Source: Nonomuraea rubra | GTDB lineage: Bacteria; Actinomycetota; Actinomycetes; Streptosporangiales; Streptosporangiaceae | Assembly: GCF_014207985.1 (NCBI RefSeq) | Contig: NZ_JACHMI010000001.1 | Span: 3,393,001 to 3,457,000, forward strand | Reading direction: 5' to 3' | Length of the DNA stretch: 64,000 nt | Shown: piece after piece, positions 1 through 64,000 of the stretch | How positions within the stretch are numbered: position 1 is the first letter of the stretch | Layout: the number at the start of each line of letters is the position of its first letter | The notes under the pieces: generated by a model | What the model was told of the DNA's origin: nothing | The model's input: the letters and a program-made list of their open reading frames with translations, nothing else | Database searches by the model: none | Program-made: the position numbers and the translations under genes

Positions 1-140
1 GCAACCGGGAGATCGCCGAGGAGCTGGTGATCTCGGTGAAGACGGTGAGCGTGCACGTGTCGAACATCCTGGCCAAGCTGGGAGCCGCCACGCGCGGCGA
101 GGCCGCGGCCACGGCCCACCGCCTGCGCCTGTTCGACTGA
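1..140 (+). CDS. LuxR-type HTH regulator, C-terminal fragment
   Basis: Only the last 45 codons are in the window; the gene begins to the left. The visible frame (from base 3) reads through NREIAEELVISVKTV and VHVSNILAKLGA to a TGA at 138-140. This is the second half of a LuxR/GerE DNA-binding domain: the recognition helix (ISVKTVSVHVSNI) followed by the final helix and a short Ala-rich tail. The input domain, either a response-regulator receiver or a large STAND ATPase, is outside the window, so the signal and targets cannot be stated. The HTH identification is firm; everything else about the protein is unknown. Confidence 0.85.
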   Translation, partial: NREIAEELVISVKTVSVHVSNILAKLGAATRGEAAATAHRLRLFD

Positions 141-310
141 CGCCCGCCCCTGCCCGCCGCCCCCACCTGTTCCGCTGATGCGCGCAAAGACGCCACGTCC
201 GCGCCCGTTGGGCGAGCGGTTGGTTGTTGTGATGTCCCGACTGCGGCTGATGCCCGCTACGGCCCATCGGCCGCGGGCGGTGGCACCGCTGGAGTGGGTC
301 CTGGAGTGGG
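141..310. other. Intergenic region, no recognisable element
   Basis: This gap lies between the LuxR-type gene and a coding-like segment on the minus strand. It has GC-rich unstructured sequence. I see no tRNA, no strong hairpin followed by T residues, and no convincing promoter. A short plus-strand open frame over 178-396 has an Arg-rich composition typical of a chance high-GC frame and is not annotated. Confidence 0.4.
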
Positions 311-553
311 TCACTGTGGCTTGTAGGGGGAGAACACCTTCCGGACCTCCTGGGGTGAGCAGGCGAGTGCGGTCTCGGCGGGCTCGGCGCCCGTGACGTG
401 GGGCAGGTACACGACGAGGTCGTAGGCGTCCAGCGGGCTCACGGGGGCGTGGAACGAGCCGAAGCCGGCGCGCTGGACGGTGGCGGGGCGGGTGCCGTAC
501 GTGCTGAGTGCGATCTTCTTCCCGGCGGAGGAGCCCGGGGAGGGCGGCGTCAG
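311..553 (-). pseudogene. Coding-like segment of about 80 codons without a start codon
   Basis: The minus-strand frame ending with a TGA at 311-313 has strongly coding codon use, with nearly all third positions G or C, and a protein-like product containing stretches such as DAYDLVVYLPHVTGAEP. Coding character begins right after the stop of the upstream repeat-protein gene (550-552), in the frame one base back. No ATG, GTG or TTG lies in this frame near that point; the first available codons are CTG and ATC. I therefore treat it as the 3' end of a gene whose start has been lost, or a product using an unusual start. No family is recognised. No slippery heptamer is visible at the junction, so programmed frameshifting looks unlikely. 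Confidence 0.4.
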
Positions 554-3000
554 GCCGTGAGCTGGGCTTCCAGGCGGTAGCCGTCCACGGTGACGTACAC
601 CTGGTCGCCCGGGCGGGCGTTCAGGCGCATGAGGACGGGCTGCAGCGAGTCGAAGACCGGCTGATGGCCCTGCCAGACCAGGACGATCGCGTTGTCGCCC
701 GGCCCCGTCACCGACAGCAGGGTGCCGGGGCGCATGCCGAGCTGCGCCGCGTAACCCTCGGGGACCGCCACCGGGCCGCCCCTGAGGTGCTCGGGCGTGA
801 CCTCGATGCGCTGCCAGCGGCGCGGGTCGGAGGACGGGCTCGGCAGCGGCGGCGGAGGCGTGGACGGGGCGCCCGCCAGGCCGCCGGCGGGCAGCATCGA
901 CGAGCGCCCGCCCGACAGCGCCGACAGCGTGGCCAGCGCGGCCGAGGGGTCGATGGATCCGGCCGTGGCCGCCGGGATGGGCTGGCCGCCGCGGTGGTGG
1001 TGGCCGTTGGCGCCGGGCGTGCGGCGGGGGAGGGGCTGGGCCGGCGACGGGGCCGCGGCCACCGGGTCGGGACCTGTCTCGGGAGGCAGCGCGTCGAGCC
1101 ACGCCTTGGCCGAGTGGGCGCGGATGCCCAGCTCGCCCATGAGCTCAACCATGTCGGCGTCGGGCGAGCTGGAGGCCAGGAGCTGCCTCGTACGGGCCTG
1201 CAGGCCGTGGATGTCGCCCACGACGAGCCAGCCGTCCTGGAGGCGGCGGTCCGGCATCAGCGTCACCAGCACCCGCCACAGCGGCGTGCGCAGCGACGGG
1301 ACCATCACCGGGTGGGCCGGGTCCGCGCCGATGAGCTGGTCCTCGGTGGCCGCCGCGCCCAGCCACTCGGTCAGGCGGAACATGTGGCCGGTGACCGGCG
1401 CGGACTCGGAGGAACGCAGCCACTGCAGGACACGTTCCTCGGCGGTGCGCTGGGCCTGGGAGAGCGCCTCCCGCTCGACCAGCATCTTGTGGGCGAGCGT
1501 ACGCAGGCTGACCGGGTCCTCGGCGAACAGCCGGTGCACGGCTACGGCCAGCTCCAGCTTGTCCAGGCTGCGGAAGAGGTTGTCCACGACCCGGACCATC
1601 GCGTGGTCGGTGTCCGAGGGGACGGGGGTGGAGTAGCCCTTGGCGGCGGGGTCGGTGCCGCTGGGGAGGGGCGGGATCGAGCCGGGCGGGGTGGATCCGG
1701 GCGCGCCGGGCAGCGCGGATCCGCCGGGACGGGAGCCGGGGGCGCCAGGGGCGGCGTTCGAGCCGGGGGCTCCGGAGCCGGGGACGCCGGGGAGGCCTGA
1801 GGCAGAGCCGGGGGAGCCGGGTGCGCCCGGGGCGGAACCGGGGGTGCCGGGACGGGACGGGAGGGCGTTCGGGTCCTGGCGCCCGGGCTGCGGGCCCGTG
1901 GGGCGCTGCGGGAGGCGTTCCTGCTGGCCGGGTGCCGGGCGTTGCGGCAGTCCGCCGCCCTCGCCGGCGAATCCCTGGCGCGGCCCGCCCTGGGGCTGCG
2001 CGGGGAACGAGCCCGTCTCACGCGACCCCGGCGTGCCGTCGGCCGCGGGGAACGGGCCGCTCTGGCGCTCGCCGGGTACGGCGGGGAAGGAGCCTGTCTG
2101 GCGCGCCTCCGGTCCGCCGTCGGCGGCAGGAACGGCCGGAAAGGAGCCGGTCTGGCGCTCGCCGGGCACGGCCGGGAACGAGCCGGTCTGACGCTCGCCG
2201 GGGAACGAGCCCGTCTGGCGCTCACCTGGTACGGCGGGGAACGAGCCGGTCTGCCGTTCACCGGGCACGGCCGGGAACGAGCCGGTCTGACGCTCGCCGG
2301 GAAAGGACCCCGTCTGGCGCTCACCCGGTACGGCGGGGAACGAGCCGGTCTGCCGTTCACCGGGCACCGCCGGGAAGGAGCCCGTCTGGCGTGCCCCCGG
2401 GCCGCTGTCGGCGGCTGCGGGCTGCGGGAAGGAGCCGGTCTGGCGCGCCCCGCCCGCCGACGAGGGCTGCGCGGGGAACGAGCCCGTACCGGGGGAGGAG
2501 GCGGGCGACTGGCCGCGCTGGAGCGGCCGCGTGACCTCCGGATGCCCGGCCTGGGCGGCGGCGACGGGAGCCTCGCGCTGGGCCGGGATCCGGCCGAGGA
2601 TCTCGCGGAAGACCGACCCGATCACGGCCTCGGGCGTGGCCGACGGGGTCGTCAGGTCGCTGGGCGACAGGCGGCGCAGCCGCTGCCAGCCGCCGAGGCC
2701 GGTGATCGCCGTACGGGTGGCCTCGGGCCAGCCGGGCAGCGCGGGATCGATGTGGTGAACCGTCAGCGCGGGCAGCAGGTCGGCCAGCGGCAGGTGGTCC
2801 CATCGGGAGGAGGCCAGCCGGGCCAGCCGGTCGCAGATCCAGTCGAGCCCCGCCGTGCCGAGCGCCTTGGACAGCGCGAGAGAGGACCACCACCCCGCGG
2901 GCAGGCGCGGATCACCCAGCGCCTCGGCCACCTGCTGCGGGCGGCTCCAACGCAGCGCAGGGACTAGGTCGCTCAGGCAGATCGATGACTCGACTTCCAT
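550..3000 (-). CDS. Large protein with tandem QTGSFP repeats, function unknown
   Basis: The 816-residue product has four parts. Residues 1-145 form a helical, Trp-rich N-terminal domain. Residues 172-335 hold ten exact QTGSFP hexapeptides plus degenerate copies, mostly as GERQTGSFPAVP units. Residues 340-450 are a Gly/Pro/Ala-rich, presumably disordered linker. From about 455 a helical region leads to a C-terminal block (about 735-816) with alternating hydrophobic strands such as GTLLSVTGPGDNAIVLVW. There is no signal peptide or membrane segment, so it is probably cytoplasmic. The ATG at 3000 is followed at once by a protein-like N-terminus. The repeat could be a docking or phosphorylation array (Thr/Ser next to Phe-Pro), but that is inference. 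I do not recognise a named family. Confidence 0.8.
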   Translation of the reverse strand: MEVESSICLSDLVPALRWSRPQQVAEALGDPRLPAGWWSSLALSKALGTAGLDWICDRLARLASSRWDHLPLADLLPALTVHHIDPALPGWPEATRTAITGLGGWQRLRRLSPSDLTTPSATPEAVIGSVFREILGRIPAQREAPVAAAQAGHPEVTRPLQRGQSPASSPGTGSFPAQPSSAGGARQTGSFPQPAAADSGPGARQTGSFPAVPGERQTGSFPAVPGERQTGSFPGERQTGSFPAVPGERQTGSFPAVPGERQTGSFPGERQTGSFPAVPGERQTGSFPAVPAADGGPEARQTGSFPAVPGERQSGPFPAADGTPGSRETGSFPAQPQGGPRQGFAGEGGGLPQRPAPGQQERLPQRPTGPQPGRQDPNALPSRPGTPGSAPGAPGSPGSASGLPGVPGSGAPGSNAAPGAPGSRPGGSALPGAPGSTPPGSIPPLPSGTDPAAKGYSTPVPSDTDHAMVRVVDNLFRSLDKLELAVAVHRLFAEDPVSLRTLAHKMLVEREALSQAQRTAEERVLQWLRSSESAPVTGHMFRLTEWLGAAATEDQLIGADPAHPVMVPSLRTPLWRVLVTLMPDRRLQDGWLVVGDIHGLQARTRQLLASSSPDADMVELMGELGIRAHSAKAWLDALPPETGPDPVAAAPSPAQPLPRRTPGANGHHHRGGQPIPAATAGSIDPSAALATLSALSGGRSSMLPAGGLAGAPSTPPPPLPSPSSDPRRWQRIEVTPEHLRGGPVAVPEGYAAQLGMRPGTLLSVTGPGDNAIVLVWQGHQPVFDSLQPVLMRLNARPGDQVYVTVDGYRLEAQLTA
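1990..2490 (-). repeat. Tandem coding repeat (QTGSFP units)
   Basis: DNA direct repeats encode the QTGSFP array in the 816-residue protein. The basic unit is 36 bases (GERQTGSFPAVP), with a 27-base short form (GERQTGSFP). Long-long-short units form a 33-residue (99-base) higher-order repeat that occurs at least twice in tandem, so the array probably grew by unequal exchange and its length may differ between strains. Confidence 0.85.
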
Positions 3001-3083
3001 CGGCGGACCTTATCCTCCCCAGTGAGCCGCGTGGTGCTGCCCGTAACGCATGTGGCTAATGGTGCAGCCTACGCGGCAAGCTA

Positions 3084-4013
3084 TCAATCAGTGTGAATAG
3101 GGTAAAGACGGTTCAGATCCAAACCGTACCGTGGACGGCCGCCCACCTGGGCCACACATTCGGCACCAGCACGGCAACCCGCCTGCAAGGCGGCCTGTTC
3201 GCCGGCGCCGAGCAGTTTCGCGGCGAGGTACCCGGCGGCGAACGCGTCACCCGCCCCCGTGGAGTCGACGACCTCGGCGGACACCCCCTCAGCGGTGGCC
3301 ACCACCTCGCCGTCCACGGCGGCCAGCGCGCCCCGCGCACCCAGCTTCACCACGGCTGTGCCATATCTCTCACTCAAGTGTACGGCCGCCTGCTCCGCCG
3401 TCCGGGCCTCACTGAGGAGCAGGGCCTCGTCGAGGTTCGGGATGATCAGGCCGGCGGGCGCGGTCTCGCGGATGAAACGTTCGAGGCCGAACTCCTGCAG
3501 CGGGCCCGTGGAGGCCGGGTCGATGCTGATCGCGACGCCCGCCGCCGCGGCGTCCGCCATGGCCCGCCTGGCCAGGCCCAGCCCGGCCTCCGCGAACAGG
3601 ACGTAACCCGACAGGTGCAGCCGCGCCACGCCGCCGAGCAGGGCCGGGTCCCAGTCGGCCGCCGAGATCAGGCCGCCGGCGCCGCGGTTGGTGAGCATCG
3701 AACGTTCACCGCTGCGGTCCACCATCGCGATCACGACGGCCGTGGGGCGGTCGGGGTCCACGACCATGTGCGGGTGCACGCCCGTCTTGACCAGCTCGGT
3801 GGTGTGCCATTCGCTGCTGTCGTAGCCGAGCCTGGCCAGCAGGTGCACCTCGGCGCCCAGGCAGGCGGCCCAGGCGGCGGTGTTCGCGCCGGAGCCGCCG
3901 GGGCGCAGCATGATGTCGGCGGCCGTGTCGGTGCCGGACCTCACAGGGGAGCCGTGCAACGCCACCACGTCGGTGACGACGTCCCCGATGATCAGGAGGC
4001 CGCTGTCGGTCAC
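3084..4013 (-). CDS. psuK: PfkB-family sugar kinase, probable pseudouridine kinase
   Basis: This 309-residue protein has the PfkB/ribokinase fold. The N-terminal substrate region has the RPGGSGANTAAWAACLG stretch, and the C-terminal signature STGAGDAFAAGYLA carries the catalytic Asp in GAGD. Specificity is assigned from context: its ATG overlaps the TGA of psuG by 4 bases, and PsuG acts only on pseudouridine 5'-phosphate, so the kinase should phosphorylate pseudouridine to feed it. PfkB specificity cannot be read from sequence alone, so an adenosine- or ribokinase-like role remains possible. The length is normal for the family and no lesion is seen. Confidence 0.85.
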   Translation of the reverse strand: MTDSGLLIIGDVVTDVVALHGSPVRSGTDTAADIMLRPGGSGANTAAWAACLGAEVHLLARLGYDSSEWHTTELVKTGVHPHMVVDPDRPTAVVIAMVDRSGERSMLTNRGAGGLISAADWDPALLGGVARLHLSGYVLFAEAGLGLARRAMADAAAAGVAISIDPASTGPLQEFGLERFIRETAPAGLIIPNLDEALLLSEARTAEQAAVHLSERYGTAVVKLGARGALAAVDGEVVATAEGVSAEVVDSTGAGDAFAAGYLAAKLLGAGEQAALQAGCRAGAECVAQVGGRPRYGLDLNRLYPIHTD

Positions 4014-4936
4014 GATCGGGCCCAGGAGACGGCGATCCGGGCCGCCAGGGCGGTGTTGCCGCGCACGGCGGCCAGGTTGGCCTCCAGGGAGGCGCCGGCG
4101 GTGCCGTTCACCAGGTAACCGAGCAGGAACGGGGTGATCGCCTGCCCCTTGACGCCCTCGCGCTCGGCGGCGGCCAGCGCCTCGGCCAGCACGCGGTCGT
4201 GCAGCTCCGGGTCGAGCTGCTGGTCCTCGGGGACCGGGTTCGCCACGATCAGCGCGGTCTCGGGGCCGCCCAGGGCGTCCTGGCCGCGCATGATCGCCGC
4301 GGCCTCGTCGGGCGACTCGATCCGCCAGTCGATCGGCTGGCCGGAGGAGTGCAGATAGAAGCCGGGGAACGTGTCCGTGCCGAACCCCACCACGCTCACG
4401 CCCCGCGTCTCCAGCCGCTGCAGCGTCGCCGGCACGTCCAGGATCGATTTCACGCCCGCGCAGACGACGGTGATCCGCGTGCGGGCGAGCGTGTCCAGGT
4501 CGGCGGACTCGTCCTGGTCCTCGGTCCAGTCGCGGTGCACGCCGCCGAGGCCGCCGGTGGCGAACACCCGGATCCCGGCGCGCGCGGCCAGGAACGACGT
4601 GGCCGACACCGTGGTCGCGCCGCTGGCCTTCAGCGCCGCGGCCAGGGGCAGGTCGCGCTGGCCCAGCTTGCGCAGCCCGGGCTCGGACGCGATGCGCTCC
4701 AGCTCCGCCTCGTCCAGGCCGATGCGGGGCGCGCCGTCCAGGACGGCGATGGTGGCCGGCACGGCGCCCGCCGCCCGTACGACTCCCTCCAGCTCACGCG
4801 CCACCTCCAGGTTGCGCGGCTGCGGCAGCCCGTGGGAGATGATCGTGGACTCCAGCGCCACGACCGGCGCGCCCGCCGCCAGGGCCTCGGCGACCTCGTC
4901 GGACGGCTGCAGGAGGGAGTCGGCGGTGCTGTGCAT
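4010..4936 (-). CDS. psuG: Pseudouridine-5'-phosphate glycosidase
   Basis: This 308-residue enzyme cleaves the C-C glycosidic bond of pseudouridine 5'-phosphate to give uracil and ribose 5-phosphate. Family hallmarks are present: ALESTIISHGLPQPRN near the N-terminus with the conserved Glu, GLGGVHR and VCAGVKSILD in the middle, and VGFGTDTFPGFY. The length matches E. coli PsuG. An AAGGAG Shine-Dalgarno lies about a dozen bases before the ATG at 4936. It is the first gene of a two-gene operon with psuK, which it overlaps by 4 bases. The pair recycles pseudouridine released by RNA turnover. No lesion is visible. Confidence 0.96.
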   Translation of the reverse strand: MHSTADSLLQPSDEVAEALAAGAPVVALESTIISHGLPQPRNLEVARELEGVVRAAGAVPATIAVLDGAPRIGLDEAELERIASEPGLRKLGQRDLPLAAALKASGATTVSATSFLAARAGIRVFATGGLGGVHRDWTEDQDESADLDTLARTRITVVCAGVKSILDVPATLQRLETRGVSVVGFGTDTFPGFYLHSSGQPIDWRIESPDEAAAIMRGQDALGGPETALIVANPVPEDQQLDPELHDRVLAEALAAAEREGVKGQAITPFLLGYLVNGTAGASLEANLAAVRGNTALAARIAVSWARS

Positions 4937-5057
4937 GGTGAGTTTCGTGCTCCTTGAGTGGTGCTGGACCTGCGTTCCTGGAACGGCCGATTTTGCGGCA
5001 TTTGTTCCAAACGGAGCAGGATACGGGGCCCCTGGCCTGGCCGTCCACTCCTGAGGA
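4937..5057. promoter_or_regulatory. psuGK upstream region with small inverted repeat
   Basis: This 121-base gap lies between the yeiH stop and psuG. It contains gttcc-t-ggaac (4974-4984), a small perfect inverted repeat, and a second gttcc (5004-5008 area). These could be a repressor site for psuGK, but the arms are only five bases long, so the call is tentative. Confidence 0.25.
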
Positions 5058-6134
5058 TCACACGAGAAGCGCGACCCCCGCCAGGGACGTGACCGCGATG
5101 ATCGCCGTGGCGATGCCGCCGAGCCGCGCCGCCCGGCCGCCCCGCAGGAGCCGGCGTACGTCGATGCCGGTGCCGAGGCCGAACAGGGCGGCGGCCATGA
5201 GCACGTTCGTCACGCCGGGGAGCGCGCGGGTCACCGCCGCGGGCACCAGCCCGGTGCTCCGGACGGCCACCATCGCCAGGAACGCCACCACGAACAACGG
5301 CACCACCGGTGGCCTCCGCCGCCCCGCGTCCGCCGTCGGTCGTGCGTCCGGTGGCGTCCCGGCGTCCGGCGTCGGCTCCGCGTCCGCTGTCCCTCTCGCG
5401 TCCGGTGTCCGCACCGCGGCGGGGAGCCGACGTTGCCGGTAGGCGGTCAGTGCCACGATCGGGGCGAGGAGGATGACGCGGCCGAGCTTGACCGTCACGG
5501 CCGTGGCCAGCACGCCCGCGGTGGCGCCGATCGCGGCCACCTGCGCCACCTCGTGCACGGCCGCGCCCGTCCACACGCCGAGCTGGGCCGGCGACAGGTC
5601 CATGAGGCCCGCCAGCAGGGGGATCAGGGCGATGGCCGCGGTCCCGTACAGCACCACGACGCCGAGCGCGCTCGCGGCGGCCTCGTCCTCGTCGGGCAGG
5701 TCCGTGCTCTCGCGCATCGCGGCGATGGCGGCGGCGCCGCAGATGGACACGCCCGTGGCGATGAGCAGCGACGTGCCGCGGCTCAGGCCCAGCCTGCGCC
5801 CGATCGCCGGCGTCACGGCGAACGTCACCCCGGTCGCCACCGCCACGACGGCCAGGCTCTGCCAGCCGAGCGCCAGCACCTGAGGCACGGCGATCTGCAG
5901 GCCCAGCAGGGCGATCGCCACCCGCAGCACCCGCCTGGACACGAACGCGAGCCCCGGCCGCAGCCGCTCGCCGACACCCACCACGCTCGCCACGGCCGCT
6001 CCCGCCGCGACGGCCACGACGGCGGGGGAGAGGGCCGGGACGAGCCGGTTGAGGAGCGCCGCCAACACCACCGCCACGCTCGCCGCGGCCACCCCCGGCC
6101 AGAGCAGCCCGACCCGCGCCCGTGCCCGCCGCAC
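5058..6134 (-). CDS. YeiH-family (UPF0324) putative sulfate exporter
   Basis: From the GTG at 6134 this gives a 358-residue polytopic membrane protein of the YeiH/UPF0324 family, with about ten hydrophobic helices. Family-typical stretches include RVLRVAIALLGLQIAVPQVL, TGVSICGAAAIAA and TGAAVHEVAQVAA. The frame stays open upstream, but the extra sequence is Pro/Arg-rich and non-coding in character, so the GTG was chosen. A hydrophilic loop of about 45 residues (PDARGTADAEPTPDAG) interrupts the helices before the last segment and is longer than usual. It is divergent from a LysR regulator, the common arrangement for this family. The exported substrate is inferred from relatives, not visible here. 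Confidence 0.85.
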   Translation of the reverse strand: MRRARARVGLLWPGVAAASVAVVLAALLNRLVPALSPAVVAVAAGAAVASVVGVGERLRPGLAFVSRRVLRVAIALLGLQIAVPQVLALGWQSLAVVAVATGVTFAVTPAIGRRLGLSRGTSLLIATGVSICGAAAIAAMRESTDLPDEDEAAASALGVVVLYGTAAIALIPLLAGLMDLSPAQLGVWTGAAVHEVAQVAAIGATAGVLATAVTVKLGRVILLAPIVALTAYRQRRLPAAVRTPDARGTADAEPTPDAGTPPDARPTADAGRRRPPVVPLFVVAFLAMVAVRSTGLVPAAVTRALPGVTNVLMAAALFGLGTGIDVRRLLRGGRAARLGGIATAIIAVTSLAGVALLV

Positions 6135-6188
6135 CCACCACCCGCCTGCCTCATCGAGGCCGCTCCATCGACGGCCAGGTCCGGCCAG

Positions 6189-6239
6189 GTGTGCCCCTCT
6201 GGAGCGGGGCCCCGCGATGTGTGCCCACCAGGAGCGGGG
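6189..6239. promoter_or_regulatory. 30-base-period direct repeat in yeiH/lysR divergent promoter
   Basis: Two 21-base copies of gtgtgccc-N4-ggagcgggg start at 6189 and 6219; 17 of 21 positions are identical. The 30-base spacing is close to three helical turns, placing the copies on the same DNA face, about 55 and 85 bases upstream of the yeiH start. They lie in the 304-base gap 6135-6438 between yeiH and the LysR gene. This suggests a regulator binding site, possibly for the adjacent LysR protein; I see nothing else in the gap. Confidence 0.4.
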
Positions 6240-6438
6240 AGTCGAAAGGCCTTCGGGGTGTGATTGCAGGGTGGGCCGGCCAGGGTGTGGCTGGTGGTTC
6301 CATACCGTGCGTGGCCGGGGCCGCTGGGGGTGGTCGCGGGCGGCGGGGTCGTGCGGGCTGGTGAGCATGATCCCAGTCTTCGGAGCGGGAGGAACGCCCG
6401 GTAGCCATGCCTTGCCTGGGAGGTCATAGCCTGAGGCT

Positions 6439-7329
6439 ATGAGTGCGCTGCCGGATCTCGACTCGCTCAAGCTCCTCGTCGACGTAGGCGAGCTGGGCAG
6501 CCTCGGGCGGGCGGCCAGGGCGGCCGGGATCGCGCAGCCGTCCGCCAGCAAGCGGATCGCCCTGCTCGAACGCCGCCTCGGCCTCCCCCTGCTCGAACGC
6601 ACCCCGCGCGGCTCCGTGCTCACCGCCGAGGGCAAGATGGTGGCCGGCTGGGCCACGCAGGTGCTCGCCGCCGCCCAGGAGCTGATGCGCGCCGTCCAGG
6701 CCGTACGTCTCAGCGAGGCCGCTCACCTGCGGGTGGCGTCGAGCATGACGGTGGCCGAGTACCTGGTGCCGCGCTGGCTCGGCGAGCTGCAGCACCGGGA
6801 GCCCGAGGTCCAGGTGGGGCTGGACGTCGTCAATTCGGCCGACGTCGCGGCCAGGGTGCTGGCCGGGGAGGTGGAGCTGGGGTTCGTCGAAGGGCCGAGC
6901 GTGCCGGACGGGCTGGACGTGCGGGTCGTGGGGACCGATCGGCTCGTGGTCGTGGTGGCGCCCGCGCATCCGTGGGCGCGCCGCCGCACCGTGCTCAGGG
7001 GGCCGGAGCTGGCCGCCACGCCGCTCGTCGTGCGGGAGACCGGCTCCGGTACGCGGGAGACGCTCGACGTGGCGTTCGCCGCGATGCATCGGGCCAGCCC
7101 GCGGCTGGAGCTGGGGTCGAACTCGGCGGTGAAGGGAGCGGCGCAGGCGGGGGTGGCGCCGGCGGTGCTGAGCGGGTACGCGGTGGAGTCCGACGTGGCG
7201 ACGGGGCGGCTGGTGGAGGTGCCGCTCACGGGCGTCAACCTGGTCCGCAGCCTGCGCGCGGTGTGGCGCCGCGGCCGCCCCCTGACCGGCCCCGCCGCCA
7301 CTCTCCTGTCCATCGCGACCCGCCCTTGA
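6439..7329 (+). CDS. LysR-family transcriptional regulator
   Basis: This 296-residue regulator has an N-terminal winged HTH (residues about 6-65: LGSLGRAARAAGIAQPSASK then LERRLGLPLLERTPRG) and a periplasmic-binding-protein-like effector domain from about 90 to the end. It is transcribed away from the YeiH-type exporter gene, the usual arrangement in which the LysR protein controls the exporter. The ATG at 6439 directly starts the HTH region and fits the family length. The effector is unknown; sulfite, sulfate or cysteine-related signals are guesses based on the neighbour. Confidence 0.93.
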   Translation: MSALPDLDSLKLLVDVGELGSLGRAARAAGIAQPSASKRIALLERRLGLPLLERTPRGSVLTAEGKMVAGWATQVLAAAQELMRAVQAVRLSEAAHLRVASSMTVAEYLVPRWLGELQHREPEVQVGLDVVNSADVAARVLAGEVELGFVEGPSVPDGLDVRVVGTDRLVVVVAPAHPWARRRTVLRGPELAATPLVVRETGSGTRETLDVAFAAMHRASPRLELGSNSAVKGAAQAGVAPAVLSGYAVESDVATGRLVEVPLTGVNLVRSLRAVWRRGRPLTGPAATLLSIATRP

Positions 7330-7460
7330 CCTGCGCAGCCGCGCCGCTCCTGCCCAGCGCTGCCCACCCCCGAACGGCTCCTGCCACCATCGCGCGCTGA
7401 CCGGCTGTCGATGGGGTGGGGCGTTGACGGGTGGGGCGGGGCGGGTCGTAGGGTGCGAAG

Positions 7461-8966
7461 GTGGGTTCGTATGACGTGGTCGTGGCAGGCGGCGGGCACA
7501 ACGGGCTGGTCGCGGCGGCGTACCTCGCCGGTGCCGGGCGGCGGGTGCTGGTGCTGGAGCGGTACGCGCACGTGGGCGGCCTGGCCGTCTCCGCGCGGGC
7601 GTTCCCCGGCGTGGACGTGCGGCTGTCCCGGTACTCCTACCTGGTGAGCCTGCTGCCCACCCAGATCGTCCGCGACCTGGGGCTCGACCTGGAGCTGCGC
7701 CGCCGCCGGTACGCCTCCTACACCCCCAAGGGCGACACGGGCCTGCTCGTCGACAACGAGGACGACCTGCGTACGGCGGCCTCGTTCAGGAGCGTCACGG
7801 GCGGAGAGGCCGACCACGAGGCGTGGCGGCGCTTCTACGGCATGACCGCGGAGGTGGCCCGGGCCCTCGCCCCGACGCTGCTCCAGCCGCTGCGCCCCCA
7901 GGCCGAGATCGAGCGCCTGGTGGGGCAGGAGGCGTGGCGTGACCTGTTCGCGCGGCCGATCGGGGAGACGGTGGACGAGCGGTTCCGCGACGACACCGTG
8001 CGCGGCGTCGTGCTGACCGACGCGCTGATCGGCACGTTCGCCGACCCGGCCACCGACCTGCTGGCCAACCGGTGCTTCCTCTACCACGTGATCGGCGACG
8101 GCACCGGCGACTGGAACGTCCCGGTCGGCGGGATGGGCGCGGTGTCCGGGGCGCTGGAGGCGGCGGCCAGGCGGGCGGGCGCCGAGATCAGGACGGGGGC
8201 GGAGATCGTCGGCATCTCGCCGTCGGGCGAGGTGACGTTCGTGACGGACGACGGCGAGCACACCGTGAGCGGCGGGCACGTGCTGGTGAACCTGCCTCCG
8301 GCCGTGCTCGACCGGGTGATGGGCCGGCCGGAGACGGTGCCCGAGGGGGCGCAGCTCAAGGTCAACATGGTGCTCACGCGGCTGCCCCGGCTCAAGGACG
8401 CCGCGGTGGATCCGCGGGCGGCCTTCAGCGGGACGTTCCACATCAACGAGGGACGTGATCAGCTCGCGGCGGCGTACGAGCAGGCGGCGCGCGGTGAGAT
8501 CCCCGAGCTGCCGCCCGCCGAGGTCTACTGCCACTCGCTGACCGACGCCTCCATCCTCGGGCCCGGGCTGCGGGGCAGGGCCGAGACGATGACGCTGTTC
8601 GGCCTGCACCTGCCCGCCCGCCTCTTCAGGAAAAATCCGGACAAGGCGAGGAAGCTGGCCCTGGACGCCACCTTCGCCTCCATGAACGCGGTCCTCGCCG
8701 AGCCCATCGAGGACTGCCTGCTCACCGCCCCCGACGGCACCCCGTGCGTCGAGGTCAAGACACCCGTGGACCTCGAACGGGACGCCGGGCTGCCCGGCGG
8801 CCACATCTTCCACACCGACCTGAGCTGGCCGTACGCCGAGGACGGCGGGTGGGGCGTGGAGACCGAGCACGAGCGCATCCTGATGTGCGGCGCGGGCGCC
8901 CGCAGGGGCGGCGGCGTCAGCGGGATCGGTGGCCACAACGCCGCCATGGCACTCCTGCGCGGCTAG
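7461..8966 (+). CDS. Phytoene-desaturase-like FAD oxidoreductase (PYROXD2-like)
   Basis: This 501-residue flavoprotein opens with a Rossmann FAD motif (VVVAGGGHNGLVAAAYLAGAG) followed by VLVLERYAHVGG, as in the CrtI/PYROXD2 group of NAD(P)/FAD-dependent oxidoreductases. The C-terminal end (VSGIGGHNAAMALL) matches the conserved FAD-contacting tail. The start is the GTG at 7461, two codons before the first strand. No carotenoid genes are nearby, so a true carotene desaturase is unlikely; the substrate is unknown. It converges on the TetR gene at 8980 with a 13-base gap. Confidence 0.85.
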   Translation: MGSYDVVVAGGGHNGLVAAAYLAGAGRRVLVLERYAHVGGLAVSARAFPGVDVRLSRYSYLVSLLPTQIVRDLGLDLELRRRRYASYTPKGDTGLLVDNEDDLRTAASFRSVTGGEADHEAWRRFYGMTAEVARALAPTLLQPLRPQAEIERLVGQEAWRDLFARPIGETVDERFRDDTVRGVVLTDALIGTFADPATDLLANRCFLYHVIGDGTGDWNVPVGGMGAVSGALEAAARRAGAEIRTGAEIVGISPSGEVTFVTDDGEHTVSGGHVLVNLPPAVLDRVMGRPETVPEGAQLKVNMVLTRLPRLKDAAVDPRAAFSGTFHINEGRDQLAAAYEQAARGEIPELPPAEVYCHSLTDASILGPGLRGRAETMTLFGLHLPARLFRKNPDKARKLALDATFASMNAVLAEPIEDCLLTAPDGTPCVEVKTPVDLERDAGLPGGHIFHTDLSWPYAEDGGWGVETEHERILMCGAGARRGGGVSGIGGHNAAMALLRG

Positions 8967-8979
8967 CCCGGCCCGGGGC

Positions 8980-9534
8980 TCAGTCGGCGACGAGCTTGGC
9001 GGCCACCTCCAGGGCGACGTCCGCCCGCTCGGCCTCGTCCAGGTCCATGTCGAACAGGAACGGTGCGCTCCCGAGGATCACCGCGAACACCGCCAGCCTG
9101 GCCTCGAACTGCTTGACCGCGTCAGCCCCCGGTACGGCGAGCACCGACAACATGCCGACGATCCGGCTCCGCATGCGCTCCCCGGCCACGTTGTGCTGCA
9201 TGACGCCCTGGTTCACCTGCGCGAACCTGAACATCGGCCGCCACTGGTCCTCCATCAGCCCCGCCATGCGCCGCAGGATCTCCCGCCGGGACTCGGCCGT
9301 CCTCGGCTGCTCCGCGGCCCAGGCCATCAGCTCGTCGATCGAGTCGCACAGCCGGTCCACCACGCTGGCGAGGATGTCCTCCTTCGTGCGGAAGTGGTAG
9401 TAGAGCGCCGGTCTGGTGATCTCCAGCCGCTCGGCCACCTCCTGCAGCGAGGTCTTGTCGTATCCGCGCTCGGCGAACAACTCCAGCGCCACCTGCTGGA
9501 TCCGCTCACGTGTGTCCGTCCGCCGGCCCGCCAT
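8980..9534 (-). CDS. TetR-family transcriptional regulator
   Basis: This 184-residue protein has a classic TetR N-terminal HTH: RERIQQVALELFAERGYDKT, then LQEVAERLEITRPALYYHF and KEDILASV. The remaining 125 residues form a helical ligand and dimer domain, including a conserved-looking MRSRIVGMLSV helix. A GGGAG element lies just before the ATG at 9534. It is divergent from a cytochrome P450 gene with 87 bases between them, and those bases contain an 11-base-arm inverted repeat, so the protein very likely represses both itself and the P450. The ligand may be a P450 substrate or product. Confidence 0.95.
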   Translation of the reverse strand: MAGRRTDTRERIQQVALELFAERGYDKTSLQEVAERLEITRPALYYHFRTKEDILASVVDRLCDSIDELMAWAAEQPRTAESRREILRRMAGLMEDQWRPMFRFAQVNQGVMQHNVAGERMRSRIVGMLSVLAVPGADAVKQFEARLAVFAVILGSAPFLFDMDLDEAERADVALEVAAKLVAD

Positions 9535-9565
9535 CCCGCTCCCATCACTTGACGGCCCATCGCCT

Positions 9566-9595
9566 CATTGCTTACTTTCACGTAAGTAAGCAATG
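9566..9595. promoter_or_regulatory. Probable TetR operator, perfect 11-base inverted repeat
   Basis: Perfect arms cattgcttact (9566-9576) and agtaagcaatg (9585-9595) flank an 8-base spacer. The 30-base symmetric site is centred in the 87-base gap between the divergent TetR and P450 genes. Position, size and perfect symmetry fit a TetR dimer site that controls both promoters. The AT-rich arms stand out from the local base composition. Confidence 0.8.
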
Positions 9596-9621
9596 CGATC
9601 GGCTTCTTTGGGGGCAACACT

Positions 9622-10818
9622 ATGGCGCATTCCTTCCCAGTTCCGCGTACCTGCCCGTTCGCGCCGCCGCCCGAGTACGAGCGGATGCGCGAGGAGGCCC
9701 CGCTCGTACGGACCTCGCTCCCCGGCGGCGACGTCTGGCTCGTCACCCGGCACGCCGAGGCCAAGCAGGTGCTCGGCGGCGGCGGCATCAGCACCAGCCC
9801 GGCCACGCCCGGCCACCCCAACGCCGCGCTCCGCCCCTCGCCGCCGCCGTCGCCCGAGGAGGCGGCGGCCATGGAGAGGTTCCTGGCCGGCCACTTCATC
9901 GACCTGGACCCGCCCGAGCACACCAGGTTCAGGCGGCTGCTCATCCCCGAGTTCACCGTCAGGCGGATCAGGGACCTGCGGCCGGGCATCCAGGCGCTGG
10001 TCGACGGGCTCATCGACGACCTGGTCGCGCGGGGCTCCGAGGCCGAGCTGGTCGAGTCGTTCGGGCTCGCCCTGCCCTCGCTGGTGATCTGCCAGCTCCT
10101 CGGCGTCCCGTACGCCGACCGGGAGTTCTTCCAGGCGCGCACCCGCGAGATGCTCAGCTCCGACGGGGACTTCCACACGCCGGCGTTCGCGATCAGGGAC
10201 TACCTCGACGGGCTCGTCACCGGCGCCGAGAAGGCTCCGAGGGACGACCTGCTCGGGCGGCTGATCACCGGCGGGCAGCTCACGCACGACGAGCTGGTGG
10301 GGGTGATGTTCCTGCTGCTCGTCGCCGGCCACGAGACCACCGCCAACATGATCCCGCTGGCCACGCTCACCCTCCTGCGCCACCCGGACCAGCTCGCCGC
10401 GCTGCGCGAGAACCCTGATCGCTGGCCGATGGCGGTCGACGAGCTGCTGCGCTTCCACTCGATCGTGGACTGGGTGGCCTTCGACCGGGTCGCCGTCGAG
10501 GACCAGGAGATCGGCGGGCAGCTCGTCAGGAAGGGCGAGGGCATCTTCGTGCTCGGCGCCTCCGCCAACCGGGACGCGCGGGCGTTCGAGCGGCCGGACG
10601 AGTTCGACGTCGAGCGCGGCGCCCGCCACCACGTGGCCTTCGGGTACGGCGTGCACCAGTGCCTGGGCCAGAACCTGGCGCGCGCCGAGCTGGAGATCGC
10701 GCTGCGCACGCTGTTCGAGCGCCTGCCCGGCCTGCGGGTCACGGTGGCCGACGAGGAGCTGTCCGCCAAGTACGATGGACCCATCTTCGGGCTCACGTCG
10801 ATGCCCGTCGCGTGGTGA
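9622..10818 (+). CDS. Cytochrome P450
   Basis: This 398-residue soluble bacterial P450 carries the I-helix oxygen-activation motif AGHETT, the K-helix ExxR (ELLR in AVDELLRFHS) and the heme-ligand loop FGYGVHQCLGQNLAR with the proximal Cys near residue 348. The length is typical for the CYP105/CYP107-like actinobacterial class. No ferredoxin gene is adjacent, so redox partners must come from elsewhere. It is controlled in all likelihood by the divergent TetR regulator through the inverted repeat directly upstream. No biosynthetic cluster surrounds it, which points to a catabolic or detoxification role. The substrate is unknown. Confidence 0.97.
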   Translation: MAHSFPVPRTCPFAPPPEYERMREEAPLVRTSLPGGDVWLVTRHAEAKQVLGGGGISTSPATPGHPNAALRPSPPPSPEEAAAMERFLAGHFIDLDPPEHTRFRRLLIPEFTVRRIRDLRPGIQALVDGLIDDLVARGSEAELVESFGLALPSLVICQLLGVPYADREFFQARTREMLSSDGDFHTPAFAIRDYLDGLVTGAEKAPRDDLLGRLITGGQLTHDELVGVMFLLLVAGHETTANMIPLATLTLLRHPDQLAALRENPDRWPMAVDELLRFHSIVDWVAFDRVAVEDQEIGGQLVRKGEGIFVLGASANRDARAFERPDEFDVERGARHHVAFGYGVHQCLGQNLARAELEIALRTLFERLPGLRVTVADEELSAKYDGPIFGLTSMPVAW

Positions 10819-10883
10819 TCCTCATAAATTCTCCGTGAGGCCGTTCATCACGTTTTCATGATGAGCCCCTAGCGTTTGTAAGC

Positions 10884-11582
10884 ATGAGTGAGCCCGCACG
10901 GTTGCTGGTAGTGGACGACGAGCCCGCGTTGCGCGAGGCTCTGCAGTCGAGCCTGGAGTTCGAGGGCTACAAGGTCGTCACCGCCAACGACGGGCAGCAG
11001 GCGCTCGACGCCCTGGCGGCGGAGCCGTACGACGCGGTGCTGCTCGACGTCATGATGCCCCGGCTCGACGGGCTGACCGCGTGCCGCAGGCTGCGCGGGT
11101 CGGGCAACCACGTGCCGGTGCTCATGCTCACGGCCCGCGACGCGGTCGGCGACCGGGTCTCCGGGCTCGACGCGGGCGCCGACGACTACCTCGTCAAGCC
11201 GTTCGAGCTGGACGAGCTGCTGGCCAGGGTGCGGGCCCTGCTGCGGCGCGGCGCGCTCAGCTCGGGCACCCCCGAGGGCGACACGCTCTCGTACGGCGAC
11301 CTGCACATGGACCCGGCGACCAGGGAGGTCACGCGCGGCGAGCGCCGGCTCGACCTGACCAGGACCGAGTACCTGCTGATGGAGCTGTTCCTGGCGCACC
11401 CGCGCCAGGTGCTGACCAGGGATCAGATCCTCAGCGAGGTGTGGGGCTTCGACTTCGAGCCGACGTCCAACTCGCTCGACGTGTACGTGATGTACCTGCG
11501 GCGCAAGACCGAGGCCGGGGGCGAGCCGCGCGTGATCCACACCGTGCGCGGGGTGGGTTACGTGCTCAGGGCGACGCAGTGA
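10884..11582 (+). CDS. OmpR/PhoB-family response regulator
   Basis: This 232-residue protein has a receiver domain (residues 5-118; acidic pair DD11-12, phospho-acceptor Asp55 in [13 protein letters not shown], conserved Lys105 in YLVKPF) and a C-terminal winged-helix domain (about 132-230; ending with [10 protein letters not shown]). The gene overlaps the downstream sensor kinase by 4 bases (GTGA), so the two are co-translated. It resembles the MprA/TcrA group. The 65-base gap upstream contains tcat/atga half-sites (near 10846-10863) that could be an autoregulatory site, though this is weak. Confidence 0.96.
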
Positions 11583-12979
11583 ACGGCGGTGAGCTGCGGG
11601 CGCGGCTGGTCGCGCTGTCCAGGCGCGGCAGCCTGCGCACGCGGCTGACGCTGCTGGTCACGGTGGCCGTGGCGCTGGCCATCGCGATGTGCGCGGGCCT
11701 GTCCTACTACGTCCTGCAAACCCGGCTCATCGGCAACTTCGACCAGAGCATCCTGGAGTCCGTGAGGGGCGGTGACAGGGGGTTCCTGGAGCACAACTGC
11801 ACGCCGGACGGCACGCGGGGCCCGTTCGCCGACGGCTCGGCGACGTTACTGTTCGCCAACGGCACCACCTGCTCGATCGGCCAGTCGCCCATCGTGCCGG
11901 ACTACGAGCGGGACTCGGCGGCCTTCGAGCCGTGCGAGCCCGTCTACCGTTACGGCACGACGCGCGACGGCAAGCCCGTCCGCGTGGTGACGGTCAACTT
12001 CAAGCCCGGCGTGGCGGTCATGGAGTCCAGGCCCGTCGGCTACATCCAGCGCACGTTGCGGCTCGCCGGGGTCAGTCTCGCCGGCATCTCCGTGCTCGGG
12101 GTGCTCGGCGCGGCCCTGGCCGGGCTCGCGATCTCCCGCTCCGCCCTGCGGCCGGTCGGCGAGCTGACCAGGGCGGTCGAGCACATCGCGCAGACCGAGG
12201 ACCTCGACACCCGCATCCCCGTCCACGGCGACGACGAGATCGCCCGCCTGTCCTCCTCGTTCAACGCCATGACCGCCGCCCTGGCCGGCTCCAGGGAGCG
12301 CCAGAAACAGCTCGTCGCCGACGCCGGCCACGAGCTGCGCACCCCGCTCACCACCCTGCGCACCAACATCGACCTGCTGCTGCGCAGCGAGCAGACCGGC
12401 CGCAGCCTCGACCCGGGCGCCAAGGAGCGCCTGCTGGTCAACGTGAAGGCGCAGTTCGCCGAGCTGTCCACGCTGGTGGCCGACCTGCTCCAGCTCGCCA
12501 GGGGCGACACCGACCACGAGCCGCACGTCGAGCTGGGCCTCCACGAGGTGGTCACGGCCGCCGTGGAGCGCGCCAGGCTGCGCGGCGCCGAGGTCGTCAC
12601 CGACCTCAGCCCCTGGTACGTCGTGGGCAGCGCCACGTCACTCGAACGGGCCGTGCTGAACCTCATCGACAACGCCGCCAAGTTCAGCCCGCCCGGCGCC
12701 CAGGTCGAGGTGAGGCTGCGCGACGGCCGCCTGACCGTGCGCGACCACGGCCCCGGCCTGCCCGAGGAGGAGCTGCCGCACGTCTTCGAGCGGTTCTGGC
12801 GCTCCCCGTCGGCCCGTGGCCTGCCCGGCTCCGGGCTGGGGCTGGCGATCGTGGCGCAGGCCGTCACGGAGGCCGGCGGCAGCGTGAGCCTGGAGAACGC
12901 CCCGGACGGCGGAGCCATCGCCACCATGACCCTGCCGGGAACTCTCATCCGCAACTCAGAATCGGATAAGTCGGCTTAA
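11579..12979 (+). CDS. Membrane sensor histidine kinase
   Basis: This 466-residue kinase starts at the GTG that overlaps the response-regulator stop. TM1 is at about residues 22-45, an extracytoplasmic sensor of about 115 residues follows with three Cys (near 74, 98 and 119), and TM2 is at about 163-186. A HAMP domain leads to HisKA with His251 in the [13 protein letters not shown] box, and HATPase_c has [25 protein letters not shown] and GSGLGLAIV. It pairs with the upstream OmpR-type regulator. The Cys-containing sensor region is not a named domain that I recognise, so the signal is unknown. Confidence 0.95.
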
Positions 12980-13004
12980 AGACCCAAAACGTGTCCTTTG
13001 CTGC

Positions 13005-13379
13005 ATGAAGACAACAGCAGTGCGGACCCGCCTGGTCGAGGTGGTCGTCCCGGTCCACAACGAGCAGCGGGCGTTGCGGGCCGGCATCACCCGGCTGCAG
13101 GCCTACCTCGCCAGGAACTTCCCCTACGGCTTCCGCATCACGATCGCCGACAACGCCAGCACGGACAACACCTGGCAAATCGCCACCGAGCTGGCCCGGG
13201 AGCTGCCGGACGTACGCGCCGTGCACCTGGACGAGAAGGGCCGCGGGCGGGCGCTGCGCAGGGTGTGGTCGCAGAGCGAGGCCGACGTGGTGAGCTACAT
13301 GGACGTGGACCTGTCCACCGACCTCGACGCGTTCCTGCCGCTGGTGGCGCCGCTGCTGTCCGGCCACAGCGACGTGGCC
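13005..13379 (+). pseudogene. Truncated GT2 glycosyltransferase (N-terminal third)
   Basis: From the ATG at 13005 the frame encodes a normal GT-A N-terminus: VVVPVHNEQRALRAGI, ITIADNASTDNTW and the DxD-containing MDVDLSTDLDAFLPL. Family similarity ends at about residue 124 (SGHSDVA), where the same frame turns into Arg/Pro-rich nonsense at 13380. At this point another frame begins to encode the middle of a different enzyme, an ArnT-like transferase. The nucleotide-sugar binding half alone is too short to work as a GT2 enzyme (normally over 230 residues for the catalytic domain), so I call it a pseudogene made by a deletion. An assembly collapse is the alternative. Confidence 0.75.
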
Positions 13380-14547
13380 CTACAACGGCCTCGGCCGCGT
13401 CTTCGGCCAGGGGCGTGGCGGCGGGGGTGGTGGCTTCGGCGGGGAGGCCGGGGCCGGGCGGCTGTTCAACGACATCCTGGCGGGGCAGATCTCGTGGCTG
13501 CTGCCGTTCTGCGTGGTGGCGCTGGGGTTCGCGGTCCTGCCGCGGGTGCGGCGGCGGTTCGCCGGCGGCGGGCCTACGGCGGCGGCCTGGCTGGTGTGGG
13601 GCGGGTGGCTGGTCGTGCACTCCGTGGTGTTCAGCTTCTCCAGCGGCACCTTCCACCCGTACTACACGACGGCCATGGCTCCGGCGGTGGCCGCGCTGAC
13701 CGGGATGGGGGGTGTGGTGATGTGGCGGGCGTACCGGCGGTCGCGGGCGTGGGCCTGGGTGCTGCCGCTGGCGGTGGCGCTGACCGGGGGCTGGTCGTTC
13801 GTGGTGCTGCGGCGCACGCCTGACTGGCTGCCGTGGCTGGCCTGGGTTGTGCTCGGGGCGACCCTGGTGGCCGTGGTGGTGCTCGTGCTGGCCAGAGTCC
13901 TGGGCAGGGTGCAGGTGCGGGTCGCGGCCGTCGCGCTGGTGGCCGCGCTGGTGGCCGCGCTGGTGGCCGGGCTGGCCGGGCCCGCCGCGTACGCGGTGAC
14001 GCCGCTGCGGTCCCAGATCAACGGGACGAACCCGACCGCCGGGCCCTCGTCCGGACGGATGGGCTTCGGCGGGCCCGGAGGCACGCCGGGACGCATGCCG
14101 GACGGTGGCCGGTTCCCGGGCGGCGCGGCCCAGCCGGGCGGGAACCCGCAGGAGGGGCGGACGGCGGCGACCGGCGAGCGCGGCAGTGGCCGGACCGGAT
14201 TCATGGGACGCGGCGGCCCAGGCGGCGGCGTCAGCGACGAGCTGGCCGGGTACCTGGTGGCCAACCAGGGCGGCGCCATGTGGCTGGCCGCGGTGAGCAG
14301 CGCCCAGCAGGCGTCCGGCCTGATCCTCTCCACCGGCAAGCCGGTGATCGCCATGGGCGGCTTCACCGGCAGCGACCCCGCCATGACCGTGGACCGTCTC
14401 CGTTCGCTGGTCTCCTCGGGACAGCTCAGGTACGTCCTGCCGGGCAGCGGCGGCCGTCCCGGCCGGGGCAACGCGGAGGTGACGAGCTGGGTCCAGCAGA
14501 ACTGCACGGCCGTGGACGGCCAGGACGGGCTCTACGACTGCAAGTGA
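13380..14547 (+). pseudogene. Truncated ArnT/GT39-like membrane glycosyltransferase (C-terminal part)
   Basis: The frame open from about 13378 begins abruptly inside a conserved region (YNGLGRVFG) and continues with several hydrophobic helices (WLLPFCVVALGFAVLP, WVVLGATLVAVVVLVLARVL), a Gly-rich linker and a C-terminal domain ending WVQQNCTAVDGQDGLYDCK. Actinobacterial ArnT-like mannosyltransferases of this type have 650 or more residues with an N-terminal catalytic half; that half is missing here. It is out of frame with the GT2 fragment. The first internal start is the GTG at 13513, which would give a 344-residue membrane protein, probably without transferase activity. The 3' half itself shows no decay, so the deletion looks recent. 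Confidence 0.7.
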
Positions 14548-14588
14548 CAGGCGAGGGCGGCGCTCCTGCGGCGGCGCCCCACTGGGTC

Positions 14589-14603
14589 TTGACAACGATG
14601 TCA
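14589..14603 (+). promoter_or_regulatory. LacI-type operator overlapping a TTGACA box
   Basis: TGACAACGATGTCA (14590-14603) has perfect 5-base arms around a central CG, the layout of LacI-family operators. It overlaps a consensus -35 hexamer TTGACA (14589-14594), 21 bases upstream of the sugar ABC transporter ATG at 14624. This fits sugar-induced derepression. No LacI gene is adjacent, so the repressor would be encoded elsewhere. A clear -10 box is not evident in the short distance to the start. Confidence 0.65.
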
Positions 14604-14623
14604 GGCCGCTTCTTGATGGTCTT

Positions 14624-15391
14624 ATGGCCGCACCGCTGATCGCCGCCCGCGGGATCGTGAAGAGCTACGGCCAGGTCGAGGCGCTGCGCGGCGCGGACTT
14701 CAGCTTGGGGGCCGGCGAGGTGGTCGCGCTGATCGGCGACAACGGGGCGGGCAAGTCCACGCTGGCCAAGATCCTCTCGGGCGTCGAGCGCCCGGACGGC
14801 GGGACGATCGAGGCCGACGGCGAGCCGGTCGCGTTCGGGTCCGTGGAGGAGGCCAGGGGCGCCGGGATCGAGACCGTCTACCAGGACCTCGCGCTCTGCG
14901 CCGACCTCACCCCCGCCGCCAACTTCTTCCTCGGCAGGGAACGCCTCAGGCCCGGCCTGCTCGGCCTGCTCGGCGTGCTGGACAACGCGGCCATGCGGCG
15001 GGAGACCCAGCGGGCCTGCGAGCGGCTCGGCGTGCGGCTGGCGTCCCAGAGCGCGCCCGTGTCGGCCCTGTCCGGCGGGCAGCGGCAGGGCGTCGCGGTG
15101 GCCAGGGCCGTCACGTGGGCGCGGCGGGCGGTGTTCATGGATGAGCCGACGGCGGCGCTGGGCGTGCTGCAGACGCGGCGGGTGCTCGACCTCATCAGGA
15201 CCGTACGGGACTCCGGCGTGTCCGTCGTGCTCATCAGCCACAACATGCAGGACGTCATGGCGGTCTCCGACCGGGTCGAGGTGTTGCGGCTGGGGCGGCG
15301 GGTGGCCAGGTTCGACACGGCACGGGTGTCGATGGAGGAGCTGGTCGGCGCCATGACGGGCGTGCTCGAACAGCGGGAGGCCCAGGAATGA
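14624..15391 (+). CDS. Sugar ABC importer, ATP-binding protein
   Basis: This 255-residue ATPase of the ribose-type (CUT2) class has Walker A GDNGAGKST, signature LSGGQRQG, Walker B VFMDEPTAAL and a switch His in VVLISHNMQDV. The usual RbsA protein has two ATPase modules in about 500 residues; this is a single module, so a homodimer is expected, as in several actinobacterial FrcA-like systems. It overlaps the permease gene by 4 bases. A LacI-type operator lies just upstream. The transported sugar is unknown. Confidence 0.93.
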   Translation: MAAPLIAARGIVKSYGQVEALRGADFSLGAGEVVALIGDNGAGKSTLAKILSGVERPDGGTIEADGEPVAFGSVEEARGAGIETVYQDLALCADLTPAANFFLGRERLRPGLLGLLGVLDNAAMRRETQRACERLGVRLASQSAPVSALSGGQRQGVAVARAVTWARRAVFMDEPTAALGVLQTRRVLDLIRTVRDSGVSVVLISHNMQDVMAVSDRVEVLRLGRRVARFDTARVSMEELVGAMTGVLEQREAQE

Positions 15392-16350
15392 GCGGCCCAG
15401 GGACCAGGCCGGCGCGGCTGGGCGGGCTCCAGGTCGTGTGGATCGGGCTGGTGCTGGCCGGGCTGCTGGTCGCGTTCTCCGTGCTGGCCCCGCGCTCCTT
15501 CCCCACCTCGTTCAACCTGCTGAACCTGGTCAGCGACGCCGCCATCCTCCTCCTGCTGGCCACCGGCATGACGTTCGTGATCATCACGGCGGGGATCGAC
15601 CTGTCGGTCGGCGGCGTGCTGGTGTTCTCGGCCGTGGTGGCGGCCAGGGTCATCGAGGGCACCGGCTCGCCGCTGCTCGGCGCGGCGGGCGCGCTCGCCA
15701 CCGGCCTGGCCTGGGGCCTGCTGAACGGCGTGCTGGTCGCGCTGGGCCGGATCCCGGCGCTGATCGTGACGCTGGGCACGCTGGGCATGTCCCTCGGCGG
15801 CGCGCTCCTGCTCACCGGAGGCGTCGACCTGCGCGCGCCCGCCGGCCTCAACCTGGGGCTCGGGCTGGCGCGCTGGCTCGGCGTGCCGCTGATCGTGTGG
15901 ATCTGCGCCGCCATCACCGCGGTCCTGGCCCTCGCGCTGGCCTTCACCCGCTTCGGCCGGCACACGTACGCGATCGGCTCCAACGCCGAGGCCGCCCGGC
16001 GCGGCGGCGTGGCCGTGCGCAGGCACCTGATCAAGGTGTACGGCCTGGCCGGCCTCCTCGCCGGCCTGGCGGGGCACCTGTCGCTGGCCAAGTACGGCAT
16101 CACCGGCGTCTCCGCGCACTCCACCGACAACCTCCAGGCCATCGCGGCCGTGGTGATCGGCGGCACCTCCCTGTTCGGCGGGGCGGGGACGGTGGCGGGC
16201 ACGGTCATCGGCGTGTTCATCCCCGTCGTGCTGCAGAACGGCTTCCAGATCCTCGGCGTACGGCCGTTCTGGCAGCAGGTGGTGGTGGGCGCCGTGCTCG
16301 TCGCCGCCGTCTACGTGGACCAGTGGAGGCGCCGGGCCCGCGACCAGTAA
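15388..16350 (+). CDS. Sugar ABC importer, permease (RbsC-like)
   Basis: This 320-residue membrane protein of the BPD_transp_2 family has about eight to ten hydrophobic helices. Typical features are LLATGMTFVIITAGIDLSVG near residues 50-75, ALIVTLGTLGMSLGGALLLT, and the coupling-loop region YAIGSNAEAARRGGVAVRR. It overlaps the ATPase gene by 4 bases upstream and is followed after 12 bases by the binding protein. It forms the membrane channel of the same CUT2 importer; sugars such as ribose, xylose, fructose or galactose are the usual cargo. Confidence 0.94.
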   Translation: MSGPGTRPARLGGLQVVWIGLVLAGLLVAFSVLAPRSFPTSFNLLNLVSDAAILLLLATGMTFVIITAGIDLSVGGVLVFSAVVAARVIEGTGSPLLGAAGALATGLAWGLLNGVLVALGRIPALIVTLGTLGMSLGGALLLTGGVDLRAPAGLNLGLGLARWLGVPLIVWICAAITAVLALALAFTRFGRHTYAIGSNAEAARRGGVAVRRHLIKVYGLAGLLAGLAGHLSLAKYGITGVSAHSTDNLQAIAAVVIGGTSLFGGAGTVAGTVIGVFIPVVLQNGFQILGVRPFWQQVVVGAVLVAAVYVDQWRRRARDQ

Positions 16351-16362
16351 GGAGGCACCACC

Positions 16363-17328
16363 ATGCGCAAGGCCATGGCCGCTCTCGGAGCGATGTTGCT
16401 GCTCACCGCCTGCGGAGGCGCGGGCGGTGGTGCGGGCGGTGGTGACGACCGGATCAGGGTGACGCTCGTGCAGGGCCTGGCGGGGGAGGAGTTCTACGAG
16501 ACCATGGCGTGCGGGGCGCGGGCCAAGGCCCAGGAGCTGGGCGTGGCGCTGGACGTGCAGGGGCCGCAGAAGTTCGACCCGACGCTGCAGACGCCGATCG
16601 TCAACTCCGTCGTCGCGGGCGGGCCGGACGCCATGCTGATCGCCCCGACCGACGTCAAGGCCATGATCGCGCCGCTGACCCAGGCCAAGCAGCAGAACAT
16701 CAAGATCATCCTGGTGGACACGGTGGTCGAGGACCAGAGCATCGGCCTGTCCAGGATCAGCACCGACAACCTCAAGGGCGGCGCGGCGGCGGCCAAGGCG
16801 CTGTCGGAGCAGGTCGGAGGCAAGGGCAAGGTGCTGGTGATCTCCACCGACCCGGGCGTCAGCACCGTGGACGCGCGGATCAAGGGCTTCGAGGAGGAGC
16901 TCGGGGCGAACCACCCGGGCCTGACCTCCCTCGGCGTGCAGTACTCGCACAACGACGTCGGCGAGGCCTCCCGCATCATGAACGCCGCGCTGGCCAAGGA
17001 CGCCGACCTGGCCGGGGTGTTCGCCACGAACCTGAACTCGGCCACCGGCGCCGGCACCGCACTCCAGCAGGCCGGCAAGCTCGGCAAGGTCAAGATGGTC
17101 GGCTTCGACGCCGGCCCCGCCCAGGTCGAGCAGCTCAGGGCGGGCGTCGTGCAGGCGCTGATCGCGCAATTGCCCGGGGACATCGGGGCGAAGGGCGTGG
17201 AGCAGGCCGTCGCGGCGGTCAGGGGCCAGCAGGTCACCCCGTCGATCCCCACGGACGCCACCATCGTCACGGCCGCGAACGTGGACCGGCCCGAGGTGCA
17301 GAAGGTGCTCTACAAGGCCGGTTGCTAG
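16363..17328 (+). CDS. Sugar ABC importer, substrate-binding lipoprotein
   Basis: This 321-residue protein starts with a lipoprotein signal peptide (MRKAMAALGAMLLLTAC, Cys17 in LLTAC) and a Gly-rich tether, then a Peripla_BP_4 (RbsB-like) fold with NSVVAGGPDAMLIAPTD and NLKGGAAAAKALSEQVGGKG. An AGGAGG element (16350-16355) precedes the ATG. It completes the three-gene importer. Its stop codon overlaps that of the small gene on the opposite strand: both use the palindromic CTAG at 17325-17328. Gene order (ATPase, permease, binding protein) is the reverse of the commonest CUT2 layout. Confidence 0.94.
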   Translation: MRKAMAALGAMLLLTACGGAGGGAGGGDDRIRVTLVQGLAGEEFYETMACGARAKAQELGVALDVQGPQKFDPTLQTPIVNSVVAGGPDAMLIAPTDVKAMIAPLTQAKQQNIKIILVDTVVEDQSIGLSRISTDNLKGGAAAAKALSEQVGGKGKVLVISTDPGVSTVDARIKGFEEELGANHPGLTSLGVQYSHNDVGEASRIMNAALAKDADLAGVFATNLNSATGAGTALQQAGKLGKVKMVGFDAGPAQVEQLRAGVVQALIAQLPGDIGAKGVEQAVAAVRGQQVTPSIPTDATIVTAANVDRPEVQKVLYKAGC

Positions 17329-17591
17329 GCGGGCAGGGCCGCCAGGAGGAAGGCGAGGCGGGCGGCGGCGGACTCGACGTCCTCCGTGGTGCCCAGGCGG
17401 TAACCCCACGAGGTGATGAAGGCGCCCTCGTCGGAGCAGGTCACGGTCTCGGCGAGGGTGGCCGAGAAGCGGTTGCGGACCGATACGTACGCCGGGTCGC
17501 TGGACAGCGCCAGGCTCTGCACGGCCAGGTCGGCATGACGGCCCGCGTGCCAGGCGAACCGCTCGAGGCAGAGCGCGGTATCAAGCATCAT
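17325..17591 (-). CDS. Small protein next to an XRE regulator, unknown
   Basis: This 88-residue acidic protein has no recognised domain. Coding is supported by GC-rich third positions, a GGAGG Shine-Dalgarno six bases before the first ATG at 17591, and a balanced composition with two Trp and a central TCSDEGAF segment. It sits directly downstream of the XRE/DUF5753 regulator (69-base gap) in the same direction. Small partner genes are a standing feature of such regulators, often DUF397 proteins, but this sequence does not show the DUF397 pattern. Its promoter region holds GCAATTG-type sites shared with the neighbours. Confidence 0.75.
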   Translation of the reverse strand: MMLDTALCLERFAWHAGRHADLAVQSLALSSDPAYVSVRNRFSATLAETVTCSDEGAFITSWGYRLGTTEDVESAAARLAFLLAALPA

Positions 17592-17619
17592 GCGTCACCT
17601 CCGCAACGTCTCGCGCCAG

Positions 17620-17656
17620 AATTGCACGATCTTGTGGTGGGAGGCAAGCAATTGCT
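17620..17656. promoter_or_regulatory. GCAATTGC-type sites upstream of the 88-residue gene
   Basis: AATTGC (17620-17625) and the palindrome AGCAATTGCT (17647-17656) have centres 30 bases apart, both within 65 bases upstream of the small-gene start at 17591. The same GCAATTG core recurs in the other two intergenic gaps of this cluster, suggesting a shared operator, most simply for the XRE regulator in the middle. Confidence 0.5.
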
Positions 17657-17660
17657 GCGG

Positions 17661-18512
17661 TTAATGTGGAGTTTGTTTCCGGTAATCGTGAAGAATCGCG
17701 ATGATGACCTCCCGCCCCGGTTCCCCGAACTCCGCCGCCTTCGCGTAATCGTCGAACGCCCGCACATAGAAGGCGATGTCATCGGGATCGCGCAGGATCA
17801 GGTCCTTGGTCATCGTGGCGACCGCGACCATGGCCTCGTTGTAGATCCAGAAGCCGTTGACCGGGTTGGCCGGCAGCTCGGTGCCGAACGGGATGACGCC
17901 GAACTCCACGTTCGGCAGCGTGCTGACGGCGAGCAGGCGGTCGAGCTGGCCGCGCATCACCTCGGGCGGCGCCAGCATCGTGCGCAGCGCGGCCTCGGTG
18001 ACCACGAACCTGAACGTGCGCGTCCGGTCGTAGAGGATCTCCTGGCGCTGCATGCGCACCCGCACCGCCGCGTCGATCTGGTCGGCCGCGCTGTAGAGCC
18101 GCTTGACCTTGCGGAAGACGTGCCTGGCGTACTCGGAGGTCTGCAGCAGGCCCACGATGATGCCCGGCTCGAAGACGCGGAAGACCTTCGTGCGCGCCTC
18201 CAGGTCGCGGACGTCCTCCTGGATCGCGGCCAGGCCGCTGCGGTGGCGCTGCTTCCAGTCGTCGTGCCGCTCCAGCAGCGCGATGGACTGCCTGATCAGC
18301 TCGTCCGTCGTGTCGGGCGAGGCGTTGACGGCCTGCGCCCACACGACCACGTCATCCTCGGTCGCCGTCTGCCGGGCGTTCTCCAGCCTGGAGACCTTGG
18401 ACGGCTGCCAGCGCAGCCGTCCGGCCAGCTCCTTGCCCGACAGATGGGCCGCCTCGCGCAGCTGACGCAACTGGCTGCCGAGGTCGATGCGCGCCTGCTG
18501 AAAGGACGTCAC
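17661..18512 (-). CDS. XRE-family regulator with DUF5753 domain
   Basis: This 283-residue protein has a lambda-repressor-like HTH (residues about 8-62: LGSQLRQLREAAHLSGKELA, then RLRWQPSKVSRLEN). It is followed by a DUF5753 domain (about 95-270; GLLQTSEYARHVFRKV, RMQRQEIL, FRFVVTEAALRTML). These Scr1-type proteins are numerous in mycelial actinobacteria and often act with small acidic partner proteins in developmental or antibiotic control. The start is the GTG at 18512. It is flanked on both sides by small genes in the same direction. The GCAATTG sites around it suggest autoregulation, but this is inference. Confidence 0.94.
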   Translation of the reverse strand: MTSFQQARIDLGSQLRQLREAAHLSGKELAGRLRWQPSKVSRLENARQTATEDDVVVWAQAVNASPDTTDELIRQSIALLERHDDWKQRHRSGLAAIQEDVRDLEARTKVFRVFEPGIIVGLLQTSEYARHVFRKVKRLYSAADQIDAAVRVRMQRQEILYDRTRTFRFVVTEAALRTMLAPPEVMRGQLDRLLAVSTLPNVEFGVIPFGTELPANPVNGFWIYNEAMVAVATMTKDLILRDPDDIAFYVRAFDDYAKAAEFGEPGREVIIAILHDYRKQTPH

Positions 18513-18559
18513 GGCGCAAGAGGCTAGCCCCGCCGGTGCCGATCATGCCAGGGCCCGTC

Positions 18560-18583
18560 GCAATTGTGATCAACTGGTTGCCG
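18560..18583. promoter_or_regulatory. GCAATTG site with TGATCA centre upstream of XRE gene
   Basis: GCAATTG (18560-18566) runs into TGATCA and, 16 bases on, a TTGC, giving an imperfect dyad (GCAA...TTGC) about 50 bases upstream of the XRE start. It is the third gap in the cluster carrying this motif. Its symmetry is weaker than at 18874-18889. Confidence 0.4.
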
Positions 18584-18848
18584 ACGGTGTTCCTCCACTG
18601 GTCGGGAAAGCGTTTGCCTGTCGGTCACGGGTTTGTCCGGCGTCCGGCAGGACGCGGCGGGCGATCTCGGTGATGAGCTCGCGGGGAACCTCCACGGCGG
18701 CCTCGCCGTCGAGGACGTCGCGCAGGTCCGCGAGCGCCTCCGCGTCGGTGACCCGGAGACCCTGCACGACGATGGTGCCGCGGTCGGTCTCGTACAGGGT
18801 GGGGCAGGCGCCTGCCTCCGAGGTGGAGCCGAGAAACCGCATTCGCAT
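18570..18848 (-). CDS. Small protein upstream of XRE regulator, unknown
   Basis: This 92-residue protein begins MRMRFLGSTSEAGACPTLYE and contains a compact middle (GTIVVQGLRVTDAEALADLR then EVPRELITEIARRVLP). Coding is supported by codon use and a GGAAGGA Shine-Dalgarno a few bases before the ATG at 18848. Proteins with this TLYETDRG...VQG pattern are commonly found beside XRE/DUF5753 regulators in actinomycetes, as far as I recall, and may act as their partner; no biochemical role is known to me. It precedes the XRE gene by 57 bases. The last 20 residues are low-complexity. Confidence 0.8.
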   Translation of the reverse strand: MRMRFLGSTSEAGACPTLYETDRGTIVVQGLRVTDAEALADLRDVLDGEAAVEVPRELITEIARRVLPDAGQTRDRQANAFPTSGGTPSATS

Positions 18849-18873
18849 GACGATCCTTCCCCGATTAACTGAG

Positions 18874-18889
18874 CAATTGCGCGCAATTG
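18874..18889. promoter_or_regulatory. Perfect 16-base palindrome of two GCAATTG cores
   Basis: CAATTGCGCGCAATTG is a perfect palindrome centred 33 bases upstream of the 92-residue gene. It holds two AATT cores 10 bases apart, one helical turn. It is the strongest of the GCAATTG sites in the cluster and the best operator candidate. Confidence 0.6.
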
Positions 18890-18935
18890 TACGCCGGGGG
18901 GTTCGCCTTGTGATCGTCTTTTCCGGAAATCGTGA

Positions 18936-19949
18936 TTAGCCGAGGGCGCCGTTCATGAACTCCTCGGCCCGTTCGAACAGCGCCAGCGTCGTCGCGTGCA
19001 GCAGATCGCCGATGTCCTTGGGCGCCTTTCCGGCGAACGCCCTGGCATGGGTGCCTTCGAGCACGATGCCGAGCTTGAAGCAGGCCATCACCGCGTACCA
19101 GTCGATGGCCGACATGTCGCGCTCCGACAGCGCCGCGTAGTACGCGACCAGCTCGCGCGGCGGCGGCAGCCCCGGCACGTGATCGTTGCCCGACGGCCAC
19201 ATGGCCAGCAGCCAGCCGAGATCCACCAGCGGATCGCCGACCGTGCACATCTCCCAGTCGACGATCGCGGCCACGCGGGGGCTGTCGGGGGCGAACATGA
19301 GGTTCGCGAAGTGGTAGTCGCCGTGCATGACGCCCGGCGTGAACGTGCGGGGCAGATGGCGGGTGAGCCAGTCGGCCGTCTCGCGCAGGCCGGGGATGTC
19401 CGGCCCGGGGTAGCCGTCGAGCTCGCCGTAGGAGTCGAGCTCCTTGAGCCAGCGCGGCACCTGCCGCTCCAGGAAGCCCTCGGGCCGTCCGAACCCCGGC
19501 AGCACCGCCGGATCGACGCGCCCCAGCTCGGCCAGCGCGGCGGCGGCCTCCAGCCCCATCCGGTGCCTGATCGCCGGGTCGGACGCGTGCGGCTCAGGCA
19601 GCCCCGTCGAGGGGTTGAACCCGTCCACCGGCTCCATCAGGTAGAACACCGGCTCCCGCGCCGTCTGCGCGGCCACCAGCCGGGGTGCGGGCACCGGCGT
19701 GTCGCGCAGCGCCGCCAGCACCCGCGCCTCGCGGCGCAGCACCTCGTTGCTCTTGCGCCGGGTGTGCAGGGGAGGGCGGCGCAGCACGTACGGCTGGCCG
19801 CCGCGCTCGAAGCGCACCATGACGTTCTGCGTGCCGCCCAGGACCGGTGCCGGGTCCGTGATCGGGCCGCCCGGCAGCCCCTCGGCGTCCATCCACGCGC
19901 CGAGCTCGTCGAAGTCGATCGCGCCGACGTCGATGTGGGTGGAGGTCAT
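18936..19949 (-). CDS. Phosphotransferase family protein (APH-like)
   Basis: This 337-residue kinase-fold protein has an early ATP-site segment VLGGTQNVMVRFERGGQPYV, catalytic loop MHGDYHFANLMF (HGDxxxxN) and metal-binding Asp in AIVDWEMCTVGDPLVDLGW. This is the APH/choline-kinase group that often accompanies acyl-CoA dehydrogenases in fatty-acid or steroid loci (ACAD10-like). No dehydrogenase is adjacent here. The ATG at 19949 follows a GGGGCGG-type region. An inverted repeat cagaa-N5-ttctg sits 14 bases upstream of the start. The substrate is unknown; aminoglycoside resistance is not implied. Confidence 0.9.
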   Translation of the reverse strand: MTSTHIDVGAIDFDELGAWMDAEGLPGGPITDPAPVLGGTQNVMVRFERGGQPYVLRRPPLHTRRKSNEVLRREARVLAALRDTPVPAPRLVAAQTAREPVFYLMEPVDGFNPSTGLPEPHASDPAIRHRMGLEAAAALAELGRVDPAVLPGFGRPEGFLERQVPRWLKELDSYGELDGYPGPDIPGLRETADWLTRHLPRTFTPGVMHGDYHFANLMFAPDSPRVAAIVDWEMCTVGDPLVDLGWLLAMWPSGNDHVPGLPPPRELVAYYAALSERDMSAIDWYAVMACFKLGIVLEGTHARAFAGKAPKDIGDLLHATTLALFERAEEFMNGALG

Positions 19950-19963
19950 GTACCGCCCCTCTA

Positions 19964-19978
19964 CAGAACGATATTCTG
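19964..19978. promoter_or_regulatory. Inverted repeat upstream of phosphotransferase gene
   Basis: CAGAAcgataTTCTG has perfect 5-base arms. Its near edge is 14 bases upstream of the phosphotransferase start. It could be a repressor operator of the TetR type often seen before lipid-catabolism genes, or part of an AT-rich promoter. Short arms keep this tentative. Confidence 0.35.
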
Positions 19979-20011
19979 GTGCTCGACCCTATGAGAGCGC
20001 CGCACGCACGG

Positions 20012-20818
20012 TCAACCCAGTGCCTGCATGAACGGCAGGTACTGGCACGACCGGTCACCCGGCAGCTCCCCGCCGCGCACCATCATCGAGACCTGCCACG
20101 GGCTGCCGATGCCGTGCTCGCCCGCCCACGCGATGAGCGCCTGCCTGGACAGGTCGAAGTCCATCCGCACCTCGCCGCCCGCGTGCAGCGCCAGATCGCC
20201 GATCAGCGCCCTGGCCGTCTCCTCGTCCCTGGCCACGACCGGGCCGATCACCGTGTTGTCGTCGTTGCGCCAGCAGTGGCCGAAACCGCCCTCGGCGACC
20301 AGCACCTGCTCGCCGAACCCGGACATCCGCCGCAACAACGCCGACCGGTCCGTGCCGAACAGCTCCGCGTCGAGCCGCAGGATGCCGTCGAGATCCGCCT
20401 GCGTGGCCGGGCGGGTACGGCCCGACGGCTCGCCGCGGAAGACGCCCGTGTGCTTGGCGGCCCGGCCGGCGACGCGGAAGCCGAGCCGCTCGTACAGGGG
20501 ACGGCCCATCTCGGTGGCGTACAGCGAGACCGTGCGCCCGCCCGCCTGCTCCAGCGCGTGCTCCATGAGCCTGCCGCCCAGCCCCCGCCGCTCGAACCTG
20601 GCGGCCGTCAGCACCATGCTGATCACCGCGTGGTCGTCGCCGTAGCGGGTCAGGACATTCGTGGCGGCCAGGCCGTCGCCGTCGGGGGCGTCGATCCCGT
20701 ACACCTCGCCGACCTCGAACAGCAGGCCCCACTTGTGCCGCTCGGGCAGCCACCCCCGGTCCTTGGCCAGCAGGGTGCAGTCGTCGAGGTCGTCCTGGGT
20801 GAGGCGGCGAACATCCAT
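20012..20818 (-). CDS. GNAT-family N-acetyltransferase, two-lobed
   Basis: The 268-residue product starts at the ATG at 20818 (MDVRRLTQDDLDDCTLLAKD). The N-terminal lobe has a GNAT acetyl-CoA loop, RRGLGGRLMEHALEQAG (near residues 85-101), and LYERLGFRVAG. The C-terminal lobe resembles a second, degenerate acetyltransferase fold (RTRPATQADLDGILRLDAEL). The frame remains open upstream, but that sequence overlaps the divergent ROK gene and is not protein-like. The acceptor substrate is unknown. Confidence 0.88.
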   Translation of the reverse strand: MDVRRLTQDDLDDCTLLAKDRGWLPERHKWGLLFEVGEVYGIDAPDGDGLAATNVLTRYGDDHAVISMVLTAARFERRGLGGRLMEHALEQAGGRTVSLYATEMGRPLYERLGFRVAGRAAKHTGVFRGEPSGRTRPATQADLDGILRLDAELFGTDRSALLRRMSGFGEQVLVAEGGFGHCWRNDDNTVIGPVVARDEETARALIGDLALHAGGEVRMDFDLSRQALIAWAGEHGIGSPWQVSMMVRGGELPGDRSCQYLPFMQALG

Positions 20819-20830
20819 GGCGGCATTCTT

Positions 20831-20881
20831 CTGCATGCAGGATGGATGGCTCAAAGCGATTAATGGGCACCCTCCGGAGGG
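20831..20881. promoter_or_regulatory. Divergent GNAT/ROK promoter region with two palindromes
   Basis: The 67-base gap between the divergent genes contains ctgcatgcag (20831-20840) and ccctccggaggg (20870-20881), both perfect palindromes. The second contains the GGAGGG Shine-Dalgarno of the ROK gene, so a hairpin there could mask translation initiation, or the site could be a DNA operator. Confidence 0.4.
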
Positions 20882-20885
20882 CTGG

Positions 20886-21764
20886 ATGACGCACGTGGCG
20901 GCGATCGACGTCGGTGGCACCACCATGAAGGGCGGGCTCGTCACCAGGGACGGGACGATCCACCGCTTCGAGCGCCGCCCCACGCCCCGCTCCGGTGGCC
21001 CCGCCCAGGTCATCGCCGCCATCTCGGCCTTCGTCGCCGACCTCGCCCGCCCCCGTGACGGCGTGCGGCCGCTCGCGGTCGGGCTCGCCGTGCCCGGGCT
21101 CGTCACGCCCACCCACGCCGTCTTCTCGGCCGCGTTCGGCTGGCGCGACGTGCCCGCGCACGCGTTCGCCCCGGACGTGGACGTGCCGGTGGCGCTCGGG
21201 CACGACGTGCGGTCGGCGGGGGAGGCGGAGCTCGCGTACGGGGAAGGCGGGCGGGACGTGCTGTACCTGCCCATCGGCACCGGCATCGCGGGAGCCGTGG
21301 TGCTGTCAGGAGCGCTGTACGGTGGCGCGGGCGGGTGGGCCGGGCAGATCGGGCACATCCCCGTGCGGCCCGGCGGGGCGGCCTGCGGGTGCGGCCAGCA
21401 GGGGTGCCTGGCGGCCTACGCGTCCGGGGGCGCCGTGGCGGCCCGGTGCGGGCTTCCGGGGGCCGAGGAGGTCGTACAGGCGGTTCTGGCGGGGGACACG
21501 CGGGCCGTGGAGGTGTGGGGCGAGGCCGTGGAGGCGCTCGCGCTGGCGCTGGCCACGTACACGCTGGTGCTCGATCCCGCGGCCATCGTGATCGGCGGCG
21601 GGGTCTCGCGGGCGGGGGAGACCCTGCTCGGCCCGCTGCGTGCGCGGCTGAGCGGGCGGCTGGGGTTCCGGGAGGCGCCGGAGGTGCGGGCGTCGTCGCT
21701 CGGGGCCGGGGCGGGGCTCATGGGGGCGGGGCTGCTGGGGTGGCGGGCGGTGCCAGGGGCGTAG
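20886..21764 (+). CDS. ROK-family sugar kinase (glucokinase-like)
   Basis: The 292-residue protein from the ATG at 20886 starts with the ATP phosphate-binding motif AAIDVGGTTMKGGLV. It has the ROK signature with WAGQIGHIPV, whose His is a zinc ligand, and the zinc-binding ACGCGQQGCLAAYASG. It lacks an N-terminal HTH, so it is a kinase rather than a NagC/XylR-type repressor. GGAGGG lies four bases before the ATG and decides the start. Its 3' end overlaps the convergent AtuA gene by 47 bases. The hexose specificity is not readable from sequence. Confidence 0.9.
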   Translation: MTHVAAIDVGGTTMKGGLVTRDGTIHRFERRPTPRSGGPAQVIAAISAFVADLARPRDGVRPLAVGLAVPGLVTPTHAVFSAAFGWRDVPAHAFAPDVDVPVALGHDVRSAGEAELAYGEGGRDVLYLPIGTGIAGAVVLSGALYGGAGGWAGQIGHIPVRPGGAACGCGQQGCLAAYASGGAVAARCGLPGAEEVVQAVLAGDTRAVEVWGEAVEALALALATYTLVLDPAAIVIGGGVSRAGETLLGPLRARLSGRLGFREAPEVRASSLGAGAGLMGAGLLGWRAVPGA

Positions 21765-23571
21765 GGACGTCCACCGGGCGTGCTCGCAGCTCCTCGCCCA
21801 GGGCCTTGGCCTGGGGGTCCATTCGAGGGCTGGCGGCCACGCCCCTGCCCAGGAGGCCGTGGATGACGAAGTTGAGCGCCTTGAGGTTGGGCAGGTCGTG
21901 GCGGTCCACGCGGTAGGGGGCGAGGGCGGGGAGAAGCTGCTTGAGGGTGTCGGGGGTCAGGTGGGCGGCCAGCCAGTCGTAGCGGGCCTGGGTGTCGGTC
22001 CAGACACCCAGGTTGGCGTTCCCGCCCTTGTCTCCCGAACGGGCGCCCGCGATGCGGCCCAGGGGGATGGTGGTGCTCGCGTCCGGGGCCGGCCCGGCGC
22101 CGACCACGGGCGCCGGGCTCCGCCGCACGTCCTCCCGCCGACCCGGCGCTGCGAGGGGCGCGGGCGCTGCGGCGGGGCCCGCCGGCTGCACGCCTGCCGC
22201 TCCGGCGCCCGCCGCGCCTGCGGGAGCCGCCTCCGCGCCTGCAGCGCCCGTCCCAGCGCCTGCCGTGTCCGCCCGCGCGCCTGCGGCGCCGGCCCCTGCG
22301 TCTGCGGGGAGTTGCTGGCCGTTCACGAACACCCTCGGGTGTACCTGTGCGGCCGGGATCAGGACCGGCCAGTACACCCCGTACGGGGAGGCGTTGCCCG
22401 GTGGGGTGAGGCCGTAGAAGCCCGGGTAGCTGGCCAGGCCCGTCTCCACGACGGCGGAGGAGAAGGCGCGGCCCGCCTTGCGCTCGTCCGTGGACATGAC
22501 CGTGACGCGCAGCAGGCCGGCGTCCGTGAGCGTGACGTCCACCTCGTCGAACGTCTCGCGCGGGATGCGGGCCCAGAGCGCCTCCTCGGCCACCCGCGCC
22601 TTGGCCGGCAGATCCAGGCCCGTCAGCACCAGCGTCATCGTGTTGCGGTAACCGCCCAGGTAGTTGACGGCGACCTTCAGCGTGTCCGGTGGCGGTTCGC
22701 CGCGGACGCCGGAGACCAGGACGCGGTCGGGGCCGTCGTCCGACAGGGTGATCGTGTCGAAGCGGGCCACCACGTCCGGCCCGAGGTAGCGGGGGCCGCC
22801 CAGCTCGTAGACGAGCTGCGCCGTGACGGTGCCGATCGAGACCAGGCCGCCGGTGCCCGGGTGCTTGGTGATGACGGACGAGCCGTCCGCGCGCAGCTCG
22901 GCGAGGGGGAAGCCGCAGTGGGCCAGGTCCGGTACGTCCTGGAAGAACGCGTAGTTGCCGCCCGTGGCCTGGCAGCCGCACTCGATGATGTGCCCGGCCA
23001 CCACCGAGCCCGCCAGCGGGTCGAGGTCGTCGGGCCCCCACCCGTACCGCCAGATGCCGGGGCCCGTCACCAGGGCGGCGTCCGTGACGCGGCCGGTGAC
23101 CACCACGTCCGCGCCCGCCGACAGGGCGGCGGCGATGGGGCGGCCGCCGAGGTAGGCGTTGGCGGTCAGCGGGGTCGCGGTGAGGTGCTCGCCGGTGTCG
23201 GCGTTGACGAGCGGGAACGGGTGGCCGGTGAGGCCGTCGCCGGTGACGTACGCGACGGACGGGGACAGCCCGAGGCGGGCGGCGAGGTCGTGGACGGCGT
23301 CCGCGCAGCCGGCCGGGTCGAGCCCGCCCGCGTTCGTCACGATCTTGATACCCCGGTCGAGGCAGGGCCCCAGGACGTCCTCCAGCTGGCGCAGGAACGT
23401 CGGCGCGTACCCGGGGCGGCCCTTGAGCCGGTTGCCGGCCAGGATGAGCATGGTCAGCTCGGCCAGCCAGTCGCCGGTGAGCACGTCGATCGGGCCGCCC
23501 TCGACCATCTCCTTGGCGGCGGAGAGCCGGTCGCCGTAGAAGCCGCTGCAGTTCGCGACGCGCAGCACCAT
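21718..23571 (-). CDS. AtuA-family protein (acyclic terpene utilization)
   Basis: The 617-residue protein starts at the ATG at 23571 (MVLRVANCSGFYGDRLSAAK), two bases after the enoyl-CoA hydratase stop. The DUF1446/AtuA domain covers about residues 1-430 (LTGDWLAELTMLILAG, IVTNAGGLDPAGCA, ECGCQATGGNYAFF). An Ala/Gly-rich linker of about 75 residues follows. The C-terminal AtuA-type module has GRIAGARSGDKGGNANLGVW and NFVIHGLLGRGVAASPRMD. AtuA is needed for citronellol/geraniol breakdown in Pseudomonas, but its biochemical role is not established. Here it ends an operon with acyl-CoA carboxylase genes. Confidence 0.9.
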   Translation of the reverse strand: MVLRVANCSGFYGDRLSAAKEMVEGGPIDVLTGDWLAELTMLILAGNRLKGRPGYAPTFLRQLEDVLGPCLDRGIKIVTNAGGLDPAGCADAVHDLAARLGLSPSVAYVTGDGLTGHPFPLVNADTGEHLTATPLTANAYLGGRPIAAALSAGADVVVTGRVTDAALVTGPGIWRYGWGPDDLDPLAGSVVAGHIIECGCQATGGNYAFFQDVPDLAHCGFPLAELRADGSSVITKHPGTGGLVSIGTVTAQLVYELGGPRYLGPDVVARFDTITLSDDGPDRVLVSGVRGEPPPDTLKVAVNYLGGYRNTMTLVLTGLDLPAKARVAEEALWARIPRETFDEVDVTLTDAGLLRVTVMSTDERKAGRAFSSAVVETGLASYPGFYGLTPPGNASPYGVYWPVLIPAAQVHPRVFVNGQQLPADAGAGAAGARADTAGAGTGAAGAEAAPAGAAGAGAAGVQPAGPAAAPAPLAAPGRREDVRRSPAPVVGAGPAPDASTTIPLGRIAGARSGDKGGNANLGVWTDTQARYDWLAAHLTPDTLKQLLPALAPYRVDRHDLPNLKALNFVIHGLLGRGVAASPRMDPQAKALGEELRARPVDVPTPLAPPATPAAPPP

Positions 23572-23573
23572 GA

Positions 23574-24341
23574 TCAGCCCTCCTGGGGCACCCACGCGGG
23601 CGGGCGCTTGGCCATGAACGCCGCGATGCCCTCCTGGCCCTCCGCCGAGGTGAACCGCTCGGACGACAGCTCGGTCATCCGCTGCAGGCCACCCTTGAAC
23701 GACATCGCCGGCACCTCCCTGACGAGCCGCTTGGTGATCGCCAGCGCTTCCGGGCCGCCCTTCAGCAACATCTCGGCGTAGCGGGCCACGGTCGCGTCCA
23801 GGCCCTCGGGCGGGACGGCCGCCGACAGCAGGCCGATCTCCACCGCCCGCGCCGCGTCGAAGACCTCGCCGGTCAGGAAGTACTCGGCCGCCGCGCGGGC
23901 GCTCAGCCTGCGCAGCACCGGCACGGCGATCATGGCGGGCGCCACGCCGAGGCGTACCTCGGTGAACGCGAACGACGCCGTCAGCGGCGCGATCGCGAAG
24001 TCGCACGCCGCCACCAGCCCCAGGCCGCCCGCCCGCGCAGTGCCGTTGAGCCGGCAGATCACCGGCTTCCCGCTCTCCCAGATCAGCTCCATGACCTCGG
24101 GGAACGAGGCCGTGACCGGCGCCCCGGAGGCGCGCTGCTCCTTGAGGTCGGCTCCCGAGCAGAACACGTGCCCCGTGGCGGTCAGCACGATCACCCTGAC
24201 CTGCGGCTCGGCCTGCGCCCAGCGCAGGCGGTCGGCCAGCTCGGCGAGCAGGCGGCTGGACAGCGCGTTGCGGTTGGGCGGCGAGTCCAGCGTGATCGTC
24301 GCGACGCCCCCCGCCAGCTCCTTGTGCACCAGCTCCGTCAT
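23574..24341 (-). CDS. Enoyl-CoA hydratase/isomerase family protein
   Basis: This 255-residue crotonase-fold enzyme has GHVFCSGADLKEQ (first oxyanion-hole loop) and NGTARAGGLGLVAACDFAIA (second loop and active-site region). In the neighbouring pathway it would hydrate the carboxylated unsaturated CoA ester: isohexenylglutaconyl-CoA (AtuE) or methylglutaconyl-CoA (LiuC). It overlaps the biotin carboxylase gene by 4 bases and is two bases from the AtuA gene, so the four genes form one transcript. Confidence 0.93.
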   Translation of the reverse strand: MTELVHKELAGGVATITLDSPPNRNALSSRLLAELADRLRWAQAEPQVRVIVLTATGHVFCSGADLKEQRASGAPVTASFPEVMELIWESGKPVICRLNGTARAGGLGLVAACDFAIAPLTASFAFTEVRLGVAPAMIAVPVLRRLSARAAAEYFLTGEVFDAARAVEIGLLSAAVPPEGLDATVARYAEMLLKGGPEALAITKRLVREVPAMSFKGGLQRMTELSSERFTSAEGQEGIAAFMAKRPPAWVPQEG

Positions 24342-26266
24342 GAGTCCCCCTCCTGGATGATCACCAGCACCGCTCCCGCGTCGACCTGCCGGCCCTTCTC
24401 CACCTGTACGGCGGCCACCACGCCGTCCGCCGGGGCGGTGATCCGGTGCTCCATCTTCATCGCCTCCAGGACCAGGACCGCCTGGCCCTTCACCACCCGA
24501 TCGCCGGGCTCCACCTCGACCCGCAGCACGTTACCCGGCATGGGGGCCAGGAGTGATCCGGGCACGACGTGCTCGGCCGGCTCGGGGAGCCGGGGGACCG
24601 GGGTCAGCTCGGCGTGGCCGTCCGCGTGGTCGACGCACACGCTGCCGGGGTAGTGGGCGATCTCGTACGTGCGGCGCAGTCCGTCGTGCTCCAGGACCAC
24701 CCGGTACGGCTCCGCGGCGGCGACGGTGACGCCCTCGGGGAGCGGGTCGTAGGTCACCTCGCCGGTCTCCTCGAAGCGGAGGGTTCGGGGCTGGGAGCGT
24801 ACGTTCCGCCAGCCGGCGGGGAGGCCGGGGAGCACGCGGGCGCGGCTGCGGTTGAGCGCCGCCACGGCCAGCGCGGCCGCCAGCCCCGCCTGCCCGGCCG
24901 CCGACCCCGCGTGCCCGGCCGCCGGCTCGGCCGCCGATCCCGCCTCGGCGGGCGTTCCCGTGGCCGCAGTCGAGGCGCGGACAGGGCCGTCCGGGTCGAG
25001 GAAGCCGGTGTGCGTGTCACCGGCCACAAACTCCCGATTTGTCAGGATATTTACGAGTAAATCGCGATTGGTGGTCAGGCCGTGCAGCCGGGCCCGGCGC
25101 AGCGCCGACACCAGCTTGCGCACCGCCTCCGCCCGCGTCGCCCCATGCGCCACCACCTTGGCCAGCAGCGCGTCGTAGTGCGGCGACACGACCGACCCCG
25201 ACTCCACCCCGGCGTCCACCCGCACGTCGCCCGGGATCTCGAACCGCCGCAACACCCCGGCCTGCGGCACGTGCTCGCCGTCCTCGGCGTACAACCGCGC
25301 CTCGACCGCCCATCCGGCGGGCGGCGGCGGCGCGGCGGGCAGCGCGGCCCCCTCCGCCACGTCGAGCTGCAGCCGTACGAGGTCCACCCCGTGCACCAGC
25401 TCGGTCACCGGATGCTCGACCTGGAGCCGGGTGTTCATCTCCAGGAACGCCACCCGGTCCCCCTTGACCAGGAACTCCACCGTCCCGGCCCCGACGTACC
25501 CGATCGTGCGCGCGGCCCGGACCGCGGCCTCGTACAGCAGCGACCGCGTCGCCTCGGAGATCCCCGGCGAGGGGCACTCCTCGATCACCTTCTGGTGCCG
25601 CCGCTGCACGCTGCACTCGCGCTCGCCCAGCGCCCACACGGTGCCGTGCCGGTCGGCCAGCACCTGGACCTCCACGTGCCTGGCCCGCTCCAGCAGAGGC
25701 TCGGCGAACACGGTGCCGTCGCCGAACGCCGCGGCGGCCTCCCGCCGCGCCGACTCCACCGCCTCCGCCAGCTCACCCGGCCCGCGCACCACCCGCATCC
25801 CGCGCCCGCCACCACCCGCGGACGCCTTCACCAGCAGCGGGAACTCCTCCGGCGCGGCCAGGTCGAGCGACGGCAGCACCGGCACCCCGGCCTCCGCCAT
25901 CAGCCGCTTCGCCCCGATCTTGACCCCCATGGCCGCGATCGCCTCGGGCGGCGGGCCGACCCAGACCAGCCCGGCCGCCAGCACCTCCCGCGCGAACTCC
26001 GCGCTCTCCGACAGGAACCCGTAACCCGGATGCACCGCGTCCGCACCCGAGGCCCGGCAGGCCGCCAGCAGCCGCCCCGCGTCCAGGTACGTGTCGGCCG
26101 GGCGCGTGCCCGGCAGGCGTACCGCCAGGTCGGCCTCGGCCACGTGCGGCGCGTCCGCGTCGGCGTCGGAGAACACCGCCACCGTCGAGATGCCGAGCGC
26201 CCGGCAGGTACGGAAGACGCGGCGGGCGATCTCGCCCCGGTTCGCGACGAGCAGACGGGTGATCAC
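24338..26266 (-). CDS. Acyl-CoA carboxylase biotin-carrying alpha subunit
   Basis: This 642-residue protein combines biotin carboxylase (residues 1-445: LLVANRGEIARRVFRTCRAL, ATP-grasp GGGGRGMRVV, EMNTRLQVEHPVTE) and a C-terminal biotin carrier domain with the biotinylated Lys near residue 605 in EAMKMEH. An Ala/Gly-rich linker (near 455-490) precedes the carrier part. The GTG at 26266 overlaps the carboxyltransferase stop by 4 bases; the frame stays open upstream but only as antisense-like Arg-rich sequence. With the beta subunit it should carboxylate a branched unsaturated CoA ester (geranyl-CoA or 3-methylcrotonyl-CoA). Confidence 0.92.
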   Translation of the reverse strand: MITRLLVANRGEIARRVFRTCRALGISTVAVFSDADADAPHVAEADLAVRLPGTRPADTYLDAGRLLAACRASGADAVHPGYGFLSESAEFAREVLAAGLVWVGPPPEAIAAMGVKIGAKRLMAEAGVPVLPSLDLAAPEEFPLLVKASAGGGGRGMRVVRGPGELAEAVESARREAAAAFGDGTVFAEPLLERARHVEVQVLADRHGTVWALGERECSVQRRHQKVIEECPSPGISEATRSLLYEAAVRAARTIGYVGAGTVEFLVKGDRVAFLEMNTRLQVEHPVTELVHGVDLVRLQLDVAEGAALPAAPPPPAGWAVEARLYAEDGEHVPQAGVLRRFEIPGDVRVDAGVESGSVVSPHYDALLAKVVAHGATRAEAVRKLVSALRRARLHGLTTNRDLLVNILTNREFVAGDTHTGFLDPDGPVRASTAATGTPAEAGSAAEPAAGHAGSAAGQAGLAAALAVAALNRSRARVLPGLPAGWRNVRSQPRTLRFEETGEVTYDPLPEGVTVAAAEPYRVVLEHDGLRRTYEIAHYPGSVCVDHADGHAELTPVPRLPEPAEHVVPGSLLAPMPGNVLRVEVEPGDRVVKGQAVLVLEAMKMEHRITAPADGVVAAVQVEKGRQVDAGAVLVIIQEGDS

Positions 26267-27855
26267 GGCCGAAACACCCCGAACCCCGCCGCCCCGGGCA
26301 CCGGCGCGCTGTTGATCGCCGACAGGCACAGGCCCAGCACGGTACGGGTGTCGCGCGGATCGATCACCCCGTCGTCGTACAGCCGCCCCGACAGGAAGAA
26401 GGCCAGCGACTCGGCCTCGATCTGCGCCTCCACCATCGCCCGCATCGCCGCGTCGGCCTCCTCGTCGTACACCTGCCCCTTCGCCAGCGCCGACGCCCGC
26501 CCCACGATGGACAGCACGCCCGCGAGCTGGGCCGGGCCCATCACCGCCGACTTGGCGCTCGGCCAGCTGAACAGGAAGCGGGGTTCGTACGCGCGCCCGC
26601 ACATCCCGTAGTTGCCCGCACCGTACGAGGCGCCCATGACGACCGTCAGGTGCGGCACGGTGGAGTTGGACACCGCGTTGATCATCATGGCGCCGTGCTT
26701 GATGATGCCGCCCTGCTCGTAGTCCCTGCCGACCATGTAACCGGTCGTGTTCTGCAGGAACAGCAGCGGCGTGCGCGACTGGTTCGCGAGCTGGATGAAC
26801 TGCGTCGCCTTCTGCGACTCCTCGCTGAACAGCACCCCGCGCGCGTTGGCCAGCACCCCCACCGGGTACCCGTGGATCCGGGCCCACCCGGTCACCAGCG
26901 AGGCCCCGTACAGCGGCTTGAACTCGTCGAACACGCTGCCGTCCACCACCCGCGCGATCACCTCCCGCGGGTCGAACGGCACCTTCAGGTCCTCCGGCAC
27001 GATCCCGAGCAGCTCCTCGGCCGGATACGCCGGCTCCACCACGTCCGGATCGGGCGCGCGGCCCAGCTTCCGCCAGCCCAGCGAGGCGACGACGCGCCGC
27101 CCGATCCGCAGCGCGTCGTACTCGTCCTGGGCCAGGTAGTCGGCCAGCCCGCTGACCCTGGCGTGCATCTCGGCCCCGCCCAGCGACTCGTCGTCGGACT
27201 CCTCCCCGGTCGCCATCTTGACCAGCGGCGGCCCGCCCAGGAACACCTTGGCCCGCTCCCGCACCATCACGACGTGGTCGCTCATCCCGGGCACGTACGC
27301 GCCGCCCGCCGTCGAGTTGCCGAACACCAGCGCCACCGTCGGCACCCCCGCCGCCGACAGCCTGGTCAGATCGCGGAAGATCTGCCCGCCAGGAATGAAG
27401 ATCTCCTTCTGCGTCGGCAGGTCCGCGCCGCCGCTCTCGACCAGGTTCACGTACGGGAGCCGGTTGCGCAGCGCGATCTCCGCCGAGCGCAGGGTCTTCT
27501 TGAGCGTCCACGGGTTCGAGGCGCCGCCGCGGACCGTGGGATCGTTCGCGGTGATCACGCACTCGACGCCCTCGATCACCCCGATCCCCGTCACCACGCT
27601 CGCCCCGACGGGGAAGTCGCTGCCCCAGGCCGCCAGCGGCGACAGCTCCAGGAAGGGGGAGTCGGGATCGACGAGCAGCTCCACCCGCTCCCTGGCCGGC
27701 AGCTTGCCGCGGGCGCGGTGCCGCGCCAGGTACTTCTCGCCGCCGCCGGCCGCCGCCTTGGCCTGCTCGGCGTCCAGCTCGGCCAGCTTGGCCAGCATCG
27801 CCTCGCGCCTGGCGCGGTAGTCGTCGCTCCCGGTGTCGAGCCTGCTCCTGATCAC
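26263..27855 (-). CDS. Acyl-CoA carboxylase carboxyltransferase beta subunit
   Basis: This 530-residue protein of the crotonase-like carboxyltransferase family has GVIEGVECVITANDPTVRGG, VNLVESGGADLPTQ, GNSTAGGAYVPGMSDH and, in the C-terminal half, NTTGYMVGRDYEQGGIIKHG and ASYGAGNYGMCGRAY. The pattern is that of methylcrotonyl-/geranyl-CoA carboxylases rather than propionyl-CoA carboxylase. It is the first gene of the operon running to AtuA. The AtuA partner favours geranyl-type substrates; leucine breakdown is the alternative, and no isovaleryl-CoA dehydrogenase is in the window. Confidence 0.92.
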   Translation of the reverse strand: MIRSRLDTGSDDYRARREAMLAKLAELDAEQAKAAAGGGEKYLARHRARGKLPARERVELLVDPDSPFLELSPLAAWGSDFPVGASVVTGIGVIEGVECVITANDPTVRGGASNPWTLKKTLRSAEIALRNRLPYVNLVESGGADLPTQKEIFIPGGQIFRDLTRLSAAGVPTVALVFGNSTAGGAYVPGMSDHVVMVRERAKVFLGGPPLVKMATGEESDDESLGGAEMHARVSGLADYLAQDEYDALRIGRRVVASLGWRKLGRAPDPDVVEPAYPAEELLGIVPEDLKVPFDPREVIARVVDGSVFDEFKPLYGASLVTGWARIHGYPVGVLANARGVLFSEESQKATQFIQLANQSRTPLLFLQNTTGYMVGRDYEQGGIIKHGAMMINAVSNSTVPHLTVVMGASYGAGNYGMCGRAYEPRFLFSWPSAKSAVMGPAQLAGVLSIVGRASALAKGQVYDEEADAAMRAMVEAQIEAESLAFFLSGRLYDDGVIDPRDTRTVLGLCLSAINSAPVPGAAGFGVFRP

Positions 27856-27903
27856 GACGTCCTCCCGACGATCATGCCAAGCACGCTAGCCCAGGCATGG
27901 AAC

Positions 27904-27934
27904 GAGCCGCCACCCCTGGGGCGGGTGGCGGCTC
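27904..27934 (-). terminator. Hairpin terminator after the Ser/Thr kinase gene
   Basis: A perfect 12-base stem (gagccgccaccc / gggtggcggctc) with a 7-base loop lies 19 bases beyond the kinase stop on the minus strand. The RNA then reads guuccaug, so there is no U tract, as is usual for high-GC actinobacteria. It separates the kinase from the carboxylase operon. Confidence 0.7.
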
Positions 27935-27952
27935 TCTGCTCGTCGTCTTTGG

Positions 27953-30403
27953 CTAGCTGCAGTGGCTCCAGCCGGACTTCCAGCTGTAGGAGCTCCACGA
28001 GCCGCCCCAGATCACGCACTTCTTGGCGGCGGGCAGGCGCACCGGGCCGGCGTACGCGGTGAACTTGCCCGTGTTGTTGCCGCTGGAACCGCCCTTGACC
28101 TGGAGGATCGCGCTCATCGGCATCTTGCCAGGGTGCACCAGGCGCGACATCGTGACCACGCAGTTCTTGCCCGCGCCGCTGTGGTACAGCAGGTAGACCG
28201 TGGCGTTGGAGCCCAGCGCGCGCGAGTCGACGACCTTGTAGCCCGTGCCGCACACCGCCGTCACCTTGTACGGGTTGGGCTTCAGCGACGTGCCCGGCTT
28301 GTCCGCCTCACCCTCCGCGCGCACGGTCGTCGTGGGGCCGGAGGTCGGCTTCTCCGTCGGCTCCACGTCGGGCTCGACCAGCGTGGTCTTCTTCTTCTTG
28401 GTCGGGGTGGGCGTCGGCTCGGCGCTCTTCGTGGTCGTCTGGGGCCTGGGGGCCTCGGTGACCACCTGCGGAACCTGGGCGATCGGCTCCTTCGTCGGCT
28501 TCTTGGTCTTCTTCGTCTCTTCCGGCTCGATGTCCAGCGTGGGCACCGGCGCTGCGCTGTCCGACGGGATCACCACGGGCGGCGACTGCTGCGCGACCGG
28601 GGGCTCGCTCGGCTGACCCGCGCCGCCCGAGCCGCCGTCAGTCTCGCTGGAGGAGTTGCCCACGGCGACGACCGGGGCCTGCTTGCTGTTGGCCTGCACG
28701 ACGATCGCGCCCGCCACGACGAGCAGCGCCGCCGCGGCGGCGCCCGAGAGGGCGAGGGTCAGGGTACGGCGCTGCTTGGCGGGCACCCCGCCCCCACCCG
28801 GCCGCGCCCCGGCCGTTCCGGCACGGCCACCGGCTCTACCGGGGCCATTGGGACCATGGGGCCTGCCCGGCCCGCCCTGGCCACCCGGTCCATGAGGCCC
28901 GCCCGGACCCGCGGGGCCGCCGTGGGCTCCCTGGAAGGGCTGACCTGGGCCGTGCGCGGGCATTCCGGACGCCGCCTGCGGGCCGCCAGGCATTCCGGGC
29001 TGAGCGCCGCCGCCCGGCATCCCGGACTGAGCACCATTGCCCGGCATCCCGGGCTGGGGCGCTCCGGACGCCATCCCGCCGGGCCCGCCCTGCGGCGCGC
29101 CACCCTGGACGGGGCCGGCGTGGGGGCCTGCGGGGCCGCCGTGAGGCAGGCCGGCCTGCGGTGCGTTGCCCGCGGCGCCGCCTTGACCGGCAGCGGCCTG
29201 GGCCGCGCCGCCCGGCTGGCCGCCTTGCCGGCCGCCTTGAGAGGCGCCGTGGGGCGCGTTGCCGGCGGGGCCGCCCTGGGCCGCCGCGGCCGCCTGGCGG
29301 CCGTAGTCGCCCGTCTGCGGCAGGGGAAGCTGCTGGGGGCCGGTCGGCTGGTGCCAGGGGCCGGGGTAGTCGTCCTGTCCGGACGTGCCACCAGGCCCGC
29401 CGCCGGGGACGCCCGAGCCGTCGGTGCCCGCCTGAGCGGCACCACCAGCACCGCCGGCACCGGCACCGCCCGCACCCGCACCGCCTGCGCCACCCGCACC
29501 GGCCAGCCCGGCCGCGCCGGCGCCGGCAGCGGCAGCACCGGCAGCGGCGGCCTTCTGGCCGCCGGTCACCGGCTCGATGGCCGACTTGGGGGCGGGCTGC
29601 CCCGTGAGGTGGACGATCAGCTCGTCGGCGCTCGGCCGCTGCGACGGGTCCTTCGACAGGCAGGCCGCCACCAGGTCGCCCAGCAGCCCCTCCATCTTCC
29701 CGAGCTCCGGCTCCTCGTTCAGGATCCGGTTCATCACCACGGGAATGGAGTCGGCCCCGAACGCGGGCTTGCCGGTCGCGGCGAACACCATCGTGACGCC
29801 CCAGGCGAACACGTCGGCCGCCTCCGAAACCTGCGCCCCGCTGAGCTGCTCGGGCGCCAGGTACGACGGCGTCCCCATGGCCATCCCGGTGGCCGTGGCG
29901 CCGGGGGAGTCCAGGGCGCGGGCGATGCCGAAGTCGATCACGACGGGACCCTCGGGCCCCATCAGCACGTTCGCGGGCTTGAAGTCGCGATGCAGGATCC
30001 CGGCCCGGTGGATGGCCGCCAGGGCGGTCGCCGTACTGATCGCCAGCCGCTCCAGGGCCGCACCCCGCCGCGGCCCCTCGTTGATGACCAGCTCGCGCAG
30101 GGACGGCCCCGGCACGAACTCGCTGACGATGTACGGCCGGCTCCCGTCCAGGTCGGCGTGGAGCACCGGAGCGGTGCAGAACCGGGCGACGCGCTGCGCC
30201 ACCGCCACCTCGCGCAGGAAGCGCGTCCTGGCGTCGGCGTCCGCCACGAGGGCGTTGTGCAGCAGCTTGACCGCGACCTGTTCCCCGGAGTCGCTCTTGC
30301 CCAGATAAACAACGCCCTGGCCGCCCTCGCCGAGCCGGGCGACGATGTCATACGCCCCCAGCCGCCGCGGATCGTCCGCCGCCAACGGCTGGAACTGATT
30401 CAC
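27953..30403 (-). CDS. Receptor-type Ser/Thr protein kinase with SapA-like exterior domain
   Basis: This 816-residue protein starts at the GTG at 30403. The PASTA-less kinase domain (about 16-275) has GEGGQGVVYLG, AVKLLHN (Lys46), HRDFKPANVL (Asp140) and DFG (157-159). A 270-residue Gly/Ala/Pro/Gln-rich juxtamembrane stretch leads to one TM (about 550-572), a Thr/Pro/Lys-rich outer stalk and a C-terminal domain (about 711-816). That domain contains VCGTGYKVVDSRAL, VYLLYHSGAGKNCVVT, FTAYAGPVRLP and CVIWGGS, with four Cys. This C-terminal pattern matches the secreted spore-associated protein SapA of Streptomyces from memory. It would sense something outside and signal inside. Confidence 0.93.
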   Translation of the reverse strand: MNQFQPLAADDPRRLGAYDIVARLGEGGQGVVYLGKSDSGEQVAVKLLHNALVADADARTRFLREVAVAQRVARFCTAPVLHADLDGSRPYIVSEFVPGPSLRELVINEGPRRGAALERLAISTATALAAIHRAGILHRDFKPANVLMGPEGPVVIDFGIARALDSPGATATGMAMGTPSYLAPEQLSGAQVSEAADVFAWGVTMVFAATGKPAFGADSIPVVMNRILNEEPELGKMEGLLGDLVAACLSKDPSQRPSADELIVHLTGQPAPKSAIEPVTGGQKAAAAGAAAAGAGAAGLAGAGGAGGAGAGGAGAGGAGGAAQAGTDGSGVPGGGPGGTSGQDDYPGPWHQPTGPQQLPLPQTGDYGRQAAAAAQGGPAGNAPHGASQGGRQGGQPGGAAQAAAGQGGAAGNAPQAGLPHGGPAGPHAGPVQGGAPQGGPGGMASGAPQPGMPGNGAQSGMPGGGAQPGMPGGPQAASGMPAHGPGQPFQGAHGGPAGPGGPHGPGGQGGPGRPHGPNGPGRAGGRAGTAGARPGGGGVPAKQRRTLTLALSGAAAAALLVVAGAIVVQANSKQAPVVAVGNSSSETDGGSGGAGQPSEPPVAQQSPPVVIPSDSAAPVPTLDIEPEETKKTKKPTKEPIAQVPQVVTEAPRPQTTTKSAEPTPTPTKKKKTTLVEPDVEPTEKPTSGPTTTVRAEGEADKPGTSLKPNPYKVTAVCGTGYKVVDSRALGSNATVYLLYHSGAGKNCVVTMSRLVHPGKMPMSAILQVKGGSSGNNTGKFTAYAGPVRLPAAKKCVIWGGSWSSYSWKSGWSHCS

Positions 30404-30586
30404 GTCGGACCCCCATCACAACCCAATAGATGAGGCAAAACGCTACCAGCGTGACCCTTGAGGCGTCTGCCGGACCTGTCAGAAGTTTCGTGTTTTGACG
30501 AAGAAAGTCAGGCTTCCGTCGCAGGTCGTGTGTGCCGGGACGCCCAAGGTCACGGCTTGGTGAAGGCAAGATCCAGTTGTCCGCGG
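30404..30586. other. Intergenic region between kinase and GlcD-like genes
   Basis: This 183-base gap carries the promoter of the kinase gene and the 3' end of the oxidase transcript. A small hairpin (ccaag-N7-cttgg, near 30544-30560) lies 27 to 43 bases beyond the oxidase stop and may be its terminator. I see no further gene. Confidence 0.35.
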
Positions 30587-31957
30587 TCAGATCGCCTTGC
30601 CGGGATTGAGGAGGCCGAGGGGGTCGAACACGGCCTTGATCCCCCGCTGGAGCTCGCCCGCGACCGGCCCCGACTCCAGCTCCAGCCAGCGCCGCTTGAG
30701 CAGCCCCACGCCGTGCTCCCCGGTGAGCGTGCCGCCGAGCTCCAGCGCGTCCTTGAACACCTCGTCCGCCGCGGCCCACACCTCGGGCGGCGGCTCCACG
30801 GTGCCGTGCTCGAAGATGAAGACCGGGTGCAGGTTGCCATCGCCGGCGTGCGCCACCGTGGCGATCCGCACCCCGTGCCGCTCCGCCGCCGCCTCGATCC
30901 GGCCGATCATCTCGGCCAGCGCCGAACGCGGCACGCACACGTCCTCGACCAGGCAGGCGCCCTGCCGCTCCTTGGCCCCGTACGCCAGCCGCCGCAGCCC
31001 GATCAGCTCGTCGGCCTCCTGCGGGCTGGAGGACACGGCGACGAACGAGGCGCCGTTCTCGGTGCAGATGCGCTCCATGCGCTCCACGGCGGCCTGGCTG
31101 TCGGCGGCGTCGGACTGGCCGATGAGCATGGCCTGCGTGCCGGGTTCGAGCCCGATGTTGCGCCACTCGTCGATGGCCTGCAGCGTCGCCCGGTCGAGCA
31201 GCTCCATCAGGGACGGCTGGCAGCCGGCCGCCATGATCGCCGACACGGCGGCACCCGCGTCCCGCAGCGAGGAGAAGTCGGCCGCGAACGTCGCCGGCGG
31301 CGCGGCCGGCGCGCGCCGCAACCGCACCGTGGCGGCGGTGATCACGCCGAGCGTGCCTTCCGAGCCGACGAACAGCCCGGTCAGGTCGTAGCCGGTGACG
31401 CCCTTCATCGTGCGCCGCCCGGTGTTCAGCACCCGGCCGTCGGCCAGCACGACCTCGAGACCGAGCGCCGAGTCCCTGGTCACGCCGTACTTCACGCAGC
31501 GCAGCCCGCCGGCGTTGGTGGCCAGGTTCCCGCCGATGGTGGAGATCTCGTACGAGGACGGGTCCGGCGCGTACATCAGCCCGTGCTCCCTGGCGGCCTT
31601 GTCCAGGTCGGCGGTGATGACGCCGGGCTCGACGACGGCGATCTCGTCGGCGGGGGAGAGCTCCCTGATCGCGGTCATCCTGGCCAGCGAGAGGATGACC
31701 GAGCCGTCGCCGGCCACCGACGCGCCGGCCAGGCCGGTGCCGCCGCCGCGCGGCACCACCGGCACCCGGTGCTCGGTGGCCCACCTCATGGTGGTCACCA
31801 CGTCGTCGCGGGAGGTGGCGAGCACGACGGCGAGCGGCTTGCCGGGCTCCAGGAACGTGCGGTCGCGGGCGTAGGAGTCGATCACGTCGGGGTCGGTCAG
31901 AACGCGGGCATCGGACAGAGCGTTCACCAGGGCATCAATCGGTCTCACACCTTGCAC
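30587..31957 (-). CDS. FAD-binding oxidoreductase, glycolate/D-lactate oxidase GlcD-like
   Basis: This 456-residue flavoprotein has an N-terminal PCMH-type FAD domain (VPVVPRGGGTGLAGASVAGD, then STIGGNLATNAGGLRCVKYG) and a C-terminal FAD-oxidase domain with HAGDGNLHPVFIFEHG and GEHGVGLLKRRWLE. This architecture belongs to GlcD, D-lactate and D-2-hydroxyglutarate dehydrogenases, which oxidise 2-hydroxyacids. GlcE and GlcF partners are absent, so a single-subunit 2-hydroxyacid dehydrogenase is likely. The GTG at 31957 is used. It is divergent from an unknown membrane protein. Confidence 0.92.
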   Translation of the reverse strand: MQGVRPIDALVNALSDARVLTDPDVIDSYARDRTFLEPGKPLAVVLATSRDDVVTTMRWATEHRVPVVPRGGGTGLAGASVAGDGSVILSLARMTAIRELSPADEIAVVEPGVITADLDKAAREHGLMYAPDPSSYEISTIGGNLATNAGGLRCVKYGVTRDSALGLEVVLADGRVLNTGRRTMKGVTGYDLTGLFVGSEGTLGVITAATVRLRRAPAAPPATFAADFSSLRDAGAAVSAIMAAGCQPSLMELLDRATLQAIDEWRNIGLEPGTQAMLIGQSDAADSQAAVERMERICTENGASFVAVSSSPQEADELIGLRRLAYGAKERQGACLVEDVCVPRSALAEMIGRIEAAAERHGVRIATVAHAGDGNLHPVFIFEHGTVEPPPEVWAAADEVFKDALELGGTLTGEHGVGLLKRRWLELESGPVAGELQRGIKAVFDPLGLLNPGKAI

Positions 31958-32000
31958 CCTATGGTTTGCGCCTTGCGTTCCTTACGGCCAGACTGCCCGG

Positions 32001-32582
32001 GTGAAAGTCGGGTGCCCGGTGTGTTTGGAGACTGACCAGGTTGTCGCGGTTCCTGGAGCGGTGGCCGCCGGGACCACGTACAAGATCGGGCGGGTCAGGT
32101 TACCGGGCACGCGGGAGGTCGCGGACCTGCCCACACAGGCGGCGCTGGGCGCGTCGAAGCACGTCATGAGCCGCACGCAGCTCGCGGTGTGGCTGTCGTT
32201 CCCCAGCCGCCACTACACGCCCTGGGCCAGGAACCAGGGGTACGTGCTGCTGCTGGTCGCGGCCCTGGTGCATCTCGTCGTGTCCCTGGTGATCGCGATG
32301 GGGCAGGACCCGAACTGGGGCGAGGTGCTGCTGGCGCCGTTCTGCCTGACGGGCCTGTTCTGGGGGTTCGGCCTGCTGAACGTGCTCGGTGCGCACGGCG
32401 CCCGCAAGCGCGACACGCTGGAGGCCCCGGCCAGGGAGAAGGCCCTGGCCGTGTGGGAGGCCCTGTACTACTGCGCCCGCGACAACGTCGCCTTCGAGCC
32501 GGGCGTCGGCGTCACGTTCCACCCGAGCGAGACGCGCGAGTACATCTTCGGCTTCAGGAACGGCGGCGGCCCCCGCCCCTGA
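32001..32582 (+). CDS. Unknown membrane protein with CxxC motif
   Basis: This 193-residue protein has an N-terminal cytosolic segment with KVGCPVCLE (a single CxxC, possibly half of a zinc site or a redox pair), two adjacent TM helices (about 78-100 and 108-130), and a soluble C-terminal tail with an aromatic, Cys-containing stretch (ALYYCARDNVAFEPG). The start is a GTG 18 bases downstream of the oxidase promoter zone. The pattern of GxTYKIGRV after the CxxC resembles zinc-ribbon-led membrane proteins common in Streptosporangiales, but I do not recognise a named family. It converges with the aminotransferase gene. Confidence 0.75.
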   Translation: MKVGCPVCLETDQVVAVPGAVAAGTTYKIGRVRLPGTREVADLPTQAALGASKHVMSRTQLAVWLSFPSRHYTPWARNQGYVLLLVAALVHLVVSLVIAMGQDPNWGEVLLAPFCLTGLFWGFGLLNVLGAHGARKRDTLEAPAREKALAVWEALYYCARDNVAFEPGVGVTFHPSETREYIFGFRNGGGPRP

Positions 32583-32589
32583 GGGGGCG
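32574..32589. terminator. Small bidirectional hairpin between convergent genes
   Basis: cgcccc-tgag-ggggcg straddles the stop of the membrane-protein gene, 15 bases before the aminotransferase stop on the other strand. The stem is short but all G/C and sits where a shared terminator is expected. Confidence 0.4.
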
Positions 32590-32603
32590 AGGGCCGCGGG
32601 CGG

Positions 32604-33815
32604 TCAGCCCTGCTCTTCCGCGACCAGGCGGACGCAGACGGCCAGGCCGTTGATGGCCTGCTCCAGCTCCTCCAGGCCGGGGAAGGTCGGCGCGATCCTG
32701 ATCGTGCGGTCGTCGGGGTCCTGGCCGTACGGGTGCGTGGCGCCGGCGGGCGTCAGCGCGATGCCGGCCGCCTTGGCCTTGGCCACCACCTCGGCGGCGT
32801 GCGGCACCTCCAGGCTGATGAAGTAGCCGCCCCTGGGGCTCGTCCAGGTGGCCAGGTCGCCGAGCCGCTCGGTCAGCACCTTGTCGACCAGCTCGAACTT
32901 CGGCCCGATCAGCTCGGCGTGCCGCCGCATGTGCGCGGCCACGCCGGCGCCGTCACGCAGGAACTCCACGTGGCGGAGCTGGTTGAGCTTGTCCGGGCCG
33001 ATGGACTGCTTCGAGGTGTTGTGCAGGAACCACGTGACGTTGGCCGGGGAGCCGCCGAAGAAGGAGACGCCGGAGCCGGCCAGCGTCACCTTCGAGGTGG
33101 AGGCGTAGACGAACACCCGGTCGGCGTTGCCGTGCCCGGCGGCCAGGGCCAGCACGTCGGCCAGCTCGTCGGGGGTGTCGGTGAGGTGGTGCACCGCGTA
33201 CGCGTTGTCCCAGAAGATCCGGAAGTCGGGCGCGGCCGTCTCCATGGCGGCCAGCCTGCGCACGGTCTCGTCGCTGTAGGTGAGGCCGGACGGGTTGCTG
33301 TACTTCGGCACGCACCACATGCCCTTGACGCTCGCGTCCTCGGCCACCAGGCGCTCGACGACGTCCATGTCGGGGCCGTCCGCGTTCATCGGGACGGGGA
33401 CCATCTTGATCCCGAACCGCTCGCAGATCGTGAAATGCCGGTCATAGCCGGGGACGGGGCACAGGAACGTGATCTCCGGCTCCTCCACCCACCGGCGCGC
33501 GGCGCCCGGCACCGGGGTGAGCAGCGCGTGCACCACGGTGTCGTGCATCATGGCCAGGCTGGAGTTGCCCCCGACGACGAGCTGCTCCGCCGGCACCTGC
33601 ACCAGCGGCGCGAACAGCTCGCGCAGCTCCGCCAGGCCCTGCAGGTTGCCGTAGTTACGGCCGTCGGTGCCGTCGGCGGCCCTGTACGACGTGGGCAGTT
33701 TCAGCAGATCGTTGGAGAGGTCGAGCTGGCGCGGCGACGGCTTTCCCCGGGTGAGGTCGAGCGAGAGCCCTCGCTGGACGAGGTCGGCGTAGTCACTCTG
33801 GGCGGTCACGAGCAT
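32604..33815 (-). CDS. Aminotransferase class I, AspT/type Ic aspartate aminotransferase
   Basis: This 403-residue PLP enzyme fits the distinct aspartate aminotransferase subgroup Ic (PF12897, Corynebacterium AspT): LDLTRGKPSPRQLDLSNDLL at the N-terminus, YGNLQGLAELRELFAPL, WCVPKYSNPSGLTYSDETVR, IFWDNAYAVHHL and the PLP Lys in YASTSKVTLAGSGVSF. It interconverts aspartate/2-oxoglutarate with oxaloacetate/glutamate. The length is normal. It is divergent from ctaD with a 190-base shared upstream region in which I see no strong operator. Confidence 0.92.
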   Translation of the reverse strand: MLVTAQSDYADLVQRGLSLDLTRGKPSPRQLDLSNDLLKLPTSYRAADGTDGRNYGNLQGLAELRELFAPLVQVPAEQLVVGGNSSLAMMHDTVVHALLTPVPGAARRWVEEPEITFLCPVPGYDRHFTICERFGIKMVPVPMNADGPDMDVVERLVAEDASVKGMWCVPKYSNPSGLTYSDETVRRLAAMETAAPDFRIFWDNAYAVHHLTDTPDELADVLALAAGHGNADRVFVYASTSKVTLAGSGVSFFGGSPANVTWFLHNTSKQSIGPDKLNQLRHVEFLRDGAGVAAHMRRHAELIGPKFELVDKVLTERLGDLATWTSPRGGYFISLEVPHAAEVVAKAKAAGIALTPAGATHPYGQDPDDRTIRIAPTFPGLEELEQAINGLAVCVRLVAEEQG

Positions 33816-34005
33816 CTCCTCCGATTCTGTGTGGCCTACGAAGGATAGAAGATGTCACCAGGTAGGCCGGTATGTATCCGGAATGTGGACCCCCGGGGTC
33901 AAAGCTTTCGCGGGCGAATAACAAAGAACGCCTAGCCGAGCGGCGATCGTTGGCGTGGAATGGGTAGATCGGGGCAGGCACAACTCCGCGTCGGAGGGAG
34001 CAGCC

Positions 34006-35721
34006 GTGACGACCGTTCGAGAGACCTCGATCGAGCAGGTCAGGCGCCGTCGCACCGGGACCGTCATCGCATCCTGGCTGTCGACGACCGACCACAAGGT
34101 CATCGGGTACCTCTACCTGATCACCTCGTTCGGGTTCTTCCTCGTCGCCGGCGTCATGGCCATGTTCATCAGGGCCGAGCTCGCCACCCCCGGCATGCAG
34201 GTCGTCAGCCAGCAGCAGTACAACCAGCTCTTCACCATCCACGGCACGGTGATGCTGCTGCTGTTCGCCACCCCGCTGTTCGCCGGGTTCGCGAACGTGG
34301 TGATGCCGCTGCAGATCGGCGCGCCCGACGTGGCGTTCCCGCGGCTGAACGCGGTGGCGTACTGGCTGTTCCTGTTCGGCGGGCTGATGGTGCTGGCCGG
34401 GTTCTTCACGCCCGGCGGCGCGGCCGACTTCGGCTGGTTCGCGTACACGCCGCTGTCGTCATCGATCTACTCGCCGCAGGTCGGCGCGGACCTGTGGATC
34501 ATGGGCCTGGCCCTGTCAGGCCTCGGTACGATCCTCGGCGCGGTCAACTTCATCACCACGATCATCGGCATGCGGGCGCCCGGCATGACCATGTTCCGGA
34601 TGCCGCTGTTCACCTGGAACGTGCTGCTGACCAGCATGCTCGTGCTGATGGCGTTCCCCGTGCTGGCCGCGGCGCTGCTGGTGCTGGAGTCGGACCGCAA
34701 GCTCGGCACGCAGGTCTTCCTGTCCGACAACGGCGGGCCGCTGCTCTGGCAGCACCTGTTCTGGTTCTTCGGCCATCCCGAGGTCTACATCATCGCGCTG
34801 CCGTTCTTCGGGATCATCACCGAGGTCATCCCGGTCTTCAGCCGCAAACCGATCTTCGGCTACATGAGCCTGGTCGGGGCCACGATCGCGATCGCCGGGC
34901 TGTCGATGACGGTGTGGGCGCACCACATGTTCCCCACCGGGCAGGTGCTGCTGCCGTTCTTCTCGTTCATGACGTTCCTCATCGCGGTGCCGACCGGGGT
35001 GAAGTTCTTCAACTGGATCGGCACGATGTGGCGCGGCCACCTCACCTTCGAGTCGCCCATGCTGTTCGCCGTGGGCTTCCTGGTGACGTTCCTGCTCGGC
35101 GGGCTCACCGGGATCATCCTGGCCTCGCCGCCGCTCGACTTCCACATCACCGACACCTACTTCGTCGTCGCCCACTTCCACTACGTGGTCTTCGGCACCG
35201 TCGTCTTCGCCATGTTCGCCGGGTTCTACTTCTGGTGGCCCAAGATGACCGGCCGCATGCTCGACGACCGGCTCGGCAAGGTGCACTTCTGGACGCTGTT
35301 CATCGGCTTCCACACCACGTTCCTCATCCAGCACGTGCTCGGGCAGCTCGGCATGCCCAGGCGCTACGCCGACTACGGCGTGGCCGACGGCTTCACGGCG
35401 CTCAACCAGATCTCCTCGGTCGGGGCGTTCCTGCTCGGCGCCTCGACGCTGCCGTTCCTCTACAACGTCTGGAAGACCGCCAGGCACGCGCCCAAGGTCA
35501 CCCTCGACGACCCCTGGGGCTACGGCAACTCCCTGGAATGGGCGACGAGCTGCCCGCCGCCGCGCCACAACTTCACCTTCATGCCCCCGATCCGCTCCGA
35601 ACGGCCGGCCTTCGACCTGCACTACCCGCTCGAGAAGCCCGGCGAGCAGGCCGGCGAGCAGTCCGGCGGCGAACGCGACGACGCCCCGGAGCTGCCGCCG
35701 CGCCAGGACTCGCCCGGCTGA
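34006..35721 (+). CDS. ctaD: Cytochrome c oxidase subunit I
   Basis: The 571-residue membrane protein with 12 predicted helices starts at the GTG at 34006, preceded by GGAGGGAG six bases away; an earlier in-frame ATG at 33955 lacks such a site. Metal ligands are present: [14 protein letters not shown] (heme a His), [12 protein letters not shown] (CuB His and cross-linked Tyr), WAHHMF (CuB His pair) and VVAHFHYVV (heme a/a3 His). The C-terminus is a polar Gly/Glu/Pro tail. No ctaC, ctaE or qcr genes adjoin it, so this is a stand-alone, probably additional, subunit I copy of the aa3-type oxidase. Confidence 0.96.
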
Positions 35722-35760
35722 CCCCCACCATGATGTTTCGCCTATCTAGGGAGATCGGCG

Positions 35761-35994
35761 ATGACAGGCACGAAGATTCCCTTCGACCCCGAGACGGCCC
35801 CCTGCGGGAAGAAGTCCGGAGGTGATCGCCTCGTCGACGACGACGGCTACGGCCTGGTCATCCGCGACCAGCTCTTCGACTGCGGCTGCCGCCGCATCCG
35901 GCACGAGTACCACGACGGCAGCATCCACCTGTCGGCCATCCGCCACGACGGCAAACGGGTGAAGGACCAGATCCAGCCAGACCACGGAAAGTGA
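35761..35994 (+). CDS. Small Cys/His-rich protein preceding frdA, unknown
   Basis: This 77-residue protein contains [12 protein letters not shown] and [15 protein letters not shown], giving three Cys and four His, enough for a small metal site. A GGGAG element lies before the ATG. Its stop overlaps the frdA GTG by 4 bases, so translation is coupled to fumarate reductase. It follows ctaD by 39 bases. I recognise no family. A regulator or maturation factor for the respiratory genes is a guess based on coupling. Confidence 0.75.
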
Positions 35995-37733
35995 CGTCAA
36001 TGATCGATGTGCTCATCGTCGGAGGAGGCGGAGCCGGGCTGCGGGCGGCCGTCGCGGTCGCCGAGACGGATCCTGCGCTCAAGGTGGCGGTCGTGTCGAA
36101 GGTCTACCCGATGCGCAGCCACACCGTCTCCGCCGAGGGCGGCGCCGCCGCGGTGATCGGCGTCGGCGACACGCTCGACGAGCACTGCTACGACACGATC
36201 TCCGGCGGCGACTGGCTCTGCGACCAGGACGCGGTGGAGGCGTTCGTGGCCGAGGCGCCCAGGGAGCTGATCCAGCTCGAACACTGGGGCTGCCCGTGGA
36301 GCCGCGAGAGCGACGGCCGCGTGGCGGTGCGGCCGTTCGGCGGCATGAAGAAGATGCGCACCTGGTACGCGGCCGACAAGACCGGCTTCCACCTGCTGCA
36401 CACGCTCTTCCAGACGACCCTGAAATATCAGGACATCATCAGGTACGACGAGTGGTTCGTCACCAAGCTCGTCGTCGACGACGGCCGCGTCCACGGCGTC
36501 GTGGCCGTGGAGATGCGGACCGGCCGCATCGAGACCATCCCGGCCAGGACCGTCATCCTGGCCACCGGCGGCTGCGGCAAGGTCTTCCCCTTCACCACCA
36601 ACGCCGCCATCAAGACCGGCGACGGCATGGCCCTGGCCTACCGGGAGGGCGCGCCGCTGAAGGACATGGAGTTCGTCCAGTACCACCCGACCGGCCTGCC
36701 GTTCACCGGCATCCTCATCACCGAGGCGGCCAGGGCCGAGGGCGGCTGGCTGATCAACAAGGACGGTTACCGCTACCTCCAGGACTACGACCTGGGCAAG
36801 CCCACCCCTACGCCGAAGCTGCGCAGCATGGAGCTGGGCCCGCGCGACCGGCTGTCGCAGGCGTTCGTGCACGAGCAGCACAAGGGCCGCACGGTGGACA
36901 CCCCGTACGGGCCCGTCGTCTACCTGGACCTGCGCCACCTGGGCGAGGGCAAGATCGACGCCCGGATCCCGTTCGTGCGCGAGCTGTGCCGCAGCTACCA
37001 GAACCTCGACCCGGCCACCGACCTCATCCCGGTGCGCCCGGTCGTGCACTACATGATGGGCGGCGTGCACACCGACCTCGACGGCGCCACCCCGATCGCG
37101 GGGCTGTTCGCGGCGGGGGAGACGGCGTGCGTGAGCATCAACGGCGCCAACCGGCTCGGCTCCAACTCGCTGCCCGAGATTCTCGTCTTCGGCCGCCGGG
37201 CGGGCCTCGCGGCGGCCGGGTTCGCCAGGGAGCACCGCGGGGGCGAGCCGCCTGCCGTACGGAGTCAGGGGGGTGACGAGCGGCGGCGGTTGGAGCGCGT
37301 GCGCGAGGGCAGCAGTCACGGTGAGCGGATCGCCGACCTGCGCGAGCAGATGCAGCACACGCTCGAAGGAGCCGCCGGCATCTACCGCACGGGCGACGAG
37401 CTGGCCAAGGCCGTGGACACGCTCGCGGACCTGCGCGAGCGGGCCGAGGAGGCACGTGTCGAGGACAGCAGCACCGCCTTCAACACCGAGCTGATCAACC
37501 TGCAGGAGCTGCAGAGCATGCTGGAGATCGCGCAGACGATCGTGGCCTGCGCGCTGAACAGGCAGGAGTCGCGCGGCGCGCACCAGCGCACCGACTTCTC
37601 CGCCAGGGACGACGAGGCGTTCCTGGCGCACTCGCTGGTGCACCGCGCGCCCGACGGCACGCCGTCGGTCGGCCTGCTGCCCGTGACGATCACCCGCTGG
37701 CCTCCGGGAGAAAGGGTTTACGGCCGTGACTGA
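35991..37733 (+). CDS. frdA: Fumarate reductase flavoprotein subunit
   Basis: This 580-residue subunit oxidises or reduces succinate/fumarate at a covalent FAD. It tracks E. coli FrdA closely: [32 protein letters not shown] (His44 for the FAD link), [44 protein letters not shown] and [12 protein letters not shown] with catalytic Arg. A 25-residue Arg/Gly/Glu-rich insert follows at about 415-440. The GTG at 35991 overlaps the preceding small gene; an ATG three codons later is possible. With B, C and D it forms the four-subunit menaquinol-linked type. Confidence 0.95.
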
Positions 37734-38487
37734 CACGACGGAAGCGGTACGGCAGGCGGCGGGCACGCGGACGATCCGGATGGACGTGGCCAGGTACCGG
37801 CCCGGGCAGGACGCCGAGCCGGTGTTCCAGGGCTACGACGTGCCGCTGATGAGCGACTGGGCCGTGCTCGACGGCCTCAACTACATCAAGGACCAGCTCG
37901 ACGGCAGCCTGTCCTACCGCTGGTCGTGCCGGATGGGCGTGTGCGGCTCGTGCGGCATGACCGTCAACGGCGAGGCCCGGCTGACCTGCGGCACCTTCCT
38001 CACCGAGTACGGCGAGGGGCCGGTGCGGATCGAGCCGCTGAAGGGGTTCCCGGTGATCAGGGACCTGGTGGTGGACATCGACGACTTCCTGGCCAAGCTG
38101 TCGTCCGTGCGGCCCTGGCTGATCAGGGAGGGCGAGGACCTGCCGCTGACCGCCGAGTACGCCCAGACGCCCGAGCAGCTGGAGGCGTACAAGCAGTACA
38201 GCATGTGCATCAACTGCCTGCTGTGCTACTCGGCCTGCCCGGTCTACGTGCTCGACCCCGACTTCCTCGGCCCGGCGGCCATCGCGCTGGCCCAGCGCTA
38301 CAACCTGGACTCGCGCGACATGGGCGACCGGTTCGACGTGCTCAGCCAGGACGACGCGGTGTGGGGGTGCACGTTCGTCGGCGAGTGCACCCGGGTCTGC
38401 CCCAAGCACGTGGACCCGGCCGAGGCGATCCAGCGTTACAAGCTGACCGCCGCCCTGCGTTCGGTGCTGCCGTGGAGCAAGCGGTGA
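37726..38487 (+). CDS. frdB: Fumarate reductase iron-sulfur subunit
   Basis: This 253-residue electron-transfer subunit has the [2Fe-2S] site [17 protein letters not shown] followed by the fourth Cys in RLTCGTFL, and the [4Fe-4S] and [3Fe-4S] sites in [15 protein letters not shown] and [17 protein letters not shown]. All ligands are intact. The GTG at 37726 lies 8 bases inside the frdA end. It overlaps frdC by 4 bases. Confidence 0.95.
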
Positions 38488-38915
38488 AGGCCCGCGACAG
38501 GGTGACGCCGAGCGCCGCCGTACGGACCACCTCGGCCGCCTACCGGCCCCGGCGGGACAACCTGTGGTTCGCCCGCACCCGCAACTACACGATCTTCGTG
38601 CTGCGCGAGCTGACCAGCGTCTTCGTGGCCTGGTCGATGGTGTTCCTGCTGATGCTGGTCGGGGCGGTGCTCGGCGGCTCGCTGGACGAGTTCGCGGCGC
38701 TGGCCGCCCGGCCGTGGATGATCGCGATCAACGTGGTGGCGCTGGGCGCGACCGCGTTCCACTCGGTCACGTTCCTGAACCTCGCGCCCAAGGCCACCGT
38801 CGTGCGCCTGGACGGCTACCGGCTGCCCGCGTGGATGATCCAGGGCGGCAACCACTCGTTGTGGCTGCTCGTCTCCGCGGTCATCGCGTTCTTCGTGCTG
38901 AGGGGGTTCCGATGA
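38484..38915 (+). CDS. frdC: Fumarate reductase membrane anchor C
   Basis: This 143-residue subunit with three TM helices follows the E. coli FrdC pattern: [20 protein letters not shown] for helix 1, a middle helix ending in [15 protein letters not shown] (FrdC has ELAPKA here) and a third helix near the C-terminus. It lacks the heme-ligand pattern of SdhC. It starts at the GTG overlapping the frdB stop and overlaps frdD by 4 bases. It binds quinone together with FrdD. Confidence 0.9.
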
Positions 38916-39253
38916 GGCGGTCGCCGGAGCCGTACCTGTGGCTGCTGTTCAGCGGCGGGGGAGTGGTGGCGGCGCTGGTGGTGCCGGTGCTCGTGCTGCT
39001 GTTCGGGGTGCTCATGCCGCTCGGGATCGTGGACTGGCCCACCGCCGAGCACCTGCGCGGGCTGCTGGACAGCGTGCTCGTACGGCTCGCGCTGGTCGTG
39101 GTGGTGGTGCTGTGTCTCTTCCACGCCGCGCACCGGATCCGTCACACGAGTGAGGAACTGCTCGGCATCGCCAGATTCGACCTGGTGGTGGCAGCCCTTT
39201 GTTACGGCGGGGCTATTGCGGGCGGGATCGCCGCAGTGATGTTGATGTTCTGA
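38912..39253 (+). CDS. frdD: Fumarate reductase membrane anchor D
   Basis: This 113-residue three-helix subunit shows the FrdD signature at its N-terminus ([21 protein letters not shown], where E. coli has DEPVFWGLFGAGG) and the conserved FHAAHRIRHTSEEL loop. It completes frdABCD. The operon ends here; the 122-base gap to the next gene has no strong hairpin. Confidence 0.9.
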   Translation: MRRSPEPYLWLLFSGGGVVAALVVPVLVLLFGVLMPLGIVDWPTAEHLRGLLDSVLVRLALVVVVVLCLFHAAHRIRHTSEELLGIARFDLVVAALCYGGAIAGGIAAVMLMF

Positions 39254-39280
39254 AATGTCGTAGTTTGATCACGTTTCAAC

Positions 39281-39295
39281 AACGTACTTTACGTT
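39281..39295. promoter_or_regulatory. Inverted repeat before the M6 protease gene
   Basis: AACGTActtTACGTT (perfect 6-base arms) lies 81 to 95 bases upstream of the protease GTG. A TTGACG (39299-39304) just downstream could be a -35 box, though no good -10 follows. An operator for the protease promoter is plausible. Confidence 0.4.
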
Positions 39296-39375
39296 CGGTT
39301 GACGTACCCCTTAGCGTCCGGCATTGCACACCCTATGGCCATGCGCCCGGCGACCCCGGGCAGAGAGGGTTCCTG

Positions 39376-42120
39376 GTGCCACGTTCTAAGCGCCTGTTAG
39401 CAACGATCCCGGCGGTCGCCCTCCTTGGCGCCGCCCTGTCCACGCCGCCGGCAGCCGCGACGTCCGTCGCGAACTACCAGCCCACGGCCTCGGACTACTA
39501 CATCAACTACGCTCCTCCGGCGGTCCCCGAGGACACGAAGGAGCCGGCGCTCGAGGACGCGAGGTCGCGCTCGCTGACTCCCGCGCAGAAGTTCGACAGG
39601 AAGTTCAACAGCGGCAACCCGGTGACCGGCCGCATTCTCGCCGCCCGCGAGGAGCAGGCCATGAGGACGGGCCGAAACCCCGCTGAATGGATCTTCAAGA
39701 ACACCAAGCAGACCCGCACGGCCAAGCTCCTGACCGTCCTGGTCGAGTTCAACGAGCAGGCCAACGACGACTTCTCCGGCTTCAACCGGCTGCGCAGCAC
39801 CCAGAGCGGGTCGGACGACTGCGTCGTCGAGCCCCCGGGCACGCTGCTGAACGGCCCGCTGCACAACCAGATCCCGGACCCGGCCACGCTGCCGCACAAG
39901 GACAACAACTCCTTCTGGGTCAAGGACTTCAGCACCGAGCACTTCAACAAGATGCTCTACACCGACAAGGGCATCACCGAGCGCGTCCGCCCCGACCTGA
40001 AGGACCCGCGCGACGGCAAGCCCGGCATCGACATCTCCGGCTTCACGATGAAGAAGATGTACGAGGAGATGTCCAAGGGCGCCTACTCCGTCACCGGCTC
40101 GGCCGTCGGCTGGATCAAGGTCCCGCACTCCGAGGCCTGGTACGGCGCCGCCGCCTGCGGCAACCCGCCCCAGGACATGTCCGGCCACCCCGACAACCCG
40201 CTCGGCGCCCAGCAGCTCCCGATCGACACGGTGAACGCGCTGGCCCAGGCCCAGCCGGACTTCCCGTGGGCCGACTACGACGTCGAGGACATCTCCGACG
40301 CCGACGGTGACGGCAACTTCGCCGAGCCCGACGGCGTGATCGACCACCTCGTGCTCGTGCACGCGGGCAAGGACAAGTCCTCCGACGGCGGCGCCCAGGG
40401 CACCTACGCCATCTGGGCCCACTCCAGCGCGGTGGCCGGCGGCTACAAGATCCCCGGCACCGACAAGAAGATCTCCAACTACATCGTGCAGCCCGAGGAC
40501 TCCGGCGTCGGCGTCTTCGCCCACGAGTACGGCCACGACCTCGGCCTGCCCGACCTGTACGACACCTCGGGCGTCGCCAGCTCCGCCGTGGACTTCTGGG
40601 ACCTGATGTCCAGCGGCTCCCACTCCGGCCCGATCTTCCAGTCCATGCCGACCCACATGGGTCTGTGGGACAAGTGGGTGCTCGGCTGGGCGAACCCGAA
40701 GACGTTCAACCCCGGTGACGCCTCCAGGCTCGTCACCGTCGGCCAGACGTCCCGCACGCCCAAGCTCACCCAGGACGGCATCCGGGTCAACCTGGCCTCC
40801 ACGCCGCTGAAGATGATCGACGTGCACAGCGGCTCGAACGCCTGGTGGAGCGGCCTCGACCAGGACTGGGCCAACCTCAGCCTGCAGCGCGACCTGCCCG
40901 TCCCCGCCGGCACCGATCTCAAGCTGTGGATGTGGAACAACTACGAGATCGAGCAGGACTGGGACTTCGGCTTCGTCGAGGTCTCGACCGACGGCGGCGA
41001 GACGTGGACCCAGCAGAAGGTCTACGACGAGGCCGGCAACGAGGTCACCACGCCGGACGACTACCCGGACCCGTACAAGAACCTCAAGACCTTCGGCAAC
41101 AAGAAGTACGGCCTCACCGGTGACACCGGCGGCGCCTGGCGGCACGACTACGTGAACCTGGCGCCGTTCGCCGGGCAGACGATCAAGCTGCGGCTGGCGT
41201 ACAACACCGACGCCGCCTACCAGATGCGCGGCTGGCACGTGGACGACTTCGAGCTCACCAACGGCGGCACCGCCGTGTGGAGCGACGACGTCGAGACCGA
41301 CACGGGCTGGAGGCCCGTGCACGGCACGTTCACCAACACCAGCGGCACCGGCTGGGCCCGCAACAACGGCGAGCGCCAGATCGAGCGCTTCTACCTCGCC
41401 GAGTGGCGCAACTTCGACGGCTTCGACAAGGGCCTGCAGTACACCTACGACACCGACTACCTCCGTGACGGGGCGTGGAAGGTGCAGAAGGTGAAGTACA
41501 ACGCGCCTGGCCTGCTCGTCTGGTACCGCGACTCGACGTTCATCAACAACAACATCAACGACACCCTCAGGCAGCCGCCGAGCCTCGGCCCGAAGGGCAG
41601 CCTGCTCGTCGTCGACTCCCACTTCGAGCCGCTGCGCCGGACCGGCGTCGCCGCCGAGAAGGACCCGACGCCGCAGAAGAACCTGCAAGGCCGGGTGCAG
41701 ACCTCCAACGCCGCGTTCGGGTTCGGCAGGACGTACCCGTTCAAGGAGTGCCTGGAGGCGGCGGACGAGCCGTTCAGCGAGTACTGCACGGACTTCCCCG
41801 CGCAGAAGGGCGTCTCCACCTTCACCGACGCGAAGACCTGGTACCCGGGGATCGAGCTGATCGACGGCGGCCTGTACTTCCGGGACGCCGACGCCTCGGT
41901 GGTCGTGCCGTCGAAGGGCGACCAGACGTACACCACCCGCGTGGTGCACCAGGACGGCACCCCCGCCACCGAGCTGTACGGCCAGGTGGCCGCCGGCTCC
42001 GTGCTCGGCACCGGCAACCCCGGTGACGAGGGCAAGGCGCTGGGCGTGCAGTTCAAGCTCGTGAGCCCGCTGCCCGGGAACCTGGGCGCGATCGTTCACG
42101 TGGTTCCCCCGAAGAAGTAA
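39376..42120 (+). CDS. Secreted M6-family metalloprotease (immune inhibitor A-like)
   Basis: The 914-residue exported protein starts at the GTG at 39376 with a Sec signal (SKRLLATIPAVALLGAALSTPPAAAT). The M6 catalytic domain has the zinc motif HEYGHDLGLPDLYD near residue 382 and the upstream DADGDGNFAEPDGVIDHLV Ca-binding-like loop. MAM/jelly-roll-like regions follow (VSTDGGETWTQQKVYDEAGN, HVDDFELTNGG). The C-terminus lacks a sorting motif, so the enzyme should be released. The organism probably uses it to degrade external protein. Confidence 0.94.
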   Translation: MPRSKRLLATIPAVALLGAALSTPPAAATSVANYQPTASDYYINYAPPAVPEDTKEPALEDARSRSLTPAQKFDRKFNSGNPVTGRILAAREEQAMRTGRNPAEWIFKNTKQTRTAKLLTVLVEFNEQANDDFSGFNRLRSTQSGSDDCVVEPPGTLLNGPLHNQIPDPATLPHKDNNSFWVKDFSTEHFNKMLYTDKGITERVRPDLKDPRDGKPGIDISGFTMKKMYEEMSKGAYSVTGSAVGWIKVPHSEAWYGAAACGNPPQDMSGHPDNPLGAQQLPIDTVNALAQAQPDFPWADYDVEDISDADGDGNFAEPDGVIDHLVLVHAGKDKSSDGGAQGTYAIWAHSSAVAGGYKIPGTDKKISNYIVQPEDSGVGVFAHEYGHDLGLPDLYDTSGVASSAVDFWDLMSSGSHSGPIFQSMPTHMGLWDKWVLGWANPKTFNPGDASRLVTVGQTSRTPKLTQDGIRVNLASTPLKMIDVHSGSNAWWSGLDQDWANLSLQRDLPVPAGTDLKLWMWNNYEIEQDWDFGFVEVSTDGGETWTQQKVYDEAGNEVTTPDDYPDPYKNLKTFGNKKYGLTGDTGGAWRHDYVNLAPFAGQTIKLRLAYNTDAAYQMRGWHVDDFELTNGGTAVWSDDVETDTGWRPVHGTFTNTSGTGWARNNGERQIERFYLAEWRNFDGFDKGLQYTYDTDYLRDGAWKVQKVKYNAPGLLVWYRDSTFINNNINDTLRQPPSLGPKGSLLVVDSHFEPLRRTGVAAEKDPTPQKNLQGRVQTSNAAFGFGRTYPFKECLEAADEPFSEYCTDFPAQKGVSTFTDAKTWYPGIELIDGGLYFRDADASVVVPSKGDQTYTTRVVHQDGTPATELYGQVAAGSVLGTGNPGDEGKALGVQFKLVSPLPGNLGAIVHVVPPKK

Positions 42121-42126
42121 TCGTTC

Positions 42127-42156
42127 AGGGGGCCACCGGTAACCCCGTGGCCCCCT
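42127..42156 (+). terminator. Hairpin terminator after the M6 protease gene
   Basis: agggggccac / gtggccccct is a perfect 10-base stem with a 10-base loop, starting 6 bases beyond the stop. There is no T tract, as usual in this GC range. Confidence 0.75.
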
Positions 42157-42213
42157 ATGATCGGTCGCGTCCAGCGATCGATCTCAGGTCGCGAGTCTTT
42201 GCACCTACGATTG

Positions 42214-43158
42214 ATGACCATGAGCGAACTGCGCACCAAAGATGAGCACACCGAGGCGATCCGGCGGGATCGCCGGGTGGCGGTGGTGGTGAACACTCGC
42301 TCGCGCCGAGGCCGCCGCCACTACTTCGAGGTGATCGAGCAGATCCACAACCTCGGCTTCGAGCCGCTGGCTGAGCTGTCGGTCTACAACACCAAGAAGC
42401 TGCGCGACCTGCTCGACACCGCCCTGGCCACCGACCCCGACCTGCTCATCGTCGGCGGTGGCGACGGCACCCTGTCGACGGCCGTGCGCCACGTCGCCCA
42501 CCGCGACGTGGCGCTCGGCGTGCTGCCGCTGGGCACCACCAACAACTTCGCCCGCAGCCTCGGCCTGCCGCTCGACCTGGCGGGGGCGATCAGGGTGTTC
42601 GCCACCGGCAAGGTGGCCGACATCGACCTGGGCATGGCCGACGACCGGCCGTTCGCGAACCTGGCCAGCTTCGGCGTCTCCGTCGAGGTGGCCGGCAAGG
42701 TCAAGCCGTGGCTCAAGCGCATCGTGGGCCGCCCGGCCTATCCGCTCACCGCCCTGACGATCCTGCCGAACCACCGGGCGTTCCGCGCCTTCATCACCGT
42801 GGAGGGGCAGCGGCACGAGCTGCTCACCCACCAGCTCAACATCGCCAACGGCCGCTTCCACGGCGGCTGGCAGGTGGCCAGGGACATCAGCATCGACAAC
42901 GGCATGCTGGTGGCCTACCAGCTCGGCTCCGGCAAGAAGCTTCGCCTGCTCGGCGAGACCCTGCTGCGGGCGACCACGGGCCGCTGGCGCAGCCTGGCGG
43001 GCGGGCCGTTCGTGGTGGGCAGGGAGATGCTGCTGGAGACCGACCCGCCGATGGCCGCCGACGTGGACGGCGAGGTGCGGCTGCGCACCCCGATCAGGCT
43101 CCGCGTGGTCCCGAACGGAGTGCGCGTCATGGTGCCCGCGGCCTTCGAGGACCGCTGA
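42214..43158 (+). CDS. Diacylglycerol kinase-like lipid kinase (YegS/DgkB family)
   Basis: This 314-residue protein (or 312 from the second ATG at 42220) has the DAGK catalytic signature: RVAVVVNTRSRRGRR, LIVGGGDGTLSTAVRHV (GGDGT) and LPLGTTNNFARSLGLP. It phosphorylates diacylglycerol or a related lipid, a membrane-lipid recycling role. Both ATG codons lie in frame without a clear Shine-Dalgarno, so the exact start is uncertain. Confidence 0.93.
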   Translation: MTMSELRTKDEHTEAIRRDRRVAVVVNTRSRRGRRHYFEVIEQIHNLGFEPLAELSVYNTKKLRDLLDTALATDPDLLIVGGGDGTLSTAVRHVAHRDVALGVLPLGTTNNFARSLGLPLDLAGAIRVFATGKVADIDLGMADDRPFANLASFGVSVEVAGKVKPWLKRIVGRPAYPLTALTILPNHRAFRAFITVEGQRHELLTHQLNIANGRFHGGWQVARDISIDNGMLVAYQLGSGKKLRLLGETLLRATTGRWRSLAGGPFVVGREMLLETDPPMAADVDGEVRLRTPIRLRVVPNGVRVMVPAAFEDR

Positions 43159-43178
43159 ATCAGATCCAGGAGAAACCC

Positions 43179-43199
43179 ATGTTCTCGCCCCTTCCGTAG
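43179..43199 (+). other. Six-codon micro-ORF with strong ribosome site
   Basis: An AGGAG element lies six bases before an ATG that opens MFSPLP and stops at TAG. It sits 20 bases after the lipid kinase stop with no gene following on this strand. It could be the remnant start of a lost gene or a chance match; a functional leader peptide has nothing downstream to control. Confidence 0.3.
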
Positions 43200-43271
43200 G
43201 TCGCAGCCTCTCTTCAACCCAGAGTAATCGAACACTCGCCCTGCGTCACGACCCTGAAGAGGGTGTACGTC

Positions 43272-44039
43272 TCACGCCTCGGCCAGCCCCCGGTACGCCG
43301 GGGCGAGCGTCCGCTCCAGGCCGGCGGGCGGCGGGAAGATCCGCAGGAGCAGGTCGGGGGCGGCGGCGACGGGACGGCGTTCGGGCCGGTGCGCCGTGGC
43401 GCCCGGCGCGTAGAAGTCGGCCAGCCGGTCCGCGAACGGCACGTCCGCCACCCGCAGCGGGTCCGCCGCCGGCTCGTCGGCCAGCGAGCCGAGCAACTGC
43501 TCCCTGGTGCGCCCGCGCCAGGCCAGCACCAGGAACGGGTCGTCGTCGAACGACTCGGCCAGCAGGTAGAGCACCGCCGACAGGTGCTTGCAGGGGAACC
43601 CCCAGTCGGGGCAGGAGCAGTCCATGTCCAGGTCGCGCGGGAACAGGTCGGCGCCCAGCGCGGCGAACAGCTCCTCGATCTCCGTCGGCATCTCGCCCGC
43701 CAGCAGCCTGGCCCGGTAGACGGCCTGCGCCGCGATCGACTCCTCGATGGCGGCCCAGCGGGCCTCGCCGTACGCCTCGATCCTGATCACGACCTCGTAC
43801 GGATCGGGCCGCGACCCCTGGACGGCGGCCGTGACCTCGCCGGCGGACAGGTCGATGGACAGCACCTGACCCTTACGGGCGTAGGCCCGGCCACGCGAGA
43901 GGCGGCCCTTGTCGCAGATGCGCTCCAGGATGTCGATGAAGCGGCGCGACCACCAGGCCGAGCCGATGCTGCCGCGCTGCGACCGGGCCTTGAGGCCGCC
44001 CTCGACCTTGATCGGCTTGCCCGCCTCGAACCAGGCCAT
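43272..44039 (-). CDS. SWIM zinc-finger protein
   Basis: The 255-residue protein carries a SWIM motif, CSCPDWGFPCKHLSAVLYLL (CxC...CxH), near residues 140-160. The N-terminal half (AWFEAGKPIKVEGGLKARSQ, WWSRRFIDILERICDKGRL) matches the conserved family that travels with SNF2-type helicases. It lies 49 bases downstream of the SNF2 gene. The pair probably acts together on DNA, but the pathway is not established. Confidence 0.92.
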   Translation of the reverse strand: MAWFEAGKPIKVEGGLKARSQRGSIGSAWWSRRFIDILERICDKGRLSRGRAYARKGQVLSIDLSAGEVTAAVQGSRPDPYEVVIRIEAYGEARWAAIEESIAAQAVYRARLLAGEMPTEIEELFAALGADLFPRDLDMDCSCPDWGFPCKHLSAVLYLLAESFDDDPFLVLAWRGRTREQLLGSLADEPAADPLRVADVPFADRLADFYAPGATAHRPERRPVAAAPDLLLRIFPPPAGLERTLAPAYRGLAEA

Positions 44040-44088
44040 CAGCCCGCCTCCTCGATGTGAGCGGGTCCGTCGATCCCACCCCGGGTCA

Positions 44089-47000
44089 TCAGCCCGCCCC
44101 CTCCGCCGTGAGCCGGAACACCTCGCGCAGCTCCTCGGTGGACAGGTCGGTCAGCCAGTCCTCGCCCGTGCCGACGACCCGCTCGGCCAGCGCCTTCTTG
44201 CGCTCGATCATCTGGTCCACGCGCTCCTCCAGGGTGCCGGCGCAGATGAGCTTGCGCACCTGGACGTTCTTGCGCTGGCCGATCCGGAACGCGCGGTCGG
44301 TGGCCTGGTCCTCGACGGCAGGGTTCCACCAGCGGTCCACGTGGACGACGTGGTTGGCGGCCGTCAGGTTGAGCCCGACGCCGGCGGCCTTGAGCGAGAG
44401 CACGAACAGCGTCGGCTCCGGGTCGTGCTGGAATCGGTCCACCAGGCGGTCGCGGGTCTTCTTCGGCAGGCCGCCGTGCAGCCAGAGCACCGGGCGGTCG
44501 AGGCGCTGGGCGAGGTAGGGCTGCAACATGGCGCCGAACTCGGCGTACTGCGTGAACAGCAGGGCCTTCTCGCCCTCCGCCAGGATCTCCTCCGCCAGCT
44601 GCTCCAGCCGGGCCAGCTTGCCGGACCTGCCGGCCAGGCGGGACCCGTCCTTCAGCAGGTGGGCCGGATGGTTGCAGACCTGCTTGAGCTTGGCCATCGC
44701 CGACAGCACCAGGCCGCGCCGCTCGATGCCCTCACTGCTGTCGATCTTGGCCAGCATGTCGTCCACGACCGCCTGGTAGAGCGTGGCCTGCTCGGTCGTG
44801 AGCGGGCACCACTCCTTGACCTCCAGCTTCTCCGGCAGGTCCGAGATGATCGACTTGTCGGTCTTGAGGCGACGCAGGATGAACGGGCCCGTCGCCCGCT
44901 TGAGCGCCGTGGCCGCCTGCTCGTCCTGGCGGGCCTCGATCGGCTCCTGGAACCGGGTCCTGAACCGCGAACGCGGCCCCAGCAGGCCGGGGTTGGCGAA
45001 CTCCATGATCGACCAGAGCTCGGCCAGGTGGTTCTCCACCGGGGTGCCCGTCAGCGCCAGCCGGGTGCCCGTGGGGATGGCCCGCACCGCCTGGGCCTGC
45101 AGCGTGCCGCTGTTCTTGATCGCCTGGGCCTCGTCGCACACGACCCTGCGCCATTCGTGCCGCTTGAGCGTCTCCAGGTCGCGCTGGGCGGTGCCGTAGG
45201 TGGTGATCACCAGGTCGGCGTCCGCGATCCCCGCCGCGTCGCGGCCGCTGCCGTGGTGCACGTACACCCGCAGCCCCGGCGCGAACCTGGCGGCCTCGCG
45301 CTGCCAGTTGCCGATCAGCGACATCGGGCACACCAGCAGCGTCGGAGCCGCGGCGTGGTCGTGGGCGGCCGGCGGGGCTGTGACGCGCTCGTGCACGAGG
45401 AGGGCCAGCGTGGTGATCGTCTTGCCCAGCCCCATGTCGTCGGCCAGAACCCCGCCCAGCCCGAGCTCCGACAGGAAGCTCAGCCACGCCAGCCCCCGCT
45501 CCTGGTACGGCCGGAGCGTGGCGTCCAGGCCCGGCGGGGTGGCCAGCGGGGTGAGCCGCCGCTCGGCCTGCCCGGACAGCAGGTCGCCCAGCACCCCGTC
45601 GGCGTCGATCTCCAGCAGCGGCAGCTCCTCGTCGTCGCTCCGCACCACCTGCCGCAGGATCTCGGCGGCCTCGGCCTCGCCCGTGCGGCTGCCCTCCACC
45701 GCCCTGAGCGCCGCCTTGAGCTGCCTGTCGTCCAGCTCCACCCACTGGCCGCGCACCCTGACCAGCGGCACCTTGAGCCTGGCCAGCTCGGCCAGCTCCG
45801 CCTCGCTGATCGCCTCGCCGCCCACCGCCAGGTCCACCCGGAAGTCGACCAGCTCCCGCATGCCGAAGCCCTGGCCCGCCGCCGCCGACTGCTGCTTCCT
45901 GGTGCGGGTGGTCAGCTTCAGGCCCAGCCGCGTACGGCCCGCCCAGCGCGGCAGCTGCACCCCGAACCCGGCCGCCTGCAGCAGCGGCGCGGCCTGCCGC
46001 AGGAACCCGAACGCGCCCGCCGTGTCCAGCGCCAGCTCGCCCGGCTCCGGCACGCGCAGCGCCCGGTCCAGCTCCGGGTACAGCCGCACCGCCCGCCCGA
46101 GGCCGGTGAGCAGCTCCCGCTCCGGCTTGCCCGGCAGCCCTGTCACCCCGCCCCAGACCTGCGCGGCCGGGACGTAGAGGCTGGGGTCGTCAGCGGCCTG
46201 CAACGCCAGCTCCACCCGCCACTCGCCGGCCCCGCTGGTGCCGGGGGGCCCGTCGGGCGGCTCCACCAGGCGGAAGCACACCCGGGTCGCGCCCTCGGAC
46301 GTGGTCACCGCCTCGTGCCACCTCTCCAGCTCGCGGCGGAGCTCCGGCACGTCGGGGCAGGCCGCGCCGTCGCCGGTGAGCGCGGCCAGCCAGCGCTCCT
46401 GGAGGGTCCTGGGCGGTCTGGAGAGCAGGGGGCCGGTGAGCGTGCGCCGGACGACGGCGTCGGTGAACGCCTCCAGGGCCTCGTGCTGGACGTCCGCGGA
46501 GTGGCGTTCGACCGAGGACGTACGGCAGGCGGGCGGCATCGCCAGGGCCAGGTCACGGAAGTAGGCGGCATCGGCCCCCGTCAGGACCGGCCGCCACACG
46601 GCCCTGGCGTTGGCCTCAGGGGTCGCCCACATGGCCGTGGCGGCGTCGTCCGGGTCGCTCGCGGCACGCTCGTGGTCCGCGGCGGGGAGCGGGACGAGCT
46701 GCGGGATCACGCGGCCTCGGCGTACGAGGTCGTGGGCGAAGGCGGCGACGGCGGCCCAGTGGCGTGCGGTGGCGGTGGTGGTGCCGGTGGTGGTGCCGGT
46801 GTGCTCGGTGAGGACCCGCAGGGCGTCGGCGGCGCGCGGGACGACGGCCGGCACCTGCCACAGCCGCAGCCGGGGCCGCGCGACCTCGGCCATGCGCCCG
46901 GTCTCGGGAGAGGGCAGCGGCTCCTGCGCCGAGCCGGGCAGGAGCAACTCCAGCACGCGCGGCTCGGCAGCGCCCTGGGGCGGGCGCGGCTTGGCGGTGT

Positions 47001-47208
47001 GCCCGGCCGTGGGCGGCGGAGCGTCCGCCTCGGCCGTCGGTGGGGTGTCGAAGCCGAGGGCGGCGGCGATGGCGGGGGCGGGGGCGGCGAAGGGGTGGGG
47101 GCGTGGTGCCCCGGCGGGGCGCGTACGTCCTGAGGCGGTGGGGTCGGCGGGGGTGGACTCGGCCCAGAAGGCGAGCCCGTCCGTCGTCCAAACCCCGTGT
47201 ACCAGCAC
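44089..47208 (-). CDS. SNF2-family DEAD/DEAH helicase-like ATPase
   Basis: This 1039-residue protein has a long N-terminal region (1-560) containing an SNF2-associated conserved part (LKLTTRTRKQQ, LARLKVPLVRVRGQWVELD). The SNF2 ATPase follows with Walker A ADDMGLGKTITTLAL near residue 592, VCDEAQAIKN and LTGTPVENHLAELWSIMEF. The helicase C lobe (WLHGGLPKKTRDRLVDRF, DRAFRIGQRKNVQVRKL) ends near 1000. It forms an operon with the SWIM protein, the arrangement seen in many bacteria. It is a DNA translocase; the target process is unknown. A start further in cannot be excluded because the first 80 residues are low-complexity. Confidence 0.94.
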   Translation of the reverse strand: MLVHGVWTTDGLAFWAESTPADPTASGRTRPAGAPRPHPFAAPAPAIAAALGFDTPPTAEADAPPPTAGHTAKPRPPQGAAEPRVLELLLPGSAQEPLPSPETGRMAEVARPRLRLWQVPAVVPRAADALRVLTEHTGTTTGTTTATARHWAAVAAFAHDLVRRGRVIPQLVPLPAADHERAASDPDDAATAMWATPEANARAVWRPVLTGADAAYFRDLALAMPPACRTSSVERHSADVQHEALEAFTDAVVRRTLTGPLLSRPPRTLQERWLAALTGDGAACPDVPELRRELERWHEAVTTSEGATRVCFRLVEPPDGPPGTSGAGEWRVELALQAADDPSLYVPAAQVWGGVTGLPGKPERELLTGLGRAVRLYPELDRALRVPEPGELALDTAGAFGFLRQAAPLLQAAGFGVQLPRWAGRTRLGLKLTTRTRKQQSAAAGQGFGMRELVDFRVDLAVGGEAISEAELAELARLKVPLVRVRGQWVELDDRQLKAALRAVEGSRTGEAEAAEILRQVVRSDDEELPLLEIDADGVLGDLLSGQAERRLTPLATPPGLDATLRPYQERGLAWLSFLSELGLGGVLADDMGLGKTITTLALLVHERVTAPPAAHDHAAAPTLLVCPMSLIGNWQREAARFAPGLRVYVHHGSGRDAAGIADADLVITTYGTAQRDLETLKRHEWRRVVCDEAQAIKNSGTLQAQAVRAIPTGTRLALTGTPVENHLAELWSIMEFANPGLLGPRSRFRTRFQEPIEARQDEQAATALKRATGPFILRRLKTDKSIISDLPEKLEVKEWCPLTTEQATLYQAVVDDMLAKIDSSEGIERRGLVLSAMAKLKQVCNHPAHLLKDGSRLAGRSGKLARLEQLAEEILAEGEKALLFTQYAEFGAMLQPYLAQRLDRPVLWLHGGLPKKTRDRLVDRFQHDPEPTLFVLSLKAAGVGLNLTAANHVVHVDRWWNPAVEDQATDRAFRIGQRKNVQVRKLICAGTLEERVDQMIERKKALAERVVGTGEDWLTDLSTEELREVFRLTAEGAG

Positions 47209-47289
47209 CCCGGCAGGTTACCCGGACCGGCGGAAGATCGGGGCAGGCCGCCCGGGAGCTGTGGACAACCGCCGGTTAGGGTCGTGAGC

Positions 47290-48039
47290 ATGAGCTTCTC
47301 GGGGGCTGAGGGCAGGTGGCGGGAAGGGCTCGGCACGTTGCGCGACGTCGTACGTCAGGAGCTCGTCACCCGTCAGCTCCTCCCGCACCTCCCGGCCACC
47401 CCCTGCCGCATCCTCGACGTCGGTTCCGGGCAGGGCACGCAGGCTCTCAGGATGGCGGCCAGGGGTCACCACGTGACCGCGCTCGACGCCTCCCGCGAGC
47501 TGCTCGGGATCCTGGAGGCGGGGATCCAGCCGGGCATGCGCGTCAGGACCGTGCAGGCCGAGGCCGAGCGGCTGGGCGAGCTGTTCGAGCCGGGAGGTTT
47601 CGACGCGGTCCTCTGCCACGGCGTGCTGATGTACTTCGACGACCCCGATCCGCTCCTCGCCGGTCTGGCGGCGATGCTGGCGCCCGGTGGGGTGCTGTCG
47701 CTGCTGGTGCGCAACGGTGACGCGCTGGCCATGCGGCCGGGGCTGCTGGGTGACTGGGCGGGGGCGTCGCGGGCCTTCGACGAGGTGTTCTACCCCAACA
47801 GGGTCGGGGTCACGGCCAGGGCGGATCGGCTCGCCGAGCTGACGAGGCGGCTGGCCGTCCTGGGGCTGGAGGTGCGGCAGTGGTACGGCGTGCGGGTGTT
47901 CACGGACGTGGTGGCCGACGGCACGCCCGTTCCCGGCGATCTCGACGAGCTGCTGGCGGCCGAGGAGCGGGCGGGACGTACCGACCCCTACCGGGCGGTG
48001 GCCGCCCTGACGCATCTCCTCTGCCAATCCGCTGCCTGA
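47290..48039 (+). CDS. CmoM/SmtA-like SAM-dependent methyltransferase
   Basis: The 249-residue class I methyltransferase starts at the ATG at 47290. Motif I is ILDVGSGQGTQALRMAARGH and the acidic residue of motif II is in VTALDAS. The later pattern HGVLMYFDDPDPLLAGL, PGGVLSLLVRN and YGVRVFTDVV parallels E. coli CmoM (SmtA), the tRNA 5-carboxymethoxyuridine methyltransferase. Actinobacteria are not generally known to make that tRNA modification, so the substrate may differ. It is divergent from the SNF2 gene with an 81-base gap. Confidence 0.85.
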   Translation: MSFSGAEGRWREGLGTLRDVVRQELVTRQLLPHLPATPCRILDVGSGQGTQALRMAARGHHVTALDASRELLGILEAGIQPGMRVRTVQAEAERLGELFEPGGFDAVLCHGVLMYFDDPDPLLAGLAAMLAPGGVLSLLVRNGDALAMRPGLLGDWAGASRAFDEVFYPNRVGVTARADRLAELTRRLAVLGLEVRQWYGVRVFTDVVADGTPVPGDLDELLAAEERAGRTDPYRAVAALTHLLCQSAA

Positions 48040-48119
48040 GGACGGCTGCAGGGCAGGTCTGGGTGCCGAAGGGATGGATGGAGCTGCCAGGCCGGGGTTC
48101 GAGGACGTAGGATCGAAGT

Positions 48120-48293
48120 ATGGAGCGTCCAGGATCGTGGTGTGAGCGGCCGAAGCCGCAGGCTCCCTCGTGCGAGCTCCCCTCCCCGTGGAGCAAGCCG
48201 AAGCAGCCCGACAACTGGTGCGAGGTCCAGAAGGACCCGGTGGTTTCCGTGCTCGGCTTCCTGCTGAAGACGGCGGCGAAGAAGCGCCGCTGA
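48120..48293 (+). CDS. 57-residue Trp/Cys/Pro-rich protein, unknown
   Basis: This short frame from the ATG at 48120 to the TGA at 48291-48293 is protein-like. Its third positions are GC-rich and it repeats a short motif: GSWCERPKPQ near residue 8, PSPWSKPKQ near 26, then DNWCEVQKD. The two WCE motifs flank a Pro/Lys segment. A hydrophobic stretch (VVSVLGFLL) and a basic tail (KTAAKKRR) follow, suggesting membrane or nucleic-acid contact. A GGATCG-containing region precedes the ATG; the Shine-Dalgarno is weak. It lies between the methyltransferase and the DUF1469 gene. No family is recognised. Confidence 0.6.
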   Translation: MERPGSWCERPKPQAPSCELPSPWSKPKQPDNWCEVQKDPVVSVLGFLLKTAAKKRR

Positions 48294-48363
48294 GCGCCTT
48301 TTGCTCGTGATAGAAGGCCATTTGTCTGGGTAGTCGCCTTCCTCAGCAGAGGAGGCGAACGTC

Positions 48364-48744
48364 GTGAACGACACCCACAGACTGGTCAACGACCTCTCCG
48401 AGCAGGTCTCCAGGCTCGTGAAGGATGAGCTTCGCCTGGCCAGGATGGAGCTCACGGAGAAGGGCAAGCGCGCCGGGTTCGGCGCGGGCCTGTTCGGCGC
48501 GGCCGGGATGGCCGCGTTCTTCGGCGGTGCGGCGCTGGTGGCCGCCGTCGTCATGCTCCTCGCGCTGGTCCTGCCCGGGTGGGCGGCCGCCGCCATCGTC
48601 GCGGGAGTGCTGTTCATCGTCTCCGCCCTGCTCGGGCTGTTCGGCAAGAACGAGGTCAAACGGGCCACGCCGCCGGTCCCCGAGGAGACCATCGCGAGCG
48701 TCAAGGCCGACATCGACATGGTCAAGGAGAGGGCACGGCGATGA
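48364..48744 (+). CDS. Phage-holin-like membrane protein (DUF1469, Act_holin III)
   Basis: This 126-residue protein has an amphipathic N-terminus (LVNDLSEQVSRLVKDELRLARMEL), two TM helices (about 38-62 and 68-90) and a polar tail. It matches the YqjE/DUF1469 group, called holin-like only by topology. The GTG at 48364 has GAGGAGG about ten bases upstream. It overlaps the DUF3618 gene by 4 bases, the standard YqjE/DUF3618 pairing associated with envelope stress in actinobacteria. There is no prophage context. Confidence 0.9.
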   Translation: MNDTHRLVNDLSEQVSRLVKDELRLARMELTEKGKRAGFGAGLFGAAGMAAFFGGAALVAAVVMLLALVLPGWAAAAIVAGVLFIVSALLGLFGKNEVKRATPPVPEETIASVKADIDMVKERARR

Positions 48745-49442
48745 GCGAGACCGACCCCGGATACAGCGAACAGCACGCCGGTAACGTCGGCGCCCGCAGG
48801 CAGACCGTGGGCACGCCGACGGAGCGCGAATCCATCAACGTCCCTCCCACCAGGCCCGGCGCGGCCGAGAACGCGCGAGCGGCCGAGGCGGCCCGGCAGG
48901 AGCACGAGACCTTCATCCCCGAGGCCCCCATCCAGGACGAGCGGTCGGAGGCGGCCGAGCATCTCCGGACCGAGGAGGAGTCCTTGCGCGGGGCCCGCGG
49001 GGCAAGCGGGGCGCGCAGGGCAAGCGGCTCGCGCGGGGAGGACGACGAGGAGGACGAGGACGACGTGCGCAAGAACATCGAGGAAACCCGGAGAGAGATG
49101 GGCGAGACCGTCAGCCGGCTCGCCGCCAAGGCCGACGTGAAGAGCCGGGCGGGGCACGCCGCCGAGGTGGCCAAGGACCGGGCCGGGCACGCCGCGGAAG
49201 TGGCGAAGGACCGGGCCGGGCACGCGGCCGAGGCGGCCAGGGACCGCGCCGCCGACGCGGCCGGGACCGTCAGGGACAAGGCCTCCGAGGTGGCGGGCAA
49301 GGTCCGCGACCACACACCCGACCAGGTCAGGGACGCCGCCGCCGAGGCGAAGAAGCGGCCCGTGGTGCTGATCGCGGCCATCGGCGCGGTGATCGCGTTC
49401 GTGCTGCGCCGCATGATGAGGCGCCGCAGGGCGGCCAGGTAG
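48741..49442 (+). CDS. DUF3618 domain protein
   Basis: The 233-residue protein has a long acidic, charged, disordered N-terminus (1-110), then the DUF3618 motif EETRREMGETVSRLAAKADV, followed by three tandem 11-residue AGHAAEVAKDR units and more heptad-like Ala/Asp repeats, consistent with an amphipathic or LEA-like helix. A C-terminal TM (VVLIAAIGAVIAFVL) and an Arg-rich end anchor it in the membrane. It overlaps the upstream DUF1469 gene and is followed 3 bases later by BrkB. Confidence 0.88.
   Translation: MSETDPGYSEQHAGNVGARRQTVGTPTERESINVPPTRPGAAENARAAEAARQEHETFIPEAPIQDERSEAAEHLRTEEESLRGARGASGARRASGSRGEDDEEDEDDVRKNIEETRREMGETVSRLAAKADVKSRAGHAAEVAKDRAGHAAEVAKDRAGHAAEAARDRAADAAGTVRDKASEVAGKVRDHTPDQVRDAAAEAKKRPVVLIAAIGAVIAFVLRRMMRRRRAAR
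49149..49247 (+). repeat. 33-base tandem repeat (AGHAAEVAKDR)
   Basis: Three in-frame 33-base units at 49149, 49182 and 49215 encode 11-residue repeats inside the DUF3618 protein. The 11-residue periodicity is that of LEA-type helices. Confidence 0.8.
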
Positions 49443-49445
49443 CGC

Positions 49446-50396
49446 ATGCCGTCCCCCCAGGCTGTCCCCGACCATCCGGCCGACCTGCCGCGCGGGGCGT
49501 GGTGGCACGTGTTACGGCGGACGATCGCGGAATTCCGCAACGATCGTCTCCAGGACCTCGCGGCGGGGCTGACGTACTACGCCGTGCTGTCCATCTTCCC
49601 CGCGCTGATCGTGCTGGTGTCCCTGTTCCGCCTGCTGGGCAGGCAGGACGCGGCCGCGGTCGTGGGCAGCCTGCTGGCGGTGGCGCCCGCCGAGGTGCGC
49701 AGCGTGATCGACCAGGGCGTGCGGGCGGTCCAGGGCACGGACCACGCGGCGAGCGTCGTGGCCGCGGCCGGGCTGCTGATCGCCCTGTGGTCCGCCTCGG
49801 GCTACATCGGCGCCTTCATCAGGGCCGGCAACGTGATCTACGACATCGAGGAGGGCCGCCCGTTCTGGAAGATCACCCCGCTCAGGCTCGCCCTGACGAT
49901 CCTGACCACCGTGCTGCTCGCGGCGGGGGCCGTCGCCGTCACGCTGACGGGGAAGCTGGCCGAGGCCGTGGGCGCGGCGCTGAGCATGGACGACGCGATG
50001 GTGACCGCGTGGAACGTGGTCAAGTGGCCGGTGCTCGCCCTGATCGCCGCAGGCATGATCATGGTGCTGTACTGGGCGGCGCCGAACGTCCGGCAGCCGG
50101 GCGTGCGCTGGCTCACGCCCGGCGGGCTGCTGGCGGTGGTGCTGTGGGTGGTCGTGTCGGGCGGCTTCGCCCTGTACGCGGCCTTCTTCGCCTCCTACGA
50201 CCGGACGTACGGGACGCTCGCGGCGGTCGTGGTGTTCCTCGTCTGGTTGTGGCTGTCGAACATGGTGCTGCTGCTCGGTGCCGAGCTGGACGCCGAGCTG
50301 GTCAGGCAGCGCAGGATCGCCGAGGGGCAGCCGGCGGGGCGGGAGCCGTACGCGGTGCCCAGGGATCCGCCCGAGCCCGATAACCTGCCGGAGTGA
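49446..50396 (+). CDS. YihY/BrkB-family membrane protein
   Basis: This 316-residue protein has about six TM helices and the family patterns LAAGLTYYAVLSIFPALIVL, ASGYIGAFIRAGNVIYDIEE and YAAFFASYDRTYGTLAAVVVFLVWLWLSNMVLLLGAEL. Its function is not settled (once annotated as ribonuclease BN by mistake); an envelope or transport role is likely. Its stop overlaps the next start by 4 bases, and it follows the DUF1469/DUF3618 pair directly, forming an envelope cluster. Confidence 0.93.
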   Translation: MPSPQAVPDHPADLPRGAWWHVLRRTIAEFRNDRLQDLAAGLTYYAVLSIFPALIVLVSLFRLLGRQDAAAVVGSLLAVAPAEVRSVIDQGVRAVQGTDHAASVVAAAGLLIALWSASGYIGAFIRAGNVIYDIEEGRPFWKITPLRLALTILTTVLLAAGAVAVTLTGKLAEAVGAALSMDDAMVTAWNVVKWPVLALIAAGMIMVLYWAAPNVRQPGVRWLTPGGLLAVVLWVVVSGGFALYAAFFASYDRTYGTLAAVVVFLVWLWLSNMVLLLGAELDAELVRQRRIAEGQPAGREPYAVPRDPPEPDNLPE

Positions 50397-50827
50397 TACG
50401 CCGGACGACATCAGCCGCAGCCCTGCTCGCCTTCCTGCTGGCAGGGTGCGGTGGCGGGTCGGCGGTGAGCGACTACGGCAAGGTGGTCAAGGGCTCCAAG
50501 GGCGCGACCGTGCAGGTCGAGGTGCGCGCCGGGCAGCGGTTCTCGCTGGCCGTCACCGACAACCCCTCGGTCGGCGACAGCTGGGAGCTGGTGGAGCTGC
50601 CCGACGCGAAGGTGGCCTCGTTCATCAGCGAGGAGCACGAGAGCCAGGGCGAGGGCCCGGGGTCGGGCCGCACCGCCTACTTCGTCTTCAACGGCAAGCA
50701 GCCGGGCACCACCGAGATCAAGCTGTTCGACTGCTGGCGATGCGGTCAGGCCGGAACACCCTCCACGGAGGAGAGCAAACAGCAGTCCGGAGAAGCGATC
50801 TTCGCCGTGACGGTGGTGCCGCGTTAG
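50393..50827 (+). CDS. Chagasin-like (I42) protease-inhibitor lipoprotein
   Basis: This 144-residue protein has a lipobox signal (LLAFLLAGC, Cys19) and a chagasin-type immunoglobulin-like fold. VTDNPSVGDSWELVE matches the NPTTG loop, GSGRTAYFVFNGKQPGTTEIKL the middle loop and strand, and FDCWRC the region of the third RPW-like loop. In this family the loops enter the active site of papain-like Cys proteases. Two Cys in CWRC may form a disulfide or metal pair. It starts at the GTG overlapping the BrkB stop. Confidence 0.8.
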   Translation: MIRRTTSAAALLAFLLAGCGGGSAVSDYGKVVKGSKGATVQVEVRAGQRFSLAVTDNPSVGDSWELVELPDAKVASFISEEHESQGEGPGSGRTAYFVFNGKQPGTTEIKLFDCWRCGQAGTPSTEESKQQSGEAIFAVTVVPR

Positions 50828-50837
50828 GCTGCCGATC

Positions 50838-51545
50838 ATGGACTTCCTCCGGGTGCGCGCCTCGTCCGACGGCGCGGAGACGATCTCGTACTGGACGGGC
50901 GACGTCTACGGCTGGCAGGACGACGACGGCCCGCACCACCTGTTCGGGTTCGAGGGGCTGAACGTGGCCAGGGCCGTCGAGGCCGACGGCGGCTGGCAGC
51001 TCCTGACCAGGGAGGCCGCTCTCTACCTGGACCCGGGGAGCAGGCAGGTGCTCGACTCCTGGCCGAACCCGTTCACCGGGCACGAGGTCGAGGTGCAGCA
51101 CGTCTTCAACGACCCGGTGAACCAGCGGCTTGGCGCGTACCCGGTGCCCGAGACGCGGCTCGGCGGCCAGGTCGTCTACAACGTGGACGTGCGGCTGGCC
51201 TACCCGTCGCCGCTCAAGGTGGCCGACTTCCCCGACAACTCGGCCTCCGACACCTACCGCGCGCTGGAGCTGTTCCAGTTCTTCGCCTCGGCGGCCGACG
51301 TGGAGTCGGGGATGGCGGACGTGCCGTGCGTGTTCTCCTGGTGCCGGGTGTCGCCGTGGCTGCCGTGGATGGCCATGGGGCAGCGCGGGGGCGGGCTGGT
51401 CTACCACTGCCGGGGCGCCAAGGTCGAGGAGGTGCCGGAGCGGCTGCGCGCGCGCGTGGGCGAGCACTTCCTGCACGCCCCGCAGGAGTGGTCGGCGCCC
51501 AACATGACGAGCTGGACGGCGTTCGCGGATAGGGTCGGGCGGTGA
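50838..51545 (+). CDS. DUF1838-family protein
   Basis: The 235-residue protein has the DUF1838 layout as I recall it: ISYWTGDVYGWQDDDGPHHL near the N-terminus, LFGFEGLNVARAV, LTREAALYLDPGSRQVLDSW and PNPFTGHEVEVQHVFNDPVN. There is no signal peptide or membrane helix. Members look like soluble beta-rich, probably ligand-binding proteins, but no activity is known to me. It overlaps the HIT gene by 4 bases and lies 10 bases after the lipoprotein gene. Confidence 0.75.
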   Translation: MDFLRVRASSDGAETISYWTGDVYGWQDDDGPHHLFGFEGLNVARAVEADGGWQLLTREAALYLDPGSRQVLDSWPNPFTGHEVEVQHVFNDPVNQRLGAYPVPETRLGGQVVYNVDVRLAYPSPLKVADFPDNSASDTYRALELFQFFASAADVESGMADVPCVFSWCRVSPWLPWMAMGQRGGGLVYHCRGAKVEEVPERLRARVGEHFLHAPQEWSAPNMTSWTAFADRVGR

Positions 51546-51946
51546 GCACCGACCTGTTCTGCGAGATCATCGCCGGGGAGCGGCCCGCCTACGTGGTGGG
51601 CGCCGACGAGGTGGCGGTCTCCTTCCTCGACACCCGGCCCGTCTTCAAGGGGCACGTGCTGGTCGTGCCCCGGCTGCACGTGGAGACGCTGGGCGACCTC
51701 GGCGACGTCGGGCCGTTCTTCGAGCGGGTGCAGGCCATGGCGCGGGCGGTGGAGCAGGGGCTGCAGGCGGGCGGCACGTTCGTGGCCATGAACAACCGCA
51801 TCAGCCAGAGCGTCGCCCACCTGCACGTGCACGTCGTGCCGCGCAACAAGAAGGACGGGCTGCGCGGCTTCTTCTGGCCGCGCACGACGTACGACTCCGC
51901 CGAGGAGGCCCAGTCGTACGCCGACCTCATCGCCAAGGCCCGCTGA
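51542..51946 (+). CDS. HIT-family hydrolase
   Basis: This 134-residue protein has the histidine triad SVAHLHVHVVPRNK near residues 91-103 and the N-terminal FCEIIAGERPAYVV. HIT proteins hydrolyse nucleoside phosphoramidates or dinucleotides. The length and motifs are standard. The GTG start overlaps the preceding stop. Confidence 0.95.
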   Translation: MSTDLFCEIIAGERPAYVVGADEVAVSFLDTRPVFKGHVLVVPRLHVETLGDLGDVGPFFERVQAMARAVEQGLQAGGTFVAMNNRISQSVAHLHVHVVPRNKKDGLRGFFWPRTTYDSAEEAQSYADLIAKAR

Positions 51947-51965
51947 CCGGCTAGGCTCTGGCCGC

Positions 51966-53147
51966 GTGGAGTACCTGGTCGGCGTGGCCGTCGTCGCGGT
52001 GCTCGTCGGCGTGCCCTCGATCGTGTTGTGGCGGGTCATGCGGGGCCGCCGCGAGCTGGGCACCAGCCCGGCGGAGCGGGCCACGTTCGAGACCCTGCAC
52101 ACCGCCTCGCTCGCCGGGCCGCCGCTGCGGGCCGGGCTGACCGCCGACGGCGCCGAGCGCGCCTCGCGGCACCTGCGCGCGCTGCTCGGGTCGGCCGCGC
52201 TGGCGATCACCGACGTCGAGCGGCTGCTCGTGTACGACGGCGAGGGCGACGACCATCACGCCGAGCAGGCGTTCGAGCACGCGGCGGCCACCCTGAAGGA
52301 CGGCCGCACGCAGGTGCTGACCATCGACTGCGACCTGCTCGAATGCCCCATCAGGCACGCCGTCGTGGTGCCGCTGACCACCGACGACCGCGTCGTGGGC
52401 GCGCTGGCCGCCTACGGGCAGAACGCCTCGGCGGGGCTGGTCAGGGCCGCGCAGGAGGTGGCCGGATGGGTGGACTCGCAGCTGGAGCTGGCCGAGCTGG
52501 ACCGCTCGCGCACGCTGCTCATGGAGGCGGAGGTGCGGGCGCTGCGCGCGCAGATCTCCCCGCACTTCATCTACAACTCGCTCACCACCATCGCCTCGTT
52601 CGTGCGCACCGACCCCGAGCGGGCCAGGGAGCTGCTGCTGGAGTTCGCCGACTTCACCCGCTACTCCTTCCGGCGGCACGGCGAGTTCACCACGCTGGCC
52701 GAGGAACTGCGCTCCATCGACCGCTACCTGATCCTGGAGCGGGCCAGGTTCGGCGACCAGCTCCAGGTGACGCTGCGCATCGCGCCCGAGGTGCTGCCGG
52801 TGGCGGTGCCGTTCCTGTGCCTGCAGCCGCTGGTGGAGAACGCCGTGCGGCACGGCCTGGAGAGCAAGGACGGCGTCGGCCGCATCACGATCATCGCCGA
52901 GGACGCCGGCGCCGAGTGCCGCATCAGCGTCGAGGACGACGGCCTCGGCATGGACCCCGACAGGCTGCGCCGGATCCTCGCAGGTGAGATCACTCCCGCG
53001 GGCGGCGTCGGGCTGGCGAACGTGGACGAGCGGCTGCGCCAGGTGTACGGCGACGAGTACGGTCTGGTCGTCGAAACGGCCAGCGGCGCGGGCACCAAGG
53101 TCAACATCAGATTGCCGAAATATCACCCAGGCGTCTCCGCCCGTTGA
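51966..53147 (+). CDS. LytS-type sensor histidine kinase
   Basis: The 393-residue kinase has one N-terminal TM (about 1-22: YLVGVAVVAVLVGVPSIVLW), a GAF-like middle (45-180) with two Cys near CDLLECPIRHA, a His_kinase domain with phospho-His near 200 in QISPHFIYNSLTTIASFVRT and an ATPase domain with LQPLVENAVRHGLE. This is the LytS/BtsS group, here with a single TM instead of 5TM. It is followed 34 bases later by the cognate LytTR regulator. The GAF-like region with Cys suggests a small-molecule or redox signal. Confidence 0.93.
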   Translation: MEYLVGVAVVAVLVGVPSIVLWRVMRGRRELGTSPAERATFETLHTASLAGPPLRAGLTADGAERASRHLRALLGSAALAITDVERLLVYDGEGDDHHAEQAFEHAAATLKDGRTQVLTIDCDLLECPIRHAVVVPLTTDDRVVGALAAYGQNASAGLVRAAQEVAGWVDSQLELAELDRSRTLLMEAEVRALRAQISPHFIYNSLTTIASFVRTDPERARELLLEFADFTRYSFRRHGEFTTLAEELRSIDRYLILERARFGDQLQVTLRIAPEVLPVAVPFLCLQPLVENAVRHGLESKDGVGRITIIAEDAGAECRISVEDDGLGMDPDRLRRILAGEITPAGGVGLANVDERLRQVYGDEYGLVVETASGAGTKVNIRLPKYHPGVSAR

Positions 53148-53180
53148 CCTCGATCTTTGTTGTCGGTTTTATCACTGTCT

Positions 53181-53930
53181 ATGGCACAACTCCGGGTACT
53201 CGCGGTAGATGACGAGCTGCCCGCCCTCGAAGACCTGTCGTACCTGCTGCGCGCCGATCCCCGCATCGGCGAGGTGGTCACCGCCAGGGACGGCGCGGCG
53301 GCGCTGCGGCTGCTCGACCGCGCCATCGCCGACGGGCGGCCGATCGACGCCGTGTTCCTCGACATCAGGATGCGCGGGCTGGACGGCGTGGTGCTCGGGC
53401 GGCTGCTGTCGCAGTTCGCGAACCCGCCGAGGGTGGTGTTCGTGACCGCGTACGAGGAGCACGCGGTGGACGCGTTCGAGATCAAGGCCGAGGACTACCT
53501 GCTCAAGCCCGTCCGCCCCGAGCGGCTGGCGGAGGCGATCAGGCGGGTGGCGGTCTCCGCCGACGTGCCGGCGGAGGGCGGTGAGAGCGACACGATCCCG
53601 GTCGAGCTGGGCGGGGTGACCCGCTTCGTCTCCAGCGCCGACGTCATGTACGTGGAGGCGCACGGCGACTACGCGCGCCTGCACACGGCCGCGGGCAGCC
53701 ACCTGGTGCGCATTCCGCTGGCCACGCTGGAGGAGCGGTGGGCGTCGGCGGGGTTCGTCCGGGTGCACCGCAGCCACCTGGTGGCGGTCAAGCACATCGA
53801 GGAGCTGCACATCGACTCGGGCAAGTGCAGCGTCCGGGTGGGGGACACCGAGATCCCGGTCAGCCGGCGGCACACGCGCGAGCTGCGCGACCTGCTGGTG
53901 CGGCGGGCCAGGAAGGGCAGGCAGGAATGA
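53181..53930 (+). CDS. LytTR-family response regulator
   Basis: This 249-residue protein has a receiver domain (Asp61 in AVFLDIRMRGLDG, Lys109 in YLLKPVRPE) and a C-terminal LytTR DNA-binding domain (about 145-245: VMYVEAHGDYARLHTAAGSH, RVHRSHLVAVKHIEEL). The ATG at 53181 is chosen because REC begins three residues later. It pairs with the LytS kinase and overlaps the DUF485-like gene by 4 bases, so it probably controls the symporter that follows. Confidence 0.95.
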   Translation: MAQLRVLAVDDELPALEDLSYLLRADPRIGEVVTARDGAAALRLLDRAIADGRPIDAVFLDIRMRGLDGVVLGRLLSQFANPPRVVFVTAYEEHAVDAFEIKAEDYLLKPVRPERLAEAIRRVAVSADVPAEGGESDTIPVELGGVTRFVSSADVMYVEAHGDYARLHTAAGSHLVRIPLATLEERWASAGFVRVHRSHLVAVKHIEELHIDSGKCSVRVGDTEIPVSRRHTRELRDLLVRRARKGRQE

Positions 53931-54328
53931 GCGCCGAGCAGCCGCGTCCGGCGCGACGCTCGCCCCATCCCCGCCGCGTCGCCGTCACCAGCCCGCGCAC
54001 CGCCGCCGCCCGGCGCCCCCGCTACCCCGCGACCCGGGAGATCGACGAGCAGACCCGGCTCGGCGAGGTCTACATGCACTCCCTGCTGCGCACCCAGTTC
54101 AGGCTGGCCCTGTTCGTCTGCACGGTGCTGGCGTGCGTGGTGGGCGGGCTGCCGCTGCTGTTCCTGCTCATCCCCGAGCTGCGCGAGGTGCACCTGCTCG
54201 GCGTGCCGCTCCCGTGGGCGGTGCTCGCCGGCCTCATCTACCCGGCCTTCGTCATCGGCGCCTGGCTCTACGTCCGCCAGGCCGAGCGCAACGAGCGGCA
54301 CTTCGCCGAGCTGGTCGAGCGCCGGTGA
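53927..54328 (+). CDS. DUF485-like two-helix membrane protein
   Basis: This 133-residue protein has an Arg/Pro-rich N-terminus (1-45), a conserved segment EVYMHSLLRTQFRLALFVCT and two TM helices (about 62-85 and 96-118). It resembles the DUF485/YjcH proteins that accompany acetate permease ActP. It overlaps the LytTR regulator gene and precedes the symporter by 37 bases, which supports this reading. Confidence 0.85.
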   Translation: MSAEQPRPARRSPHPRRVAVTSPRTAAARRPRYPATREIDEQTRLGEVYMHSLLRTQFRLALFVCTVLACVVGGLPLLFLLIPELREVHLLGVPLPWAVLAGLIYPAFVIGAWLYVRQAERNERHFAELVERR

Positions 54329-54365
54329 GCGGGCACCGGGCACGGCGTGACGCGGGGCCGGTCGC

Positions 54366-55853
54366 ATGAGCCTGGCGGCTGTGCTGGTCGTGGTGGTCGC
54401 GGCCGTGCTCATCGGGGCGTTCGGGATCAGGTTCTCGCGGACCACGTCCGACTTCTACGTGGCCTCCCGCACGGTCAGCCCGCTCTGGAACGCCTCGGCC
54501 ATCGGCGGCGAGTACCTGTCGGCGGCCTCCTTCCTCGGCGTCGCCGGGCTGATCCTGTCCTTCGGCGTGGACATGTTGTGGCTGCCCGTGGGCTGGACCG
54601 GCGGGTACCTGGTGCTGCTGGTGCTGGTCTCGGCGCCGCTGCGCCGGTCGGGGGCGTACACGCTGCCCGACTTCGCCGAGGCCAGGCTGGAGTCGATGAC
54701 CGTGCGGCGCACCGCGAGCGTGCTGGTCGTGCTGATCGGCTGGCTCTACCTCATGCCGCAGTTCCAGAGCGCGGGCCTGGTGCTGCGCACGATCACCGGC
54801 GCGCCCGTGTGGGTGGGCGGCCTGCTGGTCGCGGTCGTCGTGGCGGTGAACGTGCTGTCGGGCGGGATGCGGTCGATCACGTTCGTGCAGGCGTTCCAGT
54901 ACTGGCTCAAGCTGACGGCGCTGGCGGTGCCGCTGGTGTTCCTGCTGATGGCCTGGCAGGCCGACGGGGCGCCCAACGTCGGCGCGGCGGACGCGGCCAC
55001 CTGGCAGGTGCCGCTGGCCGGGGGCAAGGAGTACGGGCTGTACTCGACGTACTCGCTGATCCTGGCCACGTTCCTGGGCACGATGGGGCTGCCGCACGTG
55101 CTCGTCCGCTTCTACACCAACCCCGACGGGCGGGCCGCCCGCCGTACGACGCTGGTGGTGCTGTCGCTGCTCGGGGCGTTCTACCTGCTGCCCGCCGTGT
55201 ACGGGTGGCTGGGCCGGATGTACACGCCCGAGCTCGTCCGCACGGACACCGTCGTGCTGACCCTGCCGTCCCGCATGATCGGCGGCACCCTCGGCGACCT
55301 GCTGACGGCGCTGGTCACCGCGGGCGCGTTCGCCGCGTTCCTGTCCACCTCCTCGGGCCTGACCGTGTCCGTGGCGGGGGTGATCGCCCAGGACCTGCTC
55401 AAGGGCTCGGTGCGCTCGTTCAGGATCGCCACGCTGATGGCGGTGGCGGTGCCGCTGGCCCTGGCGCTGTGGGCGCGGGCGCTGCCGGTGGCGGACGTGG
55501 TGGGGCTGGCGTTCGCGGTGGCGGCCTCGTCGTTCTGCCCGCTGCTGGTGCTGGGCATCTGGTGGCGGCGGCTGTCCACGACGGGGGCGCTGGCGGGGCT
55601 GTTCGTGGGAGGGGGGCTGGCCTGCGCCGCCGTGCTCGTCACGATCGTGGCGGGGCCGCAGCGGGGGCTGGCGGGGGCGCTGCTGGCCCAGCCGGCGGCG
55701 TGGACGGTGCCGATCGCGTTCACGGTGATGGTGGCGGTGTCCTTCCTGACGCCGCACCGGGTGCCGGCCGGGGTGGCCAGGACCATGGTGAGGCTGCACA
55801 CGCCGGAGGACCTCGACCTCGACCGCGGTGACTGGCGTCCCCGCTCGTCCTAG
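54366..55853 (+). CDS. Sodium:solute symporter (ActP/MctC-like)
   Basis: This 495-residue SSS-family transporter has about 13 TM helices. Key stretches are FYVASRTVSPLWNASAIGGE, YLSAASFLGVAGLILSFG and AAFLSTSSGLTVSVAGVIAQ, the last including the Na-binding Ser/Thr region. The context (DUF485-like partner, LytS/LytTR system) parallels acetate/pyruvate monocarboxylate carriers. Which acid it carries cannot be read from sequence. Confidence 0.92.
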   Translation: MSLAAVLVVVVAAVLIGAFGIRFSRTTSDFYVASRTVSPLWNASAIGGEYLSAASFLGVAGLILSFGVDMLWLPVGWTGGYLVLLVLVSAPLRRSGAYTLPDFAEARLESMTVRRTASVLVVLIGWLYLMPQFQSAGLVLRTITGAPVWVGGLLVAVVVAVNVLSGGMRSITFVQAFQYWLKLTALAVPLVFLLMAWQADGAPNVGAADAATWQVPLAGGKEYGLYSTYSLILATFLGTMGLPHVLVRFYTNPDGRAARRTTLVVLSLLGAFYLLPAVYGWLGRMYTPELVRTDTVVLTLPSRMIGGTLGDLLTALVTAGAFAAFLSTSSGLTVSVAGVIAQDLLKGSVRSFRIATLMAVAVPLALALWARALPVADVVGLAFAVAASSFCPLLVLGIWWRRLSTTGALAGLFVGGGLACAAVLVTIVAGPQRGLAGALLAQPAAWTVPIAFTVMVAVSFLTPHRVPAGVARTMVRLHTPEDLDLDRGDWRPRSS

Positions 55854-56377
55854 CTCATCACCCGCTCGTACGCCGCCACCAGGTCGTCCATGGCCAGCAC
55901 CGGGCCCTCGGGGTCCTTGGCGGCGTCGTCCCAGCGGCGCAGGGCGACCGCGTCGGGCGCCCACGCGTGGGCCTCGAAGGCGGCCACCTCCTCCGGGGAC
56001 ATCGGGCCGCCCTGGACGCGCAGCGAGCGCACCGAGACCGGGCTCAGCGTGTCGTGGTAGGCGGGGTCCACGGCGACGAGGTAGCGCTTGGCGGCCACGT
56101 GCCGCTCGATGGCCCAGGCCGAGCGCTCGGTGAGGTGGTCGCGGGCGAAGGCGGCGCCGGCCTGCTCGTGGGGCATGCCGCGGTAGCGGGTGGCGACCTC
56201 GCGGGCGCGGCCCACGTCGTGGAAGGCGGCGGCCAGGACCAGCTCGTCGTCCGCGCCCGCCGCGACGGCGTGGGCGGCGGCCTGGAGGGCGTGGGTGCGC
56301 TGGTCGACGACCTCGCCGCCGTACGGCACGCCGGCGAGGGCGTCGAAGAGGTCGTGCAGCTCATCCCGAGAAAGCAT
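55850..56377 (-). CDS. PhnZ-family HD-domain oxygenase (phosphonate degradation)
   Basis: This 175-residue HD-domain protein matches PhnZ (mixed-valent diiron oxygenase cleaving the C-P bond of 2-amino-1-hydroxyethylphosphonate) in its diagnostic segments: YGGEVVDQRTHALQ (Tyr19, Glu22, His29), AAFHDVGRA (His53, Asp54), PHEQAGAAF (His70), ERHVAAKRYL (His93, Lys97), SLRVQGGPMSPEE and RWDDAAK (Asp150). All six expected iron ligands are present. One oddity: PhnZ has HDxGH, this protein HDVGR, so Arg57 replaces a His that I recall as contacting the phosphonate. AAGGGG precedes the ATG. It is divergent from the C-P lyase operon. Confidence 0.85.
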   Translation of the reverse strand: MLSRDELHDLFDALAGVPYGGEVVDQRTHALQAAAHAVAAGADDELVLAAAFHDVGRAREVATRYRGMPHEQAGAAFARDHLTERSAWAIERHVAAKRYLVAVDPAYHDTLSPVSVRSLRVQGGPMSPEEVAAFEAHAWAPDAVALRRWDDAAKDPEGPVLAMDDLVAAYERVMS

Positions 56378-56607
56378 GATTTATCCCCTTTTAGCGGGTT
56401 TGGTGCACGCATGATGACCTCCCTCCCGTGACCGGACGGTGGCCGCACGGTGAAGGTGCACCGGCCGGAACGTTACGGGCGGGTGGGTTCGCCCGGAGTT
56501 AACCCCCCGGTTCGTGCAGGGTCAGGCACGACTGGCCTGCTCCTCATTGTCGGCGACGACCGTGGCCGGCCAGACGTGCTACCTGCGAAAAGCTCGGAGA
56601 ACCGACT
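56378..56607. promoter_or_regulatory. Divergent phosphonate promoter region with PHO-box-like repeats
   Basis: This 230-base region separates the PhnZ-like gene and phnD. At 56487-56508 two adjacent 11-base units, gttcgcccgga and gttaacccccc, are followed by a further gttcg at 56510. Actinobacterial PhoP boxes are 11-base direct repeats starting GTTCACC, so this looks like a PHO box about 100 bases upstream of phnD. Phosphate-starvation control of both transcripts would fit. The repeats are degenerate, so the call is moderate. Confidence 0.5.
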
Positions 56608-57531
56608 GTGAAACGTACTCTGACCGCCCTGGCCATGATCGGCGCGCTCGCGGCGGCGGGCTGCTCCTCCGCCAGCGGCAGCAGCGCGGGCGACGGCGAC
56701 GTGCTGCGCTTCGCCGCCGTGCCGACCGAGCAGAACATCGACCCCACCGCCGAGTACAAGGACATCATCGCGCTCATCGAGAAGAACACCGGCAGGAAGG
56801 TGGAGTTCGTCCGCTCCACCGACTACAACGCCGTCATCGAGGGCATGGTGTCCGGCAAGATCGACCTGGCGGAGTTCGGGCCGCTGTCGTACGTGCTCGC
56901 CAGGAGCAACGGCGCGAAGATCACGCCGATCGCGTCCATGGTCGAGAAGGGCGGCAAGCCCACGTACCAGAGCTACGGCATCGTCCCCGCCGGCAGCACG
57001 ATCACCGGCATCGACGGGTTCAAGGGCGCCAAGGTCTGCTTCGTCGACCCCGGCTCCACCTCCGGCTACCTCTTCCCGAGCCAGGGCCTGCTGAGCGCCG
57101 GCATCGATCCCAAGACCGGGGTGCGGCCCGTCATGGCGGGCGGGCACGACAACTCCGTGCTGTCGGTCGCCTCGGGCAAGTGCGAGGCCGGCTTCTCCGA
57201 GAGCGGCATGGTGGACCACATCCTCATCGGCAAGGGCAAGCTCAAGGCCGGCGACGTGAAGATCGTGTGGAGGTCGGAGCCCATCCCCATGTCGCCGGTC
57301 GCCATGCGCGACGACCTGCCCGCCGACCTCAGGACCAAGCTCCAGCAGACCTACACCGAGGATGCGAACAAGGACCGCATGGTGCAGCTCGGCATCTGCG
57401 CGTCGGTGGACGCCTGCGCGGTGACCAACGACAACTCCATCTGGAGCTGGCAGGCCGTCACCGACGCGACCTTCGACCCCGTACGCGAGGTGTGCGCCGC
57501 CACGAAGAACGAGAAGTGCTCCAAGGCATGA
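56608..57531 (+). CDS. phnD: Phosphonate ABC importer, substrate-binding lipoprotein
   Basis: This 307-residue protein has a lipobox signal (GALAAAGC, Cys19) and the PhnD fold: RFAAVPTEQNIDPTAEYKDI, VEFVRSTDYNAVIEGMVSGK, DLAEFGPLSYVLA and CFVDPGSTSGYLFPSQGL. The Ser/Thr-rich STSG loop is where the phosphonate group binds in the family. The GTG start has GGAG in range. It overlaps phnC by 4 bases. It could import phosphonates or phosphite. Confidence 0.94.
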   Translation: MKRTLTALAMIGALAAAGCSSASGSSAGDGDVLRFAAVPTEQNIDPTAEYKDIIALIEKNTGRKVEFVRSTDYNAVIEGMVSGKIDLAEFGPLSYVLARSNGAKITPIASMVEKGGKPTYQSYGIVPAGSTITGIDGFKGAKVCFVDPGSTSGYLFPSQGLLSAGIDPKTGVRPVMAGGHDNSVLSVASGKCEAGFSESGMVDHILIGKGKLKAGDVKIVWRSEPIPMSPVAMRDDLPADLRTKLQQTYTEDANKDRMVQLGICASVDACAVTNDNSIWSWQAVTDATFDPVREVCAATKNEKCSKA

Positions 57532-58289
57532 CGGCACCGGTCGTGGAGACGAAGGGGCTGGTCAAGTCCTTCGGCGACGTCACCGCGTGCGCCGGGATCG
57601 ACCTGACCGTGGCCCGCGGGGAGATCGTCGCCCTGCTCGGGCCGTCCGGGTCCGGCAAGTCCACGCTGCTGCGGCACCTCAACGGGCTGACCCGGCCGGA
57701 CGCGGGCCAGGTCCGCGTGCTCGGCGCCGACGTCGCGACCGTCAAGGGCGCCGAGCTGCGGGCGCTGCGGCGGCGGGTCGGCGTGGTCTTCCAGCAGTTC
57801 AACCTCGTCGGACGGCTGACGGTGATGGAGAACGTGCTGCACGGGGCGCTCGGCCGGGTCCGCGGCCCCCGGTACGGCATCGTGACCTGGCCCAGGTCCG
57901 TACGCGCCGAGGCGTTCGAGCACCTGGACCGGGTGGGCCTGGCGGACCGGGCCTACCAGCGGGCCGGGAGCCTGTCCGGCGGGCAGCAGCAGCGCGTCGC
58001 CATCGCGCGGGCGCTGCTGCAGCGACCCGAGCTGATGCTCGCCGACGAGCCCGTGGCCTCGCTCGACCCCGAGACCGCCGCGTCCGTGATGGACCTGCTG
58101 GTGCGCGTGTGCAGGGAGGACGGGCTGACCATGGTGTGCACGCTGCACCAGATCGAGCTGGCGCTGGAGTGGACCCGGCGGGTGGTGGGGCTGCGGCTGG
58201 GGGAGATCCGGCTGGACGAGCCCACCGAGCTGCTGGACGCCGTACGGCTGCGCGGGCTGTACCTGTCCGACCCCGTGACGGTGCCATGA
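57528..58289 (+). CDS. phnC: Phosphonate ABC importer, ATP-binding protein
   Basis: This 253-residue ATPase has Walker A LLGPSGSGKSTLLRHLNGL, Q-loop VVFQQFNLV, signature LSGGQQQRVAIARAL, Walker B MLADEPVASLDPE and a switch His in CTLHQIELAL. It starts at the ATG overlapping the phnD stop and overlaps phnE by 4 bases. Confidence 0.95.
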   Translation: MTAPVVETKGLVKSFGDVTACAGIDLTVARGEIVALLGPSGSGKSTLLRHLNGLTRPDAGQVRVLGADVATVKGAELRALRRRVGVVFQQFNLVGRLTVMENVLHGALGRVRGPRYGIVTWPRSVRAEAFEHLDRVGLADRAYQRAGSLSGGQQQRVAIARALLQRPELMLADEPVASLDPETAASVMDLLVRVCREDGLTMVCTLHQIELALEWTRRVVGLRLGEIRLDEPTELLDAVRLRGLYLSDPVTVP

Positions 58290-60001
58290 TCCGGCTCGCT
58301 CAGGAGGAGACGACCTCGACCTCGACCTCGACCTCGACCTCGACCTTGACCGCGGCTCGCGGGGGAGGGGCGGGCGGGGACTGGCCGGGGCCGCCGCGCA
58401 CCGGGCGGCGGGTGGCCGCGTGGGCGTTTCCGATCATGTTCGTGGCGCTCGGAGTGCTCGCGCTCGGCCACCTCGGCGTCGGCGTCGGCGGGCTGGTCAG
58501 CGGGTTCGGCGAGGTCGTCGCGCTGCTGGCCAGGGCCGTGCCGCCGACGCTCGGCGACCCCGCCACCACGTTCGCGCACGTGCTCGACACGCTCTGGATG
58601 GCCATCGCGGGGACCGCGCTGGCCACGGTGCTGGCCGCCGTCCTGGGGGTGCTCGCCGCCTCGAAGGGCCGGGAGAGGGCCGGCGGGCCGGGCGCCTGGC
58701 GGAAGGTCGTGCGGCCGGCGGCGCTGGCCGTGATCGTGGCGTGCCGGGCCGTCCCCGATGTGGTGTTCGCCGTCTTCTTCGTGGCCGCGATCGGCATCGG
58801 CCCGCTGCCCGGCGTGCTGGCGCTCGGCCTGCACTCCGTGGGCATGCTGGGCAAGCTGTTCGCCGAGGCGGTCGAGCAGGCGGACACGGGGGTGCGCGAG
58901 GCCGTGGCCGGCACCGGCGCGGGGCCGGGGCAGCGGCTCCTGGCCGGCGTGCTGCCGCAGGTGGCGCCCGCCTGGGTGGCCGCCGTCCTGTACCGGCTCG
59001 ACATCAACTTCCGCGGCTCCGTGCTGCTCGGCGCCGTCGGCGCGGGCGGCATCGGGCTGGACCTCAAGACGGCGTTCGGGTTCACCGACTACCGCGAGGC
59101 CGTCGGGATCGCGCTGGTCACCGTGGCCGTCGTGCTGCTCGTCGAGGCGGTCTCCGTGGGCCTGCGCGGGCAGTTGCTCGGCGCCGGGCGGGCCAAGGCC
59201 GTACCTCCCGTGCGGGGTGTCCGCGTGCCGTGGACCCGCGGCAGGACCGCCGCGCACCTGGCCGGATGGGGGGCGATCGTGCTGGCGGCGGTGGCGTTCT
59301 GGCGGGTCGGCGCGAGCCCGGCGGCGCTGGCCGACGCCGCCGCCGGATCGGTGCGCGCGCTCGGCGAGTTCTTCCCGCCGGACTTCGGGCCGATCGCCGG
59401 CTCGCTCGGCGAGGGCCTGCTGGAGACGGTCGCGATCGCGCTCGGCGCCACCTTCCTCGGCACCCTGGCGGGCATCCCGCTCGGCCTGACCGCCGCCCGC
59501 GCCGTGGCGCCCGGCGACGGCGTGCGCCTGACCGCCCGTGTCCTGCTCGTCGGCCTGCGTTCCATCCCCGACCTGCTGCTGGTGCTGGTGTTCGTGGCCG
59601 CGTTCGGGCTGATGGACGGGCCCGTCGCGGGAACGCTGGCGCTGGCCGTGTTCACGGCCGCCCTGGTCGCCAAGCTCGTCGCCGACGACGCCGAGGAACT
59701 GCGCGCAGGGCCGCGCGAGGCCGTGCGCTCGGCCGGGGCGGGGCCGGGCCAGGAGCTGACCGTGGCCGTGCTCGGCCAGCTCACGCCCCGGCTCACGGCC
59801 ACCACCCTGTACGCGCTCGACGTCAACCTGCGGGCCTTCTTCGTCCTCGGCATCGTCGGGGCCGGCGAGCTCGGCTTCGCGCTGAGCCAGCAGATCAGGG
59901 CTCTCGGGTACGACGTGGTGACGGCCATCGTGCTGCCGGTGTTCCTGCTGGTCCTGGCCGTGGAGGCGGTCTCGGCCCGGCTGCGATCCGTCCTGCGTTG
60001 A
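58286..60001 (+). CDS. phnE: Phosphonate ABC importer, double permease (PhnE-PhnE fusion)
   Basis: This 571-residue protein contains two complete BPD_transp_1 permease modules: residues about 45-290 (EAA-type loop VREAVAGTGAGPGQRLLAGVLPQ) and 320-570 (PREAVRSAGAGPGQELTVAVLGQ). E. coli PhnE is one module of about 260 residues, so the channel dimer is covalently fused here. An N-terminal STSTSTST tract comes from a hexanucleotide repeat. It overlaps phnC by 4 bases. Confidence 0.93.
   Translation: MIRLAQEETTSTSTSTSTSTLTAARGGGAGGDWPGPPRTGRRVAAWAFPIMFVALGVLALGHLGVGVGGLVSGFGEVVALLARAVPPTLGDPATTFAHVLDTLWMAIAGTALATVLAAVLGVLAASKGRERAGGPGAWRKVVRPAALAVIVACRAVPDVVFAVFFVAAIGIGPLPGVLALGLHSVGMLGKLFAEAVEQADTGVREAVAGTGAGPGQRLLAGVLPQVAPAWVAAVLYRLDINFRGSVLLGAVGAGGIGLDLKTAFGFTDYREAVGIALVTVAVVLLVEAVSVGLRGQLLGAGRAKAVPPVRGVRVPWTRGRTAAHLAGWGAIVLAAVAFWRVGASPAALADAAAGSVRALGEFFPPDFGPIAGSLGEGLLETVAIALGATFLGTLAGIPLGLTAARAVAPGDGVRLTARVLLVGLRSIPDLLLVLVFVAAFGLMDGPVAGTLALAVFTAALVAKLVADDAEELRAGPREAVRSAGAGPGQELTVAVLGQLTPRLTATTLYALDVNLRAFFVLGIVGAGELGFALSQQIRALGYDVVTAIVLPVFLLVLAVEAVSARLRSVLR
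58311..58346 (+). repeat. Hexanucleotide repeat (CGACCT)6
   Basis: Six perfect CGACCT copies sit near the 5' end of phnE and encode an alternating Ser-Thr tract. The 6-base unit keeps the frame, so copy number can vary without loss of the protein. Confidence 0.9.
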
Positions 60002-60064
60002 TGACCTGTGCGCTCATGCGGCGTCGCCCGCCGTTCACCTCCCGGTCAGAAAGCTCGCCGAGGC

Positions 60065-60082
60065 TGCTTGTCATGACAAGCA
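60065..60082. promoter_or_regulatory. 18-base perfect palindrome over the phnF start codon
   Basis: TGCTTGTCATGACAAGCA is a perfect palindrome whose centre falls in the phnF ATG (60073-60075). GntR/HutC regulators bind such dyads, so PhnF probably binds its own gene start. It lies in the 71-base gap after phnE and could repress phnF and the downstream phnGHIJK. Confidence 0.75.
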
Positions 60083-60792
60083 CGCAGCGCTACCTGGAGA
60101 TGGCCGACATCCTGGAGGCGGAGCTGGCCCACGTGCCCGTGGGCGCGCAGGTGCCGAGCGAGCACGTGCTGGCCGAGCGCTTCCACGTCAGCAGGCCCGC
60201 CGCCCGCGCGGCCCTGCAGGAGCTGGAGCGGCGGCTGCTGGTGCGCCGCGTCCAGGGTGTCGGCACCTTCAGGCGGGGGCGTGTGGAGTACGTGATCTCC
60301 GCGCACTTCCCGCCCTCGTTCAGCGAGACCGTGCGCCTGGCCGGCGCCGAGCCGGCGTCGCGGCTGGTGAGCTGCGGCGTGCGGCGCGCGGTCGAGCAGG
60401 AACGGGCCAGGCTGCAGCTCCAGCCCGGCGCGGCCGTGTGGACGGTCGAGCGGGTGTTCAGCGTGAACGGCGAGGTCGCCGCGTACGCCACCAGCGTCCT
60501 GCCCCGGCGCCCCCTGCTGAACCTGGACAGGGAGCTCGGCGACGAGGTCTCCCTGCACAGGGTGCTGCGCCGCCGCTACGGGCTCACCGTCGTCCGCGCC
60601 CGCTACCGGATCAGCCTCGACGTGCCCCCGCAGGGCATCGCCGAGCACCTGACCGGCGGCAGCCGCGGCCCCGTCTGGCTGGCCGAGAGCGTGAACCGCG
60701 CCGCGGGCGGCCCGTACGTCGAGTACGCCCGCACGTACCTGCGGCCCGACGTGCTCGACGTCACCTTCGAGATCGAAGAGGAAACCCATTGA
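60073..60792 (+). CDS. phnF: GntR/HutC-family regulator of phosphonate genes
   Basis: This 239-residue protein has an N-terminal winged HTH (IPSEHVLAERF-like: AQVPSEHVLAERFHVSRPA, then LQELERRLLVRRVQGVGTF) and a C-terminal UTRA ligand domain (from about 85). The ATG at 60073 is chosen since the HTH begins 4 residues later; the frame is open far upstream. Position between phnE and phnG is the typical PhnF location. It is followed by phnG with a TTGA overlap. Confidence 0.93.
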   Translation: MTSTQRYLEMADILEAELAHVPVGAQVPSEHVLAERFHVSRPAARAALQELERRLLVRRVQGVGTFRRGRVEYVISAHFPPSFSETVRLAGAEPASRLVSCGVRRAVEQERARLQLQPGAAVWTVERVFSVNGEVAAYATSVLPRRPLLNLDRELGDEVSLHRVLRRRYGLTVVRARYRISLDVPPQGIAEHLTGGSRGPVWLAESVNRAAGGPYVEYARTYLRPDVLDVTFEIEEETH

Positions 60793-61229
60793 ACGACCTG
60801 ATCAGTAGGGAGGAGCGGGCCGGGCTGCTGGCCTCCGCGACTCCCGGAGAGCTGCTGCCCCTCGCCGAGCGCCTGCTCCAGTCCGGCGAGCTGGGCGAGC
60901 CGACCGTGCTGCGCCGGCCAGAGGTCGGGATGGTGATGCTCACCGTGCGCGAGCCGGTGGCCGAGGAGCGCTTCCACCTGGGCGAGGTGCTCGTCACCTC
61001 GTGCACCGTCGAGGTGGCGGGCGCCGCCGGGTGGTGCATGCGGGGCGGCGACGACCGCGTGGCCGCCCTCGCCGCCGCCCTCCTGGACGCCGCGGCGGAG
61101 GCCGGGCTGCCGGCCGCCGGCGACGTGCACGCCCTGTGCGCGGCCGTGGCCGAGCGGCGGGCCAGGGAGGACGCCGCCGAGTGGGCCGAGGTGTCGATGA
61201 CCCGCGTGGCCTTCGAGGAGCTGACATGA
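60789..61229 (+). CDS. phnG: C-P lyase core subunit PhnG
   Basis: This 146-residue subunit of the C-P lyase core complex (PhnGHIJ) has family features: REERAGLLASATPGELL, VGMVMLTVREPVAEERFHLG and EVLVTSCTVEVAGAAGWCMR. The start is a TTG overlapping the phnF stop by 4 bases; no ATG or GTG fits. With PhnI, PhnG and PhnH it supports formation of ribose-1-phosphonate triphosphate from phosphonate and ATP. Confidence 0.93.
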   Translation: MNDLISREERAGLLASATPGELLPLAERLLQSGELGEPTVLRRPEVGMVMLTVREPVAEERFHLGEVLVTSCTVEVAGAAGWCMRGGDDRVAALAAALLDAAAEAGLPAAGDVHALCAAVAERRAREDAAEWAEVSMTRVAFEELT

Positions 61230-61897
61230 CCGTCACCGCCGTCCAGGGGATCGGCGTCCACGTCCGCGCGGTGACGCCGACGGCGGCGCAGGCCCAGGCC
61301 GACTTCCGCGCGCTGCTGAACGTGCTGTCCAGGCCGGGCGTGCTCGACGTCGTGGGGCGCGGAGAGGGGCCAGGGCACGGAGAGGGGCGCGGCGAGAGTC
61401 GCGGCGAGGGGCCCGTGGCGCTGGCCGTGGCCGCCGGGCTGGCCGACGTCGAGGTGCCGACCGCCGTGCTGACCGCGCCCGGCGACGAGCACTGGGCGCG
61501 CGCCCTGCACCTGGGGACGTCCGCGCCGCCCGCCCCGCCGGAGCGGGCCCGCATGGTGGTGGCGCTCCGCCCACCGGCCGCGGCCGAGATCGCCGGGCTG
61601 ACCAGGGGTGACGCCATGCACCCCGAGCTCGGGACGCGGCTGGTCGTCGCCGTCGACGGCCTGGGACAGGACTCCGGGAACGTTCCAGGAGCGGTCGTCC
61701 TCACGCTCAGCGGGCCGGGAGTGCCCGGGACGCGGCGGCTGTGCGTCACCGGCCTGCCCCGTGACGTCTTCGAGGCGCTCGCCGCCGCCAACGCCGGCTT
61801 CCCCGCGGGCGTCGACACGTTCCTCGTCGCCCAGGACGGGACCGTGGCCGGGCTGCCGCGCAGCACCCGCATCGAGATCGAGAACGGAGACCACTGA
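61226..61897 (+). CDS. phnH: C-P lyase core subunit PhnH
   Basis: This 223-residue subunit has the PhnH pattern AQADFRALLNVLSRPGVLD, a middle segment GLADVEVPTAVL, and near the end GLPRDVFEALAAANAGFPAGVDTFLV and GLPRSTRI. A Gly/Glu/Arg-rich insert (near residues 50-65) is longer than in E. coli. It overlaps phnG by 4 bases and ends 2 bases before phnI. Confidence 0.94.
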   Translation: MTVTAVQGIGVHVRAVTPTAAQAQADFRALLNVLSRPGVLDVVGRGEGPGHGEGRGESRGEGPVALAVAAGLADVEVPTAVLTAPGDEHWARALHLGTSAPPAPPERARMVVALRPPAAAEIAGLTRGDAMHPELGTRLVVAVDGLGQDSGNVPGAVVLTLSGPGVPGTRRLCVTGLPRDVFEALAAANAGFPAGVDTFLVAQDGTVAGLPRSTRIEIENGDH

Positions 61898-61899
61898 CC

Positions 61900-63018
61900 A
61901 TGGGTTACTCAGGTGCCAGCGGCGGCCACGAGGCCATCCTGGCCGCCGAGCGGCTCGTCGAACGCCACCGCTACGGCGGCTCCAGCGACTGGCTGGCCAT
62001 CGACCAGATCACCGGCCGGCTGCGGCTGGCCGTGGACCGGATCATGGGCGAGGGCGGCCTGTGGGCCCCCGAGCTGGCGGCCAGGGCGCTGCGCCAGTCG
62101 GAGGGCGACGTGCAGGAGGCGGCGCAGCTCATCAGGGCGCACCGCTCGACGCTGCCCCGCGTGGCCTACTCCGAGCCGGTGCACGCCGACGAGCTGCGCG
62201 TCTCGCGCCGCATCTCGCCCGCCTTCCGCAACCCGCCCGGCAGCCAGCTGCTCGGCCGCACCCTCGACTACGTGGGCCGCCTGCTCGACCTGATGCCGGA
62301 GGAGCAGGCCAGGGCCCGCGCCGAGGAACCCGCCGAGCCCCCGGCGAACGGCCACGCGAACGGCCACGCGAACGGTCACGGGCACGGGCACGCCGGGGGT
62401 GAGGACCCGCGCCGGCCGCCGCGCCTGCTCGGCCTGCTGCGTTCCATGGGCATGCTGGTCGAGAGGCGTACGGACGGCGACCCCGACCCGTACGACATCA
62501 CCCGCTCGCCCGTACGCCCGGGAGTCCCCCGCTCGGCCCGCCTGACCGCGATGGCCAGAGCGGAGACGGGCGCCCTGGTGCACCTGTGGTACTCCAACAC
62601 CTTCCAGCCGGGCAGGCACAACCACGAGTTCCCCGGCGAGGTACGCCACGGCACTCTCCCCGTACGGGTCAGCCATCCTCTGACCGGCAACCCGGTCACG
62701 GTCGCGGAGGTGCGGGTCACCGAGGTGGAGACGATCGACGACCTCGACCGCGCCGAGGAGGACCGTAGCCGCCTCGACCTGGGCTACGGCATGTGCTTCG
62801 GCCACAACGAGCGCAAGGCCATCGCCATGGCCGGCCTCGACCTGCTGGTGCACCGCGACGGCGGCCGTACGGAGCTGGAGCAGGAGGTGCTGCTGACCCT
62901 CGACGGGATCGAGGCGTCCGGCTTCCTGGAGCACCTCAAGCTGCCCCACTACGTGGACTTCAGGTCGGTGCTCGACCGCAAGCGCGCGGTGCGCGCGGCC
63001 ATGGAGGAGGCCCGATGA
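61900..63018 (+). CDS. phnI: C-P lyase core subunit PhnI (purine nucleosidase subunit)
   Basis: This 372-residue subunit starts GYSGASGGHEAILAAERLV. It contains DQITGRLRLAVDRIMGEGGLWAPELAARAL, VSHPLTGNPVTVAEVRVTEV and DLGYGMCFGHNERKAIAMAG, the conserved C-terminal region. An insert with ANGH repeats and HGHGH (near 150-165) adds a His-rich loop absent from E. coli PhnI. PhnI transfers ribose triphosphate to phosphonate, releasing adenine. It overlaps phnJ by 4 bases. Confidence 0.94.
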   Translation: MGYSGASGGHEAILAAERLVERHRYGGSSDWLAIDQITGRLRLAVDRIMGEGGLWAPELAARALRQSEGDVQEAAQLIRAHRSTLPRVAYSEPVHADELRVSRRISPAFRNPPGSQLLGRTLDYVGRLLDLMPEEQARARAEEPAEPPANGHANGHANGHGHGHAGGEDPRRPPRLLGLLRSMGMLVERRTDGDPDPYDITRSPVRPGVPRSARLTAMARAETGALVHLWYSNTFQPGRHNHEFPGEVRHGTLPVRVSHPLTGNPVTVAEVRVTEVETIDDLDRAEEDRSRLDLGYGMCFGHNERKAIAMAGLDLLVHRDGGRTELEQEVLLTLDGIEASGFLEHLKLPHYVDFRSVLDRKRAVRAAMEEAR

Positions 63019-63872
63019 GGACGATCACCGACCTGGCCGGGGACGGCGCCCCCAGGGGCATCTTCGACGAGCTGTCCAAGCGCGAGGTCCGCAGGGCCGC
63101 GCTCACAGCCGTGGCCGTGCCGGGCTACCAGGTGCCGTTCGGCTCCCGCGAGATGCCGGTGGCGCGCGGCTGGGGCTCCGGCGGCCTCCAGGTGACGCTG
63201 GCCCTCGTCGGCCCCGAGGACCGGCTCAAGGTCATCGACCAGGGCGAGGACGGCGGCGTGAACGCCTCCAACCTGCGCCGCCTGGTCGTCGGCCACGTCG
63301 GCTGCGAGGAGGAGACCGACACGCGGCAGGCCAGCCTGATCCAGTCCAGGCACCGCATCCCCGAGACGCCGCTGCGCGCCGACCAGACGCTCGTGCTGCA
63401 GGTGCCGGTGCCGGAGCCGCTGCGCGCCGTCGAGCACGACGTGCGCGAGCAGCGCAGGATGCACGCCGAGGCCGACTATTCGCGCATGTGGGTCGGCCTG
63501 TACGAGGACGTCGTGCGCAACGGCGTCGTCACCAAGACCGCCGGCTACCCCTGCATGGTGAACGGCCGGTACCTGATCTCGCCCACGCCGATCCCCAGGT
63601 TCGACGTGCCGAAGCTGGACAGGACCGAGCACCTGACGCTGTTCGGGGCGGGCAGGGAGAAGCGGATCTACGCGGTGCCGCCGCACACCGAGGTGGAGCC
63701 GCTGGTGTTCGAGGACATCCCGTTCGAGGTCGAGCACACGCCCGGCGCCGCCTGCCGGCACTGCGGGTGCGAGGAGTCGTACCTGGTGGAGGTGCCGGCG
63801 ACGGACGGGTCCGTGACGTGGGTGTGCAGCGACACGGACTTCTGCACGCGTAACAGGGAGAGGGAACGATGA
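63015..63872 (+). CDS. phnJ: C-P lyase radical-SAM catalytic subunit
   Basis: The 285-residue enzyme splits the C-P bond. It keeps the glycyl-radical region AVPGYQVPFGSREMP (Gly37, E. coli Gly32) and the [4Fe-4S] ligands Cys247, Cys250 and Cys271, with the thiyl-radical Cys277 in CSDTDFC. The spacing is like E. coli (241, 244, 266, 272) apart from one fewer residue before the third Cys. An extra Cys252 follows the CxxC pair (CRHCGC). QASLIQSRHRIPETPL and LFGAGREKRIYAVPP are diagnostic. It overlaps phnI and phnK by 4 bases. Confidence 0.97.
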   Translation: MRTITDLAGDGAPRGIFDELSKREVRRAALTAVAVPGYQVPFGSREMPVARGWGSGGLQVTLALVGPEDRLKVIDQGEDGGVNASNLRRLVVGHVGCEEETDTRQASLIQSRHRIPETPLRADQTLVLQVPVPEPLRAVEHDVREQRRMHAEADYSRMWVGLYEDVVRNGVVTKTAGYPCMVNGRYLISPTPIPRFDVPKLDRTEHLTLFGAGREKRIYAVPPHTEVEPLVFEDIPFEVEHTPGAACRHCGCEESYLVEVPATDGSVTWVCSDTDFCTRNRERER

Positions 63873-64000
63873 GCTGGGCGTTGAAGGTGGACGGGCTCGG
63901 CAGGGTCTACGGCGACCAGGACCCGCGCTCGCTGCCCGGCACCGGGCCCGAGCACGGCACCTCGGTCTCGCCCGCGACCGGGGCCGTGGTGGCCGCCTGG
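63869..64000 (+). CDS. phnK: C-P lyase ABC-type protein PhnK, N-terminal fragment
   Basis: Only the first 44 codons lie in the window (MSWALKVDGLGRVYGDQD...); the Walker A motif is still to come. Position after phnJ and the VDGLGRVYG start of an ABC ATPase identify PhnK, the ATP-binding protein that docks on the PhnGHIJ core. The gene and the rest of the operon continue past the right edge. Confidence 0.85.
   Translation, partial: MSWALKVDGLGRVYGDQDPRSLPGTGPEHGTSVSPATGAVVAAW

Follow-up and report, generated by a model that had tools for sequence, protein, structure and literature searches.

We found that, in a 64,000-nt stretch of the Nonomuraea rubra genome (referred to here as the window), a gene for a putative PhnZ-like HD-domain oxygenase stands head to head with a C-P lyase operon. 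We consider it probable that its product is an oxygenase parallel to C-P lyase, for one imported and most likely α-hydroxylated phosphonate, with no dedicated hydroxylase. The HD protein would be a mixed-valent diiron enzyme cleaving the C-P bond of that particular phosphonate, which would enter through PhnDCE already α-hydroxylated, and the products would be phosphate and a carboxylate. It would belong to the C-P lyase regulon as an accessory, without forming part of the C-P lyase pathway itself.

Layout of the locus

The sequence-only reading had placed a PhnZ-family HD gene opposite phnDCE-F-GHIJK, and this arrangement was confirmed by the positions of the open reading frames and by profile matches. 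The identity of the C-P lyase operon was likewise borne out by profile matches and by PhnJ, in which cysteines align with 4/4 of the E. coli PhnJ cysteines. When the contig was extended 18 kb to the right of the window, where phnL, phnM and phnN had been proposed to lie, phnL and phnM were found and phnN was absent from the cluster; the phnG–phnM core with its PhnJ cysteines marks a C-P lyase pathway. The features are as follows:

54366–55853, sodium/solute symporter, convergent with the HD gene and its neighbor on the other side
55850–56377, minus strand, putative PhnZ-like HD-domain oxygenase, 175 aa (profile and PDB matches, ligands)
56378–56607, intergenic region separating the divergent HD and phnD genes (middle conserved in Nonomuraea jiangxiensis)
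56487–56508, plus strand, PHO-box-like pair of 11-nt direct repeats
56608–57531, plus strand, phnD, phosphonate/phosphate ABC transporter binding lipoprotein (TIGR01098, 208 bits, above cut-off; TIGR03431 PhnD, 198 bits, under that model's cut-off)
57528–58289, plus strand, phnC, transporter ATPase (named from its place and an ABC_tran match)
58286–60001, plus strand, phnE, two-domain permease, 571 aa, with two permease stretches
60073–60792, plus strand, phnF, GntR/UTRA regulator (could start earlier, at 60001)
60798–61229, plus strand, phnG (TIGR03293, 93 bits, above cut-off)
61226–61897, plus strand, phnH (TIGR03292, 100 bits, above cut-off)
61900–63018, plus strand, phnI (PF05861, 333 bits)
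63015–63872, plus strand, phnJ, radical-SAM C-P lyase subunit (52% identity to E. coli PhnJ)
63869 to about 64705, plus strand, phnK (the window holds its start, to 64000)
to about 65451, beyond the window, phnL
to about 66623, beyond the window, phnM
about 66620–67504, beyond the window, IMPase-family gene following phnM
beyond the IMPase-family gene, opposite strand, LacI-type regulator

The host is a soil actinobacterium, in which the PhnZ-type candidate adjoins general C-P bond-breaking machinery. The divergent HD/phnD arrangement was seen only in Nonomuraea (the window and L048, the two loci of that genus whose HD gene is complete); the HD gene of Streptomyces and Mycobacterium is co-directional and lies just downstream of phnM or of the IMPase-family gene, a placement that also fits joint control. 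The PHO-box-like pair agrees at 17/22 positions, and that of N. jiangxiensis at 16/22, with a sequence that we take to be the PHO-box consensus, and the HD gene may be induced at low phosphate. By eye, a weaker third repeat unit is possible at 56509–56519.

Family, fold and ligands of the HD protein

Profile searches and PDB matches upheld the assignment of the HD protein to the PhnZ/TmpB family. TIGR03276 (Phn-HD) was the best family, matching near full-length at 166.1 bits, followed by the TmpB (109 bits) and GmPhnZ (100 bits) models, all three scores being under the curated cut-offs (214.6 bits for TIGR03276). PhnZ (E 9.5e-24) and TmpB (E 3.5e-21) were by far the best sequence and structure matches, and the predicted fold is of the PhnZ/TmpB type. 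The next-best fold was MIOX; a member of that family would match it closely in sequence or structure and lack the YxxE loop, and the HD protein does not belong to it.

The predicted diiron ligands (H29, H53, D54, H70, H93 and D150; H...HD...H...H...D) and both ends of the YxxE loop (Y19-G-G-E22), a loop described for phosphonate oxygenases (PMC8177086, section 1.4), are invariant in 25/25 rows of an alignment of the window protein with 24 relatives chosen among the 120 matches listed. In a wider 83-row set the loop is not universal (Y to W in 5 rows, E to Q or A in 2). The protein may be a mixed-valent Fe(II)/Fe(III) diiron oxygenase capable of O2-dependent C-P cleavage. In a tree built without the place-62 column, it sits on another branch than PhnZ, which is itself a long branch of unsure placement in a tree whose deepest forks are weak; for its labels, L050, L054 and L064 were called C-P lyase from partial clusters, L088 was labeled 'no' from its locus and not its genome, and the count excludes L052.

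Arginine at place 62

The pocket departs from that of PhnZ at one place, where R57 of the HD protein occupies the position of PhnZ His62. Of the 83 rows, 70 carry His at this place, 12 carry Arg and 1 carries Lys, and it is Arg in 25/25 rows of the close-relative alignment and in L153. The Arg/Lys rows keep the equivalents of Glu27, Lys108, Ser126, Gln133 and Arg158, and the pocket is therefore otherwise PhnZ-like; the roles of Lys108, Ser126 and Gln133 are those we take them to have in PhnZ. According to reviews, from which we took the PhnZ and TmpB residue roles, His62 is described as contacting the hydroxyl of the substrate (PMC7916636), so that with Arg in its place an α-hydroxylated substrate is not assured. 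Since this contact residue is replaced, a PhnZ-like activity on hydroxylated 2-aminoethylphosphonate was not supported, and the alternative that the sequence-only reading gave in view of the absent hydroxylase, a different substrate, was judged to be right.

Among 14 Arg/Lys-type genes with surroundings in view, PhnJ accompanies 11/14, either in the locus or elsewhere in the genome; L050 and L054 (outside the PhnJ search) hold parts of phnK–phnM, and the sole locus without C-P lyase genes, L052, is decayed. This company would be in keeping with a role bound to C-P lyase, which counts against the parallel-oxygenase reading.

Search for a partner hydroxylase

Eight TauD/PhyH queries gave no match in the window, as the sequence-only reading had said of a PhnY-type hydroxylase; one of its two alternatives, that the enzyme lies further on, was not borne out within 18 kb, the same queries finding none (window and L003). 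The genome has 4 TauD and 7 PhyH matches, and among the 10/11 scanned (all but L047) no PhnY/TmpA-like protein was recognisable, the highest scores being 37 bits against TmpA (model cut-off 400) and 48 bits against GmPhnY (model cut-off 500). The search covered the TauD and PhyH families, and no NCBIfam model was found for HF130 PhnY*. Three of the candidates were compared with the PDB as possible partners, and none was convincing. As a measure of sensitivity, a Streptosporangiales TmpA-TmpB fusion scores 434, and PhnY-like hydroxylases adjoining His-type HD genes in two actinobacterial clusters (L080 and L164) score 284 and 261.

A linked hydroxylase was found with TauD/PhyH queries in 0/12 Arg/Lys loci, some of them so short that a partner could fall outside, and in neither the window with L003 nor L153. 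Proteobacterial C-P lyase loci with His-type HD genes likewise lack a detectable one, so the His/Arg difference does not track the hydroxylase there. PhnZ relatives without a linked hydroxylase were common among the loci examined.

Distribution and linkage

Among 80 loci (the best 80 of 114 confirmed matches to the HD clade, not a random sample), phnJ was present in 26/80, and PhnJ occurred elsewhere in the genome for 6/50 other loci (L050, L054, L064 and L088 left out). Among 18 actinobacterial genomes with PhnJ sampled regardless of HD, an HD match >100 bits occurred in 4/18, the window's own genome included; one of the HD-less, G129, has phnJ on a 4.4-kb contig. The phnDCEFGHIJKLM-IMPase clusters L142 and L144 have no HD gene, and across the whole genome TIGR03276 matches nothing in G004 and, in G002, two sequences weakly (37 and 21 bits), so the pathway does not need an HD gene there. 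In the 43 'other' loci, without C-P lyase in the locus, the HD-gene neighbors include hpnW (>80 bits) in 24/43 and phnX in 8/43, and G375 carries an Arg-type HD gene, phnX and hpnW within a C-P lyase cluster. A separate phnD-C-E-HD run in Actinopolymorpha pittospori closes with the HD gene, and two C-P lyase clusters lie elsewhere in the genome. Two PhnJ genes elsewhere in the genome of Actinopolymorpha L053 show that phnDCE and the HD gene there stand apart from C-P lyase but do not form a system lacking it. In a plasmid collection, HD relatives occurred in 28 records, each at <60% identity, and PhnI in 215.

Discussion

The parallel-oxygenase reading draws on the PhnZ and TmpB matches, on the ligands and YxxE loop ends shared by the close relatives, on C-P lyase clusters that lack an HD gene, on HD genes that accompany phnDCE apart from C-P lyase, and on those that accompany phnX/hpnW; we counted against it Arg57, the association of the Arg/Lys type with C-P lyase, the missed TIGR03276 cut-off and the YxxE loop that is not universal. 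Substrate uptake would run through this PhnDCE. TIGR03276 proteins adjoin phosphonatase genes without PhnY* (PMC11203657), and the presence of PhnZ homologues within phnWX and phnWAY clusters has been read as indicating that (R)-1-hydroxy-2-aminoethylphosphonate requires processing of its own (PMC8154272). In the literature examined, no activity is reported for any member of the HD clade.

It is unlikely, in our estimate, that the Arg-type proteins are oxygenases acting on something other than an α-hydroxyphosphonate, the basic residue at place 62 binding a different group and no hydroxylase being needed because no hydroxylation occurs. We take MIOX to have Lys at the PhnZ-62 place, and the place of Lys127 in its motif is likewise our assumption. 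Such a substrate would suit the Arg/Lys minority (13/83 rows), the PhnY-like neighbor of the His types L080 and L164 against 0/12 for Arg/Lys loci, and MIOX as the next fold, whose Lys127 contributes to the lid above the substrate (PMC2584100); it is weakened, however, by the five unchanged pocket residues, by the hydroxylase-free His-type loci of Proteobacteria and by the shortness of some Arg/Lys loci. Quite unlikely is the broader proposal of a new Arg-type class that would cleave C-P (or other C-X) bonds without prior α-hydroxylation, recruited to actinobacterial C-P lyase regulons ending in an IMPase-family phosphatase instead of PhnP/PhnN. The eleven TauD and PhyH matches leave room for an unlinked, too-divergent hydroxylase that would pair with the HD protein as PhnY does with PhnZ; however, the models do detect likely relatives and the scanned candidates score far under the cut-offs, and we think this very unlikely.

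We hold it most improbable that the HD protein replaces PhnP, hydrolysing 5-phosphoribosyl 1,2-cyclic phosphate in the final part of the C-P lyase pathway, with the IMPase-family protein replacing PhnN. Other operons are known to use substitutes for E. coli-type phnN and phnP (PMC10574752), neither gene is in the cluster (best genome-wide PhnP 27 bits, cut-off 272; best PhnN 46 bits, cut-off 156), and PhnP is under cut-off in 32/32 HD-bearing genomes, this one included. Moreover, PhnN and DUF1045/RcsF are both missing in 12/13 Arg/Lys-type genomes vs. 2/19 His-type genomes (PhnN counted from 136 bits, counts compiled by hand; Fisher p 5e-6, without correction for relatedness, which by itself could account for the difference). 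However, PhnP is also under cut-off in 21/21 genomes of a second set, of which 14 are HD-less, and a missing PhnP is therefore not linked to HD. The same operon, IMPase gene included, occurs in G002 and G004 with neither an HD gene nor a PhnP above cut-off. The top sub-threshold PhnP scores (115–122 bits in the HD-less G234 and G544, 100–111 bits in the HD-bearing G161 and G165) could come from distant PhnP proteins. HD genes beside phnDCE away from C-P lyase or with phnX/hpnW, and the YxxE loop of phosphonate oxygenases, also tell against this role, and the indirect genomic evidence counts against a PhnP-like cyclic phosphodiesterase. No paper was found joining C-P lyase, phosphonate and inositol monophosphatase.

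No substrate is assigned, in the literature examined, to any C-P lyase-linked PhnZ relative without a linked hydroxylase. The window locus is a clean case, with one importer, one cluster and a defined replacement of His by Arg where PhnZ is said to sense the α-hydroxyl; actinobacterial clusters with both hydroxylase and His, and clusters with neither, serve as natural controls. It would show whether bacteria pair a specific oxygenase with C-P lyase for a phosphonate that C-P lyase handles badly, for use or detoxification. The pocket of this candidate enzyme is altered from that of PhnZ, and what its true substrate is can readily be tested.

Comparison with known systems

PhnZ (bacterium HF130_AEPn_1; PDB 4MLM/4MLN/4N71) has His62 and a PhnY partner, whereas the window protein has Arg57, no partner found, a place beside C-P lyase and another tree branch. 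TmpB (Leisingera caerulea; PDB 6NPA) also has His at place 62, and TmpA of the TmpA-TmpB system was not found among the 10/11 candidates scanned. The available text of PMC11356716 contained nothing bearing on an HD enzyme beside C-P lyase. The rare actinobacterial phn clusters of Streptomyces and Arthrobacter (PMC7866108) are alike in kind; those of Streptomyces are said to lack phnO and phnP, some Streptomyces/Arthrobacter clusters have phnN, and, unlike the window, neither an HD gene nor an IMPase-family gene is mentioned in the part available. Pairing of PhnZ-type and C-P lyase routes is already published: in a marine survey (PMC9381506) phnZ co-occurs with C-P lyase genes in 21%, and C-P lyase operons with an internal specific C-P hydrolase likewise hold two C-P-breaking routes per operon, with no account of the Arg clade in the available text. 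Another related system is PhnHD (TIGR03276) of the Achromobacter phosphonatase clusters (PMC11203657), the best HMM for the window protein, yet with a cut-off that it misses; both are orphan HD proteins of oxygenase type beside another phosphonate pathway without PhnY*, that of Achromobacter linked to phosphonatase and that of the window to C-P lyase, and G375 has both.

Arrangement of the HD gene and the C-P lyase operon

The sequence-only reading had placed a PhnZ-type HD gene divergent from a C-P lyase operon, and we found this arrangement to be real, with the gene order as described: 230 bases separate the HD gene start from the phnD start, and phnD-C-E-F-G-H-I-J-K occupy the rest of the window (64 kb of a 12.9 Mb genome) up to its end. 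The window HD protein shares 97% identity with a protein from Nonomuraea rubra. All four cysteines of E. coli PhnJ are retained in the aligned window PhnJ. Past the window end, on the rightward continuation (L003), lie phnL and phnM, both of which that reading had suggested seeking there, followed by an inositol-monophosphatase-family (IMPase-family) gene and, on the opposite strand, a LacI-type regulator.

55850-56377, minus strand: HD gene, pointing away from phnD
start 56608, plus strand: phnD, divergent from the HD gene
L003:4620-5504 (window about 66620-67504): IMPase-family gene, after phnM

Between the HD gene and phnD, an 11-nt direct repeat pair (56487-56508) scores 17/22 against what we take to be the PHO-box consensus, which is the top plus-strand score of the window and is equalled by one minus-strand site; N. 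jiangxiensis keeps the pair at 16/22. These matches are at most suggestive of a PHO-box-like candidate control site. On the other side of the HD gene, 51966-55853 encodes a histidine kinase, a LytTR response regulator and, convergent with the HD gene, a sodium/solute symporter that N. jiangxiensis and G013 also have next to theirs. In G013, a genome with no PhnJ match, the Nonomuraea HD gene beside this symporter (L159) is partial, truncated by the contig start and perhaps frame-broken.

Linkage of HD relatives to C-P lyase

Among the best 80 of 114 HD loci in named genomes, 26 carry phnJ in the same locus (including Nonomuraea, Streptomyces, Mycobacterium, Eremiobacterota, Acidithiobacillus, alphaproteobacteria, Polaromonas and others), and within these 80 the HD gene is divergent from phnD in Nonomuraea only. 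Co-directional arrangements comprise phnM, IMPase-family gene, HD gene (L049, L050, L051, L055, L057) and an HD gene directly after phnM (L056). C-P lyase linkage is clustered on the HD tree, yet has been gained or lost several times (6 label changes, at least 4 by starred branches, vs. a shuffled mean of ~26; labels count genome-level C-P lyase for L053, L061, L067, L074, L111 and L112, and rest on partial clusters for L050, L054 and L064).

The IMPase-family gene also follows phnM in L049, L050, L051, L054, L055, L057, L142, L144 and L162; neither phnN nor phnP was seen in these actinobacterial clusters, and the IMPase-family protein may finish the C-P lyase pathway. There are exceptions: L056 and L161 lack the gene, and L052 has it without phnM, while the L051 genome has PhnN and DUF1045 matches on another contig. 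L052, from Streptomyces, holds the IMPase-family and HD genes but of phnD and phnE only fragments, and its genome gave no PhnJ match.

Partner hydroxylases

HD proteins are paired with a TmpA-like stretch in five loci (L072, L093, L105, L106, L113), and HD lies within frames of 563-758 codons in 7/150 genomes of the order. L004:358-2043 (Streptosporangiales), the only one of these seven frames scanned, is a TmpA-TmpB single-chain fusion (TmpA 434 bits, Phn-HD 223 bits, both above cut-off); L005-L010 are long frames with the HD motif. In two actinobacterial clusters, a GmPhnY-like hydroxylase directly precedes a His-type HD gene (one keeping the residue of PhnZ His62) between phnM and phnF, likely a complete oxidative pair within phn clusters.

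L080:7469-8967: GmPhnY-like hydroxylase and HD oxygenase gene
L164:3681-5826: GmPhnY-like hydroxylase and HD oxygenase gene

L080 also carries phnG and phnI-phnL; L164 is a contig of G303, whose phnJ sits on a different contig. The window HD protein has Arg57 at this place, and no GmPhnY-like hydroxylase was found in 12 Arg/Lys loci within reach of the queries. In the host genome, the 10 of 11 TauD/PhyH candidates that were scanned reached at best 37 bits (TmpA model) and 48 bits (GmPhnY model), vs. 261-434 bits for likely relatives. Neighbours above 80 bits in the 43 HD loci that lack C-P lyase locally, with families named from one representative each, were hpnW (24), phnX-like (17) and hpnZ (16).

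Pathway step or accessory enzyme

We considered whether the HD protein could replace PhnP within the C-P lyase pathway itself. PhnP fell below cut-off in 32/32 HD-bearing genomes, as replacement would have it; however, it also did so in 21/21 genomes of a second set (three shared with the 32), 14 of which lack HD. Middling scores came from G234 and G544 (without HD; 115-122 bits) and G161 and G165 (with HD; 100-111 bits), and the matches in these four genomes could be distant PhnP proteins. A pathway-bound function would suit the 14 Arg/Lys HD genes with known surroundings: PhnJ is present in the locus or elsewhere in the genome for 11 of them, two others sit with parts of phnK-phnM, and the decayed L052 is alone in having neither. 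Likewise, PhnN and DUF1045 are both absent in 12/13 Arg/Lys-type genomes and both present in 17/19 His-type genomes (PhnN counted from 136 bits), a contrast that kinship may explain.

By contrast, G002 and G004 have the same operon with the IMPase-family gene and without the HD gene (G002 gave two weak matches, 37 and 21 bits). The Actinopolymorpha HD gene is the last of a phnDCE run of its own, and both C-P lyase clusters of that genome lie elsewhere; in G375 a C-P lyase cluster holds an Arg-type HD gene alongside phnX and hpnW (L153:4336-6952); and 4/18 PhnJ-bearing actinobacterial genomes drawn regardless of HD, the window's own included, carry an HD gene. The HD-less operons, the HD-less genomes with PhnP below cut-off, Actinopolymorpha, G375 and the 4/18 count agree better with an accessory enzyme for a specific substrate than with a step of the pathway. 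L153 itself brings three candidate C-P-breaking routes into one place.

Comparison with known systems

The earlier doubt that the HD enzyme takes PhnZ's substrate was, we judge, the right one, and the HD protein is most likely an accessory C-P oxygenase, specific in its substrate, that belongs to the C-P lyase regulon. The literature searched, which covered few subscription papers, held no mention of a His-to-Arg HD clade or of an IMPase-family gene in C-P lyase operons. As far as the accessible text of the following papers goes, PhnZ homologues have been reported in phnWX and phnWAY clusters and interpreted via (R)-1-hydroxy-2-aminoethylphosphonate salvage (PMC8154272). Also published are TIGR03276 proteins adjoining phosphonatase genes without PhnY* (PMC11203657), phnZ co-occurring with C-P lyase and specific hydrolases within C-P lyase operons (PMC9381506), and C-P lyase clusters of Streptomyces in which phnO and phnP are missing (PMC7866108).
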